Shown here: piece after piece, positions 1 through 64,000 of the stretch | Position numbering within the stretch: position 1 is the stretch's first letter | How the letters are laid out: every line of letters begins with the position of its first letter | Source of the DNA: Methylobacter sp. | GTDB taxonomy: Bacteria > Pseudomonadota > Gammaproteobacteria > Methylococcales > Methylomonadaceae | NCBI GenBank assembly: GCA_004299305.1 | Contig: SCPZ01000096.1 | Coordinates: forward strand, 1 to 64,000 | Length of the DNA stretch: 64,000 nt | Reading direction: 5' to 3' | Notes under the pieces: model-generated | Seen by the model: only the letters and a program-made list of their open reading frames with translations | Databases searched by the model: none | Told to the model about the DNA's origin: nothing | Program-made: the position numbers and the translations under genes

Positions 1-70
1 CGTCGAGCTGTCCAAAAATATCTAAAAAATCCATTTCTTCCGGTTCCTTGATTGTTGCTGATTCTGCCAT
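1..70 (-). CDS. 5' end of an unrecognised gene (partial)
   Basis: An ATG at 68-70 on the minus strand opens a frame that runs off the left edge without a stop. Only 23 residues are visible; they are acidic (MAESATIKEPEEMDFLDIFG). No clear ribosome site precedes it. The product cannot be recognised from this fragment. Confidence 0.5.
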   Translation of the reverse strand, partial: MAESATIKEPEEMDFLDIFGQLD

Positions 71-298
71 TATCTTGGTTCTGCTTGTTTAATAGCTACT
101 TTTTAATGAGGTGGCCCTGGCCCCCGTGGGGTCTCCGCTTGTATTTCTCCCTTAACATCAGAACGACAGGTTCCCAAGCTCCATAATAAAGCCTATACAG
201 AATTCATACCCTTTCTACGCCGACTGCCGCTTTGCCTGTGATTCAGTTAACATCAAAACTTATCCCAATCTATCACAAGGGTCATGGCCCGGTTATAA

Positions 299-526
299 CT
301 AGCTTAATAACTCCAAATCAACCCAATCAACTTGTTTTTCTACAATCGCGTTTAATTCCAACGGTCCAAGCGAAGAGGTCATATTTAATTCCGATTCGAC
401 TTCTTCCAATTGCACCATCCGTTCTAACAGTTCAAACAAATCCGTTTGATTGATATTCTTAATTTTCTTAGTTTTCTTGATTTTTTTCATTTTTAAATCA
501 AAGCCATCCGGTATGACCACCATCAT
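299..526 (-). CDS. small hypothetical protein
   Basis: A 75-codon frame whose product has a lysine-rich stretch (KMKKIKKTKKIK, residues 12-23) followed by an acidic, leucine-rich, probably helical part. No domain is recognised. The upstream ATG has no convincing ribosome site, so an internal Met at residue 13 is an equally likely start. It has the same orientation as the partial gene at the left edge and could share its transcript. It may also be spurious. Confidence 0.35.
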   Translation of the reverse strand: MMVVIPDGFDLKMKKIKKTKKIKNINQTDLFELLERMVQLEEVESELNMTSSLGPLELNAIVEKQVDWVDLELLS

Positions 527-732
527 TTACATACAAGATGCTCAATACGGTAAGGCACAATCCGGCTTGCTTTTTAACAGATTACAAAAAATTATTGTCA
601 TAGTTTACGTCTTGTAGCGTATTACGCCGCATGATTAACCTCTATTAAAGAGCTTACTCATTTTCTCTTATCCCAAATCCTGATTAATTAAAGCTTTAGA
701 AAGGAATAGTTATACAGCTATGGCGCCGACAA

Positions 733-2205
733 TCAGACCCCTTTACTGCGATTTTCCATGCGCCGCAGCAGTTCACTCATAATCAATCGATACAACTCAT
801 CACCTAAATATTTGTCTTCGACGCCGCTGTCGATATTCGGGTTGTCATTAACTTCTATCACATAGCCTTTACCGTTTTTTTCCTTAACATCCACCCCGTA
901 TAAACCGTTGCCTATCGGCTGGGTCGCTTTTAATGCCGCATCAAGCACGGCTTTGGGCACTTCAAAGGTCGGTAAGGTGGCAAAACTGCCGCTGTCGATC
1001 CTGCTGCTGCCGTGGCGGTAAATCTGCCAGTGGTTTTTAACCATGTAATAGCGGCATGCGTACAAGGCTTTGTTGTTGAAAACTCCGATGCGCCAGTCGA
1101 AATCGGTGTAGAGAAACTCCTGCGCCAGCAGCAGCGCGGATTTCTGGAACAGCTCCCCCACTTTGAGCTCCAACTCTTTCCGGTCATTCACTTTGACGAT
1201 ACCGCGAGAAAAGGAACCGTCCGGGATTTTTATCACGACCGGAAAACCGGCTTCCGCTTCCACCCTGTCCAAATGGGCGATATTGCCTTTGTGCAACAGC
1301 CAGGTCTTGGGCGTAGGTACGCGATGCGTGCGAAACAGGTCGGCCAGATAGACTTTGTTGGTGCAACGCAGCATCGAAGTCGGATCGTCGATAACCACCA
1401 AGCCCTCGGCTTCGGCTTTTTTGGCGAAACGATAGGTGTGATGATCGATATTGGTGGTTTCCCGTATGAACAAGCCATCGAACTCGGGCAAGCGCACATA
1501 ATGTTGTTGCGTTATCAGCTCTATTTCAATGCCCAGTTCCCGGCCGATTTTGATGAATTTTTTAAGAGCCCCCCTATTGCTGGGCGGCAACTGTTCTTCG
1601 GGGTTAATCAATATCGCAAGATCGAAGCGCGCCGCTTTACGGGAGCGGCCTTTGCGCCAGACTTTTTTGCTGAATTTATCCAACGCATCGGCAAAAACGG
1701 TTTGCTGCGCATCATCCAGATGCCGGTGCGATACGGCCTTTAAACCGACGATTTCCCATTGCTGCCTATAGTGCAATGTCACTTCTAGAATCGGACAGGA
1801 AAAGCGTTCGAACAACAGTCGGGCCAGCTCCTGAAAAGCCGGGTCCGGCGTGGTGCCGAAGTAACTCATCAGGGTTATTTCACTGCCTTTGTCGGTGCCT
1901 TTAACTGCGCGCGCCAGGGTCTGCGACAAGTCGTCAAGTTGGAGCCGGTACAGCGCTTTTTTACCCAAGTCGTTCAGCACTTTGACCGAAGGAATAACGT
2001 GATGGCCTCTGGCCTCGGCCAGCAACGAGCAGTAATAGCCATCGGAAAGATAACGATAGCTGCTGCAAAGATTGATGATGCGGACACGCAGCTGAGAATC
2101 GCCCTGTTCGGTCGCGAGATAGGTTTCGAAAGTGATGACCTGGTCGCTAGGATAATAGGGATTCCAGTCGGAAAGATCGTCAACAACCAGAAGGGTACGC
2201 GCCAT
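733..2205 (-). CDS. RimK-family ATP-grasp ligase with RLAN N-terminal domain
   Basis: A 490-residue protein starting at MARTLLVVDD; a longer frame exists upstream, but this ATG has an AGGAC ribosome site and fits the family. Residues about 1-200 match the RimK-like ATP-grasp N-terminal (RLAN) type. The C-terminal half is an ATP-grasp fold: VVIKIPDGSFSRGIVKV is the nucleotide-binding loop and GVDVKEKNGKGYVIEVNDNP the metal-binding end. ATP-grasp ligases of this kind join amino acids to peptides or proteins; the substrate is unknown. It is divergent from an M14-like deacylase and a GNAT/C39 protein, partners known for this family from comparative genomics of amidoligases. Confidence 0.85.
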   Translation of the reverse strand: MARTLLVVDDLSDWNPYYPSDQVITFETYLATEQGDSQLRVRIINLCSSYRYLSDGYYCSLLAEARGHHVIPSVKVLNDLGKKALYRLQLDDLSQTLARAVKGTDKGSEITLMSYFGTTPDPAFQELARLLFERFSCPILEVTLHYRQQWEIVGLKAVSHRHLDDAQQTVFADALDKFSKKVWRKGRSRKAARFDLAILINPEEQLPPSNRGALKKFIKIGRELGIEIELITQQHYVRLPEFDGLFIRETTNIDHHTYRFAKKAEAEGLVVIDDPTSMLRCTNKVYLADLFRTHRVPTPKTWLLHKGNIAHLDRVEAEAGFPVVIKIPDGSFSRGIVKVNDRKELELKVGELFQKSALLLAQEFLYTDFDWRIGVFNNKALYACRYYMVKNHWQIYRHGSSRIDSGSFATLPTFEVPKAVLDAALKATQPIGNGLYGVDVKEKNGKGYVIEVNDNPNIDSGVEDKYLGDELYRLIMSELLRRMENRSKGV

Positions 2206-2351
2206 AACAATAAGGTCCTGTAGTAAGATAAGGCGTAATTCTGTAACCAGCCAGTTGTTTGCACAAGGAGTTTTTATGGGTATTGATAAATATTTCATGA
2301 TTAACTTAACTGGAGCTATGCTAATGAAAATTTTCAAGATAGGTAACCGTC

Positions 2352-3449
2352 ATGTCTTATTGTCTTCCTCTTGCCGCTATCGATACCGCTGTTTTTCCGG
2401 GCAGTTATGCTGCTGCCCGGCAACGCTGGCTGGTGCAGTTAAATAAACTATCCTATCCTGCTCAATGCCTGCCTTATCCCTGTCCCGGCACCGGGCCTGA
2501 CGGCGAACAACTGATTACCGACACGGCTTGGATCGGCCCCGAAGACGCGTCAAGAGTGCTGGTTTTGCTCGGCGGAACGCACGGCATTGAAGGCTTTACC
2601 GGCAGCGCGGTGCAAATCGACCTGCTGGGTTTAATTGCCGAGGCGCATGTCATTATTCCGGTCGATACGGCGGTGTTGATGATCCACGCCCTGACGCCCT
2701 GGGGTTATGCCTGGCGACGGCGTTGCGATGCGGACGGCGTTGACCTTAATCGCAATATCGTCGATTTTTCCAAGCCCTTGCCTGAAAACAAAGACTACGA
2801 GCTGCTCAAAAATACGCTTTATCTGCCGAATGCCGCACAACGGAAAATCGCCTTGGCCGAGTTTGAGCAACGCCATGGCCGTGTGGCGCTGGAAAAGGCG
2901 GTCAGCGCCGGGCAATACAACGACCCGTCAGGCTCGTTTTATGGCGGAAAAGCGCCTACACACGGCAGGCTAGTCTGCGAAGACTTGATGCGCCGATATG
3001 CATTGCAACAGCGGGATTTGGCTGTCGTCGACCTGCATACCGGCCTAGGCTCTTACGGCTATGGCGAACTTATTTGCGACCATCAGCCGGACAGCGCCGG
3101 AACGCGGGCCGCCCAAAACCTGTATGGCGAGTCGGTTACATTGCCTTTTTTAGGTACGTCCAGCTCGGTGCCGAAAACAGGCTTGCTGGATTACGCCTGG
3201 CACGCGATCATGAATGAACGCAGCTGTTACATCACCCTGGAATTCGGCACCTTCAGCACCGACCAGCTGTTTGAAATCTTGCTGCGCGATCATCAATTGT
3301 GGGCGCAAACCGATAACCAACAAGCCCGCCGGGAACACAGCAAAGTTATGTATCGTCATTTTTGCCCCGATGACCGAGCTTGGCGGGAGATGGTGTTATT
3401 TCGCGCCAGACAGGTTATTGCACAAGGCTTGCAAGGGGTATCTGCTTGA
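2352..3449 (+). CDS. M14-like zinc carboxypeptidase/deacylase (DUF2817)
   Basis: A 365-residue protein of the DUF2817 branch of M14 metallopeptidases. GGTHGIEGFTGSA (residues about 75-87) supplies the H-x-x-E zinc ligands, VDLNRN gives the substrate arginine region, and VVDLHTGLGSYG the third zinc histidine. ITLEFGTF is a likely site of the catalytic glutamate. There is no signal peptide, so it is probably cytosolic. It likely hydrolyses an amide or peptide bond made by the neighbouring ATP-grasp ligase; that link is inference from context. The next gene overlaps its stop codon, so the two are translationally coupled. Confidence 0.85.
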   Translation: MSYCLPLAAIDTAVFPGSYAAARQRWLVQLNKLSYPAQCLPYPCPGTGPDGEQLITDTAWIGPEDASRVLVLLGGTHGIEGFTGSAVQIDLLGLIAEAHVIIPVDTAVLMIHALTPWGYAWRRRCDADGVDLNRNIVDFSKPLPENKDYELLKNTLYLPNAAQRKIALAEFEQRHGRVALEKAVSAGQYNDPSGSFYGGKAPTHGRLVCEDLMRRYALQQRDLAVVDLHTGLGSYGYGELICDHQPDSAGTRAAQNLYGESVTLPFLGTSSSVPKTGLLDYAWHAIMNERSCYITLEFGTFSTDQLFEILLRDHQLWAQTDNQQARREHSKVMYRHFCPDDRAWREMVLFRARQVIAQGLQGVSA

Positions 3450-4546
3450 GTATTTTAATCCGCCCTGCCCTGTTAACCGATCTTGACCAGTTGGTGACGC
3501 TTGAAAAAACCTGTTTCGACACCGACCAATTAAGCCGACGCAGTTTCAAACACTGGATAACGACGGAACATCGCGCCCTGCTGGTTGCAGAGCAAGAAAA
3601 AATAATTAGCGGCTATGTGCTTATTATTTATCACCCCGGCACCCGTCTGGCCCGAGTCTACTCGCTGGCTGTCGCACCCACGCAACGAGGCGCGGGCGTC
3701 GCCAAATCGCTGATGACGGCAGGCGAACAGGCCGCCAATGATGCCGGAAGACTGTACCTGCGCCTTGAAGTCAGTGTCGATAACACGGCGGCGATCAAAC
3801 TTTACCAAGCGCTGGGCTACCAGAAATTCGGCATCTACCGCGATTACTATGAAGATCACAAGGACGCATTACGTTACCAAAAACGCATCCGCCGTTATCG
3901 CGATACCTTGCAATACCGCTCGGTGCACTGGCTAAGACAAACCACACCGTTTACCTGCGGCCCCGCATCGCTGATGATGGCTATGCACGGCTTAAACCGG
4001 GCCTATCAACCCTCGCAGGAAGAAGAGATCAACTTGTGGCGCGAAGCTACAACCATTTTTATGACCTCGGGACATGGCGGTTGTCACCCGATAGGCCTGG
4101 CGCTGGCGGCAAAACGGCGGCACTTTACGGTTGAAGTCTGGGTTAACCAAACCGGAACGCTGTTTATAGACGGCGTGCGCAATGAGGAAAAAAAACAGGT
4201 CGTGGAATTGGTCGACAACTGCTTCAAGCGCGAGGCGACTGAACAAAACATCAAAATACATTACGCCAATATCAGCCAAAACGACTTGATCGGCGCGTTC
4301 AAGTCCGGGGCGATACCGTTGATCCTAATCAGCACCTTTCGGATGGACAGGAAAAAAGCCCCGCACTGGGTGGTAATGAGCGGCTTCGACGATGATTGCC
4401 TGTACATGCACGACCCGGACCCGGAAGAAGAGCGGCAAAGCGAGCTCGATTGCCAGTTTATTCCTATTGCCTGCGAGGATTTCGATAGGATGTCCAGTTT
4501 CGGCAAAAGTCGGCTCAGGACGGCGGTGATTATTTGGCCTGGGTAA
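3446..4546 (+). CDS. GNAT acetyltransferase fused to C39-like peptidase
   Basis: A 366-residue two-domain protein. The start chosen is TTG at 3446, which overlaps the previous gene's TGA as TTGA and has AAGGGG upstream. Residues 1-145 are a GNAT domain with the acetyl-CoA loop VAPTQRGAGVAKSLM. Residues 160-366 are a DUF3335/C39-like papain-fold domain with TPFTCGPASLMMAM holding the likely nucleophile Cys, and KAPHWVVMSGFDD and YMHDPDPEEE holding the His and Asp. With the RimK-like ligase and the M14-like deacylase it suggests make, modify and cleave steps on a small peptide. The substrate is not known. Confidence 0.85.
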   Translation: MSILIRPALLTDLDQLVTLEKTCFDTDQLSRRSFKHWITTEHRALLVAEQEKIISGYVLIIYHPGTRLARVYSLAVAPTQRGAGVAKSLMTAGEQAANDAGRLYLRLEVSVDNTAAIKLYQALGYQKFGIYRDYYEDHKDALRYQKRIRRYRDTLQYRSVHWLRQTTPFTCGPASLMMAMHGLNRAYQPSQEEEINLWREATTIFMTSGHGGCHPIGLALAAKRRHFTVEVWVNQTGTLFIDGVRNEEKKQVVELVDNCFKREATEQNIKIHYANISQNDLIGAFKSGAIPLILISTFRMDRKKAPHWVVMSGFDDDCLYMHDPDPEEERQSELDCQFIPIACEDFDRMSSFGKSRLRTAVIIWPG

Positions 4547-4665
4547 TTGGCCGTATTCATCGCTACACTTTAAGTTTTTTCAAAACTTATGCCATTTAGA
4601 CTTGTGTTATTAAATCGATTCAGCGATAATAGCCGTCCTTTAGCCAGTACGGCTGATGTTTTAAT

Positions 4666-4775
<110 letters not shown>

Positions 4776-4806
4776 GCCCAACTCATACTTATCTTTCGAG
4801 CCTGCA

Positions 4807-6408
4807 ATGAATTATCAGGTTCTCGCCAGAAAATGGCGCCCCCATAATTTCACAGAAGTTGTCGGACAAGAGCATGTCGTCAAATCGTTAATGAACGCTT
4901 TGCAACATGATCGGCTCCATCACGCCTATTTATTTACCGGAACGCGCGGCGTAGGCAAAACCACCATTGCCCGGATTCTAGCCAAAGCCATCAATTGCGA
5001 AAATCTCCAGGATTTTAATCCTTGCGGCGTGTGTAGCGTGTGCCGAGATCTGGATGAAGGACGCTTCCTTGATTTAATCGAAGTCGATGCGGCATCGCGC
5101 ACCAAGGTTGAAGATACCCGCGATTTACTCGACAACGCACAATACGCACCCAATCAAGGCCGCTATAAAGTCTACCTGATCGACGAAGTACACATGCTGT
5201 CCGGGCACAGTTTCAATGCCTTGTTAAAAACGCTGGAAGAGCCGCCTGCACATGTAAAATTCCTGCTGGCCACCACCGATCCCCACAAAATTCCTGTCAC
5301 CGTACTGTCCCGCTGTCTACAGTTCAACCTCAAGCGCTTGCTGCCCAGCCAGATTTTCAGCCAAATGGAGTTCATACTCCAACAGGAACACATTGAAGCC
5401 GAATCAGGCGCCTTAAAATTATTATCGCGCGCCGCCGACGGCAGTATGCGCGACGGCTTAAGCCTGCTGGACCAAGCCATTGTTTACGGCAACGGCAAAG
5501 TCGGCATGGACGACGTCAACGCGATGCTGGGTACGGTCGCGCAACAACCCGTTGATGACATTTTAACGGCGCTGGCGGTGGGCGATGCGGCGGCGATACT
5601 CGATAAAATAAATGAGATAGCCAACTTAACGCCGGACTTTAGCGATGTACTGCGACAGATTTTGCAAGTCCTGCATCGCATCGCCTTGCTGCAACAAATA
5701 CCTGGCGCTATCGATCATGATTTTGATGTAGATATGATTGCGGCATTAGCAGCCAAGCTCACCCCCGAAGATGTGCAACTTTATTACCAAATAGGTTTGG
5801 TAGGACAACGCGACCTGGATTTAGCGCCCGACCCGCGTAGCGGCTTTGAAATGGTCATGTTGCGCATGTTGACCTTCAGGCCGGTCGGCACAGCATCTAC
5901 ACCGGTTAAATCGGCCCCAGTTCGCCAGCCCATTGTCAAAGCCCAGCCACAGCCTGTTTATAATCCGCCCACAACGGAGCAACCCGCCGCCGTCGCCGAA
6001 AAAAGCTTGCCGGAAGCCGTGACCCAACATCACGATTCCAATTGGATGGACATGATTACTGCAATGAAAATCAGCGGTTTAACCCGAGAGTTGGCCCACA
6101 ACTGCGTACTGGAAAGTATTGACGACAGCATCTGCACCTTAATATTGGACCCCGGACATAAACAACTGCGCAGCAACCGCACCGAAGAAAACTTACAAAA
6201 GGCACTACAGGCTTATCGCAAAGCCCCTTTAAAACTGGTAATCAACACCGAAAAAACAACAATTGCCACGCCCGCCGTGCAATTGACCAAAGCGCGCGAA
6301 GACAAACAGCAAGCAGCGGTTGACGCGATCAATGCAGACGAAAATATCCAGGCATTAAAAGAACACTTTGGCGCCAGGATCATGCCCGGCACCATAGAAC
6401 CCATCTAA
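4807..6408 (+). CDS. dnaX: DNA polymerase III subunit gamma/tau
   Basis: The clamp-loader ATPase, 533 residues. Walker A is GTRGVGKTT (about residue 45), four cysteines near residues 64-79 form the zinc module, Walker B is LIDEVHML, and sensor 1 is LLATTDPHKIP. Past residue 370 comes a proline- and glutamine-rich linker and then a tau-type C-terminal domain, shorter than in E. coli (643 residues). The gene order dnaX-ybaB-recR is the standard proteobacterial one. An A6 run at 5999-6004 lies in the linker, but its codon phase does not match the E. coli frameshift signal. Confidence 0.97.
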   Translation: MNYQVLARKWRPHNFTEVVGQEHVVKSLMNALQHDRLHHAYLFTGTRGVGKTTIARILAKAINCENLQDFNPCGVCSVCRDLDEGRFLDLIEVDAASRTKVEDTRDLLDNAQYAPNQGRYKVYLIDEVHMLSGHSFNALLKTLEEPPAHVKFLLATTDPHKIPVTVLSRCLQFNLKRLLPSQIFSQMEFILQQEHIEAESGALKLLSRAADGSMRDGLSLLDQAIVYGNGKVGMDDVNAMLGTVAQQPVDDILTALAVGDAAAILDKINEIANLTPDFSDVLRQILQVLHRIALLQQIPGAIDHDFDVDMIAALAAKLTPEDVQLYYQIGLVGQRDLDLAPDPRSGFEMVMLRMLTFRPVGTASTPVKSAPVRQPIVKAQPQPVYNPPTTEQPAAVAEKSLPEAVTQHHDSNWMDMITAMKISGLTRELAHNCVLESIDDSICTLILDPGHKQLRSNRTEENLQKALQAYRKAPLKLVINTEKTTIATPAVQLTKAREDKQQAAVDAINADENIQALKEHFGARIMPGTIEPI

Positions 6409-6441
6409 CGAACCTCTCACAACGAGAATGGAGACAAGCAA

Positions 6442-6765
6442 ATGAAAAACGCACTCGGCAACATCATGCAACAAGCCCAAAAAATGCAGGAAGACTTTAA
6501 AAAAGCCCAGGAAGAGCTTAACGCCATGCAAGTCATGGGCGAATCCGGCGGCGGCCTGGTAACCATCCTAATGACCGGCAAACGCGAAGCCAGAAAGGTC
6601 ACCATCGATCCATCCTTGCTGGGCGATGACAAGGATATGCTGGAAGACATGGTTGCGGCAGCTATCAACGATGCGGTCAATAAAGTCGCAAAAATGAAAA
6701 AAGAAAAAATGACCGATGTCACGTCAGGACTACCCCTACCTCCCGGATTCCAACTGCCTTTTTAA
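6442..6765 (+). CDS. ybaB: YbaB/EbfC nucleoid-associated protein
   Basis: A 107-residue YbaB/EbfC family protein, a small dimeric DNA-binding protein. The start has a GGAGA ribosome site. The N-terminal helix ([20 protein letters not shown]) and the central [20 protein letters not shown] sheet are typical. It lies 33 bp after dnaX and ends 1 bp before the recR start, so the three genes probably form one operon. Confidence 0.95.
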
Positions 6766-6766
6766 T

Positions 6767-7363
6767 ATGCAGCAAAAAGGCTTATTGGGGCAGTTGATAC
6801 AGAACTTATGCTGCCTGCCGGGCGTCGGCCCTAAAACCGCCCAACGCATGGCGTTTCACCTGCTCCAACGCGACCGCAACGGCGCGATTATGCTGGCCCA
6901 AACGCTGCTGAGAGCGATAGAAGCTTTAGGCTATTGCAAGCAATGCCGCACCTTGACCGAAGGCGATATTTGCGAAATCTGCGCCGACACCTCAAGGGAC
7001 GATTCCGTCATCTGCATCGTAGAGAGCCCCGCCGACGCTTGGATTATCAACCAGGCAACCGCATTCAAAGGACGCTATTTTGTGCTGCACGGGCGGTTAT
7101 CGCCGCTGGACGGCATAGGCCCGGATGAGCTCGGCCTGGACCAGCTTGAACAGCGGCTCGCAACAGGCCCTATCAAGGAACTGATCCTGGCGACCAATTC
7201 CACAGTTGAAGGCGAGGCAACCGCCTATTTTATCGGCGAGCTGGCCAGAAAACACCAAGTGCAGGCCAGCAGAATCGCCCACGGCATCCCCATGGGCGGC
7301 GAGTTGGAATTTACCGACAGCAACACCTTATCTCATGCCTTTAATGGCCGCGTAGAAATGTAA
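6767..7363 (+). CDS. recR: recombination mediator protein RecR
   Basis: A 198-residue RecR, working with RecF and RecO to load RecA on gapped DNA. The start [14 protein letters not shown] was chosen over an upstream in-frame Met inside ybaB because it aligns with E. coli RecR. Visible parts are the helix-hairpin-helix [14 protein letters not shown], the zinc cysteines in CKQCRTL and CEICAD, and a Toprim domain with [10 protein letters not shown] and [13 protein letters not shown]. The start lies one base after the ybaB stop. Confidence 0.96.
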
Positions 7364-7430
7364 AGGCGACCTTTCCGTGCATAAGTCTGCAATTAGGGAT
7401 GAAAATTAAATAACTCATACAGCCGATTTA

Positions 7431-7461
7431 CAGATAACATCCCTTGAAGGGATGTTATCTG
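7431..7461. repeat. 31-bp perfect palindrome, copy 1
   Basis: Arms CAGATAACATCCCTT and AAGGGATGTTATCTG flank a single central base. An identical copy lies at 11801-11831. Both copies have the words TTCAAGTTA close by. It can form a hairpin in either strand but has no T-tract, so it is not a standard terminator. Confidence 0.85.
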
Positions 7462-7556
7462 TTCAAGTTATTTAGTTTCCTTGGGAGAACAGAAGCGTAT
7501 ATTCTAAAATCAACGATGTCGACCTTCCGGTCGCTCATACAAAAAAGGTAAAAACA

Positions 7557-7895
7557 ATGACTGATTGTTTATTTTGTAAAATGGTTGCCGGTGTTATCAA
7601 ACCGGATGTGGTTTTTGAAGATGAAAATATCCTGGCTTTCCGGGACATTAATCCCCAGGCCCCGGTACATATACTGATTGTCCCCAAACGCCACATTGCA
7701 ACCGTGAACGACCTGGACGACACCTTGCTGGCAGGCCAAATATTACAGACGGCGGCAACGCTGGCTAAGCAGGAAGGCATATCCGAAGCGGGTTACAGAA
7801 CCGTTTTTAACTGCAACAAGAACGGCGGGCAGGAGGTTTATCACCTGCACTTACATCTTTTGGGCGGTCGGCAAATGACTTGGCCACCGGGCTAA
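7557..7895 (+). CDS. hinT: HIT-family nucleotide hydrolase (HinT type)
   Basis: A 112-residue histidine triad protein. HLHLHLLGGRQM near the C-terminus is the HxHxH catalytic motif, and DCLFCKMVAG at the N-terminus is typical of HinT purine phosphoramidases. The family cleaves phosphoramidates of adenosine nucleotides. An AAAAAGGT ribosome site precedes the ATG. It is probably a single gene or pairs with the following cupin gene. Confidence 0.93.
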   Translation: MTDCLFCKMVAGVIKPDVVFEDENILAFRDINPQAPVHILIVPKRHIATVNDLDDTLLAGQILQTAATLAKQEGISEAGYRTVFNCNKNGGQEVYHLHLHLLGGRQMTWPPG

Positions 7896-7919
7896 GATCG
7901 CTTGACCAGGCTTTTGCAG

Positions 7920-8378
7920 ATGAACATCAAAACACGGTTTTTATTCTTCGTGGCGCTATGCGGGCCGTTTGCAGGCTGCGCCTTGAACGACAATATAGCC
8001 CTTAAAGTTACCCCGCTGCTCAAGACCACCACCAGCTGGGATGGCAAACCGATTGCCTATCCTAAAGGGCAAGGCGAAGTCACAGCCTTGATCGTTGAAA
8101 TTGCGCCTAAGGCCGAAACCGGATGGCACGAACACCCGATACCGGTATTCGGCTACATCATGGAAGGCGCACTAGAACTAAGGCTCGCCACAGGCGCAGT
8201 TAAAATCCTTCACCAGGGCGATGTTTTGCCTGAATCGGTAGGCGTACTCCATAATGGCCGCAATATAGGCGAAGAGCCGGTCAAGATCCTGGTATTTTAC
8301 ATGGGCGAAATCGGCGCCAAGCTTAGCATTGCGCACCCTGAGTTTTCTCCCCCGCCATTGCCCGATTCAAAAAACTAA
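7920..8378 (+). CDS. cupin-domain lipoprotein
   Basis: A 152-residue protein. The ATG at 7920 is chosen over an upstream TTG because the resulting N-terminus is a lipoprotein signal ending in GPFAGC (Cys at about residue 20). A single cupin domain follows: WHEHPIPVFGYIMEG gives metal-binding histidines and a glutamate region, and GDVLPESVGVLHNGRN the second motif. It is probably membrane-anchored in the periplasm. The ligand or reaction is unknown. It ends before a bidirectional terminator. Confidence 0.8.
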   Translation: MNIKTRFLFFVALCGPFAGCALNDNIALKVTPLLKTTTSWDGKPIAYPKGQGEVTALIVEIAPKAETGWHEHPIPVFGYIMEGALELRLATGAVKILHQGDVLPESVGVLHNGRNIGEEPVKILVFYMGEIGAKLSIAHPEFSPPPLPDSKN

Positions 8379-8384
8379 CCGTAT

Positions 8385-8421
8385 AAAAAAGCCCGGCAGG
8401 CTCCCGCCTCCGGGCTTTTTT
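8385..8421. terminator. bidirectional intrinsic terminator
   Basis: AAAAAAGCCCGG and CCGGGCTTTTTT form a GC-rich stem with A and T runs on both sides. It serves the converging cupin gene and the TIGR04073 gene. Confidence 0.9.
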
Positions 8422-8439
8422 GATTGAAACGGCGGCGCG

Positions 8440-9030
8440 TTATTTCTTCATTTCTTTTTTGAACATTGCATCCAATGCATGATTAGTTTCCTGCTTGTAC
8501 TGTTTTGAATTATCAATCGGCGCCGGTTTAGGCGCTACAGGCGCTGCAACAACCGGTTCAGGGCTAGGCGCTTGAACAACGGGCCTTGCTCCCTGAGATG
8601 AATCTAAACGAAATACCGGCCCGTAAGTGGTGTCCACATCAAAATTATCCCAAATATACCCAGGTTGGGCGATAGGCTTGGTAGGAAGCGGGATAGTAAG
8701 CAAATCAACAACCCCAACGCCTATGCGCCCGGCGGTGTGAACCAACCCTTTAAATAAGCCGCCCACAGCGCCATAAATAATATTGCTTTTATTGGTCGTA
8801 TTAATGATGTTTTTAGGTATTTCCACCACACCCGTGGTCAGATTGGCAAAAGCATTCAGCGCCTTGTTGCCGACCTTGCTGCCATAACTCAAATGCTGGT
8901 TTTTATCCCTAACCGGCGTAGAGGTCGTATCGTCATAACCCGGTTGCATGTCAGCCTGAACCATGGGGGTATATGCCGTAAACAGGCCGGCGAATAAAAG
9001 AAAAACAAAAAAACGACTTAATTTGCGCAT
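8440..9030 (-). CDS. exosortase system-associated protein, TIGR04073 family
   Basis: A 196-residue exported protein. A signal peptide ends near PMVQADM. The core has NKALNAFANLTTGVVEIPKN and GLFKGLVHTAGRIGVGVVDL, features of TIGR04073 proteins, which are common in bacteria with exosortase/PEP-CTERM systems. The C-terminal part is proline- and alanine-rich and ends in a lysine-rich tail. No exosortase gene is in the window, and the function of the family is unknown. Confidence 0.8.
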   Translation of the reverse strand: MRKLSRFFVFLLFAGLFTAYTPMVQADMQPGYDDTTSTPVRDKNQHLSYGSKVGNKALNAFANLTTGVVEIPKNIINTTNKSNIIYGAVGGLFKGLVHTAGRIGVGVVDLLTIPLPTKPIAQPGYIWDNFDVDTTYGPVFRLDSSQGARPVVQAPSPEPVVAAPVAPKPAPIDNSKQYKQETNHALDAMFKKEMKK

Positions 9031-9084
9031 ATCAAATCCTATATTGGTGTGTTAATACTGATGGTCAGTATAGCAGAGCTAAAA

Positions 9085-11370
9085 TTATTTACCGCCCCGC
9101 GCCTTGGCAAATGCGCTAGCCATTGAACCTTGCACCGGAGCCTGCTGCTTGGGTTTATGTGGCGTCGGTTTCTGGCTATTTCGCTCGGGCCTGGCTTCTT
9201 CCGTCGCCTCTGGATTTGTTTTCATCGATAATGAAATACGCTTGCGTTCGACATCGACCTCCATGACTGTCACTTTGACCATTTCACCGGTTTTAACCGC
9301 ATCCCTGGGGTCCTTGACGAAGGTATCCGATAAATGGGAAATATGCACTAAGCCGTCCTGGTGTACGCCAATGTCGACAAATGCGCCGAAGTTAGCGACA
9401 TTGGTGACGACGCCGTCCAGCCTCATGCCGACTTCAAGGTCGGTGATTTTCTCGATGCCGGCTTTAAACTCGACGCTTTTAAATTCCGGCCTGGGATCGC
9501 GGCCGGGCTTTTCCAATTCCTGCAAGATGTCGGTCACGGTCGGCAAACCGAAATGCTCATTGGTGTAATTGGCCGGATTCAGCCCGCGTAGAAACTGGCT
9601 TTGGCCTATCAGGTCGCGGATCGATTTTCCGGTGCCGCCGATAATGGCTTCCACAACCGGATAGGCTTCGGGATGAACCGAAGACGCATCCAACGGGTTG
9701 TCGCCGTTCATAATGCGCAAAAATCCCGCCGCCTGCTCATAAGCCTTGTCGCCCAAACGCGGCACTTTTTTCAATTGCTTGCGATTAGTAAACGGGCCGT
9801 TTTCATTGCGGAAGGCGACGATGTTTTCACTGATGCTGGCCGACAAACCGGACACCTGTTTAAGCAGGGCTACCGATGCGGTATTCACATCAACGCCGAC
9901 CGCATTTACGCAATCTTCGACCACGGTATCGAGGCCCTTGGCTAACTGAACCTGATTCACATCGTGTTGGTACTGGCCCACGCCGATCGATTTCGGGTCG
10001 ATTTTAACCAGCTCAGCCAATGGGTCCTGCAAGCGTCTGGCGATAGAAACCGCGCCGCGTAGCGACACATCCAGCTCGGGAAACTCCTTGGCGGCCAGCT
10101 CGGAGGCCGAATAAACCGATGCGCCCGCTTCCGATACAGTGATCTTAGTGAACTTCAATTCGCCATGCCGTTTCATCACATCGGCGACCAGCTGGTCGGT
10201 TTCCCTAGAACCCGTGCCGTTGCCGATGCTAACCAAATCGACCTCGTGCTTTTGAATCAGTTTTGCCAGCGTATTTATAGCGCCATCCCAATCCTTGCGC
10301 GGCGGATGCGGATAAATGGTGTCTGTCGCCAGCAGCTTTCCAGTAGGATCGACAATCGCAACTTTAACTCCGGTGCGGATGCCGGGGTCCAGCCCCATAG
10401 TCGCTTTAGGCCCTGCCGGTGCGGCCAGCAACAAATCCCGTAAATTGCTGGCGAACACCCGAATCGCTTCCAGTTCGGCGGCTTCGCGCAACCTGAGTTT
10501 TAAGTCCAGGTCGATGCGGGTGTACAGTTTAATTTTCCAGGCGAAACGCGCGGTTTCCGCCAGCCAGGCATCGGCTGGTTTTGCTGTATCGGTGATATTC
10601 AATCGGACAGCTACAAACTGGGCGCAAAGATCATGTTCCATTTTGTCATCGGCGCTGGGTTTTAGCGTTAGATTCAACAAATCCTCATTACGACCGCGAA
10701 ACAACGCCAAAGCCCGGTGCGAAGGGATTTTATTGACGGCTTCTTCGTAATCGAAATAATCTTTGAATTTTTCAGCCGCCTGTTCCTTGCCGGTCACAAC
10801 GCTGGCGTGGATTATGCCTTTTTGCCAGATGCGCTCGCGCAGTTCGGCCAACAGCTCGGCGTCTTCGGAAATGCGTTCCATGATGATTTGCCGTGCGCCA
10901 TCCAAAGCTGAGGCGGCATCCGCCACGCCTTTATCAACATCAATATAAGCGGCTGCCGCTTGTTCGGGAATCAGGCTGCGGTCAGCCAATAAGGCATCGG
11001 CAAGCGGCTCAAGCCCCGCTTCGCGGGCGATCTGCGCCTTAGTGCGGCGCTTAGGCTTATAAGGTAAATACAAATCTTCGAGCAGCGTTTTGGTATCGGC
11101 GTCATTTATGGCTTTTTCCAGTTCCGGCGTCAGCTTGCCCTGAGAGCTGATGCTGTCCAGAATAGTAAGACGCCGCGCGTTAAGTTCGCGCAAATAGCCC
11201 AAACGCTCTTCCAGCAATCTTAATTGAGTATCGTCCAAGCCGCCGGTCACTTCCTTACGGTAGCGGGAAATAAACGGGACGGTCGCGCCTTCATCCAATA
11301 AATCGACAGCGGCGGCGACTTGCCTGGCGTTAACGGCTAATTCTTCGGCAATGCGTTGTATTACATCCAT
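9085..11370 (-). CDS. tex: Tex family RNA-binding transcription accessory protein
   Basis: A 761-residue Tex protein. An N-terminal helical domain is followed by a YqgF-like RNase H fold ([17 protein letters not shown]), helix-hairpin-helix segments ([19 protein letters not shown]), and an S1 domain at about residues 640-720 ([20 protein letters not shown]). The tail is basic and low in complexity. Tex binds nucleic acid and affects transcription and tolerance in several bacteria. Length and domain order are normal. It stands alone on the minus strand. Confidence 0.95.
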
Positions 11371-11800
11371 TTTTTGAGTTTTTGTGCAGTTTAAGATGCG
11401 TGCATTGTAGCAGCAAGGGATGGCTTAGATAAAAAGTAACTACTCAACAACTGGAAAAATAGTAGTTCCGAAGTTTTTCATTAAAATATATTCGACTAAT
11501 TTCATTTGTGGATCGTAATGGTTTCCAGGGGCGCGACCGGGTATGCACCTAGCGTAAAATCACAACACCATCAACTGCTCGCTACTCTCGGTGTGAATCA
11601 GATCACCGCTACGTTGTAAAACAAAATAACCGCGCCGTAATGCTTCCGTTTTGGCTTTGTCATTAAGAGCTGTCCTCGAATAACTTGAACAATTTGAAAT
11701 ACTTAATCCCCCTTACTAAAACCAATTTTCACAATGAGTAGAGCTACTTAATTACCAAAAACTGTTCAAGTTAATTATGGACAATTCCTTAGTTGTTCGC

Positions 11801-11831
11801 CAGATAACATCCCTTGAAGGGATGTTATCTG
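11801..11831. repeat. 31-bp perfect palindrome, copy 2
   Basis: Identical to 7431-7461, arms CAGATAACATCCCTT and AAGGGATGTTATCTG. It directly abuts a second hairpin with a different sequence, giving two stacked palindromes. Confidence 0.85.
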
Positions 11832-11860
11832 TAGTGTGACTATCATGCCAGTCACACTAC
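11831..11860. repeat. 11-bp-arm inverted repeat
   Basis: GTAGTGTGACT and AGTCACACTAC are perfect complements around an 8-base loop. It shares its first base with the preceding palindrome and lies about 150 bp before the bufferin precursor gene. It could be an operator or a transcript hairpin; nothing in the sequence decides. Confidence 0.7.
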
Positions 11861-12010
11861 GTTATCTCGCTACGCTCAATAAGCTAACCCGACCTAGCCT
11901 AAAAAATCCCAAAAAAAATTGTAACAAATTAACCATTACTCCGACTGATAAGACAGAAAGGTAAACATGCTTTTCTGTAATCCACTTAATTCAAACTACG
12001 AGACTTAACT

Positions 12011-12310
12011 ATGAACAAAAAAACCTTAGCCTTAACTCTGGGCGGCGCAATAGCAACGGCATTAACCGCAAGTCCAATGGTTAACGCGCAAGAAAATCCT
12101 TTTGGGCTGCAAAAAATCAGTGGTGCACAAGTGCTTGCCGCTGCCGATGAAAAAATGCCTGAAGGCGGTTGCAGCGGCAAAATGAAAGAAGGCAAGTGCG
12201 GCGAAGGTAAATGCGGCGCCAACAAAATGAAAATGAAAGAAGGCGGCTGTAGCGGCGCTGCCAAGCCTGAAGAAAAAATGAAAGAAGGCGGTTGTAGCGG
12301 CAAAATGTAA
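12011..12310 (+). CDS. bufA: bufferin-type copper-binding peptide precursor
   Basis: A 99-residue precursor of a ribosomally made, modified peptide. Residues 1-27 are a Sec-type signal peptide ending near NAQ. After a short spacer (ENPFGLQKISGAQVLAA) come five cysteines, each in an EGxC motif: EGGCSG, EGKCG, EGKCG, EGGCSG, EGGCSG, spaced by lysine- and methionine-rich linkers. In known bufferins and the Haemophilus HvfA peptide, the MNIO enzyme converts such cysteines into oxazolone/thioamide or thiooxazole groups that bind copper in the periplasm. The MNIO enzyme and its partner lie just downstream. A repeat insertion separates this gene from the rest of the operon. Confidence 0.9.
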   Translation: MNKKTLALTLGGAIATALTASPMVNAQENPFGLQKISGAQVLAAADEKMPEGGCSGKMKEGKCGEGKCGANKMKMKEGGCSGAAKPEEKMKEGGCSGKM

Positions 12311-12416
12311 TACCTCTATCAAGCCGCCCGATTATTTTTCTCTGGCGGCTTACCACTATTAAAAAAACGTAACTATTCAGCGTATCGGGAAAACTTTTCA
12401 TTTTGGCAGGACTTAG

Positions 12417-12672
12417 CCCCCTCTCCTGCTGGAGAGGGTTGGGGAGAGGAGAATTTAGGCGATTGCCAAGAATAAATATGCCCAAATGACGCAGGATTTT
12501 TGTTCGTCTGCAAGGCGTAAAAATGGGCGCATAGCGAGCTATGCAACCATTTTTACAACGCAGCAGACGGACAAAAAGACCAGTCAGATGGGTATATTTT
12601 TCGCAGGAAATCGCCTTAATAGCATGGCTTTATTTTGATCCTCCTCACCCTACCCTCTCCAACAGGAGAGGG
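12417..12672. repeat. paired REP-like palindromes (BIME-like) around a MITE
   Basis: Left unit: CCCTCTCCTGCTGGAGAGGG plus TTGGGGAGAGG. Right unit, inverted: CCTCACCCTA then CCCTCTCCAACAGGAGAGGG. The same unit pair occurs at 30526-30617 and inside hsdM at 60034-60131. Here a 166-bp palindromic element sits between the two units. Confidence 0.85.
12454..12619. mobile_element. MITE-like palindromic element, copy A
   Basis: A 166-bp element with imperfect terminal inverted repeats (TTTAGGCGATTGCC, and TTAAGGCGATTTCC read inward from the other end). Its centre is a long hairpin around GCGCATAG CGAG CTATGC with arms GTAAAAATGG and CCATTTTTAC. Copies B (29824-30035) and C (41923-42137) share both ends and the hairpin. 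There is no coding capacity. It lies between bufA and the next bufferin operon gene. Confidence 0.88.
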
Positions 12673-12725
12673 ATATCGTGCTTCGCGCAGAATAATTACA
12701 AAAAAACTTAGATAAGGAAAAAATT

Positions 12726-12845
12726 ATGTCACTCATGTGCAATTTAAATGGCCAATGCAGCACCAAAAAAGGCCTATGTATTCATGAAAAAATGATGATG
12801 CTTGCCCTGGCGGCAATCGCCCATTGGGTTTTACGCTGGTTTTAA
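12726..12845 (+). CDS. unrecognised 39-residue Cys-containing membrane peptide
   Basis: A short frame with a good AAGGA ribosome site, 18 bp ahead of bufB. The product begins MSLMCNLNGQCSTKKGLC: three cysteines in the first 18 residues, spaced C-x5-C-x6-C. A hydrophobic helix rich in Met and Ala with HWVLRWF at the C-terminus follows. It lacks EGxC motifs and a normal signal peptide, so it does not look like a second bufferin. Its position between precursor and modifying enzyme suggests a role in copper handling or in the maturation machinery. I do not recognise the family. Confidence 0.6.
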   Translation: MSLMCNLNGQCSTKKGLCIHEKMMMLALAAIAHWVLRWF

Positions 12846-12863
12846 ACCGCTGAAGGGACACAA

Positions 12864-13799
12864 ATGAACACATTTGCTATCAGCGGTGCGGGCTTAGGGC
12901 TACGCCGAGAGCTATTACCGGCTCTGGAATCGGGCGTTCCCGATGTGATTAAATTTTTTGAAGTATCGCCTGAAAACTGGATCGATATTGGCGGCCGATT
13001 GGGCAAGATTTTTCGTGCCTACACAGAACAACATTGCTTCGTAGCACATGGCCTTTCCTTATCCATTGGCGGTCCGGCACCGCTGGATATAGCATTTTTG
13101 CAACGCATGAAAGCGTTTCTCGATGAACATAACTTCGCGCTGTACACCGAACATTTAAGCTTTTGCAGTGATGAAGGGCATCATTACGACCTTTACCCCA
13201 TCCCTTTTACCGAGGAATCGGTGCGTCATGTGGCCGACAGGATGCGTGTTGCGCAAGATATTCTTGAACGCCCTATTGCGCTGGAAAATGCCTCTTATTA
13301 CGTCACTCCCCCGTTAGCGAAAATGGACGAACTGACGTTCATCAATGCGGTGCTGACGGAAGCCGATTGTCCGTTTCATTTGGACGTAAACAACATTTAC
13401 GTTAATAGCCTTAATCATGGTTACGATGCGACCGCCTTTTTAAAAGGCTTATGCGGCGAACGCATTGTTTATGGGCATGTTGCCGGGCATGATTTGGATA
13501 AATCGGGGGTTATTATCGACACGCACGGACAAGCGGCTTGCGATCCGGTTTGGCAATTATTGGAAGTCGCCTATCGGACTTTCGGCGTGTTTCCGACCTT
13601 ATTGGAACGGGATTTTAATATACCGCCGTTAGCGGATTTGGTGGTAGAAGTCGAGCATATCGCCGATTTGCAACAGTTTTATCGTTACAGCTCAGGCAGT
13701 GTTCTCGATCACCATTCCAGACGCGGTTCTATCTCGGCAACTGCGCCCGGCGTTGCTCTATCGCCTGCAACCATGCAAACCGCTGGAGCAAGAACATGA
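12864..13799 (+). CDS. bufB: MNIO-family (DUF692) bufferin-modifying oxidase
   Basis: A 311-residue DUF692 protein with a TIM-barrel fold, a multinuclear nonheme iron oxidative enzyme. Likely metal ligands are visible in order: FEVSPENW, VAHGLSLSIGG, YTEHLSFC, IALENASYY, HLDVNNIYVN, YGHVAGH, DTHG and LLERDFNIP. Members modify cysteine residues of partner peptides, here the EGxC cysteines of the upstream precursor. The last 35 residues are low-complexity and Ser/Ala-rich. It overlaps the start of bufC by 4 bp. Confidence 0.93.
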   Translation: MNTFAISGAGLGLRRELLPALESGVPDVIKFFEVSPENWIDIGGRLGKIFRAYTEQHCFVAHGLSLSIGGPAPLDIAFLQRMKAFLDEHNFALYTEHLSFCSDEGHHYDLYPIPFTEESVRHVADRMRVAQDILERPIALENASYYVTPPLAKMDELTFINAVLTEADCPFHLDVNNIYVNSLNHGYDATAFLKGLCGERIVYGHVAGHDLDKSGVIIDTHGQAACDPVWQLLEVAYRTFGVFPTLLERDFNIPPLADLVVEVEHIADLQQFYRYSSGSVLDHHSRRGSISATAPGVALSPATMQTAGART

Positions 13800-14548
13800 T
13801 GGCTTTTCAAGCCGTGCAGCGGCAATTTTTAGCGCATTTGCGCAACCCTGGGCAACAGCCTTTGCCGATAGGTTTTGGCCCACAAGGCGTGGCGCTCTAT
13901 ACCGGTTTACTAGTCAACAAATTCAACGACAGCTTAACAACCTGTTTCCCAGTCACGCACGCAATTTTAGGAAAAACGGCTTGGCAACAATTGCTTAAAA
14001 GTTTTATTGCCCGGCATCGTTGCTTGTCGCCTTATTACCGGCAAATCCCCGATGAATTTATCCGGTATTTGCAGACCGAATGGGTCAATCATACCGGACT
14101 GCCTTATTTGCTGGAATTGGCGCATTTCGAATGGGTTGAGCTGATATTGGCGATTACCGACGCTGACCCCGTTGTTCAGTACGAGACTGCGGTTAATGAC
14201 TGGTTGGCATGCCACCCCGTTTTCGCGCCGGTCTTGCAGTTGCTGCATTACGCCTATCCCGTACAGCGCATCAATGAAAACTACCAACAAACTACGCCCC
14301 CGGAACAGGCCACGCATATTTTAGGGTTTCGGGATAAGGAGGATGTCGTGCAGTTTATTGAATTAAACCCTGCAACTGCGCGGTTAATAGAAATTTTACA
14401 GACTGGCGGTTGTTCTGTTCAAACAGCAATAGAACAAATCGCCGCCGAGTTACAACACCCTGAACCATCCGCACTATTTGCCTTTGGCGTTGCAACTTTA
14501 GCGGATTTAATGCAACAGGGCGCTATTTTGGGTACAGGAACAGATTGA
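13796..14548 (+). CDS. bufC: MNIO partner protein (DUF2063, BufC/HvfC-like)
   Basis: A 250-residue DUF2063 protein. The N-terminal half carries the family pattern PIGFGPQGVALYTGLLVNKF and CFPVTHAILG, with a further helical domain to the C-terminus. In characterised systems this partner binds the precursor's leader or core and presents it to the MNIO enzyme. Coupling to bufB through a 4-bp ATGA overlap supports joint function. Confidence 0.9.
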   Translation: MMAFQAVQRQFLAHLRNPGQQPLPIGFGPQGVALYTGLLVNKFNDSLTTCFPVTHAILGKTAWQQLLKSFIARHRCLSPYYRQIPDEFIRYLQTEWVNHTGLPYLLELAHFEWVELILAITDADPVVQYETAVNDWLACHPVFAPVLQLLHYAYPVQRINENYQQTTPPEQATHILGFRDKEDVVQFIELNPATARLIEILQTGGCSVQTAIEQIAAELQHPEPSALFAFGVATLADLMQQGAILGTGTD

Positions 14549-14557
14549 GGCTTTATC

Positions 14558-15445
14558 ATGCTTTCAAAAACCAACATTGATGACTTTTTACAAACGCTTT
14601 ACACCATGGCTTTTTTGGTTGAAGCCCGCGATGCTTATACCGGCGGGCATTTGTGGCGAGTATCGCAATTAACCGGGCGTTTAGCGTTAGCCTCGGGATT
14701 ATCGCGTAAAGAAGCCGCTACAGCCGCATTAGGCGGGTTTTTACATGACTTGGGCAAGGTCGGCGTACCGGATGCTATTTTGAACAAAACGGGTAAATTG
14801 ACCGATACAGAATACGCGATTATCAAAACCCACCCGGAAGTTGGCGTTCGTGTTTTGCACGGCCATCCGCTGACCGGGCTTATTCATGATGCGGTACTGA
14901 GTCACCATGAACGCATCGATGGCCGTGGCTATCCTAACGGTATTGCCGAAAGCGCAATCACGCAGGTGGCGAAAATGGTCAGCTTGGCGGATGCGTTTGA
15001 TGCGATGACCAGCAGTCGCCCGTATCGTGCCGGTATGCCGCTGGATGCGGCATTAGAGCAAATCGAAATAAACTTAGGACAGCAGTTTGATAAAAAACTG
15101 GGGGAACGCTTTATAGCCTTGGGCCGTAGCGGCGAATTAAACGCCATTATCGGACATAGCGATGCCGGTATTCCGTTACATAGTTGCCCGATGTGCGGCC
15201 CTGTAGTCGTGGTTAAACGCGGGCAAAAAGCAGGCGATGCCGTGTATTGCCCGGTTTGCGGCAATGGCTTTCACTTGGCCGAAGCACATAACCATGCCTT
15301 ACGGCTTGAACCCAGCCATAAAAAAGGCAGCCCCGCCGATTTAATGACGGATATAGATTACCCGTTGCTAAATCAACTGATTGAAAATGTCGCCCCGTAT
15401 CTGTCCACCGGCAAAAGCCATTGGTGGAATTGGCGCGGTGCGTAA
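14558..15445 (+). CDS. HD-GYP phosphodiesterase with C-terminal zinc ribbon
   Basis: A 295-residue protein starting 9 bp after bufC. Residues 10-175 form an HD-GYP domain: HDLGKVGVPDAILNK and HHERIDGRGYPNG match the HD and GYP motifs of c-di-GMP phosphodiesterases. Residues 205-235 hold CPMCGP and CPVCGNGFH, a four-cysteine zinc-ribbon pair. There is no receiver or membrane domain. HD-GYP proteins are not standard bufferin operon members, so this could link copper peptide production to cyclic nucleotide signalling, or simply be co-transcribed. Confidence 0.85.
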   Translation: MLSKTNIDDFLQTLYTMAFLVEARDAYTGGHLWRVSQLTGRLALASGLSRKEAATAALGGFLHDLGKVGVPDAILNKTGKLTDTEYAIIKTHPEVGVRVLHGHPLTGLIHDAVLSHHERIDGRGYPNGIAESAITQVAKMVSLADAFDAMTSSRPYRAGMPLDAALEQIEINLGQQFDKKLGERFIALGRSGELNAIIGHSDAGIPLHSCPMCGPVVVVKRGQKAGDAVYCPVCGNGFHLAEAHNHALRLEPSHKKGSPADLMTDIDYPLLNQLIENVAPYLSTGKSHWWNWRGA

Positions 15446-15465
15446 AAACCCGAATCTATTTTGCG

Positions 15466-16020
15466 ATGAACATGACGAATGAATCCCACTCTCCAACAAA
15501 CTGTGCAGTTTGCCCGCTACACAAAGCAATACGCGGATGGGTTGAGCTTATAAAACAAACATCCCGCTGGTTTGAAGCGAATACCGCCGGTTTTGCACCG
15601 CTGTTGCTTCGGCTGTTAATCGCTTATGAGTTTTTAGAGGCGGGATTGGAGAAAGTTTCCGGCGAAAACTGGTTTGCCGATTTAGCATTTCCTTTTCCGT
15701 TTAACTTATTGCCGCCCGATCTGAGCTGGGGGCTGTCGATAGGGCTGGAGATCATCGCACCGATTGCGTTGATTTTAGGCTTTGCCACGCGCTTTTTCAG
15801 TTTTGCGTTGATTATTTTAACCATCGTTGCCATCGCTGCTGTCCACTGGCCGGCCGAATGGCACAGCTTAGCGCAATTATGGCAAGGCTACGCGATTACC
15901 GATCAAGGCTACGGTAATTACAAACTGCCGTTGATGTATTTGTTCATGCTGACCTCTTTGTTATTTAGCGGTTCCGGCCGTTTAAGTCTGGATACGTGGC
16001 TGGCTCTTAAAAAACGCTAA
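15466..16020 (+). CDS. DoxX-family membrane protein
   Basis: A 184-residue DoxX protein. The ATG at 15466 is preferred over a TTG upstream. The N-terminus has two cysteines and a histidine (CAVCPLH) before four membrane segments (residues about 45-180): LLLRLLIAYEFLEAGLEK, IGLEIIAPIALILG, ALIILTIVAIAAVHW and LMYLFMLTSLLFSG. DoxX proteins recur in bufferin and Hvf operons; their exact role is unresolved. It is probably the last gene of this operon. Confidence 0.85.
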   Translation: MNMTNESHSPTNCAVCPLHKAIRGWVELIKQTSRWFEANTAGFAPLLLRLLIAYEFLEAGLEKVSGENWFADLAFPFPFNLLPPDLSWGLSIGLEIIAPIALILGFATRFFSFALIILTIVAIAAVHWPAEWHSLAQLWQGYAITDQGYGNYKLPLMYLFMLTSLLFSGSGRLSLDTWLALKKR

Positions 16021-16134
16021 TCATTTCGGGTTAGTGATTAAAGTGGCTATCAACATACAATCAAGATACCGGATCGGTTGAATTGCGAAAAGATTCAACC
16101 GACTTGGTAAAAAAGTAAATCAAGAACCGAAATT

Positions 16135-16614
16135 TTAAAGCCCAAGATCGCTCAGTCCCGGATGATTGTCGGGACGGCGGCCCAACGGCCAATGGAATTT
16201 TCGCTCGGATTCCTTAATCGGCAAATCGTTGATGCTTGCGTAGCGACGCTGCATCAAGCCGTTTTGGTCGAATTCCCAGTTCTCGTTACCGTATGAACGG
16301 AACCACTCGTTATTGTCATTATGCCATTCATAAGCAAAGCGGACAGCAATGTGGTTATCTTCAAAGGCCCATAGTTCCTTTATTAAACGGTATTCATGCT
16401 CTTTAGCCCATTTGCGGGTCAGAAACTCGATGATTTGCTCCCTGCCTGCCGGAAACTCGGCACGATTTCGCCATTGGCTGTCGATGGTGTAGGCCAGAGC
16501 AACTTTCTCAGGATTGCGTCCGTTCCAGCCGTCTTCGGCCATGCGTACCTTTTGGGCCGCCGTCACATGGGTAAATGGCGGAAATGGAGGGCGTACTGCT
16601 TCGGTAGTGTTCAT
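16135..16614 (-). CDS. DUF1348/SnoaL-like NTF2-fold protein
   Basis: A 159-residue DUF1348 protein with a cone-shaped NTF2-like fold. Signature stretches are [35 protein letters not shown] and [15 protein letters not shown]. An AGGAG ribosome site precedes the ATG. The biochemical role is unknown. A close paralogue lies at 30680-31147 under different control. Here it follows a glutathione S-transferase and an oxidoreductase on the same strand, suggesting a detoxification operon. Confidence 0.88.
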
Positions 16615-16655
16615 TGATAACTCCTGGTTAATGAGGGGGTTTAGCGATTGGCAAG

Positions 16656-17264
16656 CTATTCAGGTTGCCGCATTCCCGGCATGCCGACGTAGCCGGGCAG
16701 TGCCTGAATTCGATTTATCCAGGCTATGACCGCCGGATAGGGTTCAAGATCGATTTTGCCTTCCTGCACCAATGCAATATAAGGATAAACAGCAATGTCG
16801 GCGACGGTCACATGCTCGGCAGCCAGCCAGCAATGATTATCAAGGCGCTGTTGCAGGATGTTCAGCAAGTTTGACGTGATTTGTCTGGATTCATCGAGAT
16901 TAATAGCGCGACCGAATTTAAAATGCAGGCGTAACCGGTTCGGCCCCATCACCACTTCATTGGCGGCAGATGAGAGCCAGGCCATAACTTCGCCTAATGC
17001 CGCCGCGTCGGTCGGCAACCAGCGTTCATTGCCGTATTTTCGGGCCAGATAAACCAGAATGGCCTGACTGTCCCGAATGACGATGCCGCCATCGGTTAAC
17101 ACGGGCACTTGGCCGAAAGGATTCATTTTCAAAAAATCGTCCGCCTTGTGCTGCCGTTCTGAGCCGTTGACAGCGATACTTTGATAGCTTAGGTCCAGCA
17201 GCAACAGCAGCAGGCGGACTTTATGGCAGTTGCCGGATAGGGCGAATTCGTAAAGGGTTATCAT
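16656..17264 (-). CDS. glutathione S-transferase
   Basis: A 202-residue GST. The start [20 protein letters not shown] has a GGAG ribosome site; an upstream in-frame Met lies in repeat DNA. The thioredoxin-like N-domain shows [13 protein letters not shown] and [14 protein letters not shown], the glutathione site; the helical C-domain shows [14 protein letters not shown]. Substrate unknown. It is followed by the DUF1348 gene 41 bp later. Confidence 0.9.
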
Positions 17265-17320
17265 GTTTTTTCTCCGCTTAGGAATGTGTACGGAATAACG
17301 CGTGCAAGTTACCAATAGCC

Positions 17321-17364
17321 GGAGTGCAGGCTTTGCCTGCAAGCGCAAGCGAAGCTTGCACTCC
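17321..17364. repeat. inverted repeat of the GGAGTGCA family
   Basis: GGAGTGCAGGCTTTGCCTGC and GCGAAGCTTGCACTCC form a hairpin. A related copy at 32889-32957 carries a small extra insertion. It lies between the GST start and the preceding oxidoreductase gene. Confidence 0.75.
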
Positions 17365-17418
17365 CGCTGAAAACTTACGCCGCAAGTTGTTCAAATTGTT
17401 TCATGCTCATTCCTTAGT

Positions 17419-18996
17419 TTACAGGTCAAGTACCAGCCGTTCCGATTGAGCGCGCGATACACAGATGCACATCAGGCCGGCCCGTTCCCGTTCGGCTTTG
17501 GTTAAGACGCTATCACGGTGTTCGGGGATGCCCTCAAGCACTTTAACGGCGCAAGCGCCGCAATTGCCGGCGCGGCAATCATAAAGCGCATCAATGCCCG
17601 CTTCGCGAACCGCATCCAGAACCGACTGTTTTGCAGCGACCTGGATTATTTTGTTCGAACGCCGCAACTCAACTTCAACCGGACGATCCGACTCTGCGGC
17701 TCCTGCGGCGAACCGCTCCAGCCGAATCCTGTCGGGATCGATAGCCTGCGACTGCGCTGCGGATGTCACCACATCAATGAGTCGAGCGGGGCCGCAGACA
17801 TAAAAAACGGTCGTTGACGGACTGGAGGCCAGAAGCGCACCTGGATTAAGGCGACTGCCATTTTCGGATGGGTAGACGCTTAGTTTATCGCCATCGCCGA
17901 ACGCTTGCCTTAGCTGTTCAAGATAGGCCGCTTCCCGGTTGTTTCGGACAGCATAATGGATTTGGAAGTCTCGTTGCTGCGACTGTAGCGCGTGAGCCAT
18001 TGCCTTAATAGGCGTGATGCCGATGCCTCCTGCAATCAGAATGGCGGGACTGTCATGGTCATGAAGCTTAAAATTATTCTGCGGCAAGCTGCATCGCAAG
18101 CCTAAGCCGAGAGTAAATTGCCCATGTACCGACAGTGAACCGCCCGTACCGTTTTCATCAAGCAGCACGGCAATTTCATAAATGTCTTTGCGGGCAGGGT
18201 CTGAGCAAATCGAATAGTGCCGTGTGCTTATCGCCCCGTCAGCCAAGCGCACCGGCACGACGAGATGCGCTCCTGCTTCGAATGCGGGCAATTCATTACC
18301 GTTAGGATTGCGGAGTTCAAAGCTCCTGATGCGAGAGGTGAGCTGGCGCATGCCGGTAATCACCAATTCCAACGGGCCATTTCCCAGCGTCTTTAAATCG
18401 AATGCGCCTGTTGATTTTAATACTCTATTTTCTTCCACTAACGGGGCAATCAGATGGTCTATTTCGGCCTCCGAATAGCGCGGCGTAATGTGTTGAGGGC
18501 AATTCCAGTCGTAGGCCTCGACCTGGATGACGATGCCCCGTTCAACTCGGGCGCGATAGGACGGCACTTCAAGTTGCGCGATTAATTCGGGTTCTTCATT
18601 TTCATGGACGATACGGGCACGTCCCCATATCTTCAGGCGTCTTCGATTGGGGTAATCCATCAGGATCAGGGAAATACAGTCATTGGCGTTGAGATTGCCG
18701 ACGCTCAAATACTGCTTATTGCCGCGAAAGTCGGCAAAGCCGATGGTGCGTTCATCAAGCACTTTTAGAAAGCCTGCCGGGCCGCCCCGATGCTGTACAT
18801 AAGGCCATCCGGATTCCGATACGGTAGCTTGATAAAAGCTGTCTCGTTCAGCAATAAATTCAATCTCGCGCTCGGCCAATTTGTTTCTGGCATCTTCCGA
18901 CAGCTCAAAGCCTTGATTGGCTTGACGGCTGCCGTACAAACTTTGGGCCGCCTTAACACTGGGGGTAAAGGTAATTTCAGCAAATGCATTAGCCAT
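17419..18996 (-). CDS. PNPOx-like/ferredoxin reductase/2Fe-2S fusion oxidoreductase
   Basis: A 525-residue multidomain flavoprotein; the ATG at 18996 has a GGAG site, while a longer frame begins in repeat DNA. Residues 40-200 are a pyridoxamine 5'-phosphate oxidase-like FMN domain (GWPYVQHRGGPAGFLKV). Residues 225-320 bind FAD (RHYSICSDP) and 325-430 bind NAD(P)H (AGGIGITPIKAM). The C-terminus is a plant-type ferredoxin domain with CRAGNCGACAVKV. Electrons would pass from NAD(P)H via flavin to the 2Fe-2S centre. It heads a GST and DUF1348 group; the substrate is unknown. Confidence 0.9.
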   Translation of the reverse strand: MANAFAEITFTPSVKAAQSLYGSRQANQGFELSEDARNKLAEREIEFIAERDSFYQATVSESGWPYVQHRGGPAGFLKVLDERTIGFADFRGNKQYLSVGNLNANDCISLILMDYPNRRRLKIWGRARIVHENEEPELIAQLEVPSYRARVERGIVIQVEAYDWNCPQHITPRYSEAEIDHLIAPLVEENRVLKSTGAFDLKTLGNGPLELVITGMRQLTSRIRSFELRNPNGNELPAFEAGAHLVVPVRLADGAISTRHYSICSDPARKDIYEIAVLLDENGTGGSLSVHGQFTLGLGLRCSLPQNNFKLHDHDSPAILIAGGIGITPIKAMAHALQSQQRDFQIHYAVRNNREAAYLEQLRQAFGDGDKLSVYPSENGSRLNPGALLASSPSTTVFYVCGPARLIDVVTSAAQSQAIDPDRIRLERFAAGAAESDRPVEVELRRSNKIIQVAAKQSVLDAVREAGIDALYDCRAGNCGACAVKVLEGIPEHRDSVLTKAERERAGLMCICVSRAQSERLVLDL

Positions 18997-19071
18997 CAGC
19001 GTTCTCCAGAGAAACCGGCGGCGCAGGACACCGCCGGATGATTGTAGTAATGCTCCCAAAAACCGCAACTT

Positions 19072-19201
19072 GTCCACGAAAGACACGAAAGACACGAAAT
19101 AAATCAGTATGTTGTATTAATTTAGCTATTCACTCTTTGGGTGACGATCTACTGTTTGGTATCTTTTTGAAAATTTTCGTGCTTTTTGTGTTTTTCGTGG
19201 A
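19072..19201. repeat. TCCACGAAA-type inverted repeat, copy 1
   Basis: Direct words CACGAAAGACACGAAA at the left and their complement (TTTTCGTGC, TTTTTCGTGGA) at the right frame an AT-rich centre. Relatives lie at 27211-27273 (short) and 50916-51087 (same centre). The 3' flank TGATTTTTCTAGGAT is shared with the second copy. Confidence 0.8.
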
Positions 19202-19226
19202 TGAAATGATTTTTCTAGGATGATGT

Positions 19227-19772
19227 TTACGCGGCGATTTTAAGCGCAACTTTCGGAAAATCGATTTCCACTCGGCTGGCTTTGCCTATCATATTGGTTA
19301 ACACATTCATGCCGACATGGGTGATGATTTCGACAATCTCGCCATCGCTGTAACCGGCGTTACGCGCTTCGGTAATTTCGGCGGTGGTGACTTCGCCCAT
19401 ATTTTCAACTAGCGAGCGGGCAAAGCGCACGGCTACAGCGGCTTTCTCGTCTTGACTGGTACCGGCGCGATTAGCTTCGATCTCGGCGGCGGTTAAACCG
19501 GCTTTACGGCCAATGGCGGTATGGGCGGATAGGCAATATTCGCAAGAATTTTGTTGCGCCAGACCTAAAGCAATACGCTCCCGTGTTTGGGGATCCAAAC
19601 CGCCTTCATTGGCGATGCCGTGCAGGCCCAGAAAAGCGCGCAAGGCTGCAGGCGAATTGGCGAATACTTTTAAAAAGTTGGGCACCATGCCCAGTTGAGA
19701 TTGGATAGCGTCAAATAACGCTTTTTGTTCAGAGTTGGCAGTTTCGTGGGTGACGGTATTAATACGGCTCAT
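19227..19772 (-). CDS. AhpD-like carboxymuconolactone decarboxylase family protein
   Basis: A 181-residue all-helical protein of the AhpD/CMD peroxidase-like family. The redox motif is NSCEYCLSAH (CxxC followed by His), consistent with alkylhydroperoxidase or thiol-disulfide activity. Typical partner elements are GMVPNFLKVFANSP at the N-terminus and EIVEIITHVGMNVLTN at the C-terminus. It is divergent from a LysR gene across 136 bp, the usual arrangement for LysR-controlled genes. Confidence 0.9.
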   Translation of the reverse strand: MSRINTVTHETANSEQKALFDAIQSQLGMVPNFLKVFANSPAALRAFLGLHGIANEGGLDPQTRERIALGLAQQNSCEYCLSAHTAIGRKAGLTAAEIEANRAGTSQDEKAAVAVRFARSLVENMGEVTTAEITEARNAGYSDGEIVEIITHVGMNVLTNMIGKASRVEIDFPKVALKIAA

Positions 19773-19886
19773 GATGATGCTCCAAAAAAGTTAAGTTGAG
19801 ACAGTTGTTTTACTCGTCGTATTGCGAGTGGGGTTAGTTTATGAAATTCCACTGGAAAGAAGAATAGCCATTAATTACAATATACT

Positions 19887-19903
19887 ATTCCGATAAATGG
19901 AAT
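19887..19903. promoter_or_regulatory. putative LysR-type operator
   Basis: ATTCC-N7-GGAAT lies immediately before the LysR start, and a shorter related motif (ATTCCACTGGAAA) lies about 45 bp away in the divergent promoter region. Dyads of this kind between LysR genes and their targets are typical; binding is inferred. Confidence 0.5.
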
Positions 19904-19908
19904 AATGA

Positions 19909-20808
19909 ATGGATCGATTACAGTTAATGACGGTGTTCGTCGCCGTTGCAGAAGAGCAGAGTTTCGCCGGCGGCGCACGCAGGCTTAACATGTCGCCGCC
20001 GGCGGTGACCCGCGCTATCGCGGCGCTGGAAGACCGGCTGGGTACCAAACTGCTTACCAGAACGACTCGCTATGTGCGCGTGACAGATGCAGGGCAGCGT
20101 TATCTCGAAGATGCTCGGCGCATCATTAATGAGGTAGACGAGGCGGATGAAGCCGCAGCAGGCATCAATGCAGAACCGCGCGGTCAGCTGGCGGTTACGG
20201 CGCCGGTGTTGTTCGGCAAGCTATTTGTGATTCCTGGTATCGTTGACTATTTGCAACGCTATCCTGATATGGAAATATCCGCCGTATTTCTGGATCGAAT
20301 CGTGAACTTGCTTGAAGAAGGTTTTGATGTCGGCATACGGATCGGTGAGCTGCCGGACTCAAGCATGAAGGCTATTCGCGTCGGCTCTATCCGTCGGGTT
20401 GTCTGCGCTTCGCCTGCCTATCTGGCTAAGCATGGCGCACCGGACAAGCCATCGGATCTGGCGAACCACCTCGTGGTTGCTGCCAGCGCCGTTTCACCGG
20501 CTATAGAATGGAAATTTGCCGAGGGGCTGGTCGTCCGGGTCAAGCCGCGTTTAACGGTGACCAGTAACGATTCCGCGATTGCCGCCGTCTTACTGGGAAT
20601 GGGGGTTACGCGGCTATTGTCCTATCAGATTGCCTCTTACCAAGCATCGGGGCAACTGCAAACGATTTTGAGCGAATTCGAACCGGAGCCTTTGCCCATT
20701 CACGTCATACATCGCGAAGGCCGTTATGCTTCGGCAAAAGTCAGGTCGTTTGTTGATCTGATGGTTGCTAAGCTTCGATCAGATCAAGCGCTAAAATCAA
20801 CCCAATGA
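19909..20808 (+). CDS. LysR family transcriptional regulator
   Basis: A 299-residue LysR regulator. The N-terminal winged helix shows AEEQSFAGGARRLNMSPPAV and ALEDRLGTKLLTRTTR; the rest is a periplasmic-binding-like effector domain (GQLAVTAPVLFGKLFVIP). Being divergent from the AhpD-like gene, it likely controls that gene and perhaps the oxidoreductase-GST-DUF1348 group downstream of it. The effector is unknown. Confidence 0.92.
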   Translation: MDRLQLMTVFVAVAEEQSFAGGARRLNMSPPAVTRAIAALEDRLGTKLLTRTTRYVRVTDAGQRYLEDARRIINEVDEADEAAAGINAEPRGQLAVTAPVLFGKLFVIPGIVDYLQRYPDMEISAVFLDRIVNLLEEGFDVGIRIGELPDSSMKAIRVGSIRRVVCASPAYLAKHGAPDKPSDLANHLVVAASAVSPAIEWKFAEGLVVRVKPRLTVTSNDSAIAAVLLGMGVTRLLSYQIASYQASGQLQTILSEFEPEPLPIHVIHREGRYASAKVRSFVDLMVAKLRSDQALKSTQ

Positions 20809-20877
20809 CTATTTAGCAGTTCCGGTCGTTTAAGTCTGGATGCGTGGCTGGAGTCGATAAAAAGCAATAACACTTGA
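20809..20877 (+). pseudogene. 3' remnant of a second doxX-like gene
   Basis: Directly after the LysR stop, a frame reads LFSSSGRLSLDAWLESIKS and then stops. This matches the DoxX C-terminus at 15958-16020 (LFSGSGRLSLDTWLALKK) in protein and mostly in DNA. There is no start or upstream part. It is the tail of a lost doxX paralogue or of a small duplication. Confidence 0.75.
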
Positions 20878-20921
20878 AACAACGCTATGGTAGCGGTTAT
20901 CGCCGCCATAGCGTTTCGGGC

Positions 20922-21143
20922 TTATTTGATGGCTCGGCTCATGTTGCGAATATCATCAGTGGTAATGGCTTGACCGCCGACACCCCATTGGCCTGAGGCA
21001 ACATCCTCAATAATAACCCAGGTGACAGGCCTTAAAGCTTCACCTTCTACTGAAAGGACGGCATCGGTGACTTTACTGATGATGTCCTGTTTTTGCGACA
21101 ATGATAAGTAACCGCTAATGCCTTTTATTTGTACGAGTGGCAT
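20922..21143 (-). CDS. 4-oxalocrotonate tautomerase family protein
   Basis: A 73-residue tautomerase. The sequence begins MPLVQIKGISGYLS, so removal of Met exposes the catalytic Pro1. The core TDAVLSVEGEALRPVTWVII matches the family. It lies 39 bp downstream of a CMD-family gene on the same strand. Substrate unknown. Confidence 0.9.
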   Translation of the reverse strand: MPLVQIKGISGYLSLSQKQDIISKVTDAVLSVEGEALRPVTWVIIEDVASGQWGVGGQAITTDDIRNMSRAIK

Positions 21144-21182
21144 GGTATTTCTCCTGTGTAGTGTGAGAGATCAAGGTAAATT

Positions 21183-21764
21183 TTAAGAACATTGTTGGGT
21201 ACACTGAACAGGAGCATCCCACGCTTCGGATTGAAATGCCGCGTCCAGGGTCGTAGCGCCCATGATGTGATTGGCATAGTTGCTGAGCGTTTTCATCGTT
21301 ACACCCAGCAGCACATCCAAAGCTTGCTGAGATGTATAACCGGCTCCTAGAAAATCGTCTAATACACCGCCCGCTACCCTGCCGCGCTGTTTAACCACTG
21401 CACGGGTGAATACTGCCAAAGCTTCCAGCTTTGGGTCGGACAATGGTTGCTGTTTTCTTAATGACTCAACAATGGCCGACTCGGCTTTTGCCATCCGTTT
21501 AGCGATCATTGAATGCGCGGCTACGCAATAAGTGCAGTGGTTTTCAACACTTGCTGCGAGCAACACAACTTGTTGCTCTACAGGCGTTAACGAGGTTTTT
21601 TCGACAAGTGAACCTAACTCAAGATAGGCTTGTAGCGTTGCGGGGGATTCGGCAAAACGCCCCATTAGATTAGGAACAAAGCCGAATTTTTGTTGTGCGC
21701 CTGTCAGTAGTGGCTTAGCGGCCTCGGATGCTTGTGAAATAGAATGAATATTAAATTGAGTCAT
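21183..21764 (-). CDS. carboxymuconolactone decarboxylase family protein
   Basis: A 193-residue AhpD/CMD protein, starting at MTQFNIHSIS with an AGGA ribosome site; an upstream in-frame Met is less likely. ENHCTYCVAAHSMIAKR is the CxxC redox centre. It ends with three more cysteines in QCTQQCS, an unusual extra. It precedes the tautomerase gene and is divergent from an AraC-type regulator, which probably controls it. Confidence 0.88.
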   Translation of the reverse strand: MTQFNIHSISQASEAAKPLLTGAQQKFGFVPNLMGRFAESPATLQAYLELGSLVEKTSLTPVEQQVVLLAASVENHCTYCVAAHSMIAKRMAKAESAIVESLRKQQPLSDPKLEALAVFTRAVVKQRGRVAGGVLDDFLGAGYTSQQALDVLLGVTMKTLSNYANHIMGATTLDAAFQSEAWDAPVQCTQQCS

Positions 21765-21886
21765 GATGGTTTTCCTGTGTTGATGAGTTTTACTAAAAAT
21801 GTCCATGAAGCGAGTTTAAAGATTTTGAAGAAGCAAACCCATGCTTGCGATTCCGCAATTGTTGTCCAATCGTTCGGGAATTCGAT

Positions 21887-22768
21887 GTGGATGCTTTAAC
21901 TTTGTTAGTCAACGCGCTGAACTTGCACGCCAAACTGGTCTATTCAGGCGGCGTTTGCGGGCGCTGGCTGATGGATCACAATTCCGATAGCTCGGTTTGG
22001 TTTCATTTGCTCAGCAAGGGTCAAGGCTGGGTGCATTCGCCGAGTCGGCAAACGCCGTTGGCGCTGGACAGCGGCGATTTGATTTTGTTCCTGCCACATG
22101 CGCCAAGACACTTTTTGTCCTACAGCGCCGAGCATTTGCCTTGCGACGCTGCCGACACCCGCTTGACCGGCTGGGAGAACGGAGAATCGGGATTCGTTTG
22201 CGGCGAAATTGAACTGGCTACACCCAGATCGTTGTTGTGGCAGGCGTTGCCCGCCGAAATTGTGATCAAAAAGAATCAAGCTGGCGACATACTGGCCAAG
22301 CTGATCGAACTTGTTGTCAGCGAAACCTCCGGTCAGCGTTTTGGTAGCGACTCGGTGGTGGAGCGTTTGTGTGACAGCCTTTTTGTGCTGGTTATCCGTT
22401 ACTGTATTGAAGAAAATTTGGTGCAAGATGGCGTATTTGCAGCCATGCAAGATAAGCGTTTAGCAACGGTGTTGGGCTTGATTCATCGGCAACCTTGGCA
22501 GCCCTGGACAGTTGCCGAACTGTGTTCCCGAGCGGGATTATCGAAAACCGTGTTATCGGAGAAATTTGCCGCGCTGATCGGCAGTTCGCCGATTGAATAC
22601 CTGATCGCTTGGCGCTTACAGATTGCAGCCCAGTGGTTGAAAGAGCCCAACATGACCATAGAAAGAGTTGCCGAGCGTTGCGGATATGATTCAGCCGCAG
22701 CATTCAGTAAAGCCTTTAAGCGTTGTTTTAAAATATCACCCAGCACATTCCGCCGCATTCCAGAGTAA
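21887..22768 (+). CDS. AraC family transcriptional regulator with cupin domain
   Basis: About 293 residues from a GTG start (VDALTLLVNALNLHAK fits the family N-terminus); a TTG 42 bp upstream is also possible. Residues 1-170 are a cupin sensor domain. The C-terminus is the AraC DNA-binding domain: WTVAELCSRAGLSKTVLSEK and ERVAERCGYDSAAAFSKAF are its two helix-turn-helix units. It lies 3 bp before an ECF sigma gene and is divergent from the CMD/tautomerase pair. Confidence 0.88.
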   Translation: MDALTLLVNALNLHAKLVYSGGVCGRWLMDHNSDSSVWFHLLSKGQGWVHSPSRQTPLALDSGDLILFLPHAPRHFLSYSAEHLPCDAADTRLTGWENGESGFVCGEIELATPRSLLWQALPAEIVIKKNQAGDILAKLIELVVSETSGQRFGSDSVVERLCDSLFVLVIRYCIEENLVQDGVFAAMQDKRLATVLGLIHRQPWQPWTVAELCSRAGLSKTVLSEKFAALIGSSPIEYLIAWRLQIAAQWLKEPNMTIERVAERCGYDSAAAFSKAFKRCFKISPSTFRRIPE

Positions 22769-22771
22769 CCG

Positions 22772-23344
22772 ATGGATAAAAACCAGTTAAACGATCACCG
22801 AACCATCCTGTTACGTTATGCGTTGTTACAGTTGCATGATGAAGCGGTTGCCGAAGATGCAGTACAAGAAACACTGCTGGCCGCCTTGCAAACGGGCAAT
22901 AGTTTTCGCAGTAAATCAGCGCTCAGAACGTGGTTAATCGGCATTCTAAAACACAAAATCGCCGACCATTACCGTGCGGCTGAACGGCATTATTCACTGG
23001 GAGAACCGGCGGGCGGGCATGAAGAAGATCCCAACGCCGCTTTGGAGCAATTGATATTCGACGGTAAAGGTCGTTGGATAGGCTCGCCTGGTGCGTGGAA
23101 TAACCCAGACCATGCTTTGGAGCAAGACGAATTTTGGGTCCTGTTTGAGTGGTGTCAAAAAAATCTATCCGAGCAACACGCACGGGCTTTTATGTTGCGT
23201 GAAATGGTCGGCCTGGAAACCGAAGAAATTTGTCTGGATATGGCTATTAGCCACAGCGCTTGCCGTGTTTATTTACACAGAGCGCGGTTAGGGTTGCGCG
23301 AATGTTTAGAGCAACGCTGGTTTAATGAGAAGAGAGAGTTATGA
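22772..23344 (+). CDS. ECF RNA polymerase sigma factor
   Basis: A 190-residue sigma-70 family factor with regions 2 (AEDAVQETLLAAL, SALRTWLIGILKHKIADHYR) and 4 (ARAFMLREMVGLETEEIC, SHSACRVYLHRARLGLRECL). It couples by a 4-bp ATGA overlap to a small zinc-binding anti-sigma candidate. The target promoter is unknown. An acidic, Gly/Asn-rich insert of about 40 residues lies between regions 2 and 4. Confidence 0.9.
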   Translation: MDKNQLNDHRTILLRYALLQLHDEAVAEDAVQETLLAALQTGNSFRSKSALRTWLIGILKHKIADHYRAAERHYSLGEPAGGHEEDPNAALEQLIFDGKGRWIGSPGAWNNPDHALEQDEFWVLFEWCQKNLSEQHARAFMLREMVGLETEEICLDMAISHSACRVYLHRARLGLRECLEQRWFNEKREL

Positions 23345-23520
23345 AAACCTGTAAAGATATTAGCGGATTATTATCTGAAAGTATGGATCGCCCCTTAACA
23401 TGGCAGGAACGTTGGGCTGTACGAATGCATTTATTGATGTGTCGCCACTGTTCACGTTTTCAGCAGCAAGTGCATTTTTTGCACAAAGCGGCTGAGCGTT
23501 ATTACCCAAACAAGAGATAA
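23341..23520 (+). CDS. small zinc-finger (ZAS-like) anti-sigma factor
   Basis: A 59-residue protein overlapping the sigma gene stop. MHLLMCRHCSRF near the centre is the H-x3-C-x2-C motif of zinc-binding anti-sigma proteins, and CKDISGLLSESMDRPLT at the start matches zf-HC2 proteins. It has no membrane segment, so it would be soluble and may respond to redox state by zinc release. Function is inferred from position and motif. Confidence 0.8.
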   Translation: MKTCKDISGLLSESMDRPLTWQERWAVRMHLLMCRHCSRFQQQVHFLHKAAERYYPNKR

Positions 23521-23597
23521 CGATTGATGACGGTTCGTATCTCACACTGATAAAACCAGAAAACGAGACTACCAAAATGGTCCACAAAAGGCGCTCT

Positions 23598-24257
23598 TTA
23601 TATCTTCAGCTGTTCCGAGAAAAAGTCGAAATCAGCCACTTTCCTATAAGGCAACAGCCCCAGCAAGGGCGCATCTACAACGGCTTTTATAGTCTGTATA
23701 TTCTCGTCCCTGCTTAACATATCAGGATCTGTACAGACTGCAATCCAACCGGCACAGCTTACGCCGGACTGCACTATCGCCTGATACGTCAATCTTGCAT
23801 GATTGATACAACCCAACCTGATGGCGACAACCATGATGACCGGCAAGGCCAGCATTGTTGCCAAATCGCTATTAGCTTCCCGCTCATTTAACGGACTGTA
23901 CCAGCCTCCTGCGCCTTCAACGACGACAATGTCAGCCAAGCTTTTCAATAGCTCGCATGTGGCGACCACTTGATCGAGTTTGACTGGATTTTTTAGGCCC
24001 GCAATATGGGGCGAAACAGGCGCTTCATAGGCGTAAGGGTTGATTAAGTCGTAGGCGATCCGCAATGACGCATTGTCTTGGATCAGCAAGGCGTCTTCAT
24101 TTTTCAGTTGCCCGTCCTGCATTAAACAACCGGCCGCAACCGGCTTCATGCCTGCAACCGATTTCCCCCGGTTTTTAAAGTGACGCATTAACGCAATCGT
24201 CGCCCAGGTTTTACCGGCGTTAGTGTCGGTGCCGGTTATAAAGTAGCCCTTTGCCAT
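23598..24257 (-). CDS. bioD: dethiobiotin synthase
   Basis: A 219-residue BioD that closes the ureido ring of dethiobiotin with ATP and CO2. Visible motifs are the P-loop GTDTNAGKTWATIAL, KPVAAGC, and VVEGAGGWYSPL. The start ATG overlaps the bioC stop by one base (TAATG). It is the last gene of the bioBFHCD group. Confidence 0.95.
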   Translation of the reverse strand: MAKGYFITGTDTNAGKTWATIALMRHFKNRGKSVAGMKPVAAGCLMQDGQLKNEDALLIQDNASLRIAYDLINPYAYEAPVSPHIAGLKNPVKLDQVVATCELLKSLADIVVVEGAGGWYSPLNEREANSDLATMLALPVIMVVAIRLGCINHARLTYQAIVQSGVSCAGWIAVCTDPDMLSRDENIQTIKAVVDAPLLGLLPYRKVADFDFFSEQLKI

Positions 24258-25030
24258 TAGCTTGCGCTGACCATAATGACTTCGAAGGTTGCAGGAATCA
24301 GTCCGCCGCTTCGATGCGGCTCGTAAGCCGCAATCATGCGCTGCATCTGGGCCTTGGTCGTGATGTTTTTATTACGCCCGGCCATCACATTATGTGCGCC
24401 GATATGCTTTAACTCCCTCATCAACTCTAAAACCGAACCGTAACTCGAACGATAAAGCCTGGTTTCAAGCTTTATCTCGGTATAACCCGATTGTTGAAGA
24501 AAACGGGTCAACTGCATCTCGCTGTAAAACTCGTTAACATGTTTGTAGTCGTCGACTTCCGCCCAGGCGGCTTTTAATTCCTGCAAGGTTTGCGGACCGA
24601 ATATCGAAAAGACCAGCCGCCCGCCCGGTTTCAATACCCGTTTAATATCGGTAAAAACAGCCTCAAGATTGATGCACCATTGCAATGCGAGACTGGAAAA
24701 TACGCTGTCGGCGATGTGCCCTGCTAGCGGCAACTGTTCGGCATCGGCGCATAGATAACTGACATCAGGCCTATCGAGCAGTTTTTTTCTCGTTAGCTGC
24801 ACCATCGGCAACGCAATATCCAGGGCGATGATAGGCCGCTCGCACACCGACAGTTCGACGCTTAAAAAACCGGTGCCGCAACCCACATCCAACAATGTTC
24901 CGGTCAGGCTTTCAAGATCGACAGTAGCCAGCAGGGCTTTACCGACAGTGCGCTGCAATGCGGCAACGCCATCATAAGTAAGCGAGGCGGCCGCAAATGA
25001 CTGCTTAATTTTGGCTTTATCTAACTGCAT
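24257..25030 (-). CDS. bioC: malonyl-ACP O-methyltransferase
   Basis: A 257-residue BioC that methylates malonyl-ACP to start pimelate synthesis. The start MQLDKAKIKQSFAAA lies inside the 3' end of bioH (10-bp overlap); a longer open frame upstream is only the other frame of bioH. LLDVGCGTGFLSVEL is the SAM-binding motif. The C-terminus YEPHRSGGLIPATFEVI is typical. Confidence 0.95.
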   Translation of the reverse strand: MQLDKAKIKQSFAAASLTYDGVAALQRTVGKALLATVDLESLTGTLLDVGCGTGFLSVELSVCERPIIALDIALPMVQLTRKKLLDRPDVSYLCADAEQLPLAGHIADSVFSSLALQWCINLEAVFTDIKRVLKPGGRLVFSIFGPQTLQELKAAWAEVDDYKHVNEFYSEMQLTRFLQQSGYTEIKLETRLYRSSYGSVLELMRELKHIGAHNVMAGRNKNITTKAQMQRMIAAYEPHRSGGLIPATFEVIMVSAS

Positions 25031-26028
25031 CTCTGATCCATAAACCGGGAAATAATCGCCAGCGTTTCCCGGCTGTGCGATAAAAACGGCACATGCCCTG
25101 CCCTGTCGATGATGTTTAATTCCAGGCTCGGCAATAACTGCTGCATTTTTTGGCCTACGGCTACCGGAACCAAGGTATCCAGGCCGCCTAATATGACCGA
25201 GACAGGCATAGTCAATCCCGACAATACCGGCCTCAAGTCCGCCTGTTTCAGTATGTCCAAACCGCCCTGCAAGGTATTTTGATCGGGCGCATCGCACTCG
25301 AACACGGCGCTTTTAAGTGCTTTCAAAAGGGCTTTATGCTCGGGCAACCCGTTGACCTGCAAGGATAAAAAACGTAACAAGGTCGCCTGGCAATTTTTAT
25401 TCAATTGCTCGGCAAAATCATCCAGTAATTGGACATCCATTCCGGGCCATGTTTCCGTTTCCAAGCTGAAGTTCTCATCTTTATACACAAAAGTATCCAA
25501 GTAATTCGTCATACCCGCCGGGAAGCAGGTATCCACGACTGCATGGATGCAGGAGGTAGAGCAATGCATGGAGCAATTGCCGAGTGCCATGGATGGCGAG
25601 CTGCATACGTCCATGTAGTCTGGATTCCGGCAATCCATGCCGGAATGACGGTGTCCCGTAGGCGCTTGTGTATAAAGACGAGAGCCGGAGCTTGGAAACA
25701 ACGGATTCCCCGCTAGTAAAACCAGAGAAGATACCCGTTCAGGATAGCGAGCAGCTACATCAAGAACTACCGTAGCGCCCAACGACCACCCCAACCAGCA
25801 ACAGCCCTGCCCGGGAATTGCCTTAAGCAACTCCGCGCTAATCCGTTCCAGCGTAAACGGATCGATAAGTTCGCTATGCCCGTGTCCCGGCAAATCAATG
25901 CAGGTCACCTGATAGTTGAGCGCCAATTGCTTGGCAAAGTCCCGCCAGATGCCGGTATGCATAGCCCAGCCATGCACCAACACTATGGATTTACCTTGCC
26001 CGAAGGTTTCCAAATGGATTTTTGTCAC
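25021..26028 (-). CDS. bioH: pimeloyl-ACP methyl ester esterase with repeat-derived insertion
   Basis: An alpha/beta hydrolase of 335 residues, about 80 longer than usual BioH. The triad regions are intact: GWSLGATVVLD (Ser), GGLDTLVPVAVG (Asp) and RAGHVPFLSHS (His). Residues about 110-191, between LLAGNPL and TETWPGMD, are encoded by a 243-bp palindromic element and have no BioH counterpart; they include an unusual cysteine-rich segment (NCSMHCSTSC). The frame is kept. The insert falls after the serine strand, where the cap domain begins, so activity may or may not survive. It overlaps bioF by 4 bp. Confidence 0.9.
   Translation of the reverse strand: MTKIHLETFGQGKSIVLVHGWAMHTGIWRDFAKQLALNYQVTCIDLPGHGHSELIDPFTLERISAELLKAIPGQGCCWLGWSLGATVVLDVAARYPERVSSLVLLAGNPLFPSSGSRLYTQAPTGHRHSGMDCRNPDYMDVCSSPSMALGNCSMHCSTSCIHAVVDTCFPAGMTNYLDTFVYKDENFSLETETWPGMDVQLLDDFAEQLNKNCQATLLRFLSLQVNGLPEHKALLKALKSAVFECDAPDQNTLQGGLDILKQADLRPVLSGLTMPVSVILGGLDTLVPVAVGQKMQQLLPSLELNIIDRAGHVPFLSHSRETLAIISRFMDQRCS
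25457..25699. mobile_element. 243-bp palindromic element in frame inside bioH
   Basis: The outer ends are perfect 11-bp inverted repeats, GTTTCCAAGCT and AGCTTGGAAAC. Similarity continues inward to TTTATACACAA and TTGTGTATAAA, giving imperfect ends of about 34 bp. Inside are the word TCATTCCGGCATGGATTGCC and a 50-bp module (25535-25584) also found in three other places in the window. The length, 81 codons, keeps the bioH frame open. Confidence 0.85.
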
Positions 26029-27194
26029 TTGCAGCCTACGATTGCTTTGCCCAGCGCGTCCAGTAAGCGGTCGACATGTTGCTGTTCATGCAAGGCTGAA
26101 AAAGTCACCCGCAACCTTGCGCTGCCTTGAGGCACGGTCGGCGGACGTATCGCGCTGACCAGGAAACCGGCGTTCAATAAAGCGTTGCTGATGTCTACGG
26201 CCCGCTGGCTGTCGCCGATCAAGATAGGCTGAATAGCCGACGATGACTCCATCACCTGCAATCCGAGCTGACCTGCACCCCGCCTGAACCGCTCCGACAG
26301 TTGTTTAAGCTTATCCCTGCGCCAGCTTTCTTCGATAGCAATTTTTAAACTGGTTCTCGTCGCTTCGGCGACCGACGCCGGTAACGCAGTGGTATATATA
26401 TAAGTCCGGGCTTTCTGGATCAGGGTTTCAATCAGCAGCTCCGAACCCGCGACGAACGCGCCGAAGGTGCCTAATCCTTTGCCCAGGGTCCCCATCAACA
26501 CCGGCACATCGTCCTGGCTAAGACCGTAATGCTCAACAATCCCGCCGCCGCGCTCGCCGATTACGCCCAAGCCGTGCGCATCGTCAACCATCAGCCAAGC
26601 GCCATGCTTTTTCGCGGCAACCGCCAATTCATCAAGCGGCGCAAAATCGCCATCCATGCTGAATACGCCATCGGTAACGACCAGCTTGCGGCCCAAGGCT
26701 TTATCCAGCTTTGTTCCGAGATCGGCCGCATCGGCATGGGCATAGCGCTTAAACCGTGCGCCGGACAACAGGCCGCCGTCCAACAAAGAGGCATGGTTCA
26801 AGCGGTCTTCAAACACCGCATCGCCGCGCCCCAATAACGCCGAGATCACGCCGATATTGGCCATGTATCCCGTGGAAAATAATAACGCCCGGTCGCGACC
26901 GGTAAATTCCGCCAGCTCTTCTTCCAAGGCATGATGAGCCGCACTATGCCCGCAAATCAAATGCGCAGAACCGCTGCCGACCCCGTAGCGATCCGCACCG
27001 GCTTTAAACGCGTTGACCACGTCAGCATGATTAGCCAAGCCCAAATAATCATTGCTGCAAAAATTGACGACAGTCTTGCCGTCGATTTCCAGGTTAATGC
27101 CTTGAGGGGATGCGATGACTCGCCTTGATCGATACAGACCTTGCCGGGCAATATCGTCGAGATCAGATGCTAATTCTGGGAATGGAAGTGTCAT
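26025..27194 (-). CDS. bioF: 8-amino-7-oxononanoate synthase
   Basis: A 389-residue PLP enzyme condensing pimeloyl-ACP with alanine. FCSNDYLGLANH, the PLP lysine loop GTLGKGLGTFGAFV, and VDDAHGLGVIGERGGG are all present. It lies 97 bp after bioB, with a repeat in the gap, and overlaps bioH by ATGA. Confidence 0.96.
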   Translation of the reverse strand: MTLPFPELASDLDDIARQGLYRSRRVIASPQGINLEIDGKTVVNFCSNDYLGLANHADVVNAFKAGADRYGVGSGSAHLICGHSAAHHALEEELAEFTGRDRALLFSTGYMANIGVISALLGRGDAVFEDRLNHASLLDGGLLSGARFKRYAHADAADLGTKLDKALGRKLVVTDGVFSMDGDFAPLDELAVAAKKHGAWLMVDDAHGLGVIGERGGGIVEHYGLSQDDVPVLMGTLGKGLGTFGAFVAGSELLIETLIQKARTYIYTTALPASVAEATRTSLKIAIEESWRRDKLKQLSERFRRGAGQLGLQVMESSSAIQPILIGDSQRAVDISNALLNAGFLVSAIRPPTVPQGSARLRVTFSALHEQQHVDRLLDALGKAIVGCK

Positions 27195-27210
27195 TGGATT
27201 TAAAGTCTCT

Positions 27211-27273
27211 GTCCACGAAAAGCACGAAAATATTCAAAGTAATTTATTTCGTGCCTTTCGTGCTTTTCGTGGA
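27211..27273. repeat. TCCACGAAA-type inverted repeat, copy 2 (short)
   Basis: GTCCACGAAAAGCACGAAA and TTTCGTGCTTTTCGTGGAC pair almost perfectly around an AT-rich loop. It sits between bioB and bioF and could form a strong hairpin in the biotin operon transcript. Confidence 0.85.
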
Positions 27274-27291
27274 CGTGTGATTTTTCTAGGA

Positions 27292-28260
27292 TCAGGCGTA
27301 ACTCGAACCGCCGGAATACACCCCCAGACGATCAAACAACGCCAAATCATGGTTAGTCATCGGATTATCGGTGGTCAATAACTTATCGCCGTAAAAAATC
27401 GAATTAGCCCCAGCCAAAAAACACAGCGCCTGCATTTCATCGCTCATGTTATTGCGTCCTGCGGACAAACGTACCCGCGACTCGGGCATCATGATCCTGG
27501 CAACAGCTATAGTCCTGATAAAAATGATAGGATCGAGCGCTTCTGTACCCATCAGCGGCGTACCCTCGACCTGCACCAGCATATTGACCGGTACGCTTTC
27601 GGGATGCTTGGGCAGGTTGGCCAGCTCAATCAACAGCTGGGCGCGGTCGACATCACTCTCGCCCATGCCGACAATGCCGCCGCAACACACGTTAATCCCG
27701 GCATCCCTGACCCGCGCCAAGGTATCAAGACGATCCTGGTAAGTCCGCGTAGTGATGACTTCGGAATAATAATCTTCCGAGGTATCCAGGTTGTGGTTGT
27801 AATAATCCAGGCCGCCCTCTTTTAACCGGGCCGTTTGCGCATCGGTCAACATGCCCAAGGTGACGCAGGTTTCCAGACCCAAGGCCTTAACGCCCTGAAC
27901 CATTTCCACCACCCTCTCCACATCCCGGTCTTTAGGCTGCCGCCAAGCCGCCCCCATGCAAAAACGCGACGCGCCTTGATCTTTAGCCAGCTTGGCCGCC
28001 TGCAAAACCTTATCGATCGGCATTAACGCCTCGGGCGTCAAATCGGAATCGTAACGAGCGCTTTGCGGACAATAACCGCAGTCCTCGGAACAGGAGCCGG
28101 TTTTAATACTCAACAGGCTGCTTATTTGGACTTCATTAGGATCGAAATTTTCGCGATGTATAGTTTGCGCCTTAAAAATCAAGTCATTAAAAGGCAAGGC
28201 ATAAAGCGCTTGCACTTCGTCCAACTGCCAGTCATGGCGAATTGCAGGGTTTACAGACAT
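27292..28260 (-). CDS. bioB: biotin synthase
   Basis: A 322-residue radical SAM enzyme inserting sulfur into dethiobiotin. The start [11 protein letters not shown] has a GGAG ribosome site; the frame is open far upstream but that part lies opposite com[12 protein letters not shown] is the radical SAM cluster site. [12 protein letters not shown] and SAGRNNMS are conserved, the latter supplying the arginine ligand of the 2Fe-2S cluster. First gene of bioBFHCD. Confidence 0.96.
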
Positions 28261-28347
28261 TCTGTTAAGCTCCAATGTAGGATGGCCTGAGGTTACAAGC
28301 CCATCAATCGCGAACGACGACAAACTTGTCAACCTGTTAAAATTAAA

Positions 28348-29085
28348 ATGGTATACAACTGGATCAATATTATACAGGATTACCTGCTGCCGCCTACCTG
28401 CATATTGTGCGGAAGCCCAGGATACAATTCTCGCGACATTTGCCATTTGTGCTATACGCAGCTGACTAGAAATACGCTGTGCTGTTCCCGATGCGCCGAA
28501 ATACTGGAATCGCCCACTACCGCCCCCGTACTTTGCGGCCGCTGCCTGAGTCGCCAGCCTGCCTTTGACCGGACTTACGCGCCGTTCATTCATCAAGGCG
28601 CCATCCGGCATTTGATCGGCGCCTTAAAATTCGGCGCCGATTACAAAAATGCCCGCCTACTCGGCCTGTTATTGGCCGAACACCTGACAAATCTGTTCCA
28701 GGCAGATTTGCATTTCCCCGAAGGGTGTCGGCCAGGAAAACCCGACTTGATATTGCCGGTTCCGCTGCATAAATCCCGCTACCGCCAACGCGGTTTCAAC
28801 CAAGCGATAGAAATCTCCAGGACCGTAGCCAAAGAATTGCAGATTCCGCTGGATCTCACCAGCTGTAGGCGGCGCCGCGACACACCCCATCAAACCCAAT
28901 TACCCGCCAAAAAACGCCGACAAAACCTGAAAAACGCCTTCTCTATCATCAAACCCATCCATGCCCGGCATATCGCGATACTCGATGACGTAATGACGAC
29001 CGGCTCAACCGCTCATGAACTGGCCTGTATATTGAAAAAAGCAGGCGCTAGCCGGGTTGATGTGTGGGTATGCGCCAGGGCTTGA
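28348..29085 (+). CDS. comF: ComF family phosphoribosyltransferase-like protein
   Basis: A 245-residue ComF/GntX-type protein. The N-terminus holds paired CxxC zinc motifs (CILCGS, CHLCYT, CSRCAE, CGRCLS). The phosphoribosyltransferase fold ends in [16 protein letters not shown], the PRPP-binding loop. ComF helps single-stranded DNA uptake in naturally competent bacteria. It is divergent from bioB, as in many gammaproteobacteria. Confidence 0.93.
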
Positions 29086-29153
29086 TCGGCATCAAGGCTG
29101 TACCTATCTCTTAGCATGTATTGAGCTTGTAAAATTGCGAAACCTGAGTTGAC

Positions 29154-29166
29154 GTTATAATATAAC
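29154..29166. promoter_or_regulatory. putative Zur box
   Basis: GTTATAATATAAC is a near-perfect 13-bp dyad 30 bp upstream of the zur start, matching the core of known gammaproteobacterial Zur sites. TATAAT within it may also be the -10 element, so bound Zur would block its own promoter. The match is seen; autoregulation is inferred. Confidence 0.75.
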
Positions 29167-29195
29167 ACCCGATTTTTAATAAACAGTTTTCCACC

Positions 29196-29702
29196 ATGAA
29201 CACACCTGTCGAAGCAAGCCCCACCGCTCTCCCCCCTTCAGAACACGACCATCAAAAATGCGTCAGTACAGCCTTAGGCACTGCCGAGCATTTGTGTGTG
29301 GTGCGCGGCGTGCAATTAACGCCTATCCGTCACCAAGTGTTGGAACTTATCTGGGAAAGCCACAAAGCCGTTAAGGCTTATGAGTTATTAGACCGCATCA
29401 AACCCCTGCAATCCGCCGCAAAACCCGCGACGATTTACCGGGCGCTGGATTTTTTGATAGAACAAGGCTTGATCCACCGGGTCGAAAGCCTTAATGCTTT
29501 TGTCGGTTGCAGCAGCTCCGGCCATCAACATGAGCAGTTATTGTTAATCTGCAAGCACTGCCATGAAGTCGAGGAACGTCCCGCTACGGCAGTTATGCAA
29601 GCGCTGTCGCAAGAATTCGATCAAGCGGGGTTTATCGTGCATAGCAAGGCAATAGAAATTCACGGCATCTGCGTTAAATGTGTCGCGCTTGGTGACGATT
29701 AA
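29196..29702 (+). CDS. zur: Fur family zinc uptake regulator Zur
   Basis: A 168-residue Fur-family repressor. The DNA-binding part TPIRHQVLELIWESHKAVKA and KPATIYRALDFLIEQGLIHR resembles Zur more than Fur. CKHCHE and CVKCVA give the structural zinc cysteines, and SSSGHQHEQ the regulatory site region. The N-terminus is Pro/His-rich. No zinc transporter lies next to it in the window. Confidence 0.9.
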   Translation: MNTPVEASPTALPPSEHDHQKCVSTALGTAEHLCVVRGVQLTPIRHQVLELIWESHKAVKAYELLDRIKPLQSAAKPATIYRALDFLIEQGLIHRVESLNAFVGCSSSGHQHEQLLLICKHCHEVEERPATAVMQALSQEFDQAGFIVHSKAIEIHGICVKCVALGDD

Positions 29703-29782
29703 CATAGTCCCAAGCTAAGCCTGTGGAAAATAAGTTTTGCTATCTCTAAAGCAATTACGCTATTGTTGATTTCGGATTGCTC

Positions 29783-29815
29783 ATTCGTGGCGAGCTTGTC
29801 GAACCACGAATGGAG
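29783..29815. repeat. small inverted repeat
   Basis: ATTCGTGG and CCACGAAT pair around GCGAGCTTGTCGAA. This is a REP-like hairpin just downstream of zur, followed immediately by the copy B element. Confidence 0.7.
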
Positions 29816-29823
29816 TCAACTGG

Positions 29824-30035
29824 TTTAGGCGATTGCCAAGAATAAATATACCCAAATGGCGCAGGATTTTTGTTCGTCTACAACGACTGCATGGATGCAG
29901 GAGGTAGAGCAATGCAGGAGCAATTGCCGAGGCGTAAAAATGGGCGCATAGCGAGCTATGCAACCATTTTTACAACGCAGCAGACGGACAAAAAGACCAG
30001 TCAGTTGGGTGTATTTTTCGCAGGAAATCGCCTTA
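29824..30035. mobile_element. MITE-like palindromic element, copy B
   Basis: About 212 bp, with the same ends and central hairpin as copy A. It carries an extra 49-bp module at 29883-29931 (ACGACTGCATGGATGCAGG and onward) in its left arm. It ends 26 bp before the small gene at 30062 and may contribute that gene's leader. Confidence 0.88.
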
Positions 30036-30061
30036 GATTCTCCCTAAAACTTGGAACCGTA

Positions 30062-30322
30062 ATGACTATTTTATACGTACAATACGATTACGCCGTATTC
30101 GGCTTTGGTGAAACCCGGACAGATGCCATTGCTATGGCGGCGCAATGGCTAAAAGATGAATCCGGCAAGCAGGGTTGTTCGGTCGAGTATGCAGAAAGCT
30201 TATTGGTAACCTCGCCCAAGCCCGGACAAATGACGCTATACGTAACCGATGAAACCATCCCCGCCGATGCTGAGAACTGGGGCGGAGAAGAGCTTTTAGA
30301 ATGGTATTACGATGTAGCTTAA
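30062..30322 (+). CDS. small hypothetical protein
   Basis: An 86-residue protein, mostly acidic and without membrane segments or signal peptide. It begins MTILYVQYDYAVFGFGETR and ends EELLEWYYDVA. TTGGA lies near the start as a weak ribosome site. A longer frame begins inside the MITE but is not a likely start. I do not recognise a family. Confidence 0.65.
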   Translation: MTILYVQYDYAVFGFGETRTDAIAMAAQWLKDESGKQGCSVEYAESLLVTSPKPGQMTLYVTDETIPADAENWGGEELLEWYYDVA

Positions 30323-30461
30323 GGTTGGCTTCTGTAGCGCTGAAGCGAAAAAAACATCCTTTGTGTCTTTTGAAACAACAAACCGTATTTTAAGTGTTGG
30401 GGCATTTCACCCCAACACGCTAACACTGCTCTAAATTCCATCTACTTGCGCTCGAACAAAC

Positions 30462-30617
30462 TTAGGCGATTTCCTGCGAAAAATATATGCCGCTCAGAGC
30501 CCATAAGTATCTACACAAGTACCGGCTCCTTCTCCCTTGAGGGAGAAGGTTGGAATGAGGGGGATATAAGTGCTTGTTTTTATTCTCCTCACCCCAGCCC
30601 TCTCCAACAGGAGAGGG
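30462..30617. repeat. half MITE end plus BIME-like REP pair
   Basis: At 30462-30488 one end of the MITE family (TTAGGCGATTTCCTGCGAAA) occurs alone. At 30526-30617 two inverted REP-like units follow: CTTCTCCCTTGAGGGAGAAG with GGTTGG, and CCCTCTCCAACAGGAGAGGG. It fills the gap between two converging genes. Confidence 0.8.
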
Positions 30618-30679
30618 AGCTAGGTTGGCTTGCAACTCATTGTATTTATGATACAAAAAAGTTGTGTAGATAGTTATGC

Positions 30680-31147
30680 TCAGAGCCCCAACTCACTCAG
30701 CCCCGGATGATCATCAGGACGACGTCCCTGCGGCCAATGAAACAACCTGTCCTCGGCTTTAATCGGCAAGTCGTTAATGCTGGCAAAGCGACGCTGCATC
30801 AAGCCGCGTTCATTAAACTCCCAATTTTCGTTGCCGTAACTGCGAAACCAGTCGTCCCTGTCATCATGCCACTCATAGGCAAAACGCACAGCAATGCGAT
30901 TGCCGGAAGTTGCCCATAATTCCTTGATTAAACGGTAGTCGAGTTCTTTTGCCCATTTGCGCTGTAAAAATGCCAACACTTGTTCACGACCAACAGGAAA
31001 CTCCGCCCGATTACGCCAACGGGTGTCTTCAGTATAAACCTGGACAACACGGCTTGGATCGCGGCTGTTCCAGGCGTCTTCGGCCATGCGTACTTTTTGT
31101 GCGGCGGTTTCCGGGGTAAAAGGAGGTAAAGGCGGTTTGGTTTCCAT
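30680..31147 (-). CDS. DUF1348/SnoaL-like NTF2-fold protein
   Basis: A 155-residue paralogue of the protein at 16135-16614; long stretches are shared ([43 protein letters not shown]). The ATG is preceded by GGAG. It is divergent from a TetR gene, and two identical-type operators lie between them, so this copy is very probably repressed by that TetR. Function unknown. Confidence 0.9.
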
Positions 31148-31186
31148 AGTTTTTCTCCAAATATGGCAAAGGAAATGCGTTAACTA

Positions 31187-31206
31187 TGTAGACAGGTCTG
31201 TCTACA
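31187..31206. promoter_or_regulatory. TetR operator 1
   Basis: TGTAGACAGGTCTGTCTACA is a near-perfect 20-bp palindrome, about 40 bp before the DUF1348 start. Confidence 0.85.
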
Positions 31207-31225
31207 AGACATAATACTAGCAATA

Positions 31226-31243
31226 GTAGACAGACCTGTCTAC
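31226..31243. promoter_or_regulatory. TetR operator 2
   Basis: GTAGACAGACCTGTCTAC repeats operator 1 and lies 11 bp before the TetR ATG. The 38-bp centre-to-centre spacing places each site near one of the two divergent promoters. Confidence 0.85.
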
Positions 31244-31253
31244 AATCATATTC

Positions 31254-31853
31254 ATGATTTCAACAGCAGCGACTATTTTGGATAAACCGGCTCGGGAAAG
31301 GATTTTGTTGACCGCGCATGACTTGTTTTATCGCGACGGCATTCGTGCGACCGGCGTCGATAAAGTGATTGCCGAGGCTGGCGTCAGCAAGGTCACGTTT
31401 TACCGGCATTTTCCCAGCAAAAATGATTTGATCAGGGCTTTTTTAGACTATCGACATCAGCGCTGGATCTCATGGTTTGAAGACGCTTTGCAGCGCCATG
31501 GTGCGCGTAGGGGCGAAGGTCTGCTGCCGCTAGTTGCCGCTATGGAAGAATGGTTTAATAACCCGGTTTATCGTGGCTGCGCTTTTATCAACACCACGGC
31601 CGAACTGGGAGATACCTTGCCCGATGCGCTAAGCATTTGCCGCAATCATAAACAGGACATGGTAAAGATCATTGCCGAATTGCTGCCTGATTGCAAATCG
31701 CGCATAGAACTGGCGAATGCCGCAGCGGTGGCGATAGACGGCGCGATAGTCAGGGCGCAGCTTGAATGCAATCAGACCGATGCGCGGACTGCTTTGCAAA
31801 GTTTGGCGGTTATTATGTCGGCATTAAACTTATTTCGTGCATTTATCCCATAA
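31254..31853 (+). CDS. TetR family transcriptional regulator
   Basis: A 199-residue TetR repressor. The helix-turn-helix is VDKVIAEAGVSKVTFYRHF (residues about 35-53). The ligand domain contains YRGCAFINTTAELGD, typical of a group of TetR proteins controlling oxidoreductases and DUF1348 genes. It is divergent from such a gene and sits behind twin palindromes. The ligand is unknown. Confidence 0.92.
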   Translation: MISTAATILDKPARERILLTAHDLFYRDGIRATGVDKVIAEAGVSKVTFYRHFPSKNDLIRAFLDYRHQRWISWFEDALQRHGARRGEGLLPLVAAMEEWFNNPVYRGCAFINTTAELGDTLPDALSICRNHKQDMVKIIAELLPDCKSRIELANAAAVAIDGAIVRAQLECNQTDARTALQSLAVIMSALNLFRAFIP

Positions 31854-32247
31854 ATGCCAATTTAAACTGCGTAACCGTCATAATTTGTGTGCAGATCAAT
31901 ACTTGAGCTTCGCTAAAATCTTTATCGCCTGTTACAAATACATCAGCCTCACATGCCAAAGCACATTCTAAAAATTTGGCATCCTTTCTATCGCGCGGAA
32001 AACTCACTTTTATTGCTGGCGTCACCAAGCTAATTTGCTCATCAAACAAACAACGCCACTGAGCAACTACATCCGCAGGTAAATCAAATTTCTTTCGCTG
32101 TAAAACATCAAGGTATTCCATGATGATCTCAGTCGTCGCTATCCATTTGACGCTGGGTTGAGCAAGCAACCACAGAATTAATTGTTCGGGCAGGTTATCC
32201 CGAATAATAGCGGACACTAAAATATTTGTGTCGATGATGATTTTCAT
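31843..32247 (-). CDS. PIN-domain toxin (putative toxin-antitoxin toxin)
   Basis: A 134-residue PIN nuclease of the type annotated as a putative TA toxin. Acidic metal ligands appear in IIDTNILVSAIIR, TTEIIMEYLDV, DRKDAKFLECAL and FVTGDKDF. The 3' end overlaps the TetR gene's 3' end by 11 bp. It overlaps the upstream antitoxin gene by 4 bp. RNA cleavage is known for the family, not shown here. Confidence 0.88.
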   Translation of the reverse strand: MKIIIDTNILVSAIIRDNLPEQLILWLLAQPSVKWIATTEIIMEYLDVLQRKKFDLPADVVAQWRCLFDEQISLVTPAIKVSFPRDRKDAKFLECALACEADVFVTGDKDFSEAQVLICTQIMTVTQFKLAFMG

Positions 32248-32504
32248 GAACCTGAACGATAAGCCGCTATCTCTGTCTCAATATCCGCTTCGGTAATGTT
32301 TTTAACCTGCGGCAGGCTTTGGGTTTTTTTAAATAAAAGCTGCCATCTAAGCAATTTTTCCTTTAATTGGGTTTCTGATTCCAAAAACGTGGACTTAGTG
32401 CTGATTAAATCAATTTGCAGCTGTAACTTATCGGCAAGCTCATTGATGACCTGTTGCACCCGTTCCTTGGATGTATTGTCTGGAATATTAAGCGTTATTT
32501 GCAT
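32244..32504 (-). CDS. putative antitoxin of the PIN toxin
   Basis: An 86-residue protein starting MQITLNIPDNTSKERVQ, followed by long amphipathic helices rich in Gln, Lys and Leu. A beta-strand then helices is common in small antitoxins. The 4-bp overlap with the PIN gene is the main evidence for its role. Confidence 0.75.
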   Translation of the reverse strand: MQITLNIPDNTSKERVQQVINELADKLQLQIDLISTKSTFLESETQLKEKLLRWQLLFKKTQSLPQVKNITEADIETEIAAYRSGS

Positions 32505-32617
32505 GATTCACACCTTTTCTGATGTTGTTGTATCAGCCTAGACAGCTGACAATTTTGTGGAGTTTCGTTGCACGGTTAATGTTGGGCATAAAAAGCATGC
32601 CTAACCAACCTACCAGA

Positions 32618-32773
32618 CTATTTAATTTCGTCCAGATGAAAGTTATGAAGCCCTGTATGCTCTTTTAGTGCATCAAGCACTAGTTGATTGACACTCTTTC
32701 CGCTGGCTTGCGCTTGCTGTTTAAGTAATGTTGCCAGATCGGGATCGATTCCGCGTATAGACAAGTTGCTCAT
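32618..32773 (-). CDS. orphan ribbon-helix-helix antitoxin-like protein
   Basis: A 51-residue protein beginning MSNLSIRGIDPDLATLLKQQ, then SGKSVNQLVLDALKEH, the beta-helix-helix pattern of Arc/FitA-type antitoxins. An AGGAG site precedes the ATG. No toxin follows it; the next gene on this strand is the antitoxin of the PIN pair. It may be the remains of a FitAB-like module or an extra regulator of the PIN pair. Confidence 0.8.
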   Translation of the reverse strand: MSNLSIRGIDPDLATLLKQQAQASGKSVNQLVLDALKEHTGLHNFHLDEIK

Positions 32774-32888
32774 GTTTGCTCCTTATATTTAAGTGAATGC
32801 AATGTGCTTGCATGTTATGAATGCGCTGGTAGCTTGTCAACAAGACATGAAATTAGCGTTAGGAACAAAGTAGACAACCATGTGCGGC

Positions 32889-32957
32889 AGGAGTGCAAGC
32901 TTCGCCTAAAGCGCCTACTGTTGGTGCTTGCACATGCAGGCGAAGCCTGCACTCCGA
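32889..32957. repeat. GGAGTGCA inverted repeat with a nested 27-bp insert
   Basis: Outer arms GGAGTGCAAGCTTCGC and GCGAAGCCTGCACTCC match the repeat at 17321-17364. Inside lies TCGCCTAAAGCGCCTACTGT (32902 onward, to 32928), a module also found in MITE copy C. Confidence 0.8.
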
Positions 32958-33050
32958 CTATTGGCAACTTGCCTAAGTTATTCCATGCTGACTCCTTACT
33001 TTCACCATCACAACCATTGTCTCATTAATTACAAAACCTAAAAAAATGAC

Positions 33051-33066
33051 TGTTGCGTTTGCAACA
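33051..33066 (+). promoter_or_regulatory. NifA upstream activator site
   Basis: TGTTGCGTTTGCAACA matches TGT-N10-ACA exactly and is itself a near-palindrome. It lies about 65 bp upstream of the -24 element of the nifB promoter, a normal spacing for looping by integration host factor. Confidence 0.85.
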
Positions 33067-33129
33067 ATTTCACTTACCCATCAAAATAACATCCATATAA
33101 TTCAATAATATAACGCAAAATATCGCTAT

Positions 33130-33145
33130 TGGCATGACCTGTGCA
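33130..33145 (+). promoter_or_regulatory. sigma-54 (-24/-12) promoter of nifB
   Basis: TTGGCATGACCTGTGCAT contains the invariant GG (33131-33132) and GC (33143-33144) with 10 bases between, as required for RpoN promoters. It ends about 40 bp before the nifB ATG. Confidence 0.88.
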
Positions 33146-33183
33146 TTTGCTTTACCAAACGCAACTTAACGAGGTCAGATACG

Positions 33184-34674
33184 ATGCAATTACCAGTATT
33201 AAACGACGCCCCTGCGGCTAAAGGCGGCTGTTCTGCCAGCTCTTGCGGTACAACCGATAATCAAATGGATTCATTGCCTGATTCGATACGGGAAAAGGTT
33301 CAGAATCATCCCTGCTATTCGGAAGATGCTCACCATTATTTTGCCCGGATGCATGTTGCGGTCGCCCCAGCCTGCAACATTCAGTGTCATTACTGCAACC
33401 GTAAATACGATTGCGCCAATGAATCGCGTCCCGGCGTGGTTTCCGAGTTACTGACGCCGGATCAGGCGGTTAAAAAGACGATGGCGGTGGCGGCCAATAT
33501 TCCGCAAATGACGGTGTTGGGCATTGCCGGTCCCGGCGATCCGTTAGCTAATCCCGAACGCACCTTTGAAACCTTCCGCCGTTTAAGCGAGGAAGCGCCC
33601 GATATTAAGTTGTGCGTATCGACCAACGGCCTGGCCCTGCCCGACGCGGTGGAAGAATTATCCAAACACAATATCGATCATGTCACGATCACCATTAACT
33701 GCGTCGATCCTGAAATCGGCGCAAAAATTTATCCGTGGATTTACTGGAAAAACAAACGCATTAAAGGCGTAAAAGCCGCGAAGATCCTGATCGAACAACA
33801 GCAAAAAGGCCTGGAGATGCTGATTGCCAAAGGCATTTTGGTCAAGGTCAATTCGGTGATGATTCCCGGCGTGAACGACCAACATTTGGCCGAGGTCAGC
33901 AAGGTTGTTAAATCCAAAGGCGCGTTTTTGCATAACGTGATGCCGCTGATCGCCGAAGCCGAGCACGGCACTTTCTACGGCGTAATGGGGCAGCGCGGCC
34001 CTACTCCCGATGAGTTGCAAGACTTACAAGACAGCTGTTCCGGCGATATGAACATGATGCGCCATTGCCGCCAGTGCCGCGCCGATGCGGTCGGTATGCT
34101 GGGCGAAGATCGCGGTGACGAGTTTACGCTGGATAAAATCGAGGATATGGAAATCGATTACCAAGCGGCGATGGAAAAACGCAAGGTGATTCATCAAGCC
34201 ATTCAGGCTGAAATGGACAGCAAGCGTTTGGAAAAAGCCGAAAAAGCGCAGCAACATAAGCAAGAGCCCAAGCTAACTACGCGTCCGGTATTGATGGCGG
34301 TAGCGACCAGCGGCCAAGGCGTGATTAACATGCATTTCGGTCATGCTAAGGAATTCCTGATTTATGAAGCTTCACCGGACGGCGTGCGCTTCATCAGTCA
34401 TCGCAAAGCCGACCAGTATTGCGGCGGCGATACCACCTGCGGCGACGGCGAAAGTACCTTGCAAGTGACTATCCGCGCTTTGGCGGGTTGCGAAGCGGTG
34501 TTGTGTTCGAAAGTCGGTTATGAGCCTTGGGAGCAGTTAGAAGCAGCCGGTATTCAACCGAACGGCGAACATGCGATGGAACCTATCGAAGAAGCGGTGA
34601 TGGCGGTTTACAAGGAAATGGCGGCTGCGGGTAAGTTGGATGAGGCTAAAGATTCAGTTAGGGCCAGTGCGTAG
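33184..34674 (+). CDS. nifB: nitrogenase cofactor biosynthesis protein NifB
   Basis: A 496-residue radical SAM protein making NifB-co, the core of the iron-molybdenum cofactor. The radical SAM site is ACNIQCHYCNRKYDC; GIAGPGDPLANPERT and CVSTNGLALP follow. HCRQCRADAVGMLGEDR gives further cluster ligands. Residues about 365-480 are a NifX/NifB C-terminal domain (GQGVINMHFGHAKEFLIYEA). A NifA site and a -24/-12 promoter precede it. It heads a run of nif accessory genes; nifHDK are not in the window. Confidence 0.97.
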   Translation: MQLPVLNDAPAAKGGCSASSCGTTDNQMDSLPDSIREKVQNHPCYSEDAHHYFARMHVAVAPACNIQCHYCNRKYDCANESRPGVVSELLTPDQAVKKTMAVAANIPQMTVLGIAGPGDPLANPERTFETFRRLSEEAPDIKLCVSTNGLALPDAVEELSKHNIDHVTITINCVDPEIGAKIYPWIYWKNKRIKGVKAAKILIEQQQKGLEMLIAKGILVKVNSVMIPGVNDQHLAEVSKVVKSKGAFLHNVMPLIAEAEHGTFYGVMGQRGPTPDELQDLQDSCSGDMNMMRHCRQCRADAVGMLGEDRGDEFTLDKIEDMEIDYQAAMEKRKVIHQAIQAEMDSKRLEKAEKAQQHKQEPKLTTRPVLMAVATSGQGVINMHFGHAKEFLIYEASPDGVRFISHRKADQYCGGDTTCGDGESTLQVTIRALAGCEAVLCSKVGYEPWEQLEAAGIQPNGEHAMEPIEEAVMAVYKEMAAAGKLDEAKDSVRASA

Positions 34675-34696
34675 AGGGGCAGCCGACCGCAGTTCG

Positions 34697-34858
34697 CTCG
34701 TTCCCAAGCTCCAGCTTGGGAACGCTGCCCTGGAAGCTCTAGCTTCAATAGTTCCCACGCTCCGGCATGGGAATTCAGTCTGCAACGCTCCAGCGTTGCG
34801 AAGCTACGGGACGCTGGAGCGTCTAACACTGCATTCCCACGCCGGAGCGTGGGAACGA
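34697..34858. repeat. cluster of four palindromes between nifB and ferredoxin
   Basis: Successive hairpins: GTTCCCAAGCTCC/AGCTTGGGAAC, TTCCCACGCTCC/GGCATGGGAA, CAACGCTCCAGCGTTG, and ATTCCCACGCC/GGAGCGTGGGAAC. They fill most of the 213-bp gap inside the nif run. In RNA they could stabilise or attenuate the transcript. Confidence 0.8.
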
Positions 34859-34887
34859 TAAAAGCATAATATCTTTAGGAGCTTGTT

Positions 34888-35166
34888 ATGGCAGTAAAAA
34901 TTATTGAATCCTGCGTTAATTGCTTCGCTTGCGAGCCGGTCTGTCCAAGTAAAGCCATTTACGAAGCTAAACCGCATTTTTTGGTCGACAGCAAAAAATG
35001 CACCGAATGCGAGGGCGATTTTCCGGTCTTTCAATGCGCCAGTATCTGCCCGATAGAGGGTGCTATCCTGGATTCGTTAGGCTTGGCGATTAACCCGCCC
35101 GGCTCTTTAACCGGCATTCCACCGGAAAAAATGGCTGAAGCGATGGCTGAGTTACAGTCCCACTAA
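34888..35166 (+). CDS. nif-associated 2[4Fe-4S] ferredoxin
   Basis: A 92-residue ferredoxin with CVNCFACEPVCP (first cluster) and CTECEGDFPVFQCASICP (second, with a longer spacer between the Cys pairs). This FdxN/FdxB-like type accompanies nifB and is thought to feed electrons or clusters to NifB or nitrogenase. GGAGC lies before the ATG. Confidence 0.88.
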   Translation: MAVKIIESCVNCFACEPVCPSKAIYEAKPHFLVDSKKCTECEGDFPVFQCASICPIEGAILDSLGLAINPPGSLTGIPPEKMAEAMAELQSH

Positions 35167-35180
35167 TTAAGGACACCCTA

Positions 35181-35603
35181 ATGGCTACTGTTTATTTCTA
35201 CGAAAAACCCGGCTGCATTAACAACACCCGGCAAAAGAAATTATTAGCCGCAGCAGGGCATCAGGTCGTGGAGATGAATCTATTGACCGAGCCCTGGCAG
35301 ACGGATCGCTTGCGTGCTTTTTTCGGCGAACTGCCGGTGCGTGATTGGTTCAATTACAGCGCTCCGGCGCTCAAATACGGTGAGATTGATCCTGAGCACC
35401 TGGCAGAGCAAGAAGCCTTGGCGCTGATGCTGGAAAATCCGCTGTTAATACGCCGCCCCTTAATGCAAGTCGGCGAGAGCGTAATGGCTGGATTCGATCA
35501 GCAGGCGGTCGATAACTGGATCGGCTTAAAAGAAATCGAGACCAGCCAGGATTTGGAAAGTTGCCCTCGCCCGCTTGCGCAAGCAAGTTGCGCTCGTGAG
35601 TAA
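35181..35603 (+). CDS. ArsC-like nitrogenase-associated protein
   Basis: A 140-residue thioredoxin-fold protein of the nitrogenase-associated branch of the ArsC family. The ArsC-type motif reads KPGCINNTRQKKLL, and RRPLMQVGESVMAGFD is the second conserved block. Function in nitrogen fixation is unknown. It lies 14 bp after the ferredoxin gene and overlaps the next gene. Confidence 0.85.
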   Translation: MATVYFYEKPGCINNTRQKKLLAAAGHQVVEMNLLTEPWQTDRLRAFFGELPVRDWFNYSAPALKYGEIDPEHLAEQEALALMLENPLLIRRPLMQVGESVMAGFDQQAVDNWIGLKEIETSQDLESCPRPLAQASCARE

Positions 35604-36879
35604 ACCGCCGATTTTAGCTATTGATGGCGTACCGCAAGCCGTTACGCTATCCGAACGCGTTCATTGGATTGGTGCGCTCGATCCCGCCTTACGCACCTTT
35701 GACATCATTTTAAAAACCGCCAACGGCACCAGTTATAACGCCTATATCGTCAGGGGCAGTACCGGCGTCGCCATCATCGACACGGTCAAGGAAAATTTTG
35801 CCGATGATTTTTTTGCCCGCCTGGAATCGGTAGCTCGTTATGACGAAATTAAAGTCATCGTCCTGAATCATCTTGAACCCGATCATACCGGCGCCTTACC
35901 CGAACTGATGCGCCGTGCGCCGCAAGCCCAGCTTTATATTTCCCAGAAAGCGCAATCCATGCTCAAAGCCCTGTTAAAACAGGATGCGTTTGATTTCAAG
36001 CCGGTATTTACCGGCGACAAGGTATCGCTGGGGGATCGCACCTTGGAATTTTTCCACACGCCTTATTTGCATTGGCCGGATACCCAATGCACGTATTTGG
36101 TGGAAGAAAAAACCTTGTTTTCAGGAGATGTGTTCGGCTGCCATTTTTGCGATGTGCGCCTGTTTAACGATGCCGTCGGAGATTTTCGGTTTTCGTTTGA
36201 GTATTACTATGCCCACATCATGCGGCCGTTTAAGGACTATGTAGATCGCGCTCTCGATTTAATAGAACCCTTGTTACCGCTCAATATTATTGCACCCGCT
36301 CATGGCCCTCTATTGCGCGACCAACCGCAACGCTATGTCCGGCGCTATCGTGAATTGTCCCGCCCCGCCTTGCAAAGCGAAATCAGCGTAGGCGAAAAAA
36401 CCCTGTTGATCTTTTATATCAGTTCCTACGGCAACACGCGGCGCATGGCCGAAGCCGTTTATGAAGGCGCAATGTCCGTGGAGCAAGTCCGCGTCTCTTT
36501 ATACGACCTGGAAGGCAGTGAAATAGCGCCGTTTGTCGATTTAATAGAAGGCGCCGACGGCATCCTGTTCGGCACGCCGACCATCAACGGCGATGCAGTT
36601 AAACCAGTGTGGGATTTATTGTCCTCGCTAGCGGTAATCAATCTCAAATCGAAGCTGGGCGGCGTGTTCGGCTCATACGGCTGGACCGGGGAAGGCGTGA
36701 AAATGGTTGAGGACCGTTTACGCGGTCTCAAATTGCGTGTTCCCATTCCGGGAATTCGCATTAAGTTAATTCCGACCGAAGAAGAAATCGAAATCTGTCG
36801 TGAATTCGGGCATGAAATGGCACAGGATCTGATGGGCTTAAGACAACCCAAAGTGATCGATATGGCTGATCTTGCTTAA
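35596..36879 (+). CDS. A-type flavoprotein (flavodiiron, FprA family)
   Basis: About 427 residues from GTG 35596; an in-frame TTG at 35575 is also possible. The metallo-beta-lactamase domain has the diiron ligands HLEPDHTGAL, YLHWPDT, SGDVFGCH and APAHGPLL. The C-terminus is a flavodoxin domain (YISSYGNTRRMAEAV). Flavodiiron proteins reduce oxygen or nitric oxide to harmless products. In a nif run of a likely aerobe, this would fit local oxygen removal to protect nitrogenase; that role is inference. It overlaps the previous gene. Confidence 0.9.
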   Translation: MSKPPILAIDGVPQAVTLSERVHWIGALDPALRTFDIILKTANGTSYNAYIVRGSTGVAIIDTVKENFADDFFARLESVARYDEIKVIVLNHLEPDHTGALPELMRRAPQAQLYISQKAQSMLKALLKQDAFDFKPVFTGDKVSLGDRTLEFFHTPYLHWPDTQCTYLVEEKTLFSGDVFGCHFCDVRLFNDAVGDFRFSFEYYYAHIMRPFKDYVDRALDLIEPLLPLNIIAPAHGPLLRDQPQRYVRRYRELSRPALQSEISVGEKTLLIFYISSYGNTRRMAEAVYEGAMSVEQVRVSLYDLEGSEIAPFVDLIEGADGILFGTPTINGDAVKPVWDLLSSLAVINLKSKLGGVFGSYGWTGEGVKMVEDRLRGLKLRVPIPGIRIKLIPTEEEIEICREFGHEMAQDLMGLRQPKVIDMADLA

Positions 36880-36891
36880 CATTTTTTATAA

Positions 36892-37197
<306 letters not shown>

Positions 37198-37424
37198 AAA
37201 ACACCTATTTCTCGTTTCCACGCTTTTGCGTAATGCCGGAAGGAATGGGCTATGTCCGCGATATTAACGACTGCTAGAGGGTCAGGCGTTGATCGCGGGC
37301 ATGGCCCGCACCTTACAAAGGCAACGGCGCTTTTGTGTGAAAATGCGGATAGGTAAGAATAATCGCCGGGATTCCAAAGTAGAATCAGGCAACAGCTCAC
37401 CACACTTAAATTAAGGAACAAATC

Positions 37425-37775
37425 ATGGCTTTAGTTACTTTTTCAAATCCCGAATACCGGGATAAAACCGTTTATGCCGTAGCAGGCAGCCATACAGAGA
37501 CACTGCTAAAACTGGCGCGGGAAAACAAAATTCCGATCAATTACGAATGCGAGGATGGCGAATGCGGCACCTGCCTGGTCAAAGTCAGCAGTATCGATAA
37601 CAAGCACCAGCGCATGGGCGGCCCTTTAACTGAAAAAGAGAAATCAGTACTACAATCCAGCGGCAAGCTCAGCAAAGAAGAAATGGAGCAAATGATTGTT
37701 GACGATTTACCATCGCCCTGGCGTTTGGCTTGCCAAATGATAGTCAGGGATGAAGATATTCTGGTCGAATATTAA
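37425..37775 (+). CDS. 2Fe-2S ferredoxin (FdxD-like)
   Basis: A 116-residue 2Fe-2S protein with CEDGECGTCLVKV and a C-terminal RLACQM. A helical insert (TEKEKSVLQSSGKLSKEEME) separates the cysteines from the last ligand, as in nif-linked FdxD proteins. It lies 227 bp after the first 2Fe-2S gene and 2 bp before nifQ. Confidence 0.85.
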   Translation: MALVTFSNPEYRDKTVYAVAGSHTETLLKLARENKIPINYECEDGECGTCLVKVSSIDNKHQRMGGPLTEKEKSVLQSSGKLSKEEMEQMIVDDLPSPWRLACQMIVRDEDILVEY

Positions 37776-37777
37776 TC

Positions 37778-38353
37778 ATGTCCGCCGCGCTCCAACTCCA
37801 GGATGACAGGGAACGGATTTATTCCCGGTTAACATCAAAGTCCGTGATGACGCCTAATCATGAATGGCTGGCTTGCATGATGGCCAGCTGGTGCGCCGGG
37901 CAAGGCGCTTTGCCTGACTACCTGGGCTTGGAGCCGGAACGGTTTGAACAGTTAACCAATCATCTTTTTCCAGGCAATAACATTCCGCAACACGCGCCAT
38001 CCGGCTGCAAACTGGACTTTAGCCGAATGCTGGAAAAAGACGACCTGGTTAACCTGCTTAAACAATTCAGTAATGCTGATATTGCCGAAATAGACTGGAT
38101 CATAGCTGTTATCGTAGCCGGTTGTCTGGGTAACGATCATTTATGGCAGGATTTAGGCCTCTGGTCGCGCTCACAATTGAGCGCGATGCTGCACTACAAC
38201 TTCCCCGCATTAGCCGCAAAAAATAACAAGGATATGAAATGGAAAAAGTTCTTGTACAAACAGCTTTGTGAAGCGGAAGGCTTATACCTGTGTCGAGTAC
38301 CCTCTTGTGAGGTATGTATCGACTACTCGAAATGTTATGGCTCTGAAGAATAA
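37778..38353 (+). CDS. nifQ: NifQ, molybdenum donor for FeMo-cofactor
   Basis: A 191-residue NifQ. The family's C-terminal cysteine motif C-x4-C-x2-C-x5-C is complete in CRVPSCEVCIDYSKC. NifQ supplies molybdenum to the NifEN/NifH cofactor assembly. The start is 2 bp after the ferredoxin stop, and a chemoreceptor gene follows 3 bp downstream. Confidence 0.93.
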   Translation: MSAALQLQDDRERIYSRLTSKSVMTPNHEWLACMMASWCAGQGALPDYLGLEPERFEQLTNHLFPGNNIPQHAPSGCKLDFSRMLEKDDLVNLLKQFSNADIAEIDWIIAVIVAGCLGNDHLWQDLGLWSRSQLSAMLHYNFPALAAKNNKDMKWKKFLYKQLCEAEGLYLCRVPSCEVCIDYSKCYGSEE

Positions 38354-38356
38354 AAG

Positions 38357-40720
38357 ATGAATCGCTTATCTATCAAAATGCGCTTTACGATTATTTTGGG
38401 CACCTTGGTCATCGGTCTTTTGCTGTCCGGTTTCGCAATCTTCAAAGCCATGAATACACTGAATGTTAACGGCCCGCTTTATCAGCGCATTGTCCAGGGT
38501 AAAGACCTGATTGCCGACATTCTGCCCCCGCCTGAATATATTATCGAATCCTATCTGCTAACGCTGCAATTGAGCCAAGCCACCGATCCGGCTGAAATCG
38601 ACGCGTTAACGGCGCGCTTTAAAACGCTAAAAAAAGACTACGAGTCCCGTCATAGTTATTGGTTAGGCCAGTCTTTAGAACAGGAACTCCATACGCCCTT
38701 GCTGCAAGTCTCTTACCAGGCGGCACAAGAATTTTATACTGAGGCAGAGCAACATTTTCTGCCCGCTATCCAGGCGGGCGACCGCAACGGTGCGCTGGAC
38801 AGTCTCCAGAAAATGCGCCCCACCTATGAACAACACCGTGCGGCTATTGATAAAGTGGTGCAATTGACAACGGCCCGTAATGCAAAAGATGAGATACAGG
38901 CCCGAAACACGATCCACTGGTACAGCATTATTCTGGTCGGCATTTTCGCTTTCAGCGTTGCGGCGGCCGTAGTATTAATGGCCATAATCAGCCGCAGCAT
39001 TATCCGGCAATTGGGCGGAGAACCCATTGATGTCACCGATTTGGCCAAAAATATTGCTACCGGCAAGCTGGATAATGCGATAGCGATTAAACAAGGTGAT
39101 AGCGACAGTCTGCTGGCAACCATGAAAAACATGCAACAACAACTGCTTGAGCGCATCTCGGCGGATCGCCAAATAGCCAACGAAGCCTTACGTATTAAAA
39201 CCGCTTTGGACAGCATCAGTTCAAACGTGATGATAGCCGACAATGACCGCACTATCATCTACATGAACCCGGCGGTGCATACTATGCTGCGCCAGGCCGA
39301 AGCCGATATTCGCCAATCCATGCCGCATTTCGATCCTAGCAAACTGATAGGCTCAAGCATCGACGCTTTCCACCAAAAACCGGCGCATCAGCAAGCATTG
39401 CTGGGGAGCTTCAGTTCGACGCTCCGAAGCGAGATTAGCATTGCCGGACGTACATTTTACCTGGTTGCCAACCCCATCAATAATGAGCACGGCGAAAAAA
39501 TAGGTGCCGTGGTGGAATGGAAAGACCGCACTGCCGAAGTCGGCATTGAGCAGGAAATCGCCAACGTAGTCGACGCCGCAGCGCAAGGCGATTTTAGCCG
39601 ACGCTTCAATTTGGAGGGCAAGGAAGGCTTCTTCCGCGAGCTGAGCATCAGTATCAACCAGCTGATGCAAACCAGCGAAACCGGTCTCAATGAGGTGGTA
39701 CGCATCCTCAACGCCCTGTCCCGCGGCGACCTGACCGAAACCATTACTAACGATTATGTCGGCACTTTCGGTCAACTCAAGGACGACTCCAATACCACCG
39801 TAGAAACACTTAAAGCGATTATTAACCAAATCAAGGATGCCGCTGACAGCATTAACACAGGGACTAAAGAAATCGCTTCAGGTAACAATGACCTGTCCTA
39901 CCGTACCGAGCAGCAAGCCGCCAGTCTGCAACAAACCGCAGCCAGCATGGACGAATTGACCTCGACCGTGCAAAACAATGCCGCCAACGCCCAACAGGCC
40001 AACCGACTCGCCGTCGATGCCTCGGACATCGCCAGCAAAGGCGTTGACGTAGTCGGCCAAGTCATCATGACCATGGATGACATCAATGAGTCTTCGCATA
40101 AAATCGGGGAGATTATCTCGGTAATCGACGACATCGCGTTCCAGACCAATATTCTCGCTCTCAATGCTGCTGTGGAAGCGGCCAGGGCCGGCGACCAAGG
40201 CAGGGGCTTTGCGGTAGTGGCCGTGGAGGTGCGCAATCTTGCCCAACGCGCCGCGACCGCCGCCGGGGAAATTAAAATCCTGATTAACGATTCGGTCGGC
40301 AAAGTTTCGGGCGGCAGTAAATTGGTTGCCCAAGCGGGGCAAACCATGGAAGAAATCGTCAACTCCATTCATGGCGTTACCAAGATGATGGCCGAAATCA
40401 CCACCGCTTCCGCTGAACAACGCTCAGGCATAGAACAGGTCAACCAAGCTATCGCCCAAATGGACAACGCAACCCAACAAAATGCCGCGTTGGTGGAGCA
40501 GGCCGCAGCGGCAGGAGAATCGCTGGAAGAACAAGCGCAAAATCTGGTGGAAACCGTGAGCCGCTTTAAAGTGGCCGCTGATTCAGATACATCGGATAAT
40601 TCTTTTTGTCTGGCATCGATACCCCAAAAAATAACAGGGACTGGCGCCGGTAAAAACTTCCCGGTCATCCAAAAATTACAGTTACTGCCTATTGATAACG
40701 ACGTATGGGAAGAATTTTAA
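38357..40720 (+). CDS. methyl-accepting chemotaxis protein with PAS domain
   Basis: A 787-residue chemoreceptor. TM1 is about residues 10-30, a helical periplasmic domain reaches to about 185, and TM2 is about 190-212. A HAMP and then a PAS domain ([20 protein letters not shown]) follow, then a second HAMP-like part and the signalling hairpin with [20 protein letters not shown]. It starts 3 bp after nifQ, so it is probably co-transcribed with nif genes. A PAS-bearing receptor here suggests movement toward redox or oxygen conditions that suit nitrogen fixation. No heme motif is evident. Confidence 0.92.
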
Positions 40721-41057
40721 TTCCGTTATCCTAAAAACCTTAATTAAGCACAGATAAAACATTACCTTACAGAGTGCTAGTGCGGGTTCTGATGCGATCA
40801 AATGTGCACCCCTTAGCTCCAGGTTGGCTTAGCCATTAAACGGTTCGTTTAGAATTTTATGGCTAAATCATCCTATTGAAAAATATAGTGTAACGCCAAA
40901 ACCTTCCGGGTTTTAAAAACCTGGAAGGTCTAAATACGGTCGGGGTCTGAATAGTTACTACAATGTTTATAGTTTTTTTGTAAAAAAATATTGGGTAGAT
41001 GAAAGGTTACACTTAAAATCGCTTGACTACTTTTACTTTATTTACTCAAGCATAATA
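40721..41057. other. intergenic region with a hairpin
   Basis: No gene is evident in this 337-bp gap. At about 40900-40931, ACCTTCCGGGTTTT and AAAACCTGGAAGGT form a strong stem-loop of a REP-like type. It has no T-run, so it is not clearly a terminator. Confidence 0.6.
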
Positions 41058-41957
41058 ATGAATTGGCAAAGCATTGTTCACTCTATTGAATCGGCAACTC
41101 AACAGCCTTTTAACTTACTAAAAGCCAAGCCGCTGGCGGGCGGCGATATTAATACGGCTTACCAATTACTGGCGAAAGAGCGGAGTTTTTTCGTCAAACT
41201 AAATACCCCGGAACAGCTCGCTATGTTTGAGGCCGAAGCCGCAGGCTTACAAGCCTTGACGCAAACCCAAACCATCCGTATACCAAAGCTTATTGTTTGC
41301 GGCAAAACAATCGACCATGCCTTTTTAGTGCTTGAATATATCGCCATGAACAACCTGGATAGCCGTTCCGAACAGTTGCTGGGGCGACAACTTGCGCAAC
41401 TGCATCTGCAAAAACAGGACTATTTCGGTTGGCACCGCGACAACACTATAGGCAGCACAACGCAAATCAACGGTCAATACCACGACTGGCTTACCTTCTG
41501 GCAAGAACAACGTTTGGGGCATCAATTAACATTGGCCGCTAGTCAAGGTTATGGCGGCCGCTTACAAACGCTGGGCGAAAAACTCTGTGCCGATTTGAAG
41601 CCGTTGTTTTTCGGCTACCAGCCGCAACCTGCGCTGGTTCATGGCGATTTATGGGGCGGCAATGTTGCTGCGGATGAGCAGGGCAACCCGGTCATTTATG
41701 ATCCTGCCTGCTACTTTGGCGACCGGGAAACTGATCTGGCGATGACCGAGTTATTCGGCGGCTTCGGCCCGGCGTTTTATCAGGCCTATCAAGCTGTTTA
41801 TCCGTTAGATCCGGGCTATGCACGCCGGAAAACGTTGTACAATTTGTACCATATCCTCAATCACTTGAACCTGTTCGGACTAAGCTACCTGCGTCAGGCG
41901 GAAAATATGCTCGATAACTTACTAAGGCGATTTCCTGCGAAAAATATACCCACCTGA
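41058..41957 (+). CDS. fructosamine kinase family protein with MITE-derived C-terminus
   Basis: A 299-residue kinase of the fructosamine/ketosamine-3-kinase family, which phosphorylates sugar adducts on proteins for removal. LVHGDLWGGNVA is the catalytic loop and IYDPACYFGDRETDLAMTEL the metal-binding loop. The last ten residues (RRFPAKNIPT) and the stop are encoded by the end of MITE copy C, so the natural C-terminus has been replaced. Most of the fold is intact, and activity is likely but not certain. Confidence 0.9.
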   Translation: MNWQSIVHSIESATQQPFNLLKAKPLAGGDINTAYQLLAKERSFFVKLNTPEQLAMFEAEAAGLQALTQTQTIRIPKLIVCGKTIDHAFLVLEYIAMNNLDSRSEQLLGRQLAQLHLQKQDYFGWHRDNTIGSTTQINGQYHDWLTFWQEQRLGHQLTLAASQGYGGRLQTLGEKLCADLKPLFFGYQPQPALVHGDLWGGNVAADEQGNPVIYDPACYFGDRETDLAMTELFGGFGPAFYQAYQAVYPLDPGYARRKTLYNLYHILNHLNLFGLSYLRQAENMLDNLLRRFPAKNIPT

Positions 41958-42137
41958 CTGGTCTTTTTGTCCGTCTCCTGCGTCATAGCTTGCTATGCGC
42001 CCATTTTTACGCCTCGGCAACTGCTATGCGTCGCCTAAAGCGTCTACTGTTGGTGCTCTACCTCCTGCATCCATGTCGTTGCAGACGAACAAAGATCCTG
42101 CGCCATTTGGGTATATTTATTCTTGGCAATCACCTAA
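41923..42137. mobile_element. MITE-like palindromic element, copy C, with nested modules
   Basis: About 215 bp, inverted relative to copies A and B. It carries the 50-bp module (42013-42080), which is itself interrupted by the 27-bp TCGCCTAAAGCGTCTACTGT module (42031-42057). The left end lies inside the fructosamine kinase gene and supplies its stop codon. Confidence 0.85.
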
Positions 42138-42298
42138 AAGAAAGCCAAATAGCATAGTAAAAAACCTCAATCAACCGATTAACCTAATATTTTAGTCATC
42201 TTATATTTTTTCTAAATCAGCACAAATTCTCAAAAAGAAATCCCATTTTTCGCGTAAAAAGTCGCATAATCAGGTTTTTTAATTGCGACTGAGCCCCC

Positions 42299-43306
42299 AT
42301 GAGCATCAATCTAACAGTACAGCAAATTTTTTCATGGACTATACAATTATCTGCCCAACAGGATTATCAGGCATTAACACATAAATTTTTAGACATCCTT
42401 GCTGAAATCCCATGGCTTGATAGCGCAGCTGCTTATGAAATTTATAACCACGAAAAGAAAAAACCGGGAGAACCGGGTACTGTCCACGAATTATTAATCA
42501 GACGTTTTCCTTTGGATTTCACCCGAAATGATGAAGAAGACCATAACAACCTGCTGAACGGCCTTGACCATACAACTGATTTGCATCTTGGCACTCCTGA
42601 TGAATACGGTTTATATGCCTGGGCTATTTTCTCCATAAGAGGCGGCAGCGGCCCTGAACGCGCTATTCACCTGGAAGGTGCATTTGACCGGGAAATGCTT
42701 GAGTTACTGGATAATCTGCGGGAAATTTATCGAAACCTGGTGATATTGCATGATAGCAAAGAACGGGACGTGCTAACCAAACTGCCTAATCGGCAGTCCT
42801 TAGATGCTCGTTTATTACAAGTTTGCGAGCATTACAGCGACTATCAACTTATTGATAAAAAAGAAGAAAAAAGCTCATGGATTGGGATACTGGATATTGA
42901 CCATTTCAAACGCGTTAATGACGATTTCGGTCATTTATATGGGGACGAGGTGTTGCTGATATTTAGCCAACTGATGGGTAAATGTTTTCGTTACAATGAT
43001 TTCCTGTTCCGCTTTGGTGGTGAAGAATTTGTTGTTATCCTTAATTTAGCCAGCCAAGAAACGGCTATGGCTGCTTTTAACCGCTTCAGGGAAGCTGTTG
43101 CCGATTACCATTTTCCTACTGTCGGCCGGATCACTGTCAGCATTGGTTTCACGCATGTTGACGGCGTATCTATGCCTACTACACAATTAGACCATGCCGA
43201 TAAGGCGCTTTATTACGCCAAAGACAGCGGCAGAAACAGGGTGGTTTTGTATGAAAACATGCCTGTTGTACAAAATAGCGAACCCCGTGAAATTGAATTA
43301 TTTTAA
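42299..43306 (+). CDS. diguanylate cyclase (GGDEF domain)
   Basis: A 335-residue protein. Residues 1-150 form an N-terminal sensor part resembling a GAF domain, without membrane segments. Residues 160-320 are a GGDEF domain with LDIDHFKRVNDDFGH and the active motif RFGGEEF, so c-di-GMP synthesis is expected. The usual RxxD inhibitory site before the GGEEF is not evident. It stands alone. The input signal is unknown. Confidence 0.92.
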   Translation: MSINLTVQQIFSWTIQLSAQQDYQALTHKFLDILAEIPWLDSAAAYEIYNHEKKKPGEPGTVHELLIRRFPLDFTRNDEEDHNNLLNGLDHTTDLHLGTPDEYGLYAWAIFSIRGGSGPERAIHLEGAFDREMLELLDNLREIYRNLVILHDSKERDVLTKLPNRQSLDARLLQVCEHYSDYQLIDKKEEKSSWIGILDIDHFKRVNDDFGHLYGDEVLLIFSQLMGKCFRYNDFLFRFGGEEFVVILNLASQETAMAAFNRFREAVADYHFPTVGRITVSIGFTHVDGVSMPTTQLDHADKALYYAKDSGRNRVVLYENMPVVQNSEPREIELF

Positions 43307-43417
43307 AAAACAGCGCCATACTCGGCTCATCAAACTAAAACCCAGCACACTACCTTGCACTTGATTACTTGGTAACGGCGCACCACCTCAAATACAATCA
43401 CCCATGAGAAACAACTA

Positions 43418-44107
43418 ATGGCCGATATAAAATCCCCAACCGTTTTAAATCCAGGCGTGTTAATCCCGGTCAATCCAGCCATAGAAAATTACCTGCATGG
43501 TTTGCTGCGACACACTGATCATCCGGTGTTGATCGATATGGAAGCACTGGCCCAAAAGAATAACTTTCCTATCATTGGCCGTTTAGTCGGCGTTTTTATT
43601 GAAGCTCAAGCCAAAATGATCAATGCCGAACGGGTGTTTGAATTCGGCAGCGGCTATGGGTATTCGGCCTATTGGTTTGCCAGGGCGGTAGGCCAAAAAG
43701 GTCAAGTGATTTGCACCGATGCCGATTTCCTCAATCAGCAAAAAGCCGAGCAATATCTCAGTACTGCGAATTTGTGGGATAGAATCGATTTTCGGGTCGG
43801 TATGGCTCAGGACGTTTTTGCCCAGACTGAGGGATTATTCGACATCTGCTATAACGATGTCGACAAGGGCGATTATCCTGAGATTTGGAAACTAGCTAAA
43901 GACAGGATTCTCCCCGGCGGGCTTTATATCGCCGATAATGTGCTTTGGCGGGGCCGGGTAGCTGTGGAAAATCCTACCGATATTTTCCCCGGCTGGACTG
44001 AGGCGATTATTGAACACAACGAACTCATTTTCAATGACCCCGAATTTGACAGCTTTATCAATCCTACCCGTGATGGCGTAATCGTCGCAAGAAAGAAGAC
44101 CGCATAA
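43418..44107 (+). CDS. class I SAM-dependent O-methyltransferase
   Basis: A 229-residue O-methyltransferase of the catechol-type family 3. SAM binding shows in VFEFGSGYGYSAYWFARAV and ICTDADF; DICYNDVDKGDYPEIWK and IADNVLWRG are metal and catalytic regions. Substrate unknown. Monocistronic, or with the following small gene. Confidence 0.88.
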   Translation: MADIKSPTVLNPGVLIPVNPAIENYLHGLLRHTDHPVLIDMEALAQKNNFPIIGRLVGVFIEAQAKMINAERVFEFGSGYGYSAYWFARAVGQKGQVICTDADFLNQQKAEQYLSTANLWDRIDFRVGMAQDVFAQTEGLFDICYNDVDKGDYPEIWKLAKDRILPGGLYIADNVLWRGRVAVENPTDIFPGWTEAIIEHNELIFNDPEFDSFINPTRDGVIVARKKTA

Positions 44108-44177
44108 AAAAAGGTACTCCTTCTTTATAAATAGCATTATGCTAGCGCTTTAATTCAATGAGTCATGAGGATTTACT

Positions 44178-44414
44178 ATGCCCTATACCCAAGATATTGT
44201 AGAAGAACTAAATATTCTGGTTCGCTACAACCTATCCACCACTCAAGAAGGAATCAAGGTACATAAAACCGCTACACCTGAAACCATTGCCGCCACCCAT
44301 CGGCTCTTCGAAAAAGGCTTAGTCTCACAGGAAGACGGGGGCTATCTGACTCATCTGGGCCTTGAAACGGCGAAACAGGCCCAGGCAGTTCTGGATATAC
44401 TCAGGCCGATTTAA
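44178..44414 (+). CDS. TIGR02647 family small protein
   Basis: A 78-residue conserved hypothetical protein matching TIGR02647: MPYTQDIVEELNILVRYNL at the N-terminus and GYLTHLGLETAKQAQAVL near the end. It looks like a short winged-helix-like fold. Function unknown. Confidence 0.8.
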   Translation: MPYTQDIVEELNILVRYNLSTTQEGIKVHKTATPETIAATHRLFEKGLVSQEDGGYLTHLGLETAKQAQAVLDILRPI

Positions 44415-44486
44415 AGAGCATTGTTACGGTTACATCGCCAATCCGTCTGGAACAGATTGGCATTTACCCGAAGGGCGTCAGGTAAT

Positions 44487-44523
44487 AAAAAAGGTTTAAC
44501 GATTTAATCGTTAAACCTTTTTT
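44487..44523. terminator. bidirectional intrinsic terminator
   Basis: AAAAAAGGTTTAACGATT and AATCGTTAAACCTTTTTT form a long stem with A/T runs. It serves the TIGR02647 gene and the converging rpoH. Confidence 0.9.
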
Positions 44524-44628
44524 GAAATCATCTAGCCCCAGATACACACTGATAAACTGAATTATAAAGAGATAGAAATCCGTTTAATCGGTGCTGATCT
44601 GTGGCTAAAAGTTCAATTACTTTTTTAA

Positions 44629-45486
44629 TCAAGCCGCTAATTCAACCGCCGCTCTCAATTTTTTCATCGCATTTTGTTCCAGTTGCCTGATTCTCTCCGC
44701 GGATACGCTGTAGCGTTCAGCAAGCTCATGTAGCGTGGCTTTTTCATCCGCCAACCAGCGACTTGACAAAATATCCAGGCTGCGTTCATCCAGCTCCGCC
44801 ATCGCATCGGCCAATAAATCCTGTTCATGCCCTTCCCAATCTGAATTTTCCAACAGAATCGCAGGATCGGCGCCATGCTGATGGAGGTAACTGGCCGGAG
44901 CAACATAACTTTCTTCCGTTGCTTCATCGACCGGCATATCAAACGACATATCCCTATTGCCCAGGCGTTTTTCCATTTCGTAAACGGCACTCACATCGAC
45001 ATCAAGATCTTTAGCAATCGCCTCCGCCTCATCATTGGACAGCCAGCCTAAATCCAGCTTGGATTTACGCAGGTTAAAAAACAATTTACGTTGCGCCTTG
45101 GTGGTAGCAACTTTTACGATGCCCCAATTTTTAATCACATACTCGTGAATTTCGGCTTTAATCCAATGTACCGCGAAAGAAACCAAACGCACACCAACAT
45201 CAGGATCGAAACGCTTAACGGCTTTCATCAAGCCGATATTGCCTTCCTGTATAATATCCGGCATAGACAATCCATAACCACTATAGCCTCTGGCAACATG
45301 AACCACAAAGCGCAAATTAGTCATAACCAATTCGCGAGCGGCTTCCAAATCGCCGTTATCTCTGAACTTTAAGGCTAACTCGCGTTCCTGTTCTACTGTC
45401 AACTTAGGCATTTGCCTAACGACATTTAAATAGGCATCAAATGTTCCGACCGATAAATTAACAGGCAAAGCTAATGCGTTACTCAT
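44629..45486 (-). CDS. rpoH: heat shock sigma factor sigma-32
   Basis: A 285-residue RpoH. The RpoH box QRKLFFNLRKSK is present, with region 2 (GLSMPDIIQEGNIGLMKAVK) and region 4 (LHELAERYSVSAERIRQLEQ). It follows ftsX on the same strand, as in E. coli, and a CIRCE element lies in its promoter region. Confidence 0.96.
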   Translation of the reverse strand: MSNALALPVNLSVGTFDAYLNVVRQMPKLTVEQERELALKFRDNGDLEAARELVMTNLRFVVHVARGYSGYGLSMPDIIQEGNIGLMKAVKRFDPDVGVRLVSFAVHWIKAEIHEYVIKNWGIVKVATTKAQRKLFFNLRKSKLDLGWLSNDEAEAIAKDLDVDVSAVYEMEKRLGNRDMSFDMPVDEATEESYVAPASYLHQHGADPAILLENSDWEGHEQDLLADAMAELDERSLDILSSRWLADEKATLHELAERYSVSAERIRQLEQNAMKKLRAAVELAA

Positions 45487-45522
45487 TGAGACATCCCTCG
45501 TAGTAAAAAAACTTTTCGAATT

Positions 45523-45549
45523 CTAGCACTCTACAACCAAGAGTGCTAA
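45523..45549. promoter_or_regulatory. CIRCE element upstream of rpoH
   Basis: CTAGCACTC-N9-GAGTGCTAA matches the HrcA-binding consensus TTAGCACTC-N9-GAGTGCTAA with one mismatch. It lies 37 bp before the rpoH ATG and after the ftsX stop. It suggests the HrcA repressor limits sigma-32 synthesis. Confidence 0.85.
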
Positions 45550-45571
45550 TAATTTTATCGATTCCTATTTT

Positions 45572-46567
45572 CTACTCGGGTTTTAATTGCCGAAGCTGGA
45601 AATGAAGCACTATCCACGAACCCACCACACCCAACACAGATGAAATGAATAACAATGCCAATGTTTCAGTAAAGCCTAAAAACAGCACATGGAAAGCTCC
45701 ATCATAAAGCCTGGAAAGATTTTCGACCGGTTGCTTTAAAATCAGCATAATCGTTGTAACAATAAACCATGCCGCTATACCGGAAAAGAAGCCGATCCAA
45801 AAACCGCTGTACAAAAACGGCCTATGAATAAAACCATTAGTAGCCCCCACCAGTTTAGCGATCACCACTTCATCTCGACGATTATGCAATTCCAAGCGTA
45901 TGGTATTAGCCGTAATAAACAACACGCCGGCACCCAGCAACAAGCTTAATAAAGTAACACCGCGCCGCGCCACTTCCATAATGGACTGCAATCGCTTAAC
46001 CCATTGCATATCCATCTGGGCAAAATCAACTTCGGCCATCCGGCCAAAATCATCAAGCAAAGCTTTAAGCGCCTGCTCATTTTCCAATGATTTTTTGGGC
46101 CACACTTGGATAACGATAGGTAAGGGATTTTTTTCCAGGGTTTTTACTGCTTCGCCGAATCCGCTATATGCCTGAAACTCTGCCAACGCCTGTTCCTTGG
46201 TGATGAGTTTAACATCCTGAATGTCGGGGTTTTTCCTGATAGTATTGGCAAAACCGCTCGCCTTTCCCTCTGAAATATCATCTTTAAGGAATAATGAAAT
46301 TTGGTTACTGGCTTCCAAATTGCCTGCCAACTGCTGGAGGTTAGCCACCAAAATATAAAAACCGCTGGCGAGCGAAATCGCAATCGCCAGAACAACTATA
46401 GTCATTGCAGAAGAGAATCGTGACGCGACTAACCGCCCAAGGCTTGAAAACAAGGCATGGGCATGAAGGTTCCGATAAGCATGGAATTTATCGACAAAAT
46501 TACCGCCGGAAATCTTAGTTTGCCAGCGCTGCTCCTGCTTAAGCGGTTTTTTAGTAACATGTTTCAT
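45572..46567 (-). CDS. ftsX: cell division protein FtsX
   Basis: A 331-residue membrane partner of FtsE. A cytoplasmic N-terminal extension is followed by TM1 (about residues 55-80), a periplasmic loop and three C-terminal membrane segments. The start is chosen at MKHVTKKPLK, 3 bp after ftsE. The FtsEX complex activates septal cell-wall hydrolases. Confidence 0.94.
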   Translation of the reverse strand: MKHVTKKPLKQEQRWQTKISGGNFVDKFHAYRNLHAHALFSSLGRLVASRFSSAMTIVVLAIAISLASGFYILVANLQQLAGNLEASNQISLFLKDDISEGKASGFANTIRKNPDIQDVKLITKEQALAEFQAYSGFGEAVKTLEKNPLPIVIQVWPKKSLENEQALKALLDDFGRMAEVDFAQMDMQWVKRLQSIMEVARRGVTLLSLLLGAGVLFITANTIRLELHNRRDEVVIAKLVGATNGFIHRPFLYSGFWIGFFSGIAAWFIVTTIMLILKQPVENLSRLYDGAFHVLFLGFTETLALLFISSVLGVVGSWIVLHFQLRQLKPE

Positions 46568-46570
46568 AAC

Positions 46571-47227
46571 TTAACTCGTAACCAGTTGACCATGATCCAG
46601 CTTTAAGACCCGATGGTTCATTTGGCTAATCAATGAAATGTCATGCGAAGCAATAAATATAGTGACGCCAACCTGTTGAAACTGCTCAAACAAATGCATT
46701 ATTTCAGCGGACAGTTCAGGATCAAGATTCCCGGTCGGCTCATCGGCCACAATCAACGGCGGTTTATTAACCACCGCTCGAGCAATCCCAACCCGCTGTT
46801 GCTCGCCACCGGACAAGACGGCGGGATATTTTCTTTCCTTACCTAATAGCCCAACTTTGTCCAACGAAGCTCTCACCCTTCGGGAAACTTCGTGGTGTCC
46901 GTAACCCGCTATCACTAACGGCAATGCCACATTATCAAAAACCGTTCTATCCTGTAGCAGCTTGTAATCTTGGAAAATCAAACCTACTTTCCTGCGTATA
47001 TACGGAACCTGCCTGTCTTTAGCCAAGTTAAGATTTTGACCGTCCAATAAAACCTGTCCCCGACTGCAACGCTCAATAACCGCAATCAGTTTCAATAATG
47101 TGCTTTTTCCTGCGCCTGAATGCCCCGTCAGGAAAGCCATTTCCCCACGCTCCAGATGAAAACTGACATTACGTAATACATCACCTGCTTCAGGGTACCT
47201 CATACTGACATTATCGAACTTTAACAT
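46571..47227 (-). CDS. ftsE: cell division ATP-binding protein FtsE
   Basis: A 218-residue ABC ATPase with Walker A GHSGAGKSTLL, signature LSGGEQQRVGIARA and Walker B IVADEPTGNLD. It lies 8 bp downstream of the CtaA-FtsY fusion gene, keeping the ftsY-ftsE-ftsX order. Confidence 0.96.
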   Translation of the reverse strand: MLKFDNVSMRYPEAGDVLRNVSFHLERGEMAFLTGHSGAGKSTLLKLIAVIERCSRGQVLLDGQNLNLAKDRQVPYIRRKVGLIFQDYKLLQDRTVFDNVALPLVIAGYGHHEVSRRVRASLDKVGLLGKERKYPAVLSGGEQQRVGIARAVVNKPPLIVADEPTGNLDPELSAEIMHLFEQFQQVGVTIFIASHDISLISQMNHRVLKLDHGQLVTS

Positions 47228-47235
47228 AGGTTTTT

Positions 47236-49242
47236 TTAGTCTTTGACAAACAACGCATTCACAAAAGCATCGGCATCGAAATCCTGTAGATCGTCAATAC
47301 CTTCGCCTATTCCTATAAAACGAATCGGGATCCCAAACTGTTTGGCCAACGCGAAAATAACACCGCCTTTTGCCGTACCGTCAAGCTTGGTCAGGGCCAT
47401 GCCTGTCAATTCAACAGTTTCATTAAACAGTTTCGCTTGCGATAAGGCATTCTGTCCAGTGCCGGCATCCAATACCAACAGCACTTCATGCGGCGCTGTT
47501 TCATCCAGCTTACTGATAATCCGTTTTACTTTTTTCAATTCGTCCATCAGGTTGGATTTGGTATGTAAGCGTCCGGCTGTATCGGCAATTAAAACATCAA
47601 TGCCTTTGGCCTGCGCAGACTGCACACCATCATAAATAACGGATGCCGAATCGGCTCCGGTATGCTGAGCTACCACATGAATATTATTACGTTCGCCCCA
47701 GGTTTGTAATTGCTCGACAGCCGCAGCCCTAAACGTATCCCCAGCGGCTAACATCACACTATGGCCTTGTCCCTGCAAGCGTTTAGCCAGCTTGCCGATG
47801 GTGGTGGTTTTGCCCGCCCCATTGACCCCGACAACCAAAATAACAAAAGGTTTGTCCTGTTTGGGGATATGCAGGTTCTTGCTGCACGGCTGAAGCATAC
47901 TCAGCAATTCCTGCTTTAAAGCGGCTGATAATGCCTCACCGTCATTGAGCTGATGCCGTTCAACACTGTCAGTCAAGCGTTTGATAATTTCCGTGGTTGC
48001 ATCGACGCCGACATCGGCCATTAACAAACTGGCTTCAATGGCTTCCAGCAAATCCTCGTCAATTCCTTTTTGGCCTAAAGGAATATGAGCCAATACCCCG
48101 CTAAGCCCTGAACGGGTACGCTTTAGCTGTGTCTTAAGGCGTAGATATAACGACTCGGGCTCCGCTAGCGGATAAGCTTCCTCCGCTACGGCTTCCTGTT
48201 GCGGCTCGACCTCTACGTCAGGTTGCGCCTCTTCAACATAAGCATGTCGACTGTAAAAACTGATGGCAATCAACGGCAACATTAATAATGCTGCAAAAGC
48301 ATTATGGACTACCGCCGCCCATAATGGTTCGCCGAGCTTAATTCCGATAATGCCGGAACCAATCTGTAGCAACAACAACACGCTCAGCCATAAACCGGCT
48401 CGTCTTAGCCGTTTTGGATGGTGTGCCGATGTTGCGTTCAACATCAACAAAGTGAGCACGATAAAACAAACCAGCGCACCGACCCTATGCAGCCAGTTTG
48501 CGGCAACTTGGGCATCGAATGCTATGACACCGGTATAACCTGTGTTTAATCCGCTAAAGAAATCCAACGCTGTTTGATAATCGGCTTTAGGCCACCATGA
48601 GCCATTGCACTGAGGAAAGCCTGAACAGCTTAAAGCCGCATAGTTAGAGCTGACCCAGCCGCCTAAAGCAATTTCTATAAATAACGCCGCCATTGCAAAC
48701 CGGGCAAATATCACTAAACCACTGCCGCGCACAGCTAATAGCGATTCTTTTAGGTTAACTCGCAAATGCAGCCAGAACAGCAGCCAAAACGTCATCATGC
48801 CCAACAGTAAATGGCCGGTCACAACAATGGGCATAACATGTAGTTTTACCGACAACATACCTAAAGTCGCCTGTAAGCCTACCAAAACGAGCAGAATCAA
48901 TGCGGCAGTAATAACCGCCAAGCGGTTTTGCTGTTCACGCCACGAAAACAGGGCAAGTAACAAGACAGCCATCCCTAAAATTGCTGCCAGATAACGATGA
49001 CTCATTTCCTTCCAGGCTAAGGCAATATCGGGCGTCTGTCCGGGAAATGCTTTCGCCGCCTCTGCTATAAAATCAGCATGACCGCTAACCTTGCCCTGAG
49101 CGAAATCGAAGGGAATGACCTGCCCATAACATCCCGGCCAATCCGGGCAGCCCAACCCTGCCCCGGATAACCGGACGTATGATCCGATTATGATAACTAT
49201 TAAAGCTAAAACAACGCTAAAGAGAGTTATTCTTCTAAACAT
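47236..49242 (-). CDS. heme A synthase (CtaA) fused to SRP receptor FtsY
   Basis: A single 668-residue frame joins two complete proteins. Residues 1-330 are CtaA/COX15: eight membrane segments, the four heme-binding histidines in MSHRYLA, TGHLLLG, WLHRVG and VVHNAFA, and loop cysteine pairs (GCPDWPGC, SCSGFPQC). Residues 335-365 are an acidic linker resembling a short FtsY A domain. Residues 370-668 are the FtsY NG domain: GVNGAGKTTTIGK, DTFRAAAVEQL, DTAGRLHTK and TKLDGTAKGG. CtaA has both ends in the cytoplasm, so FtsY would face the correct side. No ATG lies between the parts until residue 408, inside the N domain. Residues 45-51 (PFDFAQGK) look repeat-derived. ctaB is not adjacent. Confidence 0.92.
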   Translation of the reverse strand: MFRRITLFSVVLALIVIIIGSYVRLSGAGLGCPDWPGCYGQVIPFDFAQGKVSGHADFIAEAAKAFPGQTPDIALAWKEMSHRYLAAILGMAVLLLALFSWREQQNRLAVITAALILLVLVGLQATLGMLSVKLHVMPIVVTGHLLLGMMTFWLLFWLHLRVNLKESLLAVRGSGLVIFARFAMAALFIEIALGGWVSSNYAALSCSGFPQCNGSWWPKADYQTALDFFSGLNTGYTGVIAFDAQVAANWLHRVGALVCFIVLTLLMLNATSAHHPKRLRRAGLWLSVLLLLQIGSGIIGIKLGEPLWAAVVHNAFAALLMLPLIAISFYSRHAYVEEAQPDVEVEPQQEAVAEEAYPLAEPESLYLRLKTQLKRTRSGLSGVLAHIPLGQKGIDEDLLEAIEASLLMADVGVDATTEIIKRLTDSVERHQLNDGEALSAALKQELLSMLQPCSKNLHIPKQDKPFVILVVGVNGAGKTTTIGKLAKRLQGQGHSVMLAAGDTFRAAAVEQLQTWGERNNIHVVAQHTGADSASVIYDGVQSAQAKGIDVLIADTAGRLHTKSNLMDELKKVKRIISKLDETAPHEVLLVLDAGTGQNALSQAKLFNETVELTGMALTKLDGTAKGGVIFALAKQFGIPIRFIGIGEGIDDLQDFDADAFVNALFVKD

Positions 49243-49254
49243 TTTATTTTTCCA

Positions 49255-49854
49255 CTATCCGATTTGTGAGATTCGTAAAAGATGCATAAGGTCGCTTTTT
49301 ACCTTGTAAGGATCAAACCCCGGCTCATACTGCATCATTAAGTTACCCAGCGGGTCCATTAACAGCAGCATCCCGTCAGGAATATTACCGTGCCTGATTG
49401 CGGCAATTTTCTTGATAACGGCATCGTTGGCTTTGACTCTTAATAAGGTCTGGTCATCTTGCCACCATTTACTCGCTGTTTCCGGTGCAACATCCTGTAA
49501 AACGATGGCTATTCGACGTGTACGAGTCAATTCCTTATTTAACATTAAGCGTAATTGCTTGGTTTTATGAATCGCGTCAATACATACCTCATTACAGTCG
49601 CCGTTTGGGATAACGTTTACCAACAGCCAATGCCCGGTAAGTTCAGACATATTATCCGTTGAAAACGGGTCGAAACCGCTTAGGTCGCCACGTTCCGTTG
49701 TCAATGGCGGCGTTATTAACTGCCCATTGTTAGTTTGCCCCTTTAACAGTTGCGGATTTTCTTTTAATCCCCAGGCTATCAAAAACGGAATGACGGACAT
49801 TCCAAAAATACTCAGGATTAATATATGATTTTTCTTCTTTTGATTATGCATCAT
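49255..49854 (-). CDS. SCO-like thioredoxin-fold protein of the cox cluster
   Basis: A 199-residue protein with one N-terminal membrane anchor (HILILSIFGMSVIPFLIAWG) and a periplasmic thioredoxin-like domain. DCNEVCIDAIHKT has the CxxxC spacing of SCO copper chaperones. The typical SCO distal histidine is not clear. Proteins of this kind sit between SURF1 and CtaA in many proteobacteria and probably assist oxidase assembly. It overlaps the SURF1 gene by 11 bp. Confidence 0.8.
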   Translation of the reverse strand: MMHNQKKKNHILILSIFGMSVIPFLIAWGLKENPQLLKGQTNNGQLITPPLTTERGDLSGFDPFSTDNMSELTGHWLLVNVIPNGDCNEVCIDAIHKTKQLRLMLNKELTRTRRIAIVLQDVAPETASKWWQDDQTLLRVKANDAVIKKIAAIRHGNIPDGMLLLMDPLGNLMMQYEPGFDPYKVKSDLMHLLRISQIG

Positions 49855-50554
49855 TATTTTTAAAGCTATACCAAATAAACAATATCGTTAGTGTCAATGC
49901 CAATGCAAACCACTGAACTGCATAGGCCGTATGTTGTTCGGGCAGCATAATGGTTGAGGCGTGCCATTCCCGTTTAAATCCGTCAGGCAGCTCCTTAGCT
50001 AGCTCGACCTGGAATTGAAATAATGGATAGCCTATTTTTTTAGCTAACACATTACTATCAACCACCTGTACTACCGAGGGCCACCCCTCCGTTGGCGTTT
50101 CCGCCCCCGCTAATTTTATACCAACGCCGGGGAAATTATTAATCCGCCCGGTAATAATTGCTTGCGCCTGATTAATCTGTAAGTCGGGAAGAGCCGATCG
50201 ATCATGATTTAAAGGAATCCAGCCCCTGTTCACTAAAACAGCCTTGGTTTCCCCGGTCAATACCAACGGCGTCAACACAAAATAACCTGCTTTCCCGTCG
50301 CTGATTTGATTATCTATCAAAAATTGATGTTCTACGTCGTAACGCCCCGAAACTTCAACTTTCCTGTATCTTAGCGCCTCTGTATTATTTTCAATAATCG
50401 TCGACAAATGCAGGGTTTCAGTTGCGGCCGCTTGTTCTTGCAACTGGAGGAATACGCGTTTTTGTTCTGAACGGTCTAATTGCCACATGCCTAACGCAAG
50501 CAGTACAGACAACAGGCACAAATAAACTAGGGTTGGAATAATTTTAAACTTCAT
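49844..50554 (-). CDS. SURF1 family cytochrome oxidase assembly protein
   Basis: A 236-residue SURF1 protein with a membrane segment at each end (residues about 5-25 and 210-230) and a periplasmic middle: GRYDVEHQFLIDNQ, GYFVLTPLVL and VLVNRGWIPLN are conserved. It helps place heme a in oxidase subunit I. First gene of the SURF1-SCO-ctaA::ftsY-ftsE-ftsX run. Confidence 0.92.
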   Translation of the reverse strand: MKFKIIPTLVYLCLLSVLLALGMWQLDRSEQKRVFLQLQEQAAATETLHLSTIIENNTEALRYRKVEVSGRYDVEHQFLIDNQISDGKAGYFVLTPLVLTGETKAVLVNRGWIPLNHDRSALPDLQINQAQAIITGRINNFPGVGIKLAGAETPTEGWPSVVQVVDSNVLAKKIGYPLFQFQVELAKELPDGFKREWHASTIMLPEQHTAYAVQWFALALTLTILFIWYSFKNNDA

Positions 50555-50649
50555 TGAATTGTCATCATGCTTTTTTTCTTTATCCTATTGGCACAATCAC
50601 CTAAATAACCGAGAATACAAAAACCTTAGACATCAACATCACACCATTT

Positions 50650-50898
50650 ATGATTATAAAAAGTATCGTTATTATCGCCTTTATCTTGATAATTATCAGC
50701 CTGGGCTCGGCACTATTCCATTTGGTCACATACAAAAATCAGGAACAATCCGAAAAAACAGTCAAAGCACTGACCTTTCGCATTACCCTTTCAATTGTAT
50801 TATTTATTTTTATTTTTATAGCCTTTGCAACCGGCATATTCACGCCTCATGGAATCGGCGCTCGAATGCATCAAACAACAACAGTTCCGGTCAAGTAA
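50650..50898 (+). CDS. twin transmembrane protein (DUF2909)
   Basis: An 82-residue DUF2909 protein with two membrane helices (IIKSIVIIAFILIIISLGSA and LSIVLFIFIFIAFATG). It lies on the opposite strand between coxC and SURF1, the usual place for this family in cox clusters. Probably linked to oxidase assembly; function not established. Confidence 0.85.
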   Translation: MIIKSIVIIAFILIIISLGSALFHLVTYKNQEQSEKTVKALTFRITLSIVLFIFIFIAFATGIFTPHGIGARMHQTTTVPVK

Positions 50899-50915
50899 AC
50901 CAAAAACTGCAATTA

Positions 50916-51087
50916 TCCACGAAAAACACGAAAAGCACGAAAGACACAAAATAAATCAACATGCTGTAATTATTCGGCCACTCACCATTTGGCTGGCAAA
51001 CCTACAGTTTGGTATTATTTTGAAAATTTTCGTGCTTTTTTCGTGTCGCCTAGAGGCACCTACTTTTGGCTTTCGTGCTTTTCGTGA
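50916..51087. repeat. TCCACGAAA-type inverted repeat, copy 3
   Basis: Same ends and same AT-rich centre as 19072-19201 (both contain TTTGGTAT and TTTGAAAATTTTCGTGC). The right arm is interrupted at about 51046-51072 by TCGCCTAGAGGCACCTACTT, similar to the 27-bp nested module elsewhere. Confidence 0.8.
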
Positions 51088-51110
51088 ACAAAATAATCAA
51101 CCATTCCGAC

Positions 51111-51146
51111 AAAAAAAAAGCGCTGTCTGCTAGACAGCGCTTTTTT
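51111..51146. terminator. bidirectional intrinsic terminator
   Basis: AAAAAGCGCTGTCT and AGACAGCGCTTTTTT form a strong hairpin with A/T runs. It ends the cox operon after coxC and also faces the DUF2909 gene from the other side. Confidence 0.92.
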
Positions 51147-51163
51147 GGGTGTAGCTGTTTAGA

Positions 51164-52027
51164 TTAAATTACATATACAAATACAAATAATCCTAACCAT
51201 ACCACGTCAACAAAATGCCAATACCAAGCTGCGGCTTCAAACGCAAAATGGTTTTCCGGTTTGAAATGGCCTTTCCAACTACGAAATAACACAACGCTCA
51301 GTATGATAGCACCTACGCAAACGTGAAAACCGTGAAAGCCGGTCAACATGAAGAAGGTAGATCCATAAATACCTGAACCCAAAGTTAAACCCATTTCGGT
51401 ATAAGCTTCGTGATACTCGAATGCTTGAAAACACACGAACAACAGCCCCAAACCGACAGTAGCCGCTAAACCTTTAATTAATTGGTCACGATTCTTTGCA
51501 AGCAAGCCATGATGCGCCCAAGTACAAGTTACGCCGCTGCTTAACAAGATTAAAGTATTCAGGAAAGGCACTCCCCATGCTCCCATCGCCTCAAACTCGC
51601 CACCGACTTTACCTGGACCGTTGGTAGGCCAAACCGCTTCAAAAGAAGGCCACAATAGCTCTTTCGTTGCGGCTCCAGTGCCTTCACCACCCAACCAGGG
51701 CACAGACAAATTACGTGTGTACCAAAGCGTGCCGAAAAAAACGGCAAAAAACATGATTTCCGAAAAGATAAACCACATCATCCCCATACGATAGGAAACA
51801 CCTACCTGCGTACTATACATGCCTGATTCACTTTCCCCAGACTGTAAAGTAAACCATCCGGCAAGCATGACAATAAACACAACCAGACCCAGCACCATCA
51901 GGGTTGGGCCGATAGATGAACCATTTAGATAATTTGCAAATCCAGCCAACATAGTCACTAAACCGGCAGTGCCAATGACAGGCCAGGTAGCTTTATGCGG
52001 AATGTAATAAGCATCACTTGTAGACAT
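51164..52027 (-). CDS. coxC: cytochrome c oxidase subunit III
   Basis: A 287-residue subunit III with seven predicted membrane helices. WFIFSEIMFFAVFFGTLWY and FMLTGFHGFHVCVGAIIL are conserved, and the end WHFVDVVWLGLFVFVYV is typical. Last gene of coxB-ctaD-small-ctaG-coxC, followed by a terminator. Confidence 0.96.
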   Translation of the reverse strand: MSTSDAYYIPHKATWPVIGTAGLVTMLAGFANYLNGSSIGPTLMVLGLVVFIVMLAGWFTLQSGESESGMYSTQVGVSYRMGMMWFIFSEIMFFAVFFGTLWYTRNLSVPWLGGEGTGAATKELLWPSFEAVWPTNGPGKVGGEFEAMGAWGVPFLNTLILLSSGVTCTWAHHGLLAKNRDQLIKGLAATVGLGLLFVCFQAFEYHEAYTEMGLTLGSGIYGSTFFMLTGFHGFHVCVGAIILSVVLFRSWKGHFKPENHFAFEAAAWYWHFVDVVWLGLFVFVYVI

Positions 52028-52039
52028 AAACTTCCCCTA

Positions 52040-52585
52040 TTATTTTTTCACTGATGTTTCAGTATTATCAAAAAATGTATATGCAAGTGTAATTGTTTTG
52101 TATTTCTCAGGTAATTCAGGATTAACAACAAAACGCACCGGCATGGTCCTTCCTTCTCGCGCTTTGAATGTCTGTTCTGAAAAACAAAAACACTCTGTTT
52201 TTTTAAAAAATTCAGCAACCGCTCCGGGAGAAATACTTGGAATCGCCCGGGCAACCATTACTTTATCGGTCTTATTTTCCGCATAAAAATTCACCGTATA
52301 ATATTCACCGGGATGAACTTTTAATTTATTTATTTCCGAACGAAACACCATCGGTGTAGCTTCATTCAGCGACGTCATAAATTCTACGGTAATTTCTCTG
52401 TTTTTATCAACTTCGTAGCTAACTTCCTTAATTGCGGACGATTCGACTTTTCCGTTGAGTCCTGTCACTTCACATAAAACATCATAAAGCGGAACAAGGG
52501 CATAGCCAAAACCAAACATTCCCAGTACAACAAACACCAATATCCGAACTAACTTAGCGTTTTTTTGAGTAACGCCTTCCTTCAT
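52040..52585 (-). CDS. ctaG: cytochrome c oxidase assembly protein CtaG/Cox11
   Basis: A 181-residue Cox11 copper chaperone for the CuB site. One N-terminal membrane helix ends at [19 protein letters not shown], and [12 protein letters not shown] holds the CxC copper-binding cysteines. The start overlaps a 32-residue membrane peptide gene by 4 bp. Confidence 0.95.
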
Positions 52586-52680
52586 TGAGAAACTGCTCTT
52601 ATTACTGCAAAAACATAAATAGCGACAGCAATTGCAGTCAAGACCACTGCTGTCAATATATTTTTTTGTTTGGTATTCAT
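52582..52680 (-). CDS. 32-residue membrane peptide of the cox operon
   Basis: A short frame ([20 protein letters not shown] and onward) with one hydrophobic helix, between ctaD and ctaG. Its TGA overlaps the ctaG ATG. AGGTAG precedes its start. Small single-helix proteins occur at this place in other cox operons and are thought to help assembly. Confidence 0.75.
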
Positions 52681-52714
52681 TATTCTACCTGATACGTTAT
52701 CTAAGCCCGCAGGG

Positions 52715-52739
52715 TGCCGGGCAGGAAAAAAGCCCGGCA
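52715..52739. repeat. hairpin between ctaD and the small cox gene
   Basis: TGCCGGGC and GCCCGGCA pair around a 9-base loop directly after ctaD. It has no T-run in the minus direction, so it probably shapes or stabilises the transcript rather than ending it. Confidence 0.6.
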
Positions 52740-52752
52740 TGAATTGCAACAC

Positions 52753-54369
52753 CTAGATATGTTCAGTAGGTATAACTGTTGGTGGCGTAGTAAACGAATG
52801 GTAAGGCGGTGGCGACGGTAAAGTCCACTCCAAACTATGCTTGGCAGCCTCTTCCCACACTTCAGCAGTTACCTTTTCGCCGGTTCCGCCCTTGATTGTA
52901 TCGATAACGATATACAAGAACAGTAATTGGCTGACACCGAATATGAAACCGCCAATACTGGAAATCATATTCCAGTCCGCAAACTGAACGGCATAATCAG
53001 GAATTCTGCGCGGCATCCCGGCAAGCCCCAAGAAATGCTGAGGAAAAAATAAAACGTTTACTGAAATAACCGACAACCAAAAGTGCAAACGACCGATTCT
53101 TTCGTCATACATGTGCCCGGTCCATTTAGGCAACCAAAAATAACCGGCAGCCATCAAGATAAACACAGAAGCAGGAACCAGCGTGTAATGAAAATGCGCA
53201 ACGATAAAATAAGTGTCGTGATACTGGAAATCAACCGGCGCAACAGACATCATTAAACCTGTGAATCCGCCCATCGTAAACAAAACAACGAAAGCAATAC
53301 TAAACAGCATCGGTGTTTCAAAAGTCATCGAACCTTTCCACATTGTTGCTGTCCAGTTGAAAACTTTAACCCCGGTAGGAATTGCAATTAACATGGTTGC
53401 ATACATGAAATACAACTCACCAGCTATCGGCATGCCCACTGTAAACATGTGATGCGCCCAAACGATGAATGACAAAAATGCAATTGCGGCAGTCGCATAA
53501 ACCATTGAACTATAACCAAACAAAGGCTTACGGGCAAATACCGGAATAATGGTAGAAGCAACCCCAAATGTAGGCAGAATCATTACATAGACTTCAGGAT
53601 GACCAAAGAACCAGAAAATGTGCTGATAAAGAACCGGATCACCGCCACCTGCTGCATCAAAAAAGCTGGTATCGAAAAATCTGTCTGTCAGCAACATGGT
53701 CACTGCACCGGCAAAAACCGGCATGATAGCAATCAACAGGAAAGCGGTAATCAACCAAGTCCAAACAAACATCGGCATTTTCATTAAGGTCATGCCGGGA
53801 GCGCGCATATTGAAAATAGTTGCAATGATGTTAATGGCGCCCATGATTGACGAGATGCCCAGTAAATGCACAGAGAAAATCGCAAACGGCAATGCCTTAC
53901 CGGTTTGCAATACCAATGGCGGATACAACGTCCAACCGCTGGCAGGCGCACCGCCTTCCATGAACAAGGTGCTGGCCAGCAATAGAACACCGGCAACCAA
54001 CATCCAGAAACTCATGTTATTCATCCGCGGCAATGCCATATCAGGCGCGCCGATCATCATTGGAATCATCCAGTTGGCTAAACCTACGAATGCCGGCATA
54101 ACTGCACCGAATACCATAACCAAGGCGTGCATAGTGGTCATTGAATTGAAGAACTGGGGATTAACAAACTGCATACCCGGTTCAAATAGTTCGGCGCGAA
54201 TAACCATTGCCATTGCGCCGCCGACAAAAAACATCGCCAGTGCAAACAGCAAATATAACGTACCGATATCTTTATGATTGGTGGTAATAATCCATCTTAA
54301 GAGCCCCTTAGCAGGACCATGATCGTGATGATCGTGATGATCATCATGTTCAGCGACTACAGCAGACAT
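52753..54369 (-). CDS. ctaD: cytochrome c oxidase subunit I
   Basis: A 538-residue heme-copper oxidase subunit. [14 protein letters not shown] holds the CuB histidine and the cross-linked tyrosine; [12 protein letters not shown] gives two more CuB histidines; [14 protein letters not shown] gives the heme ligands. The N-terminus is histidine-rich ([12 protein letters not shown]), a local oddity. It follows coxB after 54 bp. Confidence 0.97.
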
Positions 54370-54423
54370 ATTTTATACCTCTTGAAACTATAAAAAAGAT
54401 TAGATCGATAACAACGCAATGAC

Positions 54424-55578
54424 TTATTCATTTTTATCTGCCGCCGGTGTTGCCGATTGCAGAGTTTGGATAGCTGAAGGTTGAATAGAATCCCCCACAG
54501 AATTTCCCAAACCATTACGGGTATAGGTTACAACTGCCGCAAAATCAACTGCGCTTAACATTTTGCCGAAAGCAGGCATCATGCCTTTTCCGTTTAACAT
54601 TAGCTTAACTTGAGCGTTAATATCACCAATTACCACTGGACTTGCCTTTATAGCAGGGAAAGTACCCGCCAGCCCAGCACCATCAGCCATATGACAGGAT
54701 GAACAGTTAGCCTCATAAACAGTTTTGCCTTTAGCAACAAGTTCTTCAGTAGCCCACTGCTTGCTGGCTGAGCCTGCTTCAGCCGCTATCGCCGCTTTTT
54801 GTTTCTCTACCCAGGCATTGTAATCAGGTTCGTTCATGGCAATGACGACGATCGGCATAAACGCATGATCCTTACCGCAAAGCTCGGTACATTGACCTCG
54901 ATAAGTGCCCGGCTCATCAACAGAAGTCCATGATTCATTAATAAAGCCAGGAATAGTGTCTTTTTTCCAGCCTAAATCCGGCACCCACCACGAATGGATT
55001 ACATCCGCCGCTGTAAATACAAAACGGATTTTCTTTTTAGTTGGAATAACCAACGGCTTATCGACATTCAACAAGTAATGAGGAACCGACCGGGGATCTA
55101 TGCCTGAACCAACTTGACGCACTTTATTACTAGCCTCATCCAAGCTGCTAAAGAAATGAAGCCCGTTGTCAAGATATTCATATTCCCATTTCCATTGATG
55201 CCCGGTTACCTTGATAGACATTTCGGATTCTTGCACATCATCCAATTCCACCATGGCTTTTGTGGCTGGAATAGCCATACCAATCAAGATCAAGGTTGGA
55301 ATAATAGTCCAAATAATCTCAACTGTCGTATTCTCATGAAACTGGGCCGCTTGATGTCCTTTTGATTTACGATGATGGTAAATCGAATAGAACATAGTCC
55401 CAAACACACCGATACCTATGAATACACAAACCCATAGAATCAGCATATGCAAGTCATAAATGTCATTACTGACCTTTGTAACCCCTTTCATTAAATTGAG
55501 CGTATATTCCGCCTGCGCTGTCCCTAGGCCAAAAGCCATCAAGATCAGACCTGCGAATAGTTGCTTTGTTTTCTTCAC
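54424..55578 (-). CDS. coxB: cytochrome c oxidase subunit II with cytochrome c domain
   Basis: A 384-residue subunit II. A signal peptide and two membrane helices precede the cupredoxin domain with the CuA site CTELCGKDHAFM. Residues about 285-370 are an added cytochrome c domain (ANCSSCHMADGAGLAG, CxxCH; methionine in GMMPAFGKML). This is the caa3-like arrangement. First gene of the operon. Confidence 0.95.
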   Translation of the reverse strand: MKKTKQLFAGLILMAFGLGTAQAEYTLNLMKGVTKVSNDIYDLHMLILWVCVFIGIGVFGTMFYSIYHHRKSKGHQAAQFHENTTVEIIWTIIPTLILIGMAIPATKAMVELDDVQESEMSIKVTGHQWKWEYEYLDNGLHFFSSLDEASNKVRQVGSGIDPRSVPHYLLNVDKPLVIPTKKKIRFVFTAADVIHSWWVPDLGWKKDTIPGFINESWTSVDEPGTYRGQCTELCGKDHAFMPIVVIAMNEPDYNAWVEKQKAAIAAEAGSASKQWATEELVAKGKTVYEANCSSCHMADGAGLAGTFPAIKASPVVIGDINAQVKLMLNGKGMMPAFGKMLSAVDFAAVVTYTRNGLGNSVGDSIQPSAIQTLQSATPAADKNE

Positions 55579-55761
55579 GGAGCAGCCTCCTCGTTAGTAG
55601 TTATAAACTCTTTTTGTATGCGTTATATCGTTTCGTAATTTCAGGACATGCTAAAAGCAACCTTATTCCATTTACGTAATAATTATCACAAATAAACTTT
55701 TCAATTTTAACCTATGAGGGCAATCTATACCAGCTGTCCTTTTCCTGATTTTCTTTAGCAC

Positions 55762-55810
55762 AAAAAAAAGACTTGTGAATCAATACAATTCACAAGCCCT
55801 TTGTTTTTTT
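55762..55810 (-). terminator. intrinsic terminator of the hemerythrin gene
   Basis: GGGCTTGTGAATT and AATTCACAAGCC-like arms form a hairpin that, read on the minus strand, is followed by eight T residues. It lies just after the hemerythrin stop. Confidence 0.85.
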
Positions 55811-55826
55811 AAACTTTGAAATCTGA

Positions 55827-56225
55827 TCAGCTGTTTAACGCATCCGCATAAGCCATATCAAAGTTAGGGATATGATTATCTAACCAACCCTTAACCAATT
55901 GACCGACGCCTTCGTCAACTTCTGCTTCGCCTGCATGAAACTTTGCTTGCAAACCGCCACAAATACCTAATAAAGCTTCATGCTCTTCTTTGTGCCTATC
56001 GTAGCCTGCATAACCTTTTGCCTGCATTTCTTTTTCTTCATGAGCAAAATGATCAACAACGTATGAAATCAAATCATCCAATTGCGCACCTATTGCTGAG
56101 CGCTCCGCGCCGCCTGTCGCCAAATCATACAGTTTATTAAGCTTATCAAACAAAATCTTATGTTCGTCATCTGCAAAGCCAACATTTGTACCGTATTGAC
56201 CAGCTGTCCAAGTAATTAAAGCCAT
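55827..56225 (-). CDS. bacteriohemerythrin
   Basis: A 132-residue single-domain hemerythrin, an oxygen carrier with a diiron site. Ligands appear in order in DDEHKILFDKL, VDHFAHEEKEM, YDRHKEEHEAL and DNHIPNFDMAYAD. In Methylococcus a similar protein delivers oxygen to particulate methane monooxygenase. Here it neighbours the oxidase operon but has its own terminator. GGAGA precedes the ATG. Confidence 0.94.
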   Translation of the reverse strand: MALITWTAGQYGTNVGFADDEHKILFDKLNKLYDLATGGAERSAIGAQLDDLISYVVDHFAHEEKEMQAKGYAGYDRHKEEHEALLGICGGLQAKFHAGEAEVDEGVGQLVKGWLDNHIPNFDMAYADALNS

Positions 56226-56405
56226 AATGTTTCTCCTGATAGTTTTATTTATAGTGATTATTTACCGCACAAATATTATGGATTATATCCGTCTCCAAAT
56301 CCATATTTAATTTTCGTTATAAACCAACCTACCCTGCCGCTTACCAAAAACCTATACTTTAATCGATACTTACAACATAAGGACTATATCAAGACATTAG
56401 CAATA

Positions 56406-58244
56406 CTAGCGCAGCTTCGCCAAGAAAGAAGGATCAATTCGGCAACCGCCAATTTCAGGCCTATCCAACAGATCCTGTTCGAAATCCCGGTAAGTGGACA
56501 ACTGAAAAGCAATGCGCGTAATCTTACCGCCGGAAAATTCAAACTCCATCGCCCCGCCTTTAACACGCAGACCGCCTTCTTTAGTGGTGAACAATAAAAT
56601 CCCGGAGTTACTCACAGAATTCCCCAAACTATCGGGAACCGGACGCGCACAACTCAGTTCATTTATTGACAGCCCTGAAAAGACCTGAGCCAACTGCCGA
56701 GCAGTAACAATAACACCCTCTCCAGGAATAGCCGACGGTGCAGGCGGTGCAACCGGGGCAATTGAAGCATCAACAGGGACTGCTTCTGCCGGGGGATTCA
56801 ACAATAATTCCAAACCGAAATCACCCAAATGATTTTGCAGCAACACACTGCCGTCGCCATTTTTTTCCGTGTTTAACAACGGAAACAGCTGCCGCTCAAT
56901 TTCTGCATTATTTGGATTTTTCAGTACCGCGACCAACTGCCTCTCAATCGATTTAAGCGGCGTAAATGCGTGCTCTTTTTTCTGGCTCGCCTCCCCCATC
57001 TGATTCCAATCGGCCTCTGTATTAACCGGCAAACCCATAGCTTTCATGACCGCATAGTCATCAGCCGCCAAACAGTTAGCAAAATTTTTACTACGATAAC
57101 CTTCCATGACCTTAGGCCGCATTTCTTCAGCCAGGGTCTTTTGTCGACTGATATTGTAGTTATTCCAATCGCCGCTCTTAGCCAGGAAATAATAAATCAC
57201 TGCATTGCGGTCAAATTTATTGAAACCCAGATCCTTCATCACCAGCTTCAACTTACGGCACTCACTCTCCGTCTCCTGGTAATTATTCCAATCAGGTTTT
57301 AAATTCGGTTTTGCCGGATGCGTTGATTGCTCAATCAATTGCTGAAGATTGATTTCCCCAGTCGCCGATTTTATTGGCGAATAACCTATTTCTTCGAACG
57401 ACAAATCACGCGCATCGGGGATACCGTTAGCACTGCTTTTTAACAACAACGAGGGCAAAATCTCCGGGTAAATTTTTAGCTCGCCCAACTGCTTAGTATC
57501 CGAACCAAACAAATTAAATCCGCCTTCAGCCACATCGTAAACCTTAAACACCGTTTGATTCAGCGTTCCGGCCTTACCTGAAAAAGCCGTCGCCGCCGGT
57601 AACGAATGCGACTCAGAGCTGTGCTTGGCCGACTGATGAGACACTGGCGTTTCCGCCGCTTGCTGATTGCTCTTGACCCATTGCCCGGCAACCTGCCCCA
57701 TAATGGCAACCCCCATGCCGACACCTGTTAACGCCAGCAAATTACTGGCCGTATTCACATCGCCGACTAAACTCGACACATCCACATCGCTATTCGCATT
57801 CGTGTAAAAATTATAATCGACCATCGTTTCCTTACCCGAATCCAGGCGTATCCACGGCGTCAAGTAAAGTTTTTTAGCATCGAAGGTAAAGTTGCACTTG
57901 CCTGTGGTCGCCTGATACAAAAAGCCAGTGGCGTCCCGGCTGAATTTAAGCGCCTCGTTGCGCACACTATAAATAAGGGCCGCAGATAAATCGCCCTTTT
58001 CATAGGACGGAGCCATATTGCTACAGCCGCTTTTTAACACACTATCACCCTTGAAATCGAACTCCGAAATCAAGCGCACATAATAGTCATCGCCATCAAT
58101 GGCTTGAAAGCCTTGTAAAGGTTGAAACTGATTAGCCTGAGTTGATGGATGATCAACCACAATTTGCCGGGTCGTCGTACATCCAGACAACAGCGCACCG
58201 GCAACCAAAATAAATTTTACGGATAAGATAGGACGTATCGACAT
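56406..58244 (-). CDS. large hypothetical lipoprotein
   Basis: A 612-residue protein with a lipoprotein signal (ILVAGALLSGCTTT, Cys at residue 22). A hydrophobic Gly/Ala stretch lies near residues 160-185 (LLALTGVGMGVAIMGQVAG). The C-terminal quarter has a Pro/Ala-rich linker (VAPPAPSAIPGEG) and then a small beta-rich domain. It is probably at the outer membrane. No family is recognised and no operon partner is near. Confidence 0.8.
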   Translation of the reverse strand: MSIRPILSVKFILVAGALLSGCTTTRQIVVDHPSTQANQFQPLQGFQAIDGDDYYVRLISEFDFKGDSVLKSGCSNMAPSYEKGDLSAALIYSVRNEALKFSRDATGFLYQATTGKCNFTFDAKKLYLTPWIRLDSGKETMVDYNFYTNANSDVDVSSLVGDVNTASNLLALTGVGMGVAIMGQVAGQWVKSNQQAAETPVSHQSAKHSSESHSLPAATAFSGKAGTLNQTVFKVYDVAEGGFNLFGSDTKQLGELKIYPEILPSLLLKSSANGIPDARDLSFEEIGYSPIKSATGEINLQQLIEQSTHPAKPNLKPDWNNYQETESECRKLKLVMKDLGFNKFDRNAVIYYFLAKSGDWNNYNISRQKTLAEEMRPKVMEGYRSKNFANCLAADDYAVMKAMGLPVNTEADWNQMGEASQKKEHAFTPLKSIERQLVAVLKNPNNAEIERQLFPLLNTEKNGDGSVLLQNHLGDFGLELLLNPPAEAVPVDASIAPVAPPAPSAIPGEGVIVTARQLAQVFSGLSINELSCARPVPDSLGNSVSNSGILLFTTKEGGLRVKGGAMEFEFSGGKITRIAFQLSTYRDFEQDLLDRPEIGGCRIDPSFLAKLR

Positions 58245-58662
58245 GCATTAACCTTGTGCCGTAAGTTAGACGGCGAATCGAGCGGGGAAAAAACGAAAAT
58301 AATAGGGCTTTCAGAGAGACTTTGTCATGCTTTATTTTCACCGAAACCACGATAAAGATTACACATAACCGCTTATCGCAGGATAGCGCGATAAGCGCAT
58401 ATCAAACTATCGACTTCTCACTCAATTACCCTCACATAAAGCTGAACTATCAAAACAGTTCGGCCAGTTACCGGACCTTTTAGTATCCGGTAGCGCCCTC
58501 CAAGGCTTTCAACATCGCCCCGATAACGTTCTATAGGGTTATACTATTCCCCCTTGTGACAATGAGCATGAGTCCCTGATGCTTTGCATTAAGCAGCTAA
58601 ACGTTAAAAACCTTTCAACCATGCAAGCCCCAACATAATTCAAATTTGTTAAACAAAAACAC
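58245..58662. other. intergenic region before the restriction locus
   Basis: No gene is evident in this 418-bp gap. TTACCGGAC and GTATCCGGTAG (about 58457-58493) form a small hairpin. TATACT near 58540 could be a -10 element for hsdM, but no clear -35 partner is seen. Confidence 0.5.
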
Positions 58663-60420
58663 ATGATCGAAGACATCAAAAAAACACTCTGGGCCACCGC
58701 CGATAAACTGCGCGCCAACATGGACGCTGCCGAATACAAGCACATCGTACTCGGCCTGATCTTCGTCAAATACATCTCCGACACCTTCCAGACCCGCCGC
58801 ACAGAACTGATGCGCAAGTTTACCGACAGCCGGGACGACTACTATCTGGAAGACTCCGACCAGGAATTGATCGATACCGAACTCGAAGACCGCGACTACT
58901 ACAAGGAAGTCAACGTATTCTGGGTGCCGGAAGCCGCGCGCTGGGAAAGCCTGCGCGCGCTGGCCAAGCAAGCCGACATCGGCAAACGCATCGACGACGC
59001 GCTGTCACTGATCGAAGCCGAAAACCCCAAGCTCAAAGGCATCCTCGACAAACGCTATGCCAGAGTACAACTGCCCGACGGCAAGCTCGGCGAACTGGTC
59101 GATCTGGTCTCCAAAATCGGCTTTGGCGAATCCGGCAATGCCGAAGACCGCGCCAAAAATCATGCCCGCGATTTGCTCGGCCAAGTCTATGAATACTTCC
59201 TCGGCCAGTTCGCCAGCGCCGAAGGCAAGCGCGGCGGGCAGTTCTATACACCCGCTTCAATCGTCAAAACCCTGGTCGCCGTACTCGCCCCGCATCACGG
59301 TCAGGTGTACGACCCCTGCTGCGGCTCCGGCGGCATGTTTGTGCAATCGGAAAAATTTATCGAAGCCCACGGCGGCAAGTTGGGCGACGTCTCCATTTAC
59401 GGCCAGGAAGCGAATCCGACCACATGGCGGCTGGCCGCGATGAACCTCGCGATACGCGGCATCGATTTCAACCTGGGCAAAGAACCCGCCGACAGCTTCG
59501 TGCGCGACCAACACCCGGATCTTCGCGCCGATTTCGTACTCGCCAATCCGCCGTTCAACATCTCCGACTGGTGGCACGGCAGCCTGGAAGGCGACCCACG
59601 CTGGGTTTACGGCACGCCGCCGCAAGGCAACGCCAATTACGCCTGGCTGCAACACATGCTGTACCACTTAAAACCCACAGGCCGCGCCGGAATCGTGCTC
59701 GCCAACGGCTCGATGTCGTCAAGCCAGAACTCAGAGGGCGACATCCGCCGGGCGATGGTCGATGCCGACAAAGTCGAAGTCATGATCGCCCTGCCCGGCC
59801 AATTATTTTTTAATACCCAGATCCCCGCTTGCCTGTGGTTCCTGGTCAAGGAAAAGCGCGCCCGGCAAGGCGAAGTCCTGTTCATCGACGCCCGCAAACT
59901 CGGCAGCATGATCAGCCGGGTGCAATGCGAGTTCACCGATGACGTTATCGAGCGCATCGCCGGAACTGTCGAAGCATGGCGTAATTCCTCATCTCCCTTC
60001 GTAAGCAATGCTGTTGACTTAAGCAGTTTAAAGCCCTCTCCAGAGGGAGAGGGTTGGGTGAGGGGAAAGCAAAATAAGGAAAAAGACTTATTTAAATCCC
60101 CTCATCCCAACCTTCTCCCCGAGGGAGAAGGAGCGCCCGCTATTAAGTCAACAGTATTACCGCACACGGGTGAGGGGGCAAACACTTACGCCGACATCCC
60201 CGGCTACTGCCGCAGCGTCACCCTGGCTGAAATCGCCGAACACGGCCATGTCCTAACCCCCGGCCGCTACGTCGGCGCAGAAGCCATTGAAGACGATGAC
60301 GAAGCGTTTGCCGACAAAATGCAAAAGCTGACCGAAACGCTGGGCGAGCAAATGGCCAAAGGCGCGGAACTGGATCAACTGATACGGCAGAAGTTGGGAG
60401 GCTTGGGCTATGAATTCTGA
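58663..60420 (+). CDS. hsdM: type I restriction-modification methyltransferase, with repeat insert
   Basis: A 585-residue N6-adenine methyltransferase subunit. The N-terminal helical domain starts IEDIKKTLWATADKLR. SAM motif I is VYDPCCGSGGMFVQ and the catalytic motif IV is LANPPFNISDWW. Residues about 450-497 come from a 144-bp palindromic element (KPSPEGEGWVRG, LLPEGEGAP) placed between the catalytic domain and the C-terminal part YADIPGYCRSVTLAEI. The frame is intact, so activity is plausible. It overlaps the DUF1016 gene by 11 bp. Confidence 0.95.
   Translation: MIEDIKKTLWATADKLRANMDAAEYKHIVLGLIFVKYISDTFQTRRTELMRKFTDSRDDYYLEDSDQELIDTELEDRDYYKEVNVFWVPEAARWESLRALAKQADIGKRIDDALSLIEAENPKLKGILDKRYARVQLPDGKLGELVDLVSKIGFGESGNAEDRAKNHARDLLGQVYEYFLGQFASAEGKRGGQFYTPASIVKTLVAVLAPHHGQVYDPCCGSGGMFVQSEKFIEAHGGKLGDVSIYGQEANPTTWRLAAMNLAIRGIDFNLGKEPADSFVRDQHPDLRADFVLANPPFNISDWWHGSLEGDPRWVYGTPPQGNANYAWLQHMLYHLKPTGRAGIVLANGSMSSSQNSEGDIRRAMVDADKVEVMIALPGQLFFNTQIPACLWFLVKEKRARQGEVLFIDARKLGSMISRVQCEFTDDVIERIAGTVEAWRNSSSPFVSNAVDLSSLKPSPEGEGWVRGKQNKEKDLFKSPHPNLLPEGEGAPAIKSTVLPHTGEGANTYADIPGYCRSVTLAEIAEHGHVLTPGRYVGAEAIEDDDEAFADKMQKLTETLGEQMAKGAELDQLIRQKLGGLGYEF
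60011..60154. mobile_element. 144-bp palindromic element in frame inside hsdM
   Basis: Perfect 12-bp terminal inverted repeats: CTGTTGACTTAA and TTAAGTCAACAG. Inside lie two inverted REP-like units (60034-60065 and 60097-60131) of the same family as 12417-12672 and 30526-30617. The length equals 48 codons and no stop is introduced. Confidence 0.88.
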
Positions 60421-61510
60421 CCTACAGTTCTACAGTCACCTGTTGACTGACATCAAGACCCGAATTCAAGGCGCCCAAGTACGTGCCTTGTTGGCGGTGA
60501 ACAGCGAGTTATTGCGGCTATATTGGGAAATCGGCCAAGTATTGCATGCCCGCCAGCAAGAAAAGGGCTGGGGAGCCGGAGTAATTCCTAAACTAGCCAT
60601 CGATTTGCACAACGAATTGCCCGAGCTCAAAGGATTTTCCGAGCGTAACCTCAAGCGTATGCTGGGATTTTACCGCGCCTATCCGCAGCCTGAGCAATTT
60701 GTGCCACAAGCAGTGGCACAAACGCACGATCTAAAAATGCCACAGCTTGCGGCACCCGTTGATGGCGAAAATCTGCTCTGGCAAATTCCCTGGGGGCATC
60801 ACGCACTGTTACTGGAAAAAATCAAAGATCCGGCGGTACGTTGCTGGTACATGATGTACAGCCTGATGCACGGCTGGAGCCGTAATATTCTGACGATGCA
60901 GATCGAAACCCATGCGCATCAGCGGCAAGGGCGGGCAGTCACCAACTTCAGCACCAGTCTGTTGGCTCCGCAATCCGATCTTGTTCAGCAAACCTTGAAA
61001 GACCCGTACTTGTTCGATTTTCTTACCCTGGAGAAAGATTTCCACGAACGCGAACTCGAAACCGGGCTGGTTCGGCATGTGGAAAAATTCTTGCTTCAAC
61101 TCGGTCAAGGCTTCGCCTTCGTTGGTCGGCAATATCTGGTTTCAGTAGGTGAAGACGACTTTTATATCGACCTCCTGTTTTACCACCTGAAATTGCGTTG
61201 TTTCGTGGTGATTGAACTCAAACGCGGCCCTTTCAAGCCAGAATACGCAGGCAAGATCAACTTCTACTGTAACCTGGTAGATGACCGGCTCAGACATGAA
61301 CACGATCAACCGACCATTGGCCTATTACTCTGTCAGGACAAGAACCGCGCTATTGCAGAATACGCCTTGCGCGGCATCGACAAACCCATCGGCGTGGCCG
61401 AATACCAACTGTTGCGGGAGCTACCGGAAACACTCGCCAGTAGCTTACCCAGTATTGCCGAAATAGAAGCCGAACTCGGAGACGAAATGGAAGGCATTGA
61501 TGAGGAATGA
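60410..61510 (+). CDS. DUF1016/YhcG-type PD-(D/E)XK nuclease
   Basis: A 366-residue DUF1016 protein. The N-terminal domain (QVRALLAVNSELLRLYWEIG, KGFSERNLKRML) is typical. The C-terminal nuclease core shows DDFYIDLLFYHLKLRCFVVI followed by ELKRG, the D-ExK motif. Such proteins are frequent in restriction and defence loci. A second hsdM tail lies downstream, which suggests this gene was inserted between hsdM and the rest of the operon. Confidence 0.9.
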   Translation: MNSDLQFYSHLLTDIKTRIQGAQVRALLAVNSELLRLYWEIGQVLHARQQEKGWGAGVIPKLAIDLHNELPELKGFSERNLKRMLGFYRAYPQPEQFVPQAVAQTHDLKMPQLAAPVDGENLLWQIPWGHHALLLEKIKDPAVRCWYMMYSLMHGWSRNILTMQIETHAHQRQGRAVTNFSTSLLAPQSDLVQQTLKDPYLFDFLTLEKDFHERELETGLVRHVEKFLLQLGQGFAFVGRQYLVSVGEDDFYIDLLFYHLKLRCFVVIELKRGPFKPEYAGKINFYCNLVDDRLRHEHDQPTIGLLLCQDKNRAIAEYALRGIDKPIGVAEYQLLRELPETLASSLPSIAEIEAELGDEMEGIDEE

Positions 61511-61540
61511 AGCTATGGATGTGTCTGTGAATAAAGATAT

Positions 61541-61607
61541 CGGGTTACGTTGTGCTCGGCAACTGCTCCATTCGTTGCTCTGCCTTCTGCATACAAGTCG
61601 TAACCCG
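61541..61607. repeat. CGGGTTACG repeat holding the 50-bp module
   Basis: CGGGTTACG and CGTAACCCG form the outer arms. The loop holds a degenerate copy of the 50-bp module (CTCGGCAACTGCTCCATTCG and onward, 61555-61601). Confidence 0.75.
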
Positions 61608-61616
61608 AGCTACGCG

Positions 61617-61659
61617 ACTGATACGCCTGAAGTTGGGAGGCTTGGGGTATGAGTTTTGA
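61617..61659 (+). pseudogene. remnant of a second hsdM 3' end
   Basis: The sequence around 61630-61659 reads KLGGLGYEF and stop, identical in protein to the hsdM end at 60391-60420 but with synonymous changes. Similarity extends a little upstream (ACTGATACG). It marks a second hsdM tail on the far side of the DUF1016 gene. Confidence 0.85.
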
Positions 61660-61700
61660 ACAAAAATCAACATTGGCAATTGGTGTAGGAGGTAACGAAT

Positions 61701-62096
61701 ATGTCTCAGCTGAGCATTAAAGCCCTGGAATTAGCAGTGGCCGCTTTGGAGCAGGGCTTGATTGAATACGAGCAGTACCCGCAGCTGCTGACTGTCCGGG
61801 ATGGCGTGATCCAGCGCTTTGAAATAGCGATGGATGTCTCTAGGCAAATCTTGGTGCGTGTTCTAAAAGAGGTCTTTGGCCTTGAGGAAGCAAACGCCAA
61901 AAAAGACACCTTTAGGGAAGCAGCGAAACTCGGGTTGATTGCCGATGCCGAAGCTTGGCTAGGGCATCTTGCCGCCCGCAATCGCACATCGCATACTTAC
62001 GATTCAGTCATTGCAGCACAGGTTTTCGCCCACACACCGACTTTTCTGCCCGATGCACAAGATTTGCTGAAGCGACTCCGCCCCTATGCTGATTGA
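61701..62096 (+). CDS. HEPN-family toxin (HI0074-like, HepT type)
   Basis: A 131-residue helical protein of the nucleotidyltransferase substrate-binding/HEPN family. ARNRTSHTYDS contains R-x4-H-x-Y, the catalytic motif of HepT RNases whose tyrosine is modified by the MntA antitoxin. A strong AGGAGGT ribosome site precedes it. It overlaps the next gene, which begins with the MntA domain, by 11 bp. Confidence 0.9.
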   Translation: MSQLSIKALELAVAALEQGLIEYEQYPQLLTVRDGVIQRFEIAMDVSRQILVRVLKEVFGLEEANAKKDTFREAAKLGLIADAEAWLGHLAARNRTSHTYDSVIAAQVFAHTPTFLPDAQDLLKRLRPYAD

Positions 62097-63858
62097 TATA
62101 CGCCCCGACCATTTGCAAATAGTTCAAAAAATTTTGCAGCGGCATGTTCCGCAGTATGCCGTGTGGGCATTTGGTTCTCGCGCCAAGTGGACGGCCAAGG
62201 ATTATTCGGATCTGGACTTATGCGTCGTTTCCGATAAGGCGCTGGATTTTCGTGTCTTGGGTGCCTTGGCGGAAGATTTCTCCGAATCTGATTTGCCCTA
62301 CAAAGTGGATGTGGTGGATTGGGCCACGACCAGCGAGTCGTTCCGAAAAATTATCGAGCAAGACAAGGTAGTTATTAAGAAAGAACAGCAAACGCAAATT
62401 AGCCATGTAGGTCGGGTTAGCCCATCGGGCGTAACCCGACAGGCTGCGGATGCACCTGCGAACGAAGATGTCGGGTTACACTACGTTAACCCGACCGCGA
62501 TTGATTGGCCGATTTTACCTTTAGAAGAGTGTCTTGACGCGCTAATCGACTACCGAGGGAAGACACCGGAGAAAACAAACTCAGGTATTCCATTGGTTAC
62601 GGCGAAAATTATCAAAGGCGGCCGAATTGAGAAGGCATCTGAGTTCATATCAAAAGATGGTTACGACGCATGGATGCGTAGAGGTATTCCACAAGCCGGT
62701 GATGTCGTGATGACAACTGAAGCCCCTCTTGGAGAGGTCGCTCAACTTGGCAAGGAAAAGATCGCACTCGCTCAGCGAGTAGTTACGCTCCGTGGGAAAT
62801 CTGGCCTTTTGGATAGCACGTATCTTTTGTATTTGCTGCAAACCGAAGAGATGCAAGAGCAGCTAAAGGCTCGTGCAACCGGAACAACGGTTTTGGGCAT
62901 CAAGCAAAGCGAACTGCGTAAAATATCAGTAACCCTCCCACCAATCGACTTGCAGAGAAGTTCTGCGTCTGTACTTGCTGCAATCGACGCACGAATTGAC
63001 ATACTACGCGAAACCAACGCCACCCTCGAAGCCATCGCCCAAGCCCTGTTCAAATCCTGGTTCGTGGACTTCGACCCCGTGCGCGCCAAACAGCAAGGCC
63101 GCGAGCCGGAAGGCGCTGTACAGGGATGTACGAGTGCCGCTGAAGGCAGGATTCCGGTAGCGGCCCTGGATACAGAAACCGCCGCGCTCTTTCCCGACAG
63201 CTTCGAAGAATCAGAACTGGGCTTGGTGCCGAAGGGGTGGCGGGCTGGAAATATTGGCGACAATGCGATTTATCTGAGTCGTGGAATTTCACCAAAGTAT
63301 TTAGAGGAAGGTGGCGTTTTGGTTATTAATCAAAAGTGTATCCGCGACTTTATCCTTGATCTCAGTAAAGCGCGTCGGCACGATCCTTTACAAAGAAAGA
63401 TTGATGGGCGCGAACTATCTATCGGTGATATTTTGGTAAATTCAACTGGCGTCGGAACACTAGGGCGCGTTGCTCAAGTCCTGTCCTCTGACGAGTTGAT
63501 GATAGTGGATTCACACGTTACGGTTATACGCGCAAGCGAAAATTTAACATGGAATTATCTCGGTCTTTCGATGATGCGAAGACAAGTTGAGATTGAAAGT
63601 CTGGGAGAAGGATCGACCGGTCAAACCGAATTAAATCGAAGTAAACTTGCTGCTTTGAAGCTAATCATTCCACCTAAAGAAATCTTACTTGCATTTGATG
63701 AAATTGCACTTCCTTTGCGTCAAAGATTTGCAGGCAACCTTAAACAAGCCCAAACCCTAGCCACCCTACGCGACACCCTGCTCCCCCGCCTGATCTCCGG
63801 CCAGCTGCGCCTGCCGGATACGGCGGAAATAGGCACCGAAACCATCAACGGAAGCTGA
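62086..63858 (+). CDS. MntA antitoxin fused to type I specificity subunit HsdS
   Basis: A 590-residue fusion. Residues 1-105 are a minimal nucleotidyltransferase: FGSRAKWTAKDYSDLDLCVV fits GS-x10-D-x-D, and VDVVDWA gives the third acid. Residues about 106-138 are repeat-encoded linker. Residues 140-590 are HsdS with two target-recognition domains: WPILPLEECLDALIDYRGKT starts the first, ATLEAIAQALFKSWFVDF is the central conserved helix, LVPKGWRAGNIGD starts the second, and LATLRDTLLPRLISGQLRL is the C-terminal conserved region. HsdS lacks its own start codon. Residues about 340-358 (AVQGCTSAAEGRIPVAA) may be another repeat-derived insert. Confidence 0.92.
   Translation: MLIDIRPDHLQIVQKILQRHVPQYAVWAFGSRAKWTAKDYSDLDLCVVSDKALDFRVLGALAEDFSESDLPYKVDVVDWATTSESFRKIIEQDKVVIKKEQQTQISHVGRVSPSGVTRQAADAPANEDVGLHYVNPTAIDWPILPLEECLDALIDYRGKTPEKTNSGIPLVTAKIIKGGRIEKASEFISKDGYDAWMRRGIPQAGDVVMTTEAPLGEVAQLGKEKIALAQRVVTLRGKSGLLDSTYLLYLLQTEEMQEQLKARATGTTVLGIKQSELRKISVTLPPIDLQRSSASVLAAIDARIDILRETNATLEAIAQALFKSWFVDFDPVRAKQQGREPEGAVQGCTSAAEGRIPVAALDTETAALFPDSFEESELGLVPKGWRAGNIGDNAIYLSRGISPKYLEEGGVLVINQKCIRDFILDLSKARRHDPLQRKIDGRELSIGDILVNSTGVGTLGRVAQVLSSDELMIVDSHVTVIRASENLTWNYLGLSMMRRQVEIESLGEGSTGQTELNRSKLAALKLIIPPKEILLAFDEIALPLRQRFAGNLKQAQTLATLRDTLLPRLISGQLRLPDTAEIGTETINGS
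62404..62497. repeat. palindromic repeat forming the MntA-HsdS linker
   Basis: GTCGGGTTAG...GTAACCCGAC (62411-62440) and GTCGGGTTA...GTTAACCCGAC (62470-62495) are two hairpins of one family. The related CGGGTTACG repeat occurs at 61541. Both are read in frame through the fusion gene. Confidence 0.85.
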
Positions 63859-63859
63859 T

Positions 63860-64000
63860 ATGGCACTGAACTTAGGCAAGCGCCTGATCGAACGCTTGCA
63901 AACCAACCCGGACACCAGCTACACGGCGCGTGAGATTGCGCTGTGGGTTTTTGAAAATTTTCCTGACGAATGCGCCGAGAAGAAGGCGGCCAGCACCGGG
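63860..64000 (+). CDS. 5' end of an HTH-domain protein of the hsd locus (partial)
   Basis: A frame starting MALNLGKRLIERLQTNPDTS, 1 bp after the hsdS stop, runs off the right edge; 47 residues are visible. YTAREIALWVFENFPDECAE resembles the N-terminal helix-turn-helix of HrgA-like proteins found beside restriction genes. hsdR is not visible and may lie further right. Confidence 0.7.
   Translation, partial: MALNLGKRLIERLQTNPDTSYTAREIALWVFENFPDECAEKKAASTG

What the first reader, a model, noticed from the sequence alone, without database searches (positions are those of the whole stretch)
61701..63858. HEPN/MntA toxin-antitoxin whose antitoxin is fused to HsdS
The HEPN protein has R-x4-H-x-Y and the MntA domain has GS-x10-D-x-D, so a type VII toxin-antitoxin pair is complete. 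The antitoxin continues in frame into a full type I specificity subunit, which has lost its own start codon. HsdS production therefore depends on MntA translation, and antitoxin level or location may depend on HsdS assembly with HsdM. This could make the toxin a guard for the restriction system: loss of HsdS would also remove the antitoxin. This is the best candidate for an undescribed system in the window.
Basis: partly seen in the sequence, partly recalled or inferred. Interest (0 to 1): 0.92.

Follow-up and report, generated by a model that had tools for sequence, protein, structure and literature searches.

The report
Toxin antidote fused to restriction-enzyme subunit
A bacterial DNA-restriction system carries, built into the subunit that reads DNA sequence, the enzyme predicted to keep a neighbouring RNA-cutting toxin switched off; the same fusion recurs in many unrelated bacteria, so it looks like a real and overlooked way of tying self-poisoning to antiviral defence.

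Summary
Confirmed. A HEPN gene (61701-62096, R-x4-H-x-Y) overlaps by 11 nt one 590-aa ORF (62086-63858): an HI0073/MntA-like nucleotidyltransferase (GS-x10-D-x-D) joined by a linker without ATG/GTG/TTG to a complete HsdS, between hsdM and hsdR.

It is no accident of this genome. Of 80 relatives found with the MntA domain alone, 59 continue in frame into HsdS, in about ten phyla by record title; 56 of 59 have hsdM upstream, and 52 of 56 aligned HEPNs keep R/H/Y. Here the fusion is young: a sister species has hsdM-yhcG-hsdS without HEPN/MntA, and a ~0.9-kb cassette entered the HsdS leader in frame. One relative fuses the domain to HsdM.

Best reading: a type VII-like toxin-antitoxin pair whose antitoxin is part of the type I methylase core, making the operon addictive. 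The stricter claim, that the toxin guards HsdS, is only partly supported: in decayed R-M loci MntA persists alone beside an intact HEPN, and six examined fusions lack a HEPN. Toxicity and AMPylation are untested. No description was found in the papers searched.

The parts
58663..60420 (+). hsdM, type I N6-adenine methyltransferase subunit (585 aa)
   Evidence: Pfam N6_Mtase 6e-105 and HsdM_N 5e-23; 93% identical DNA in sister species G018
60410..61510 (+). YhcG/DUF1016 PDDEXK nuclease gene (PADLOC PDC-S02) between hsdM and the toxin; accessory, detected in 4 of 59 fused relatives
61500..61556 (+). relic of the former HsdS start: ATG plus ~18 codons resembling the N-terminus of the unfused HsdS of G018
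   Evidence: about 61525-61556 and 62456-62487 align to the same 32 bp of L192
61557..62455 (+). inserted cassette (~0.9 kb, boundaries approximate) absent from the sister species; carries a donor hsdM tail, HEPN, MntA and the first repeat hairpin
   Evidence: blastn against G018 locus L192; flanking direct repeat D2
61617..61659 (+). 43-nt copy of an hsdM 3' end just upstream of HEPN (88% to 60378-60420; 97.7% to a second hsdM tail in G011)
61701..62096 (+). HEPN toxin gene, HI0074/HepT-like, R93-x4-H98-x-Y100
   Evidence: PF08780 1.5e-30, TIGR01987 above cut-off; phmmer to 1jog HI0074 1.7e-13
62086..62397 (+). MntA/HI0073-like nucleotidyltransferase (antitoxin) domain of the fusion, residues 1-104, G30-S31-x10-D42-x-D44, Trp35
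   Evidence: PF18765, PF01909; 1no5 HI0073 7e-31 and TM 0.95
62398..62502 (+). linker, residues 105-139, encoded by two palindromic repeats (TCGGGTTA...TAACCCGA 62412-62439; GGGTTA...TAACCC 62473-62492) and the HsdS leader; no ATG/GTG/TTG
   Evidence: pLDDT < 50 for 103-138
62503..63858 (+). HsdS domain of the fusion, residues 140-590: two target-recognition domains and two long helices
   Evidence: PADLOC 8e-125; model and Foldseek 1yf2 6e-23
63860..64000 (+). start of the next ORF of the operon (324 aa, no Pfam match); a SoFic-like Fic gene and hsdR (1057 aa) follow beyond the window on the same contig
   Evidence: L020 = C116:60001-69629

Best explanation
A type VII-like toxin-antitoxin pair has been built into a type I restriction-modification operon. 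The HEPN protein is a latent RNase toxin. The nucleotidyltransferase domain at the N-terminus of HsdS is its antitoxin and most likely neutralises it by adding AMP to the Tyr of R-x4-H-x-Y, as MntA does to HepT. Because the antitoxin is one polypeptide with HsdS, the methylase core (M2S in known type I enzymes) would carry an antitoxin, and deleting, silencing or failing to translate the fused gene also stops antitoxin supply, so cells that lose the operon are expected to suffer. The tether is flexible, so the coupling is mainly of synthesis, amount and location rather than rigid allostery. Shown by sequence: the fusion, motifs, operon, wide recurrence, constraint, cassette exchange. Inferred: toxicity, AMPylation, assembly with HsdM, addiction.
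For: 59 of 80 relatives picked by the MntA domain are HsdS fusions; 60 of 60 aligned fusions match both Methylase_S and Polbeta. Among the 59, hsdM lies within 2.5 kb upstream in 56 (the other three contigs begin 0.6-1.6 kb upstream), hsdR lies downstream in 43 of the 46 with more than 4.5 kb of sequence, HEPN R/H/Y is intact in 52 of 56 aligned, GSX10DXD in 58; in the 21 other loci hsdM is upstream in 7 and hsdR downstream in 4 of 15. Purifying selection in 18 hand-picked pairs (two of them solo loci): HEPN dN/dS 0.05-0.39 in 15 of 16 computable pairs, 0.88 in one pair with few changes; MNT 0.04-0.32 in 18. Asymmetric decay as expected of toxin and antitoxin: of 59 fusions the HEPN is absent, frameshifted or lacks R or H in 6, the MNT motif is lost in 1. 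Partner-swap: in L177 two HEPNs precede MNT::HsdS and the one away from MNT has lost its His. Re-fusion: L185 holds a new MNT plus a 3' part of an older one, in frame with HsdS; L184 fuses MNT to HsdM with its own HEPN. Relic R-M loci keep HEPN and MNT. Type VII chemistry for these motifs: PMC7641770 (passages).
Against: No toxicity or AMPylation data exist for these loci as far as I found. NCBIfam's HepT and MntA models match only below cut-off. Six examined fusions have no detectable HEPN-M gene: L080 and L230 (SLFN_AlbA_2 gene upstream), L110 (Abi_2; its HsdS is also broken), L228 (ApeA_NTD1 upstream and a broken MNT motif), L229 (another small NTase), L180 (nothing recognised), so the domain may have another role or be a remnant. 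Gene order is HEPN first, whereas MNT is said almost always to come first (PMC3710099). A fusion could persist simply because overlapping genes fuse easily: Acetobacter plasmids have MNT and HsdS as separate genes, overlapping by 8 nt in two of three opened. The window's own HEPN gave no dN/dS estimate (saturated).
Confidence: 0.6

Rival explanations
1. Guardian: the HsdS-borne antitoxin senses the state of the R-M complex. When a phage inhibitor (a DNA mimic, proteolysis, disassembly) disables HsdS, newly made HEPN is no longer AMPylated and cuts RNA, as PrrC does when EcoPrrI is inhibited.
For: Recurrent physical joining to HsdS and once to HsdM. In the set fusion outnumbers adjacent but separate MNT|HsdS, 59 versus L053 (decayed), L058 and L064. 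Trp after GSRxx in 66 of 68 fusions but 13 of 38 solo MNTs. PrrC and PARIS show that R-M guardians exist (PMC12707154 passages; PMC3710099 passages).
Against: Linker length and sequence are not conserved and the window's linker is modelled as disordered. MNT survives alone in decayed loci. AMPylation is covalent, so toxin release would need new synthesis or removal of AMP. The Trp difference is confounded by kinship: on well-supported branches only 5 independent pairs exist, on average 3.9 agree, 1.1 do not differ and (nearly) none opposes, median p 0.125; the query itself had Trp.
Confidence: 0.22
2. Neutral fusion: a TA pair that happens to lie between hsdM and hsdS became joined to HsdS by loss of a stop codon; the two halves work independently.
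For: Separate neighbouring genes in Acetobacter plasmids and in L064 show the unfused arrangement; the linker is floppy; MNT looks complete on its own.
Against: If neutral, splits should be about as common as fusions among MNT|HsdS neighbours, but 59 fused versus 3 separate were found in the set; well-supported branches force at least 7 changes of the fused label, so the joined state is re-formed or lost repeatedly yet stays the commonest; L185 and L184 show further in-frame joints. The set was chosen by similarity to a fused query, which inflates the ratio.
Confidence: 0.2
3. Regulator of R-M rather than TA: the MNT domain with HEPN as substrate-binding partner modifies HsdM, HsdR or HsdS to control restriction.
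For: PF08780 is named for substrate binding; six examined fusions lack a HEPN-M gene; a Fic AMP-transferase-like gene lies in the same operon.
Against: R/H/Y of the RNase/AMP-acceptor motif is intact in 52 of 56 HEPNs; HEPN and MNT persist together after R-M decay; the displaced HEPN of L177 lost its His.
Confidence: 0.1

Closest known systems
Type VII HepT/MntA (HEPN/MNT) toxin-antitoxin; HI0074/HI0073 branch
   Same: RX4HXY and GSX10DXD motifs, adjacent overlapping genes, HI0073 fold (TM 0.95, 56% identity)
   Different: Antitoxin is not a small free protein but the N-terminal domain of HsdS; toxin gene comes first; no helix follows the NTase fold before HsdS in the model, while a long C-terminal alpha4 helix matters in some MNTs (PMC11586414 passage)
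Type I restriction-modification (HsdMSR)
   Same: hsdM, complete HsdS with two TRDs, hsdR in one operon
   Different: HsdS has an enzymatic antitoxin domain; PADLOC already holds such proteins unremarked in profile PDLC03138 'Specificity_I', whose positions 1-102 match the MNT domain
PrrC / EcoPrrI guardian
   Same: HEPN RNase encoded inside a type I R-M operon (PMC3710099 passages; PMC12707154 passages)
   Different: No ABC-ATPase domain; control would be through an AMP-transferase covalently part of HsdS
HEPN fusions to R-M proteins (Anantharaman et al. 2013, PMC3710099)
   Same: HEPN toxins linked to R-M (passages)
   Different: There the HEPN itself is fused, to nucleases, helicases or ATPases; here the antitoxin is fused, to the specificity (and once the methylase) subunit

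Membership tests
Type VII toxin-antitoxin (HepT/MntA, class I) | HEPN with RX4HXY | tested here: met
   RNRTSHTY in window; 52 of 56 fused relatives with an aligned HEPN
Type VII toxin-antitoxin (HepT/MntA, class I) | adjacent MNT with GSX10DXD | tested here: met
   GSRAKWTAKDYSDLD; 58 of 59 relatives
Type VII toxin-antitoxin (HepT/MntA, class I) | score above NCBIfam's HepT and MntA equivalog cut-offs (a naming rule rather than a definition) | tested here: not met
   24.5 and 45.3 bits against cut-offs of 60; the HEPN does meet TIGR01987, HI0074 family. The 2020 paper counts PF08780/PF01909 pairs in class I (passages). I therefore write 'type VII-like'
Type VII toxin-antitoxin (HepT/MntA, class I) | HEPN toxic, neutralised by AMPylation of Tyr | not testable with these tools
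   needs expression and mass spectrometry
Type I restriction-modification | hsdM, hsdS with two TRDs and hsdR together | tested here: met
   hsdR at contig C116 66206-69379
Type I restriction-modification | sequence-specific methylation and restriction | not testable with these tools
   needs methylome and plasmid tests
PrrC/RloC anticodon nuclease guardian | HEPN fused to ABC ATPase | tested here: not met
   the HEPN gene is a single 131-aa domain
PrrC/RloC anticodon nuclease guardian | activation when R-M is inhibited | not testable with these tools
   needs an anti-restriction challenge

The most novel reading that the evidence does not exclude
A new class of R-M guardian: the type I methylase core is itself an AMP-transferase that keeps an RNase toxin disarmed, and disabling HsdS by a phage inhibitor or by loss of the operon arms the toxin. 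The effector is interchangeable (two HEPN branches, and perhaps Schlafen-AlbA_2, Abi_2 and ApeA genes in the same slot) and the antitoxin can ride on HsdS or HsdM.
Probability: 0.2. Interest if true: 0.92.

Novelty: new variant of a known kind. Interest (0 to 1): 0.77.

Why it matters
It would physically join two addictive defence modules: the enzyme that disarms a suicide RNase becomes part of the DNA-reading subunit of a restriction enzyme. That makes the question of how R-M systems and toxin-antitoxin pairs cooperate directly testable, gives a likely function to the N-terminal domain of proteins now annotated only as 'restriction endonuclease subunit S' (e.g. Zymomonas mobilis ATCC 10988 WP_014466389.1), and predicts that hsdS should be harder to delete than hsdM or hsdR in such hosts.

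Tried and rejected
Assembly or frameshift artefact: rejected, the architecture recurs in 59 of 80 loci. Fusion created only by the local palindromic repeat: rejected as a general cause. The repeat (modest in number: 21 places for the loose pattern against 10 for its reversed control, one place for the stricter one) supplies part of the window's long linker, but relatives have other linkers, median 17 aa. Phage origin: no match to the window's MntA in 50,697 phage records; 2 partial matches in viral contigs. Strict coevolution of HEPN with MNT: not seen; L042 and L044-L048 have MNT 68-76% identical to the window's but HEPN only 33-34% (L043 and L049, not in A2, have MNT 76% and 70% and HEPN 34%), so partners are exchanged. 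Trp35 as proof of functional coupling: suggestive only, median p 0.125. Rows dropped: L060 (truncated fusion, 229-aa ORF), L120 (contig end), L135 (the window again), L142 and L154 from the Trp count; L186 and L187 (very long branches) from the tree, where the counts were fused 70 of 73 with Trp, solo 13 of 39, adjacent-unfused 0 of 4, MNT::HsdM 0 of 1, two rows unlabelled; possible near-copies between the two locus sets were not removed. L080, L092, L094 and L110 are not in the HEPN alignment A3. A2 used 42 of 81 MNT domains. The set is biased towards the query: the best 80 of 107 hits. MAG-derived loci are frequent, so single-locus oddities (L100, L116, L177, L184, L185) could include assembly errors. 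Of 337 plasmid records matched (most probably through HsdS alone) I opened four. Zymomonas ZM4 hsdSp deletion (PMC8432527, passages) was looked at as a natural test, but I have no evidence that ZM4 carries the fusion. Absence from print is limited to searches of an open-licence library; seven papers were read as passages (PMC3710099, PMC7641770, PMC2701414, PMC12839542, PMC11586414, PMC12707154, PMC8432527), the rest seen as listings.
Full report
WHAT IS THERE. The window's last 5.5 kb hold hsdM (58663-60420), a YhcG/DUF1016 nuclease gene (60410-61510), a HEPN gene (61701-62096) and one long ORF (62086-63858) that overlaps the HEPN gene by 11 nt. The operon continues on the contig with a 324-aa ORF without Pfam match, a SoFic-like Fic gene and a 1057-aa HsdR. 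The HEPN is PF08780 and of the HI0074 family. The long ORF is an HI0073/MntA-like nucleotidyltransferase (residues 1-104) followed by HsdS (from about 140). There is no ATG, GTG or TTG between the domains. AlphaFold2 on an alignment of 60 fusions gave mean pLDDT 84 with both domains confident and residues 103-138 below 50. Foldseek matched the first domain to HI0073 at TM 0.95 (target), rmsd 1.0, and also to Shewanella and Legionella MNT antitoxins; the rest matched HsdS structures.

HOW THE FUSION AROSE HERE. A sister species (G018, same genus) has hsdM-yhcG-hsdS with a normal ATG and no HEPN/MntA between. About 61525-61556 and 62456-62487 of the window align to the same 32 bp of that HsdS leader, so 61557-62455 is, within some bases, an insert of about 0.9 kb (the flanking 76% direct repeat is D2). 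At its left side lies a 43-nt copy of an hsdM 3' end (61617-61659), 88% like the local hsdM and 97.7% like a second hsdM tail in G011. The old start codon and about 18 codons remain upstream as a relic (61500-61556), and the HsdS leader downstream of the insert lacks ATG and is read from MntA. My inference is homologous exchange with a locus of the type hsdM-HEPN-MntA::HsdS. Part of the linker comes from a palindromic repeat of modest copy number in this genome.

IT IS WIDESPREAD. I searched GTDB contigs with the 104-aa MntA domain alone: 107 relatives, the best 80 returned. The MntA ORF was at least 300 aa in 59 of 80; all 60 with the window match both Methylase_S and Polbeta. By record title the 59 include Proteobacteria, Chloroflexota, Poribacteria, Gemmatimonadota, Nitrospirae, Acidobacteria, Bacteroidetes/Rhodothermales, Spirochaetaceae, Brocadiaceae, Acetothermia and Truepera. 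Linkers are 5-45 aa (median 17); 30 of 60 have no ATG/GTG/TTG and 48 of 60 no ATG. In 398 Pseudomonadota genomes, 66 had an MNT match at 1e-8; HsdS fusions were verified in the window's genome and 11 others (G042, G054, G105, G121, G145, G165, G193, G197, G225, G294, G309), and G062 has a shortened one. On plasmids, Zymomonas mobilis ATCC 10988 pZMOB01 has HEPN-[MNT::HsdS]-hsdR annotated simply as 'restriction endonuclease subunit S', while three Acetobacter plasmids that I opened have MNT and HsdS as separate genes, overlapping by 8 nt in two of them. PADLOC's profile PDLC03138 'Specificity_I' matches the MNT domain with its positions 1-102 and matched 42 of 42 MNT domains given. So the architecture is in databases, but I found no paper that describes it (searches; seven papers read as passages, the others seen as listings).

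IS IT A TOXIN-ANTITOXIN? Of 59 fusions, hsdM lies upstream in 56 and hsdR downstream in 43 of 46 with room; HEPN R/H/Y is intact in 52 of 56 aligned and the MNT motif in 58. In 18 hand-picked pairs dN/dS is low for both: HEPN 0.05-0.39 in 15 of 16 computable pairs (0.88 in one pair with few changes; two saturated, among them window/L041), MNT 0.04-0.32 in 18. Decay is asymmetric: HEPN absent, frameshifted or without R or H in 6 of 59 (L080 and L110 absent, L094 frameshifted, L051, L099, L116 without R or H; L061 lacks only Tyr), MNT motif lost in 1 (L100, whose HEPN motif is intact). In loci where parts of hsdM, hsdS or hsdR are lost, HEPN and MNT remain whole, with MNT ending 4-10 residues after the domain (L053, L059, L082, L174, L175; in L166 the HEPN Tyr is Cys; in L059 the contig cuts hsdM and it is hsdR that is in pieces). 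In L177 two HEPN genes stand in tandem; the one next to MNT is intact and the other has lost its His. These facts fit a real toxin that needs its antitoxin, and suggest that MNT alone suffices.

WHY FUSED? In the set fusion is the rule when MNT precedes HsdS: 59 versus three separate cases, one of them decayed (L053, L058, L064); L060 is a shortened fusion and L120 ends at its contig end. A quick tree of 121 MNT domains needs 21 changes for the fused label, at least 7 forced by well-supported branches; few columns resolve it. So joining and splitting have recurred. L185 holds a new MNT, then a 3' part (profile positions 66-106) of another, then HsdS, in one frame: a cassette replaced inside an existing fusion. 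L184 has HEPN-[MNT::HsdM]-HEPN-[MNT::HsdS, shortened]; the MNT::HsdM joint is confirmed by Pfam and was the only one seen among 48 genomes of that order. A Trp follows GSRxx in 66 of 68 fusions and 13 of 38 solo domains, and in the Zymomonas fusion but not in the Acetobacter separate genes. With kinship allowed for there are 5 independent pairs on supported branches: on average 3.9 agree, 1.1 do not differ and almost none opposes, median p 0.125, so it is only a hint. The variable, disordered linker speaks against rigid signalling. I therefore prefer coupled supply and location (addiction of the R-M operon), with guardianship possible.

AGAINST. Six examined fusions lack a HEPN-M partner: L080 and L230 have a Schlafen AlbA_2 gene upstream, L110 an Abi_2 gene (and a broken HsdS), L228 an ApeA_NTD1 gene and a broken MNT motif, L229 another small nucleotidyltransferase, and L180 nothing recognisable in the 1.4 kb left on its contig. 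This may mean effector exchange in the slot before MNT::HsdS, or remnants. No biochemical evidence was found. Many loci are from MAGs, and the set was chosen by similarity to the window.

VERDICT.

Noticed in passing
L184 (G062:C222) 3316-6882: HEPN followed by MNT fused in frame to a complete HsdM, then a second HEPN and MNT::HsdS with an internal deletion: both core subunits carry antitoxin domains.
   Followed up: partly
L185 (G193:C191) 914-1228 and 782-904: Scar of another MNT (profile positions 66-106) between a new-type MNT and HsdS in one ORF: cassette replacement inside a fusion.
   Followed up: partly
L080 4728-6008; L230 2768-4522; L110 614-1594; L228 2154-3245: In fusions without HEPN-M, a Schlafen AlbA_2, Abi_2 or ApeA_NTD1 gene lies upstream of MNT::HsdS, as if the effector slot were interchangeable.
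   Followed up: partly
L177 3055-3851: Tandem HEPN genes of two branches before MNT::HsdS; the distal one has lost the catalytic His.
   Followed up: partly
window 60410-61510: YhcG/DUF1016 nuclease (PADLOC PDC-S02) sits between hsdM and the toxin and overlaps the hsdM end.
   Followed up: no
window 60010-60160: hsdM carries an in-frame stretch that looks repeat-coded (SPHPNLLPEGEG); a similar peptide (LPPEGEG) occurs in HsdR on L020.
   Followed up: no
window 61540-61608 and 62412-62492: Palindromic TCGGGTTA/TAACCCGA-type repeats upstream of the HEPN and inside the fusion linker; the 62412-62439 form has one place in the genome at exact match.
   Followed up: partly
L229 and L230 (Truepera, G442): Two further MNT::HsdS fusions of a distinct MNT type (Gly instead of Trp) with no HEPN or HsdM detected in the 10 kb taken, in a genome that also has the ordinary fusion.
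   Followed up: partly
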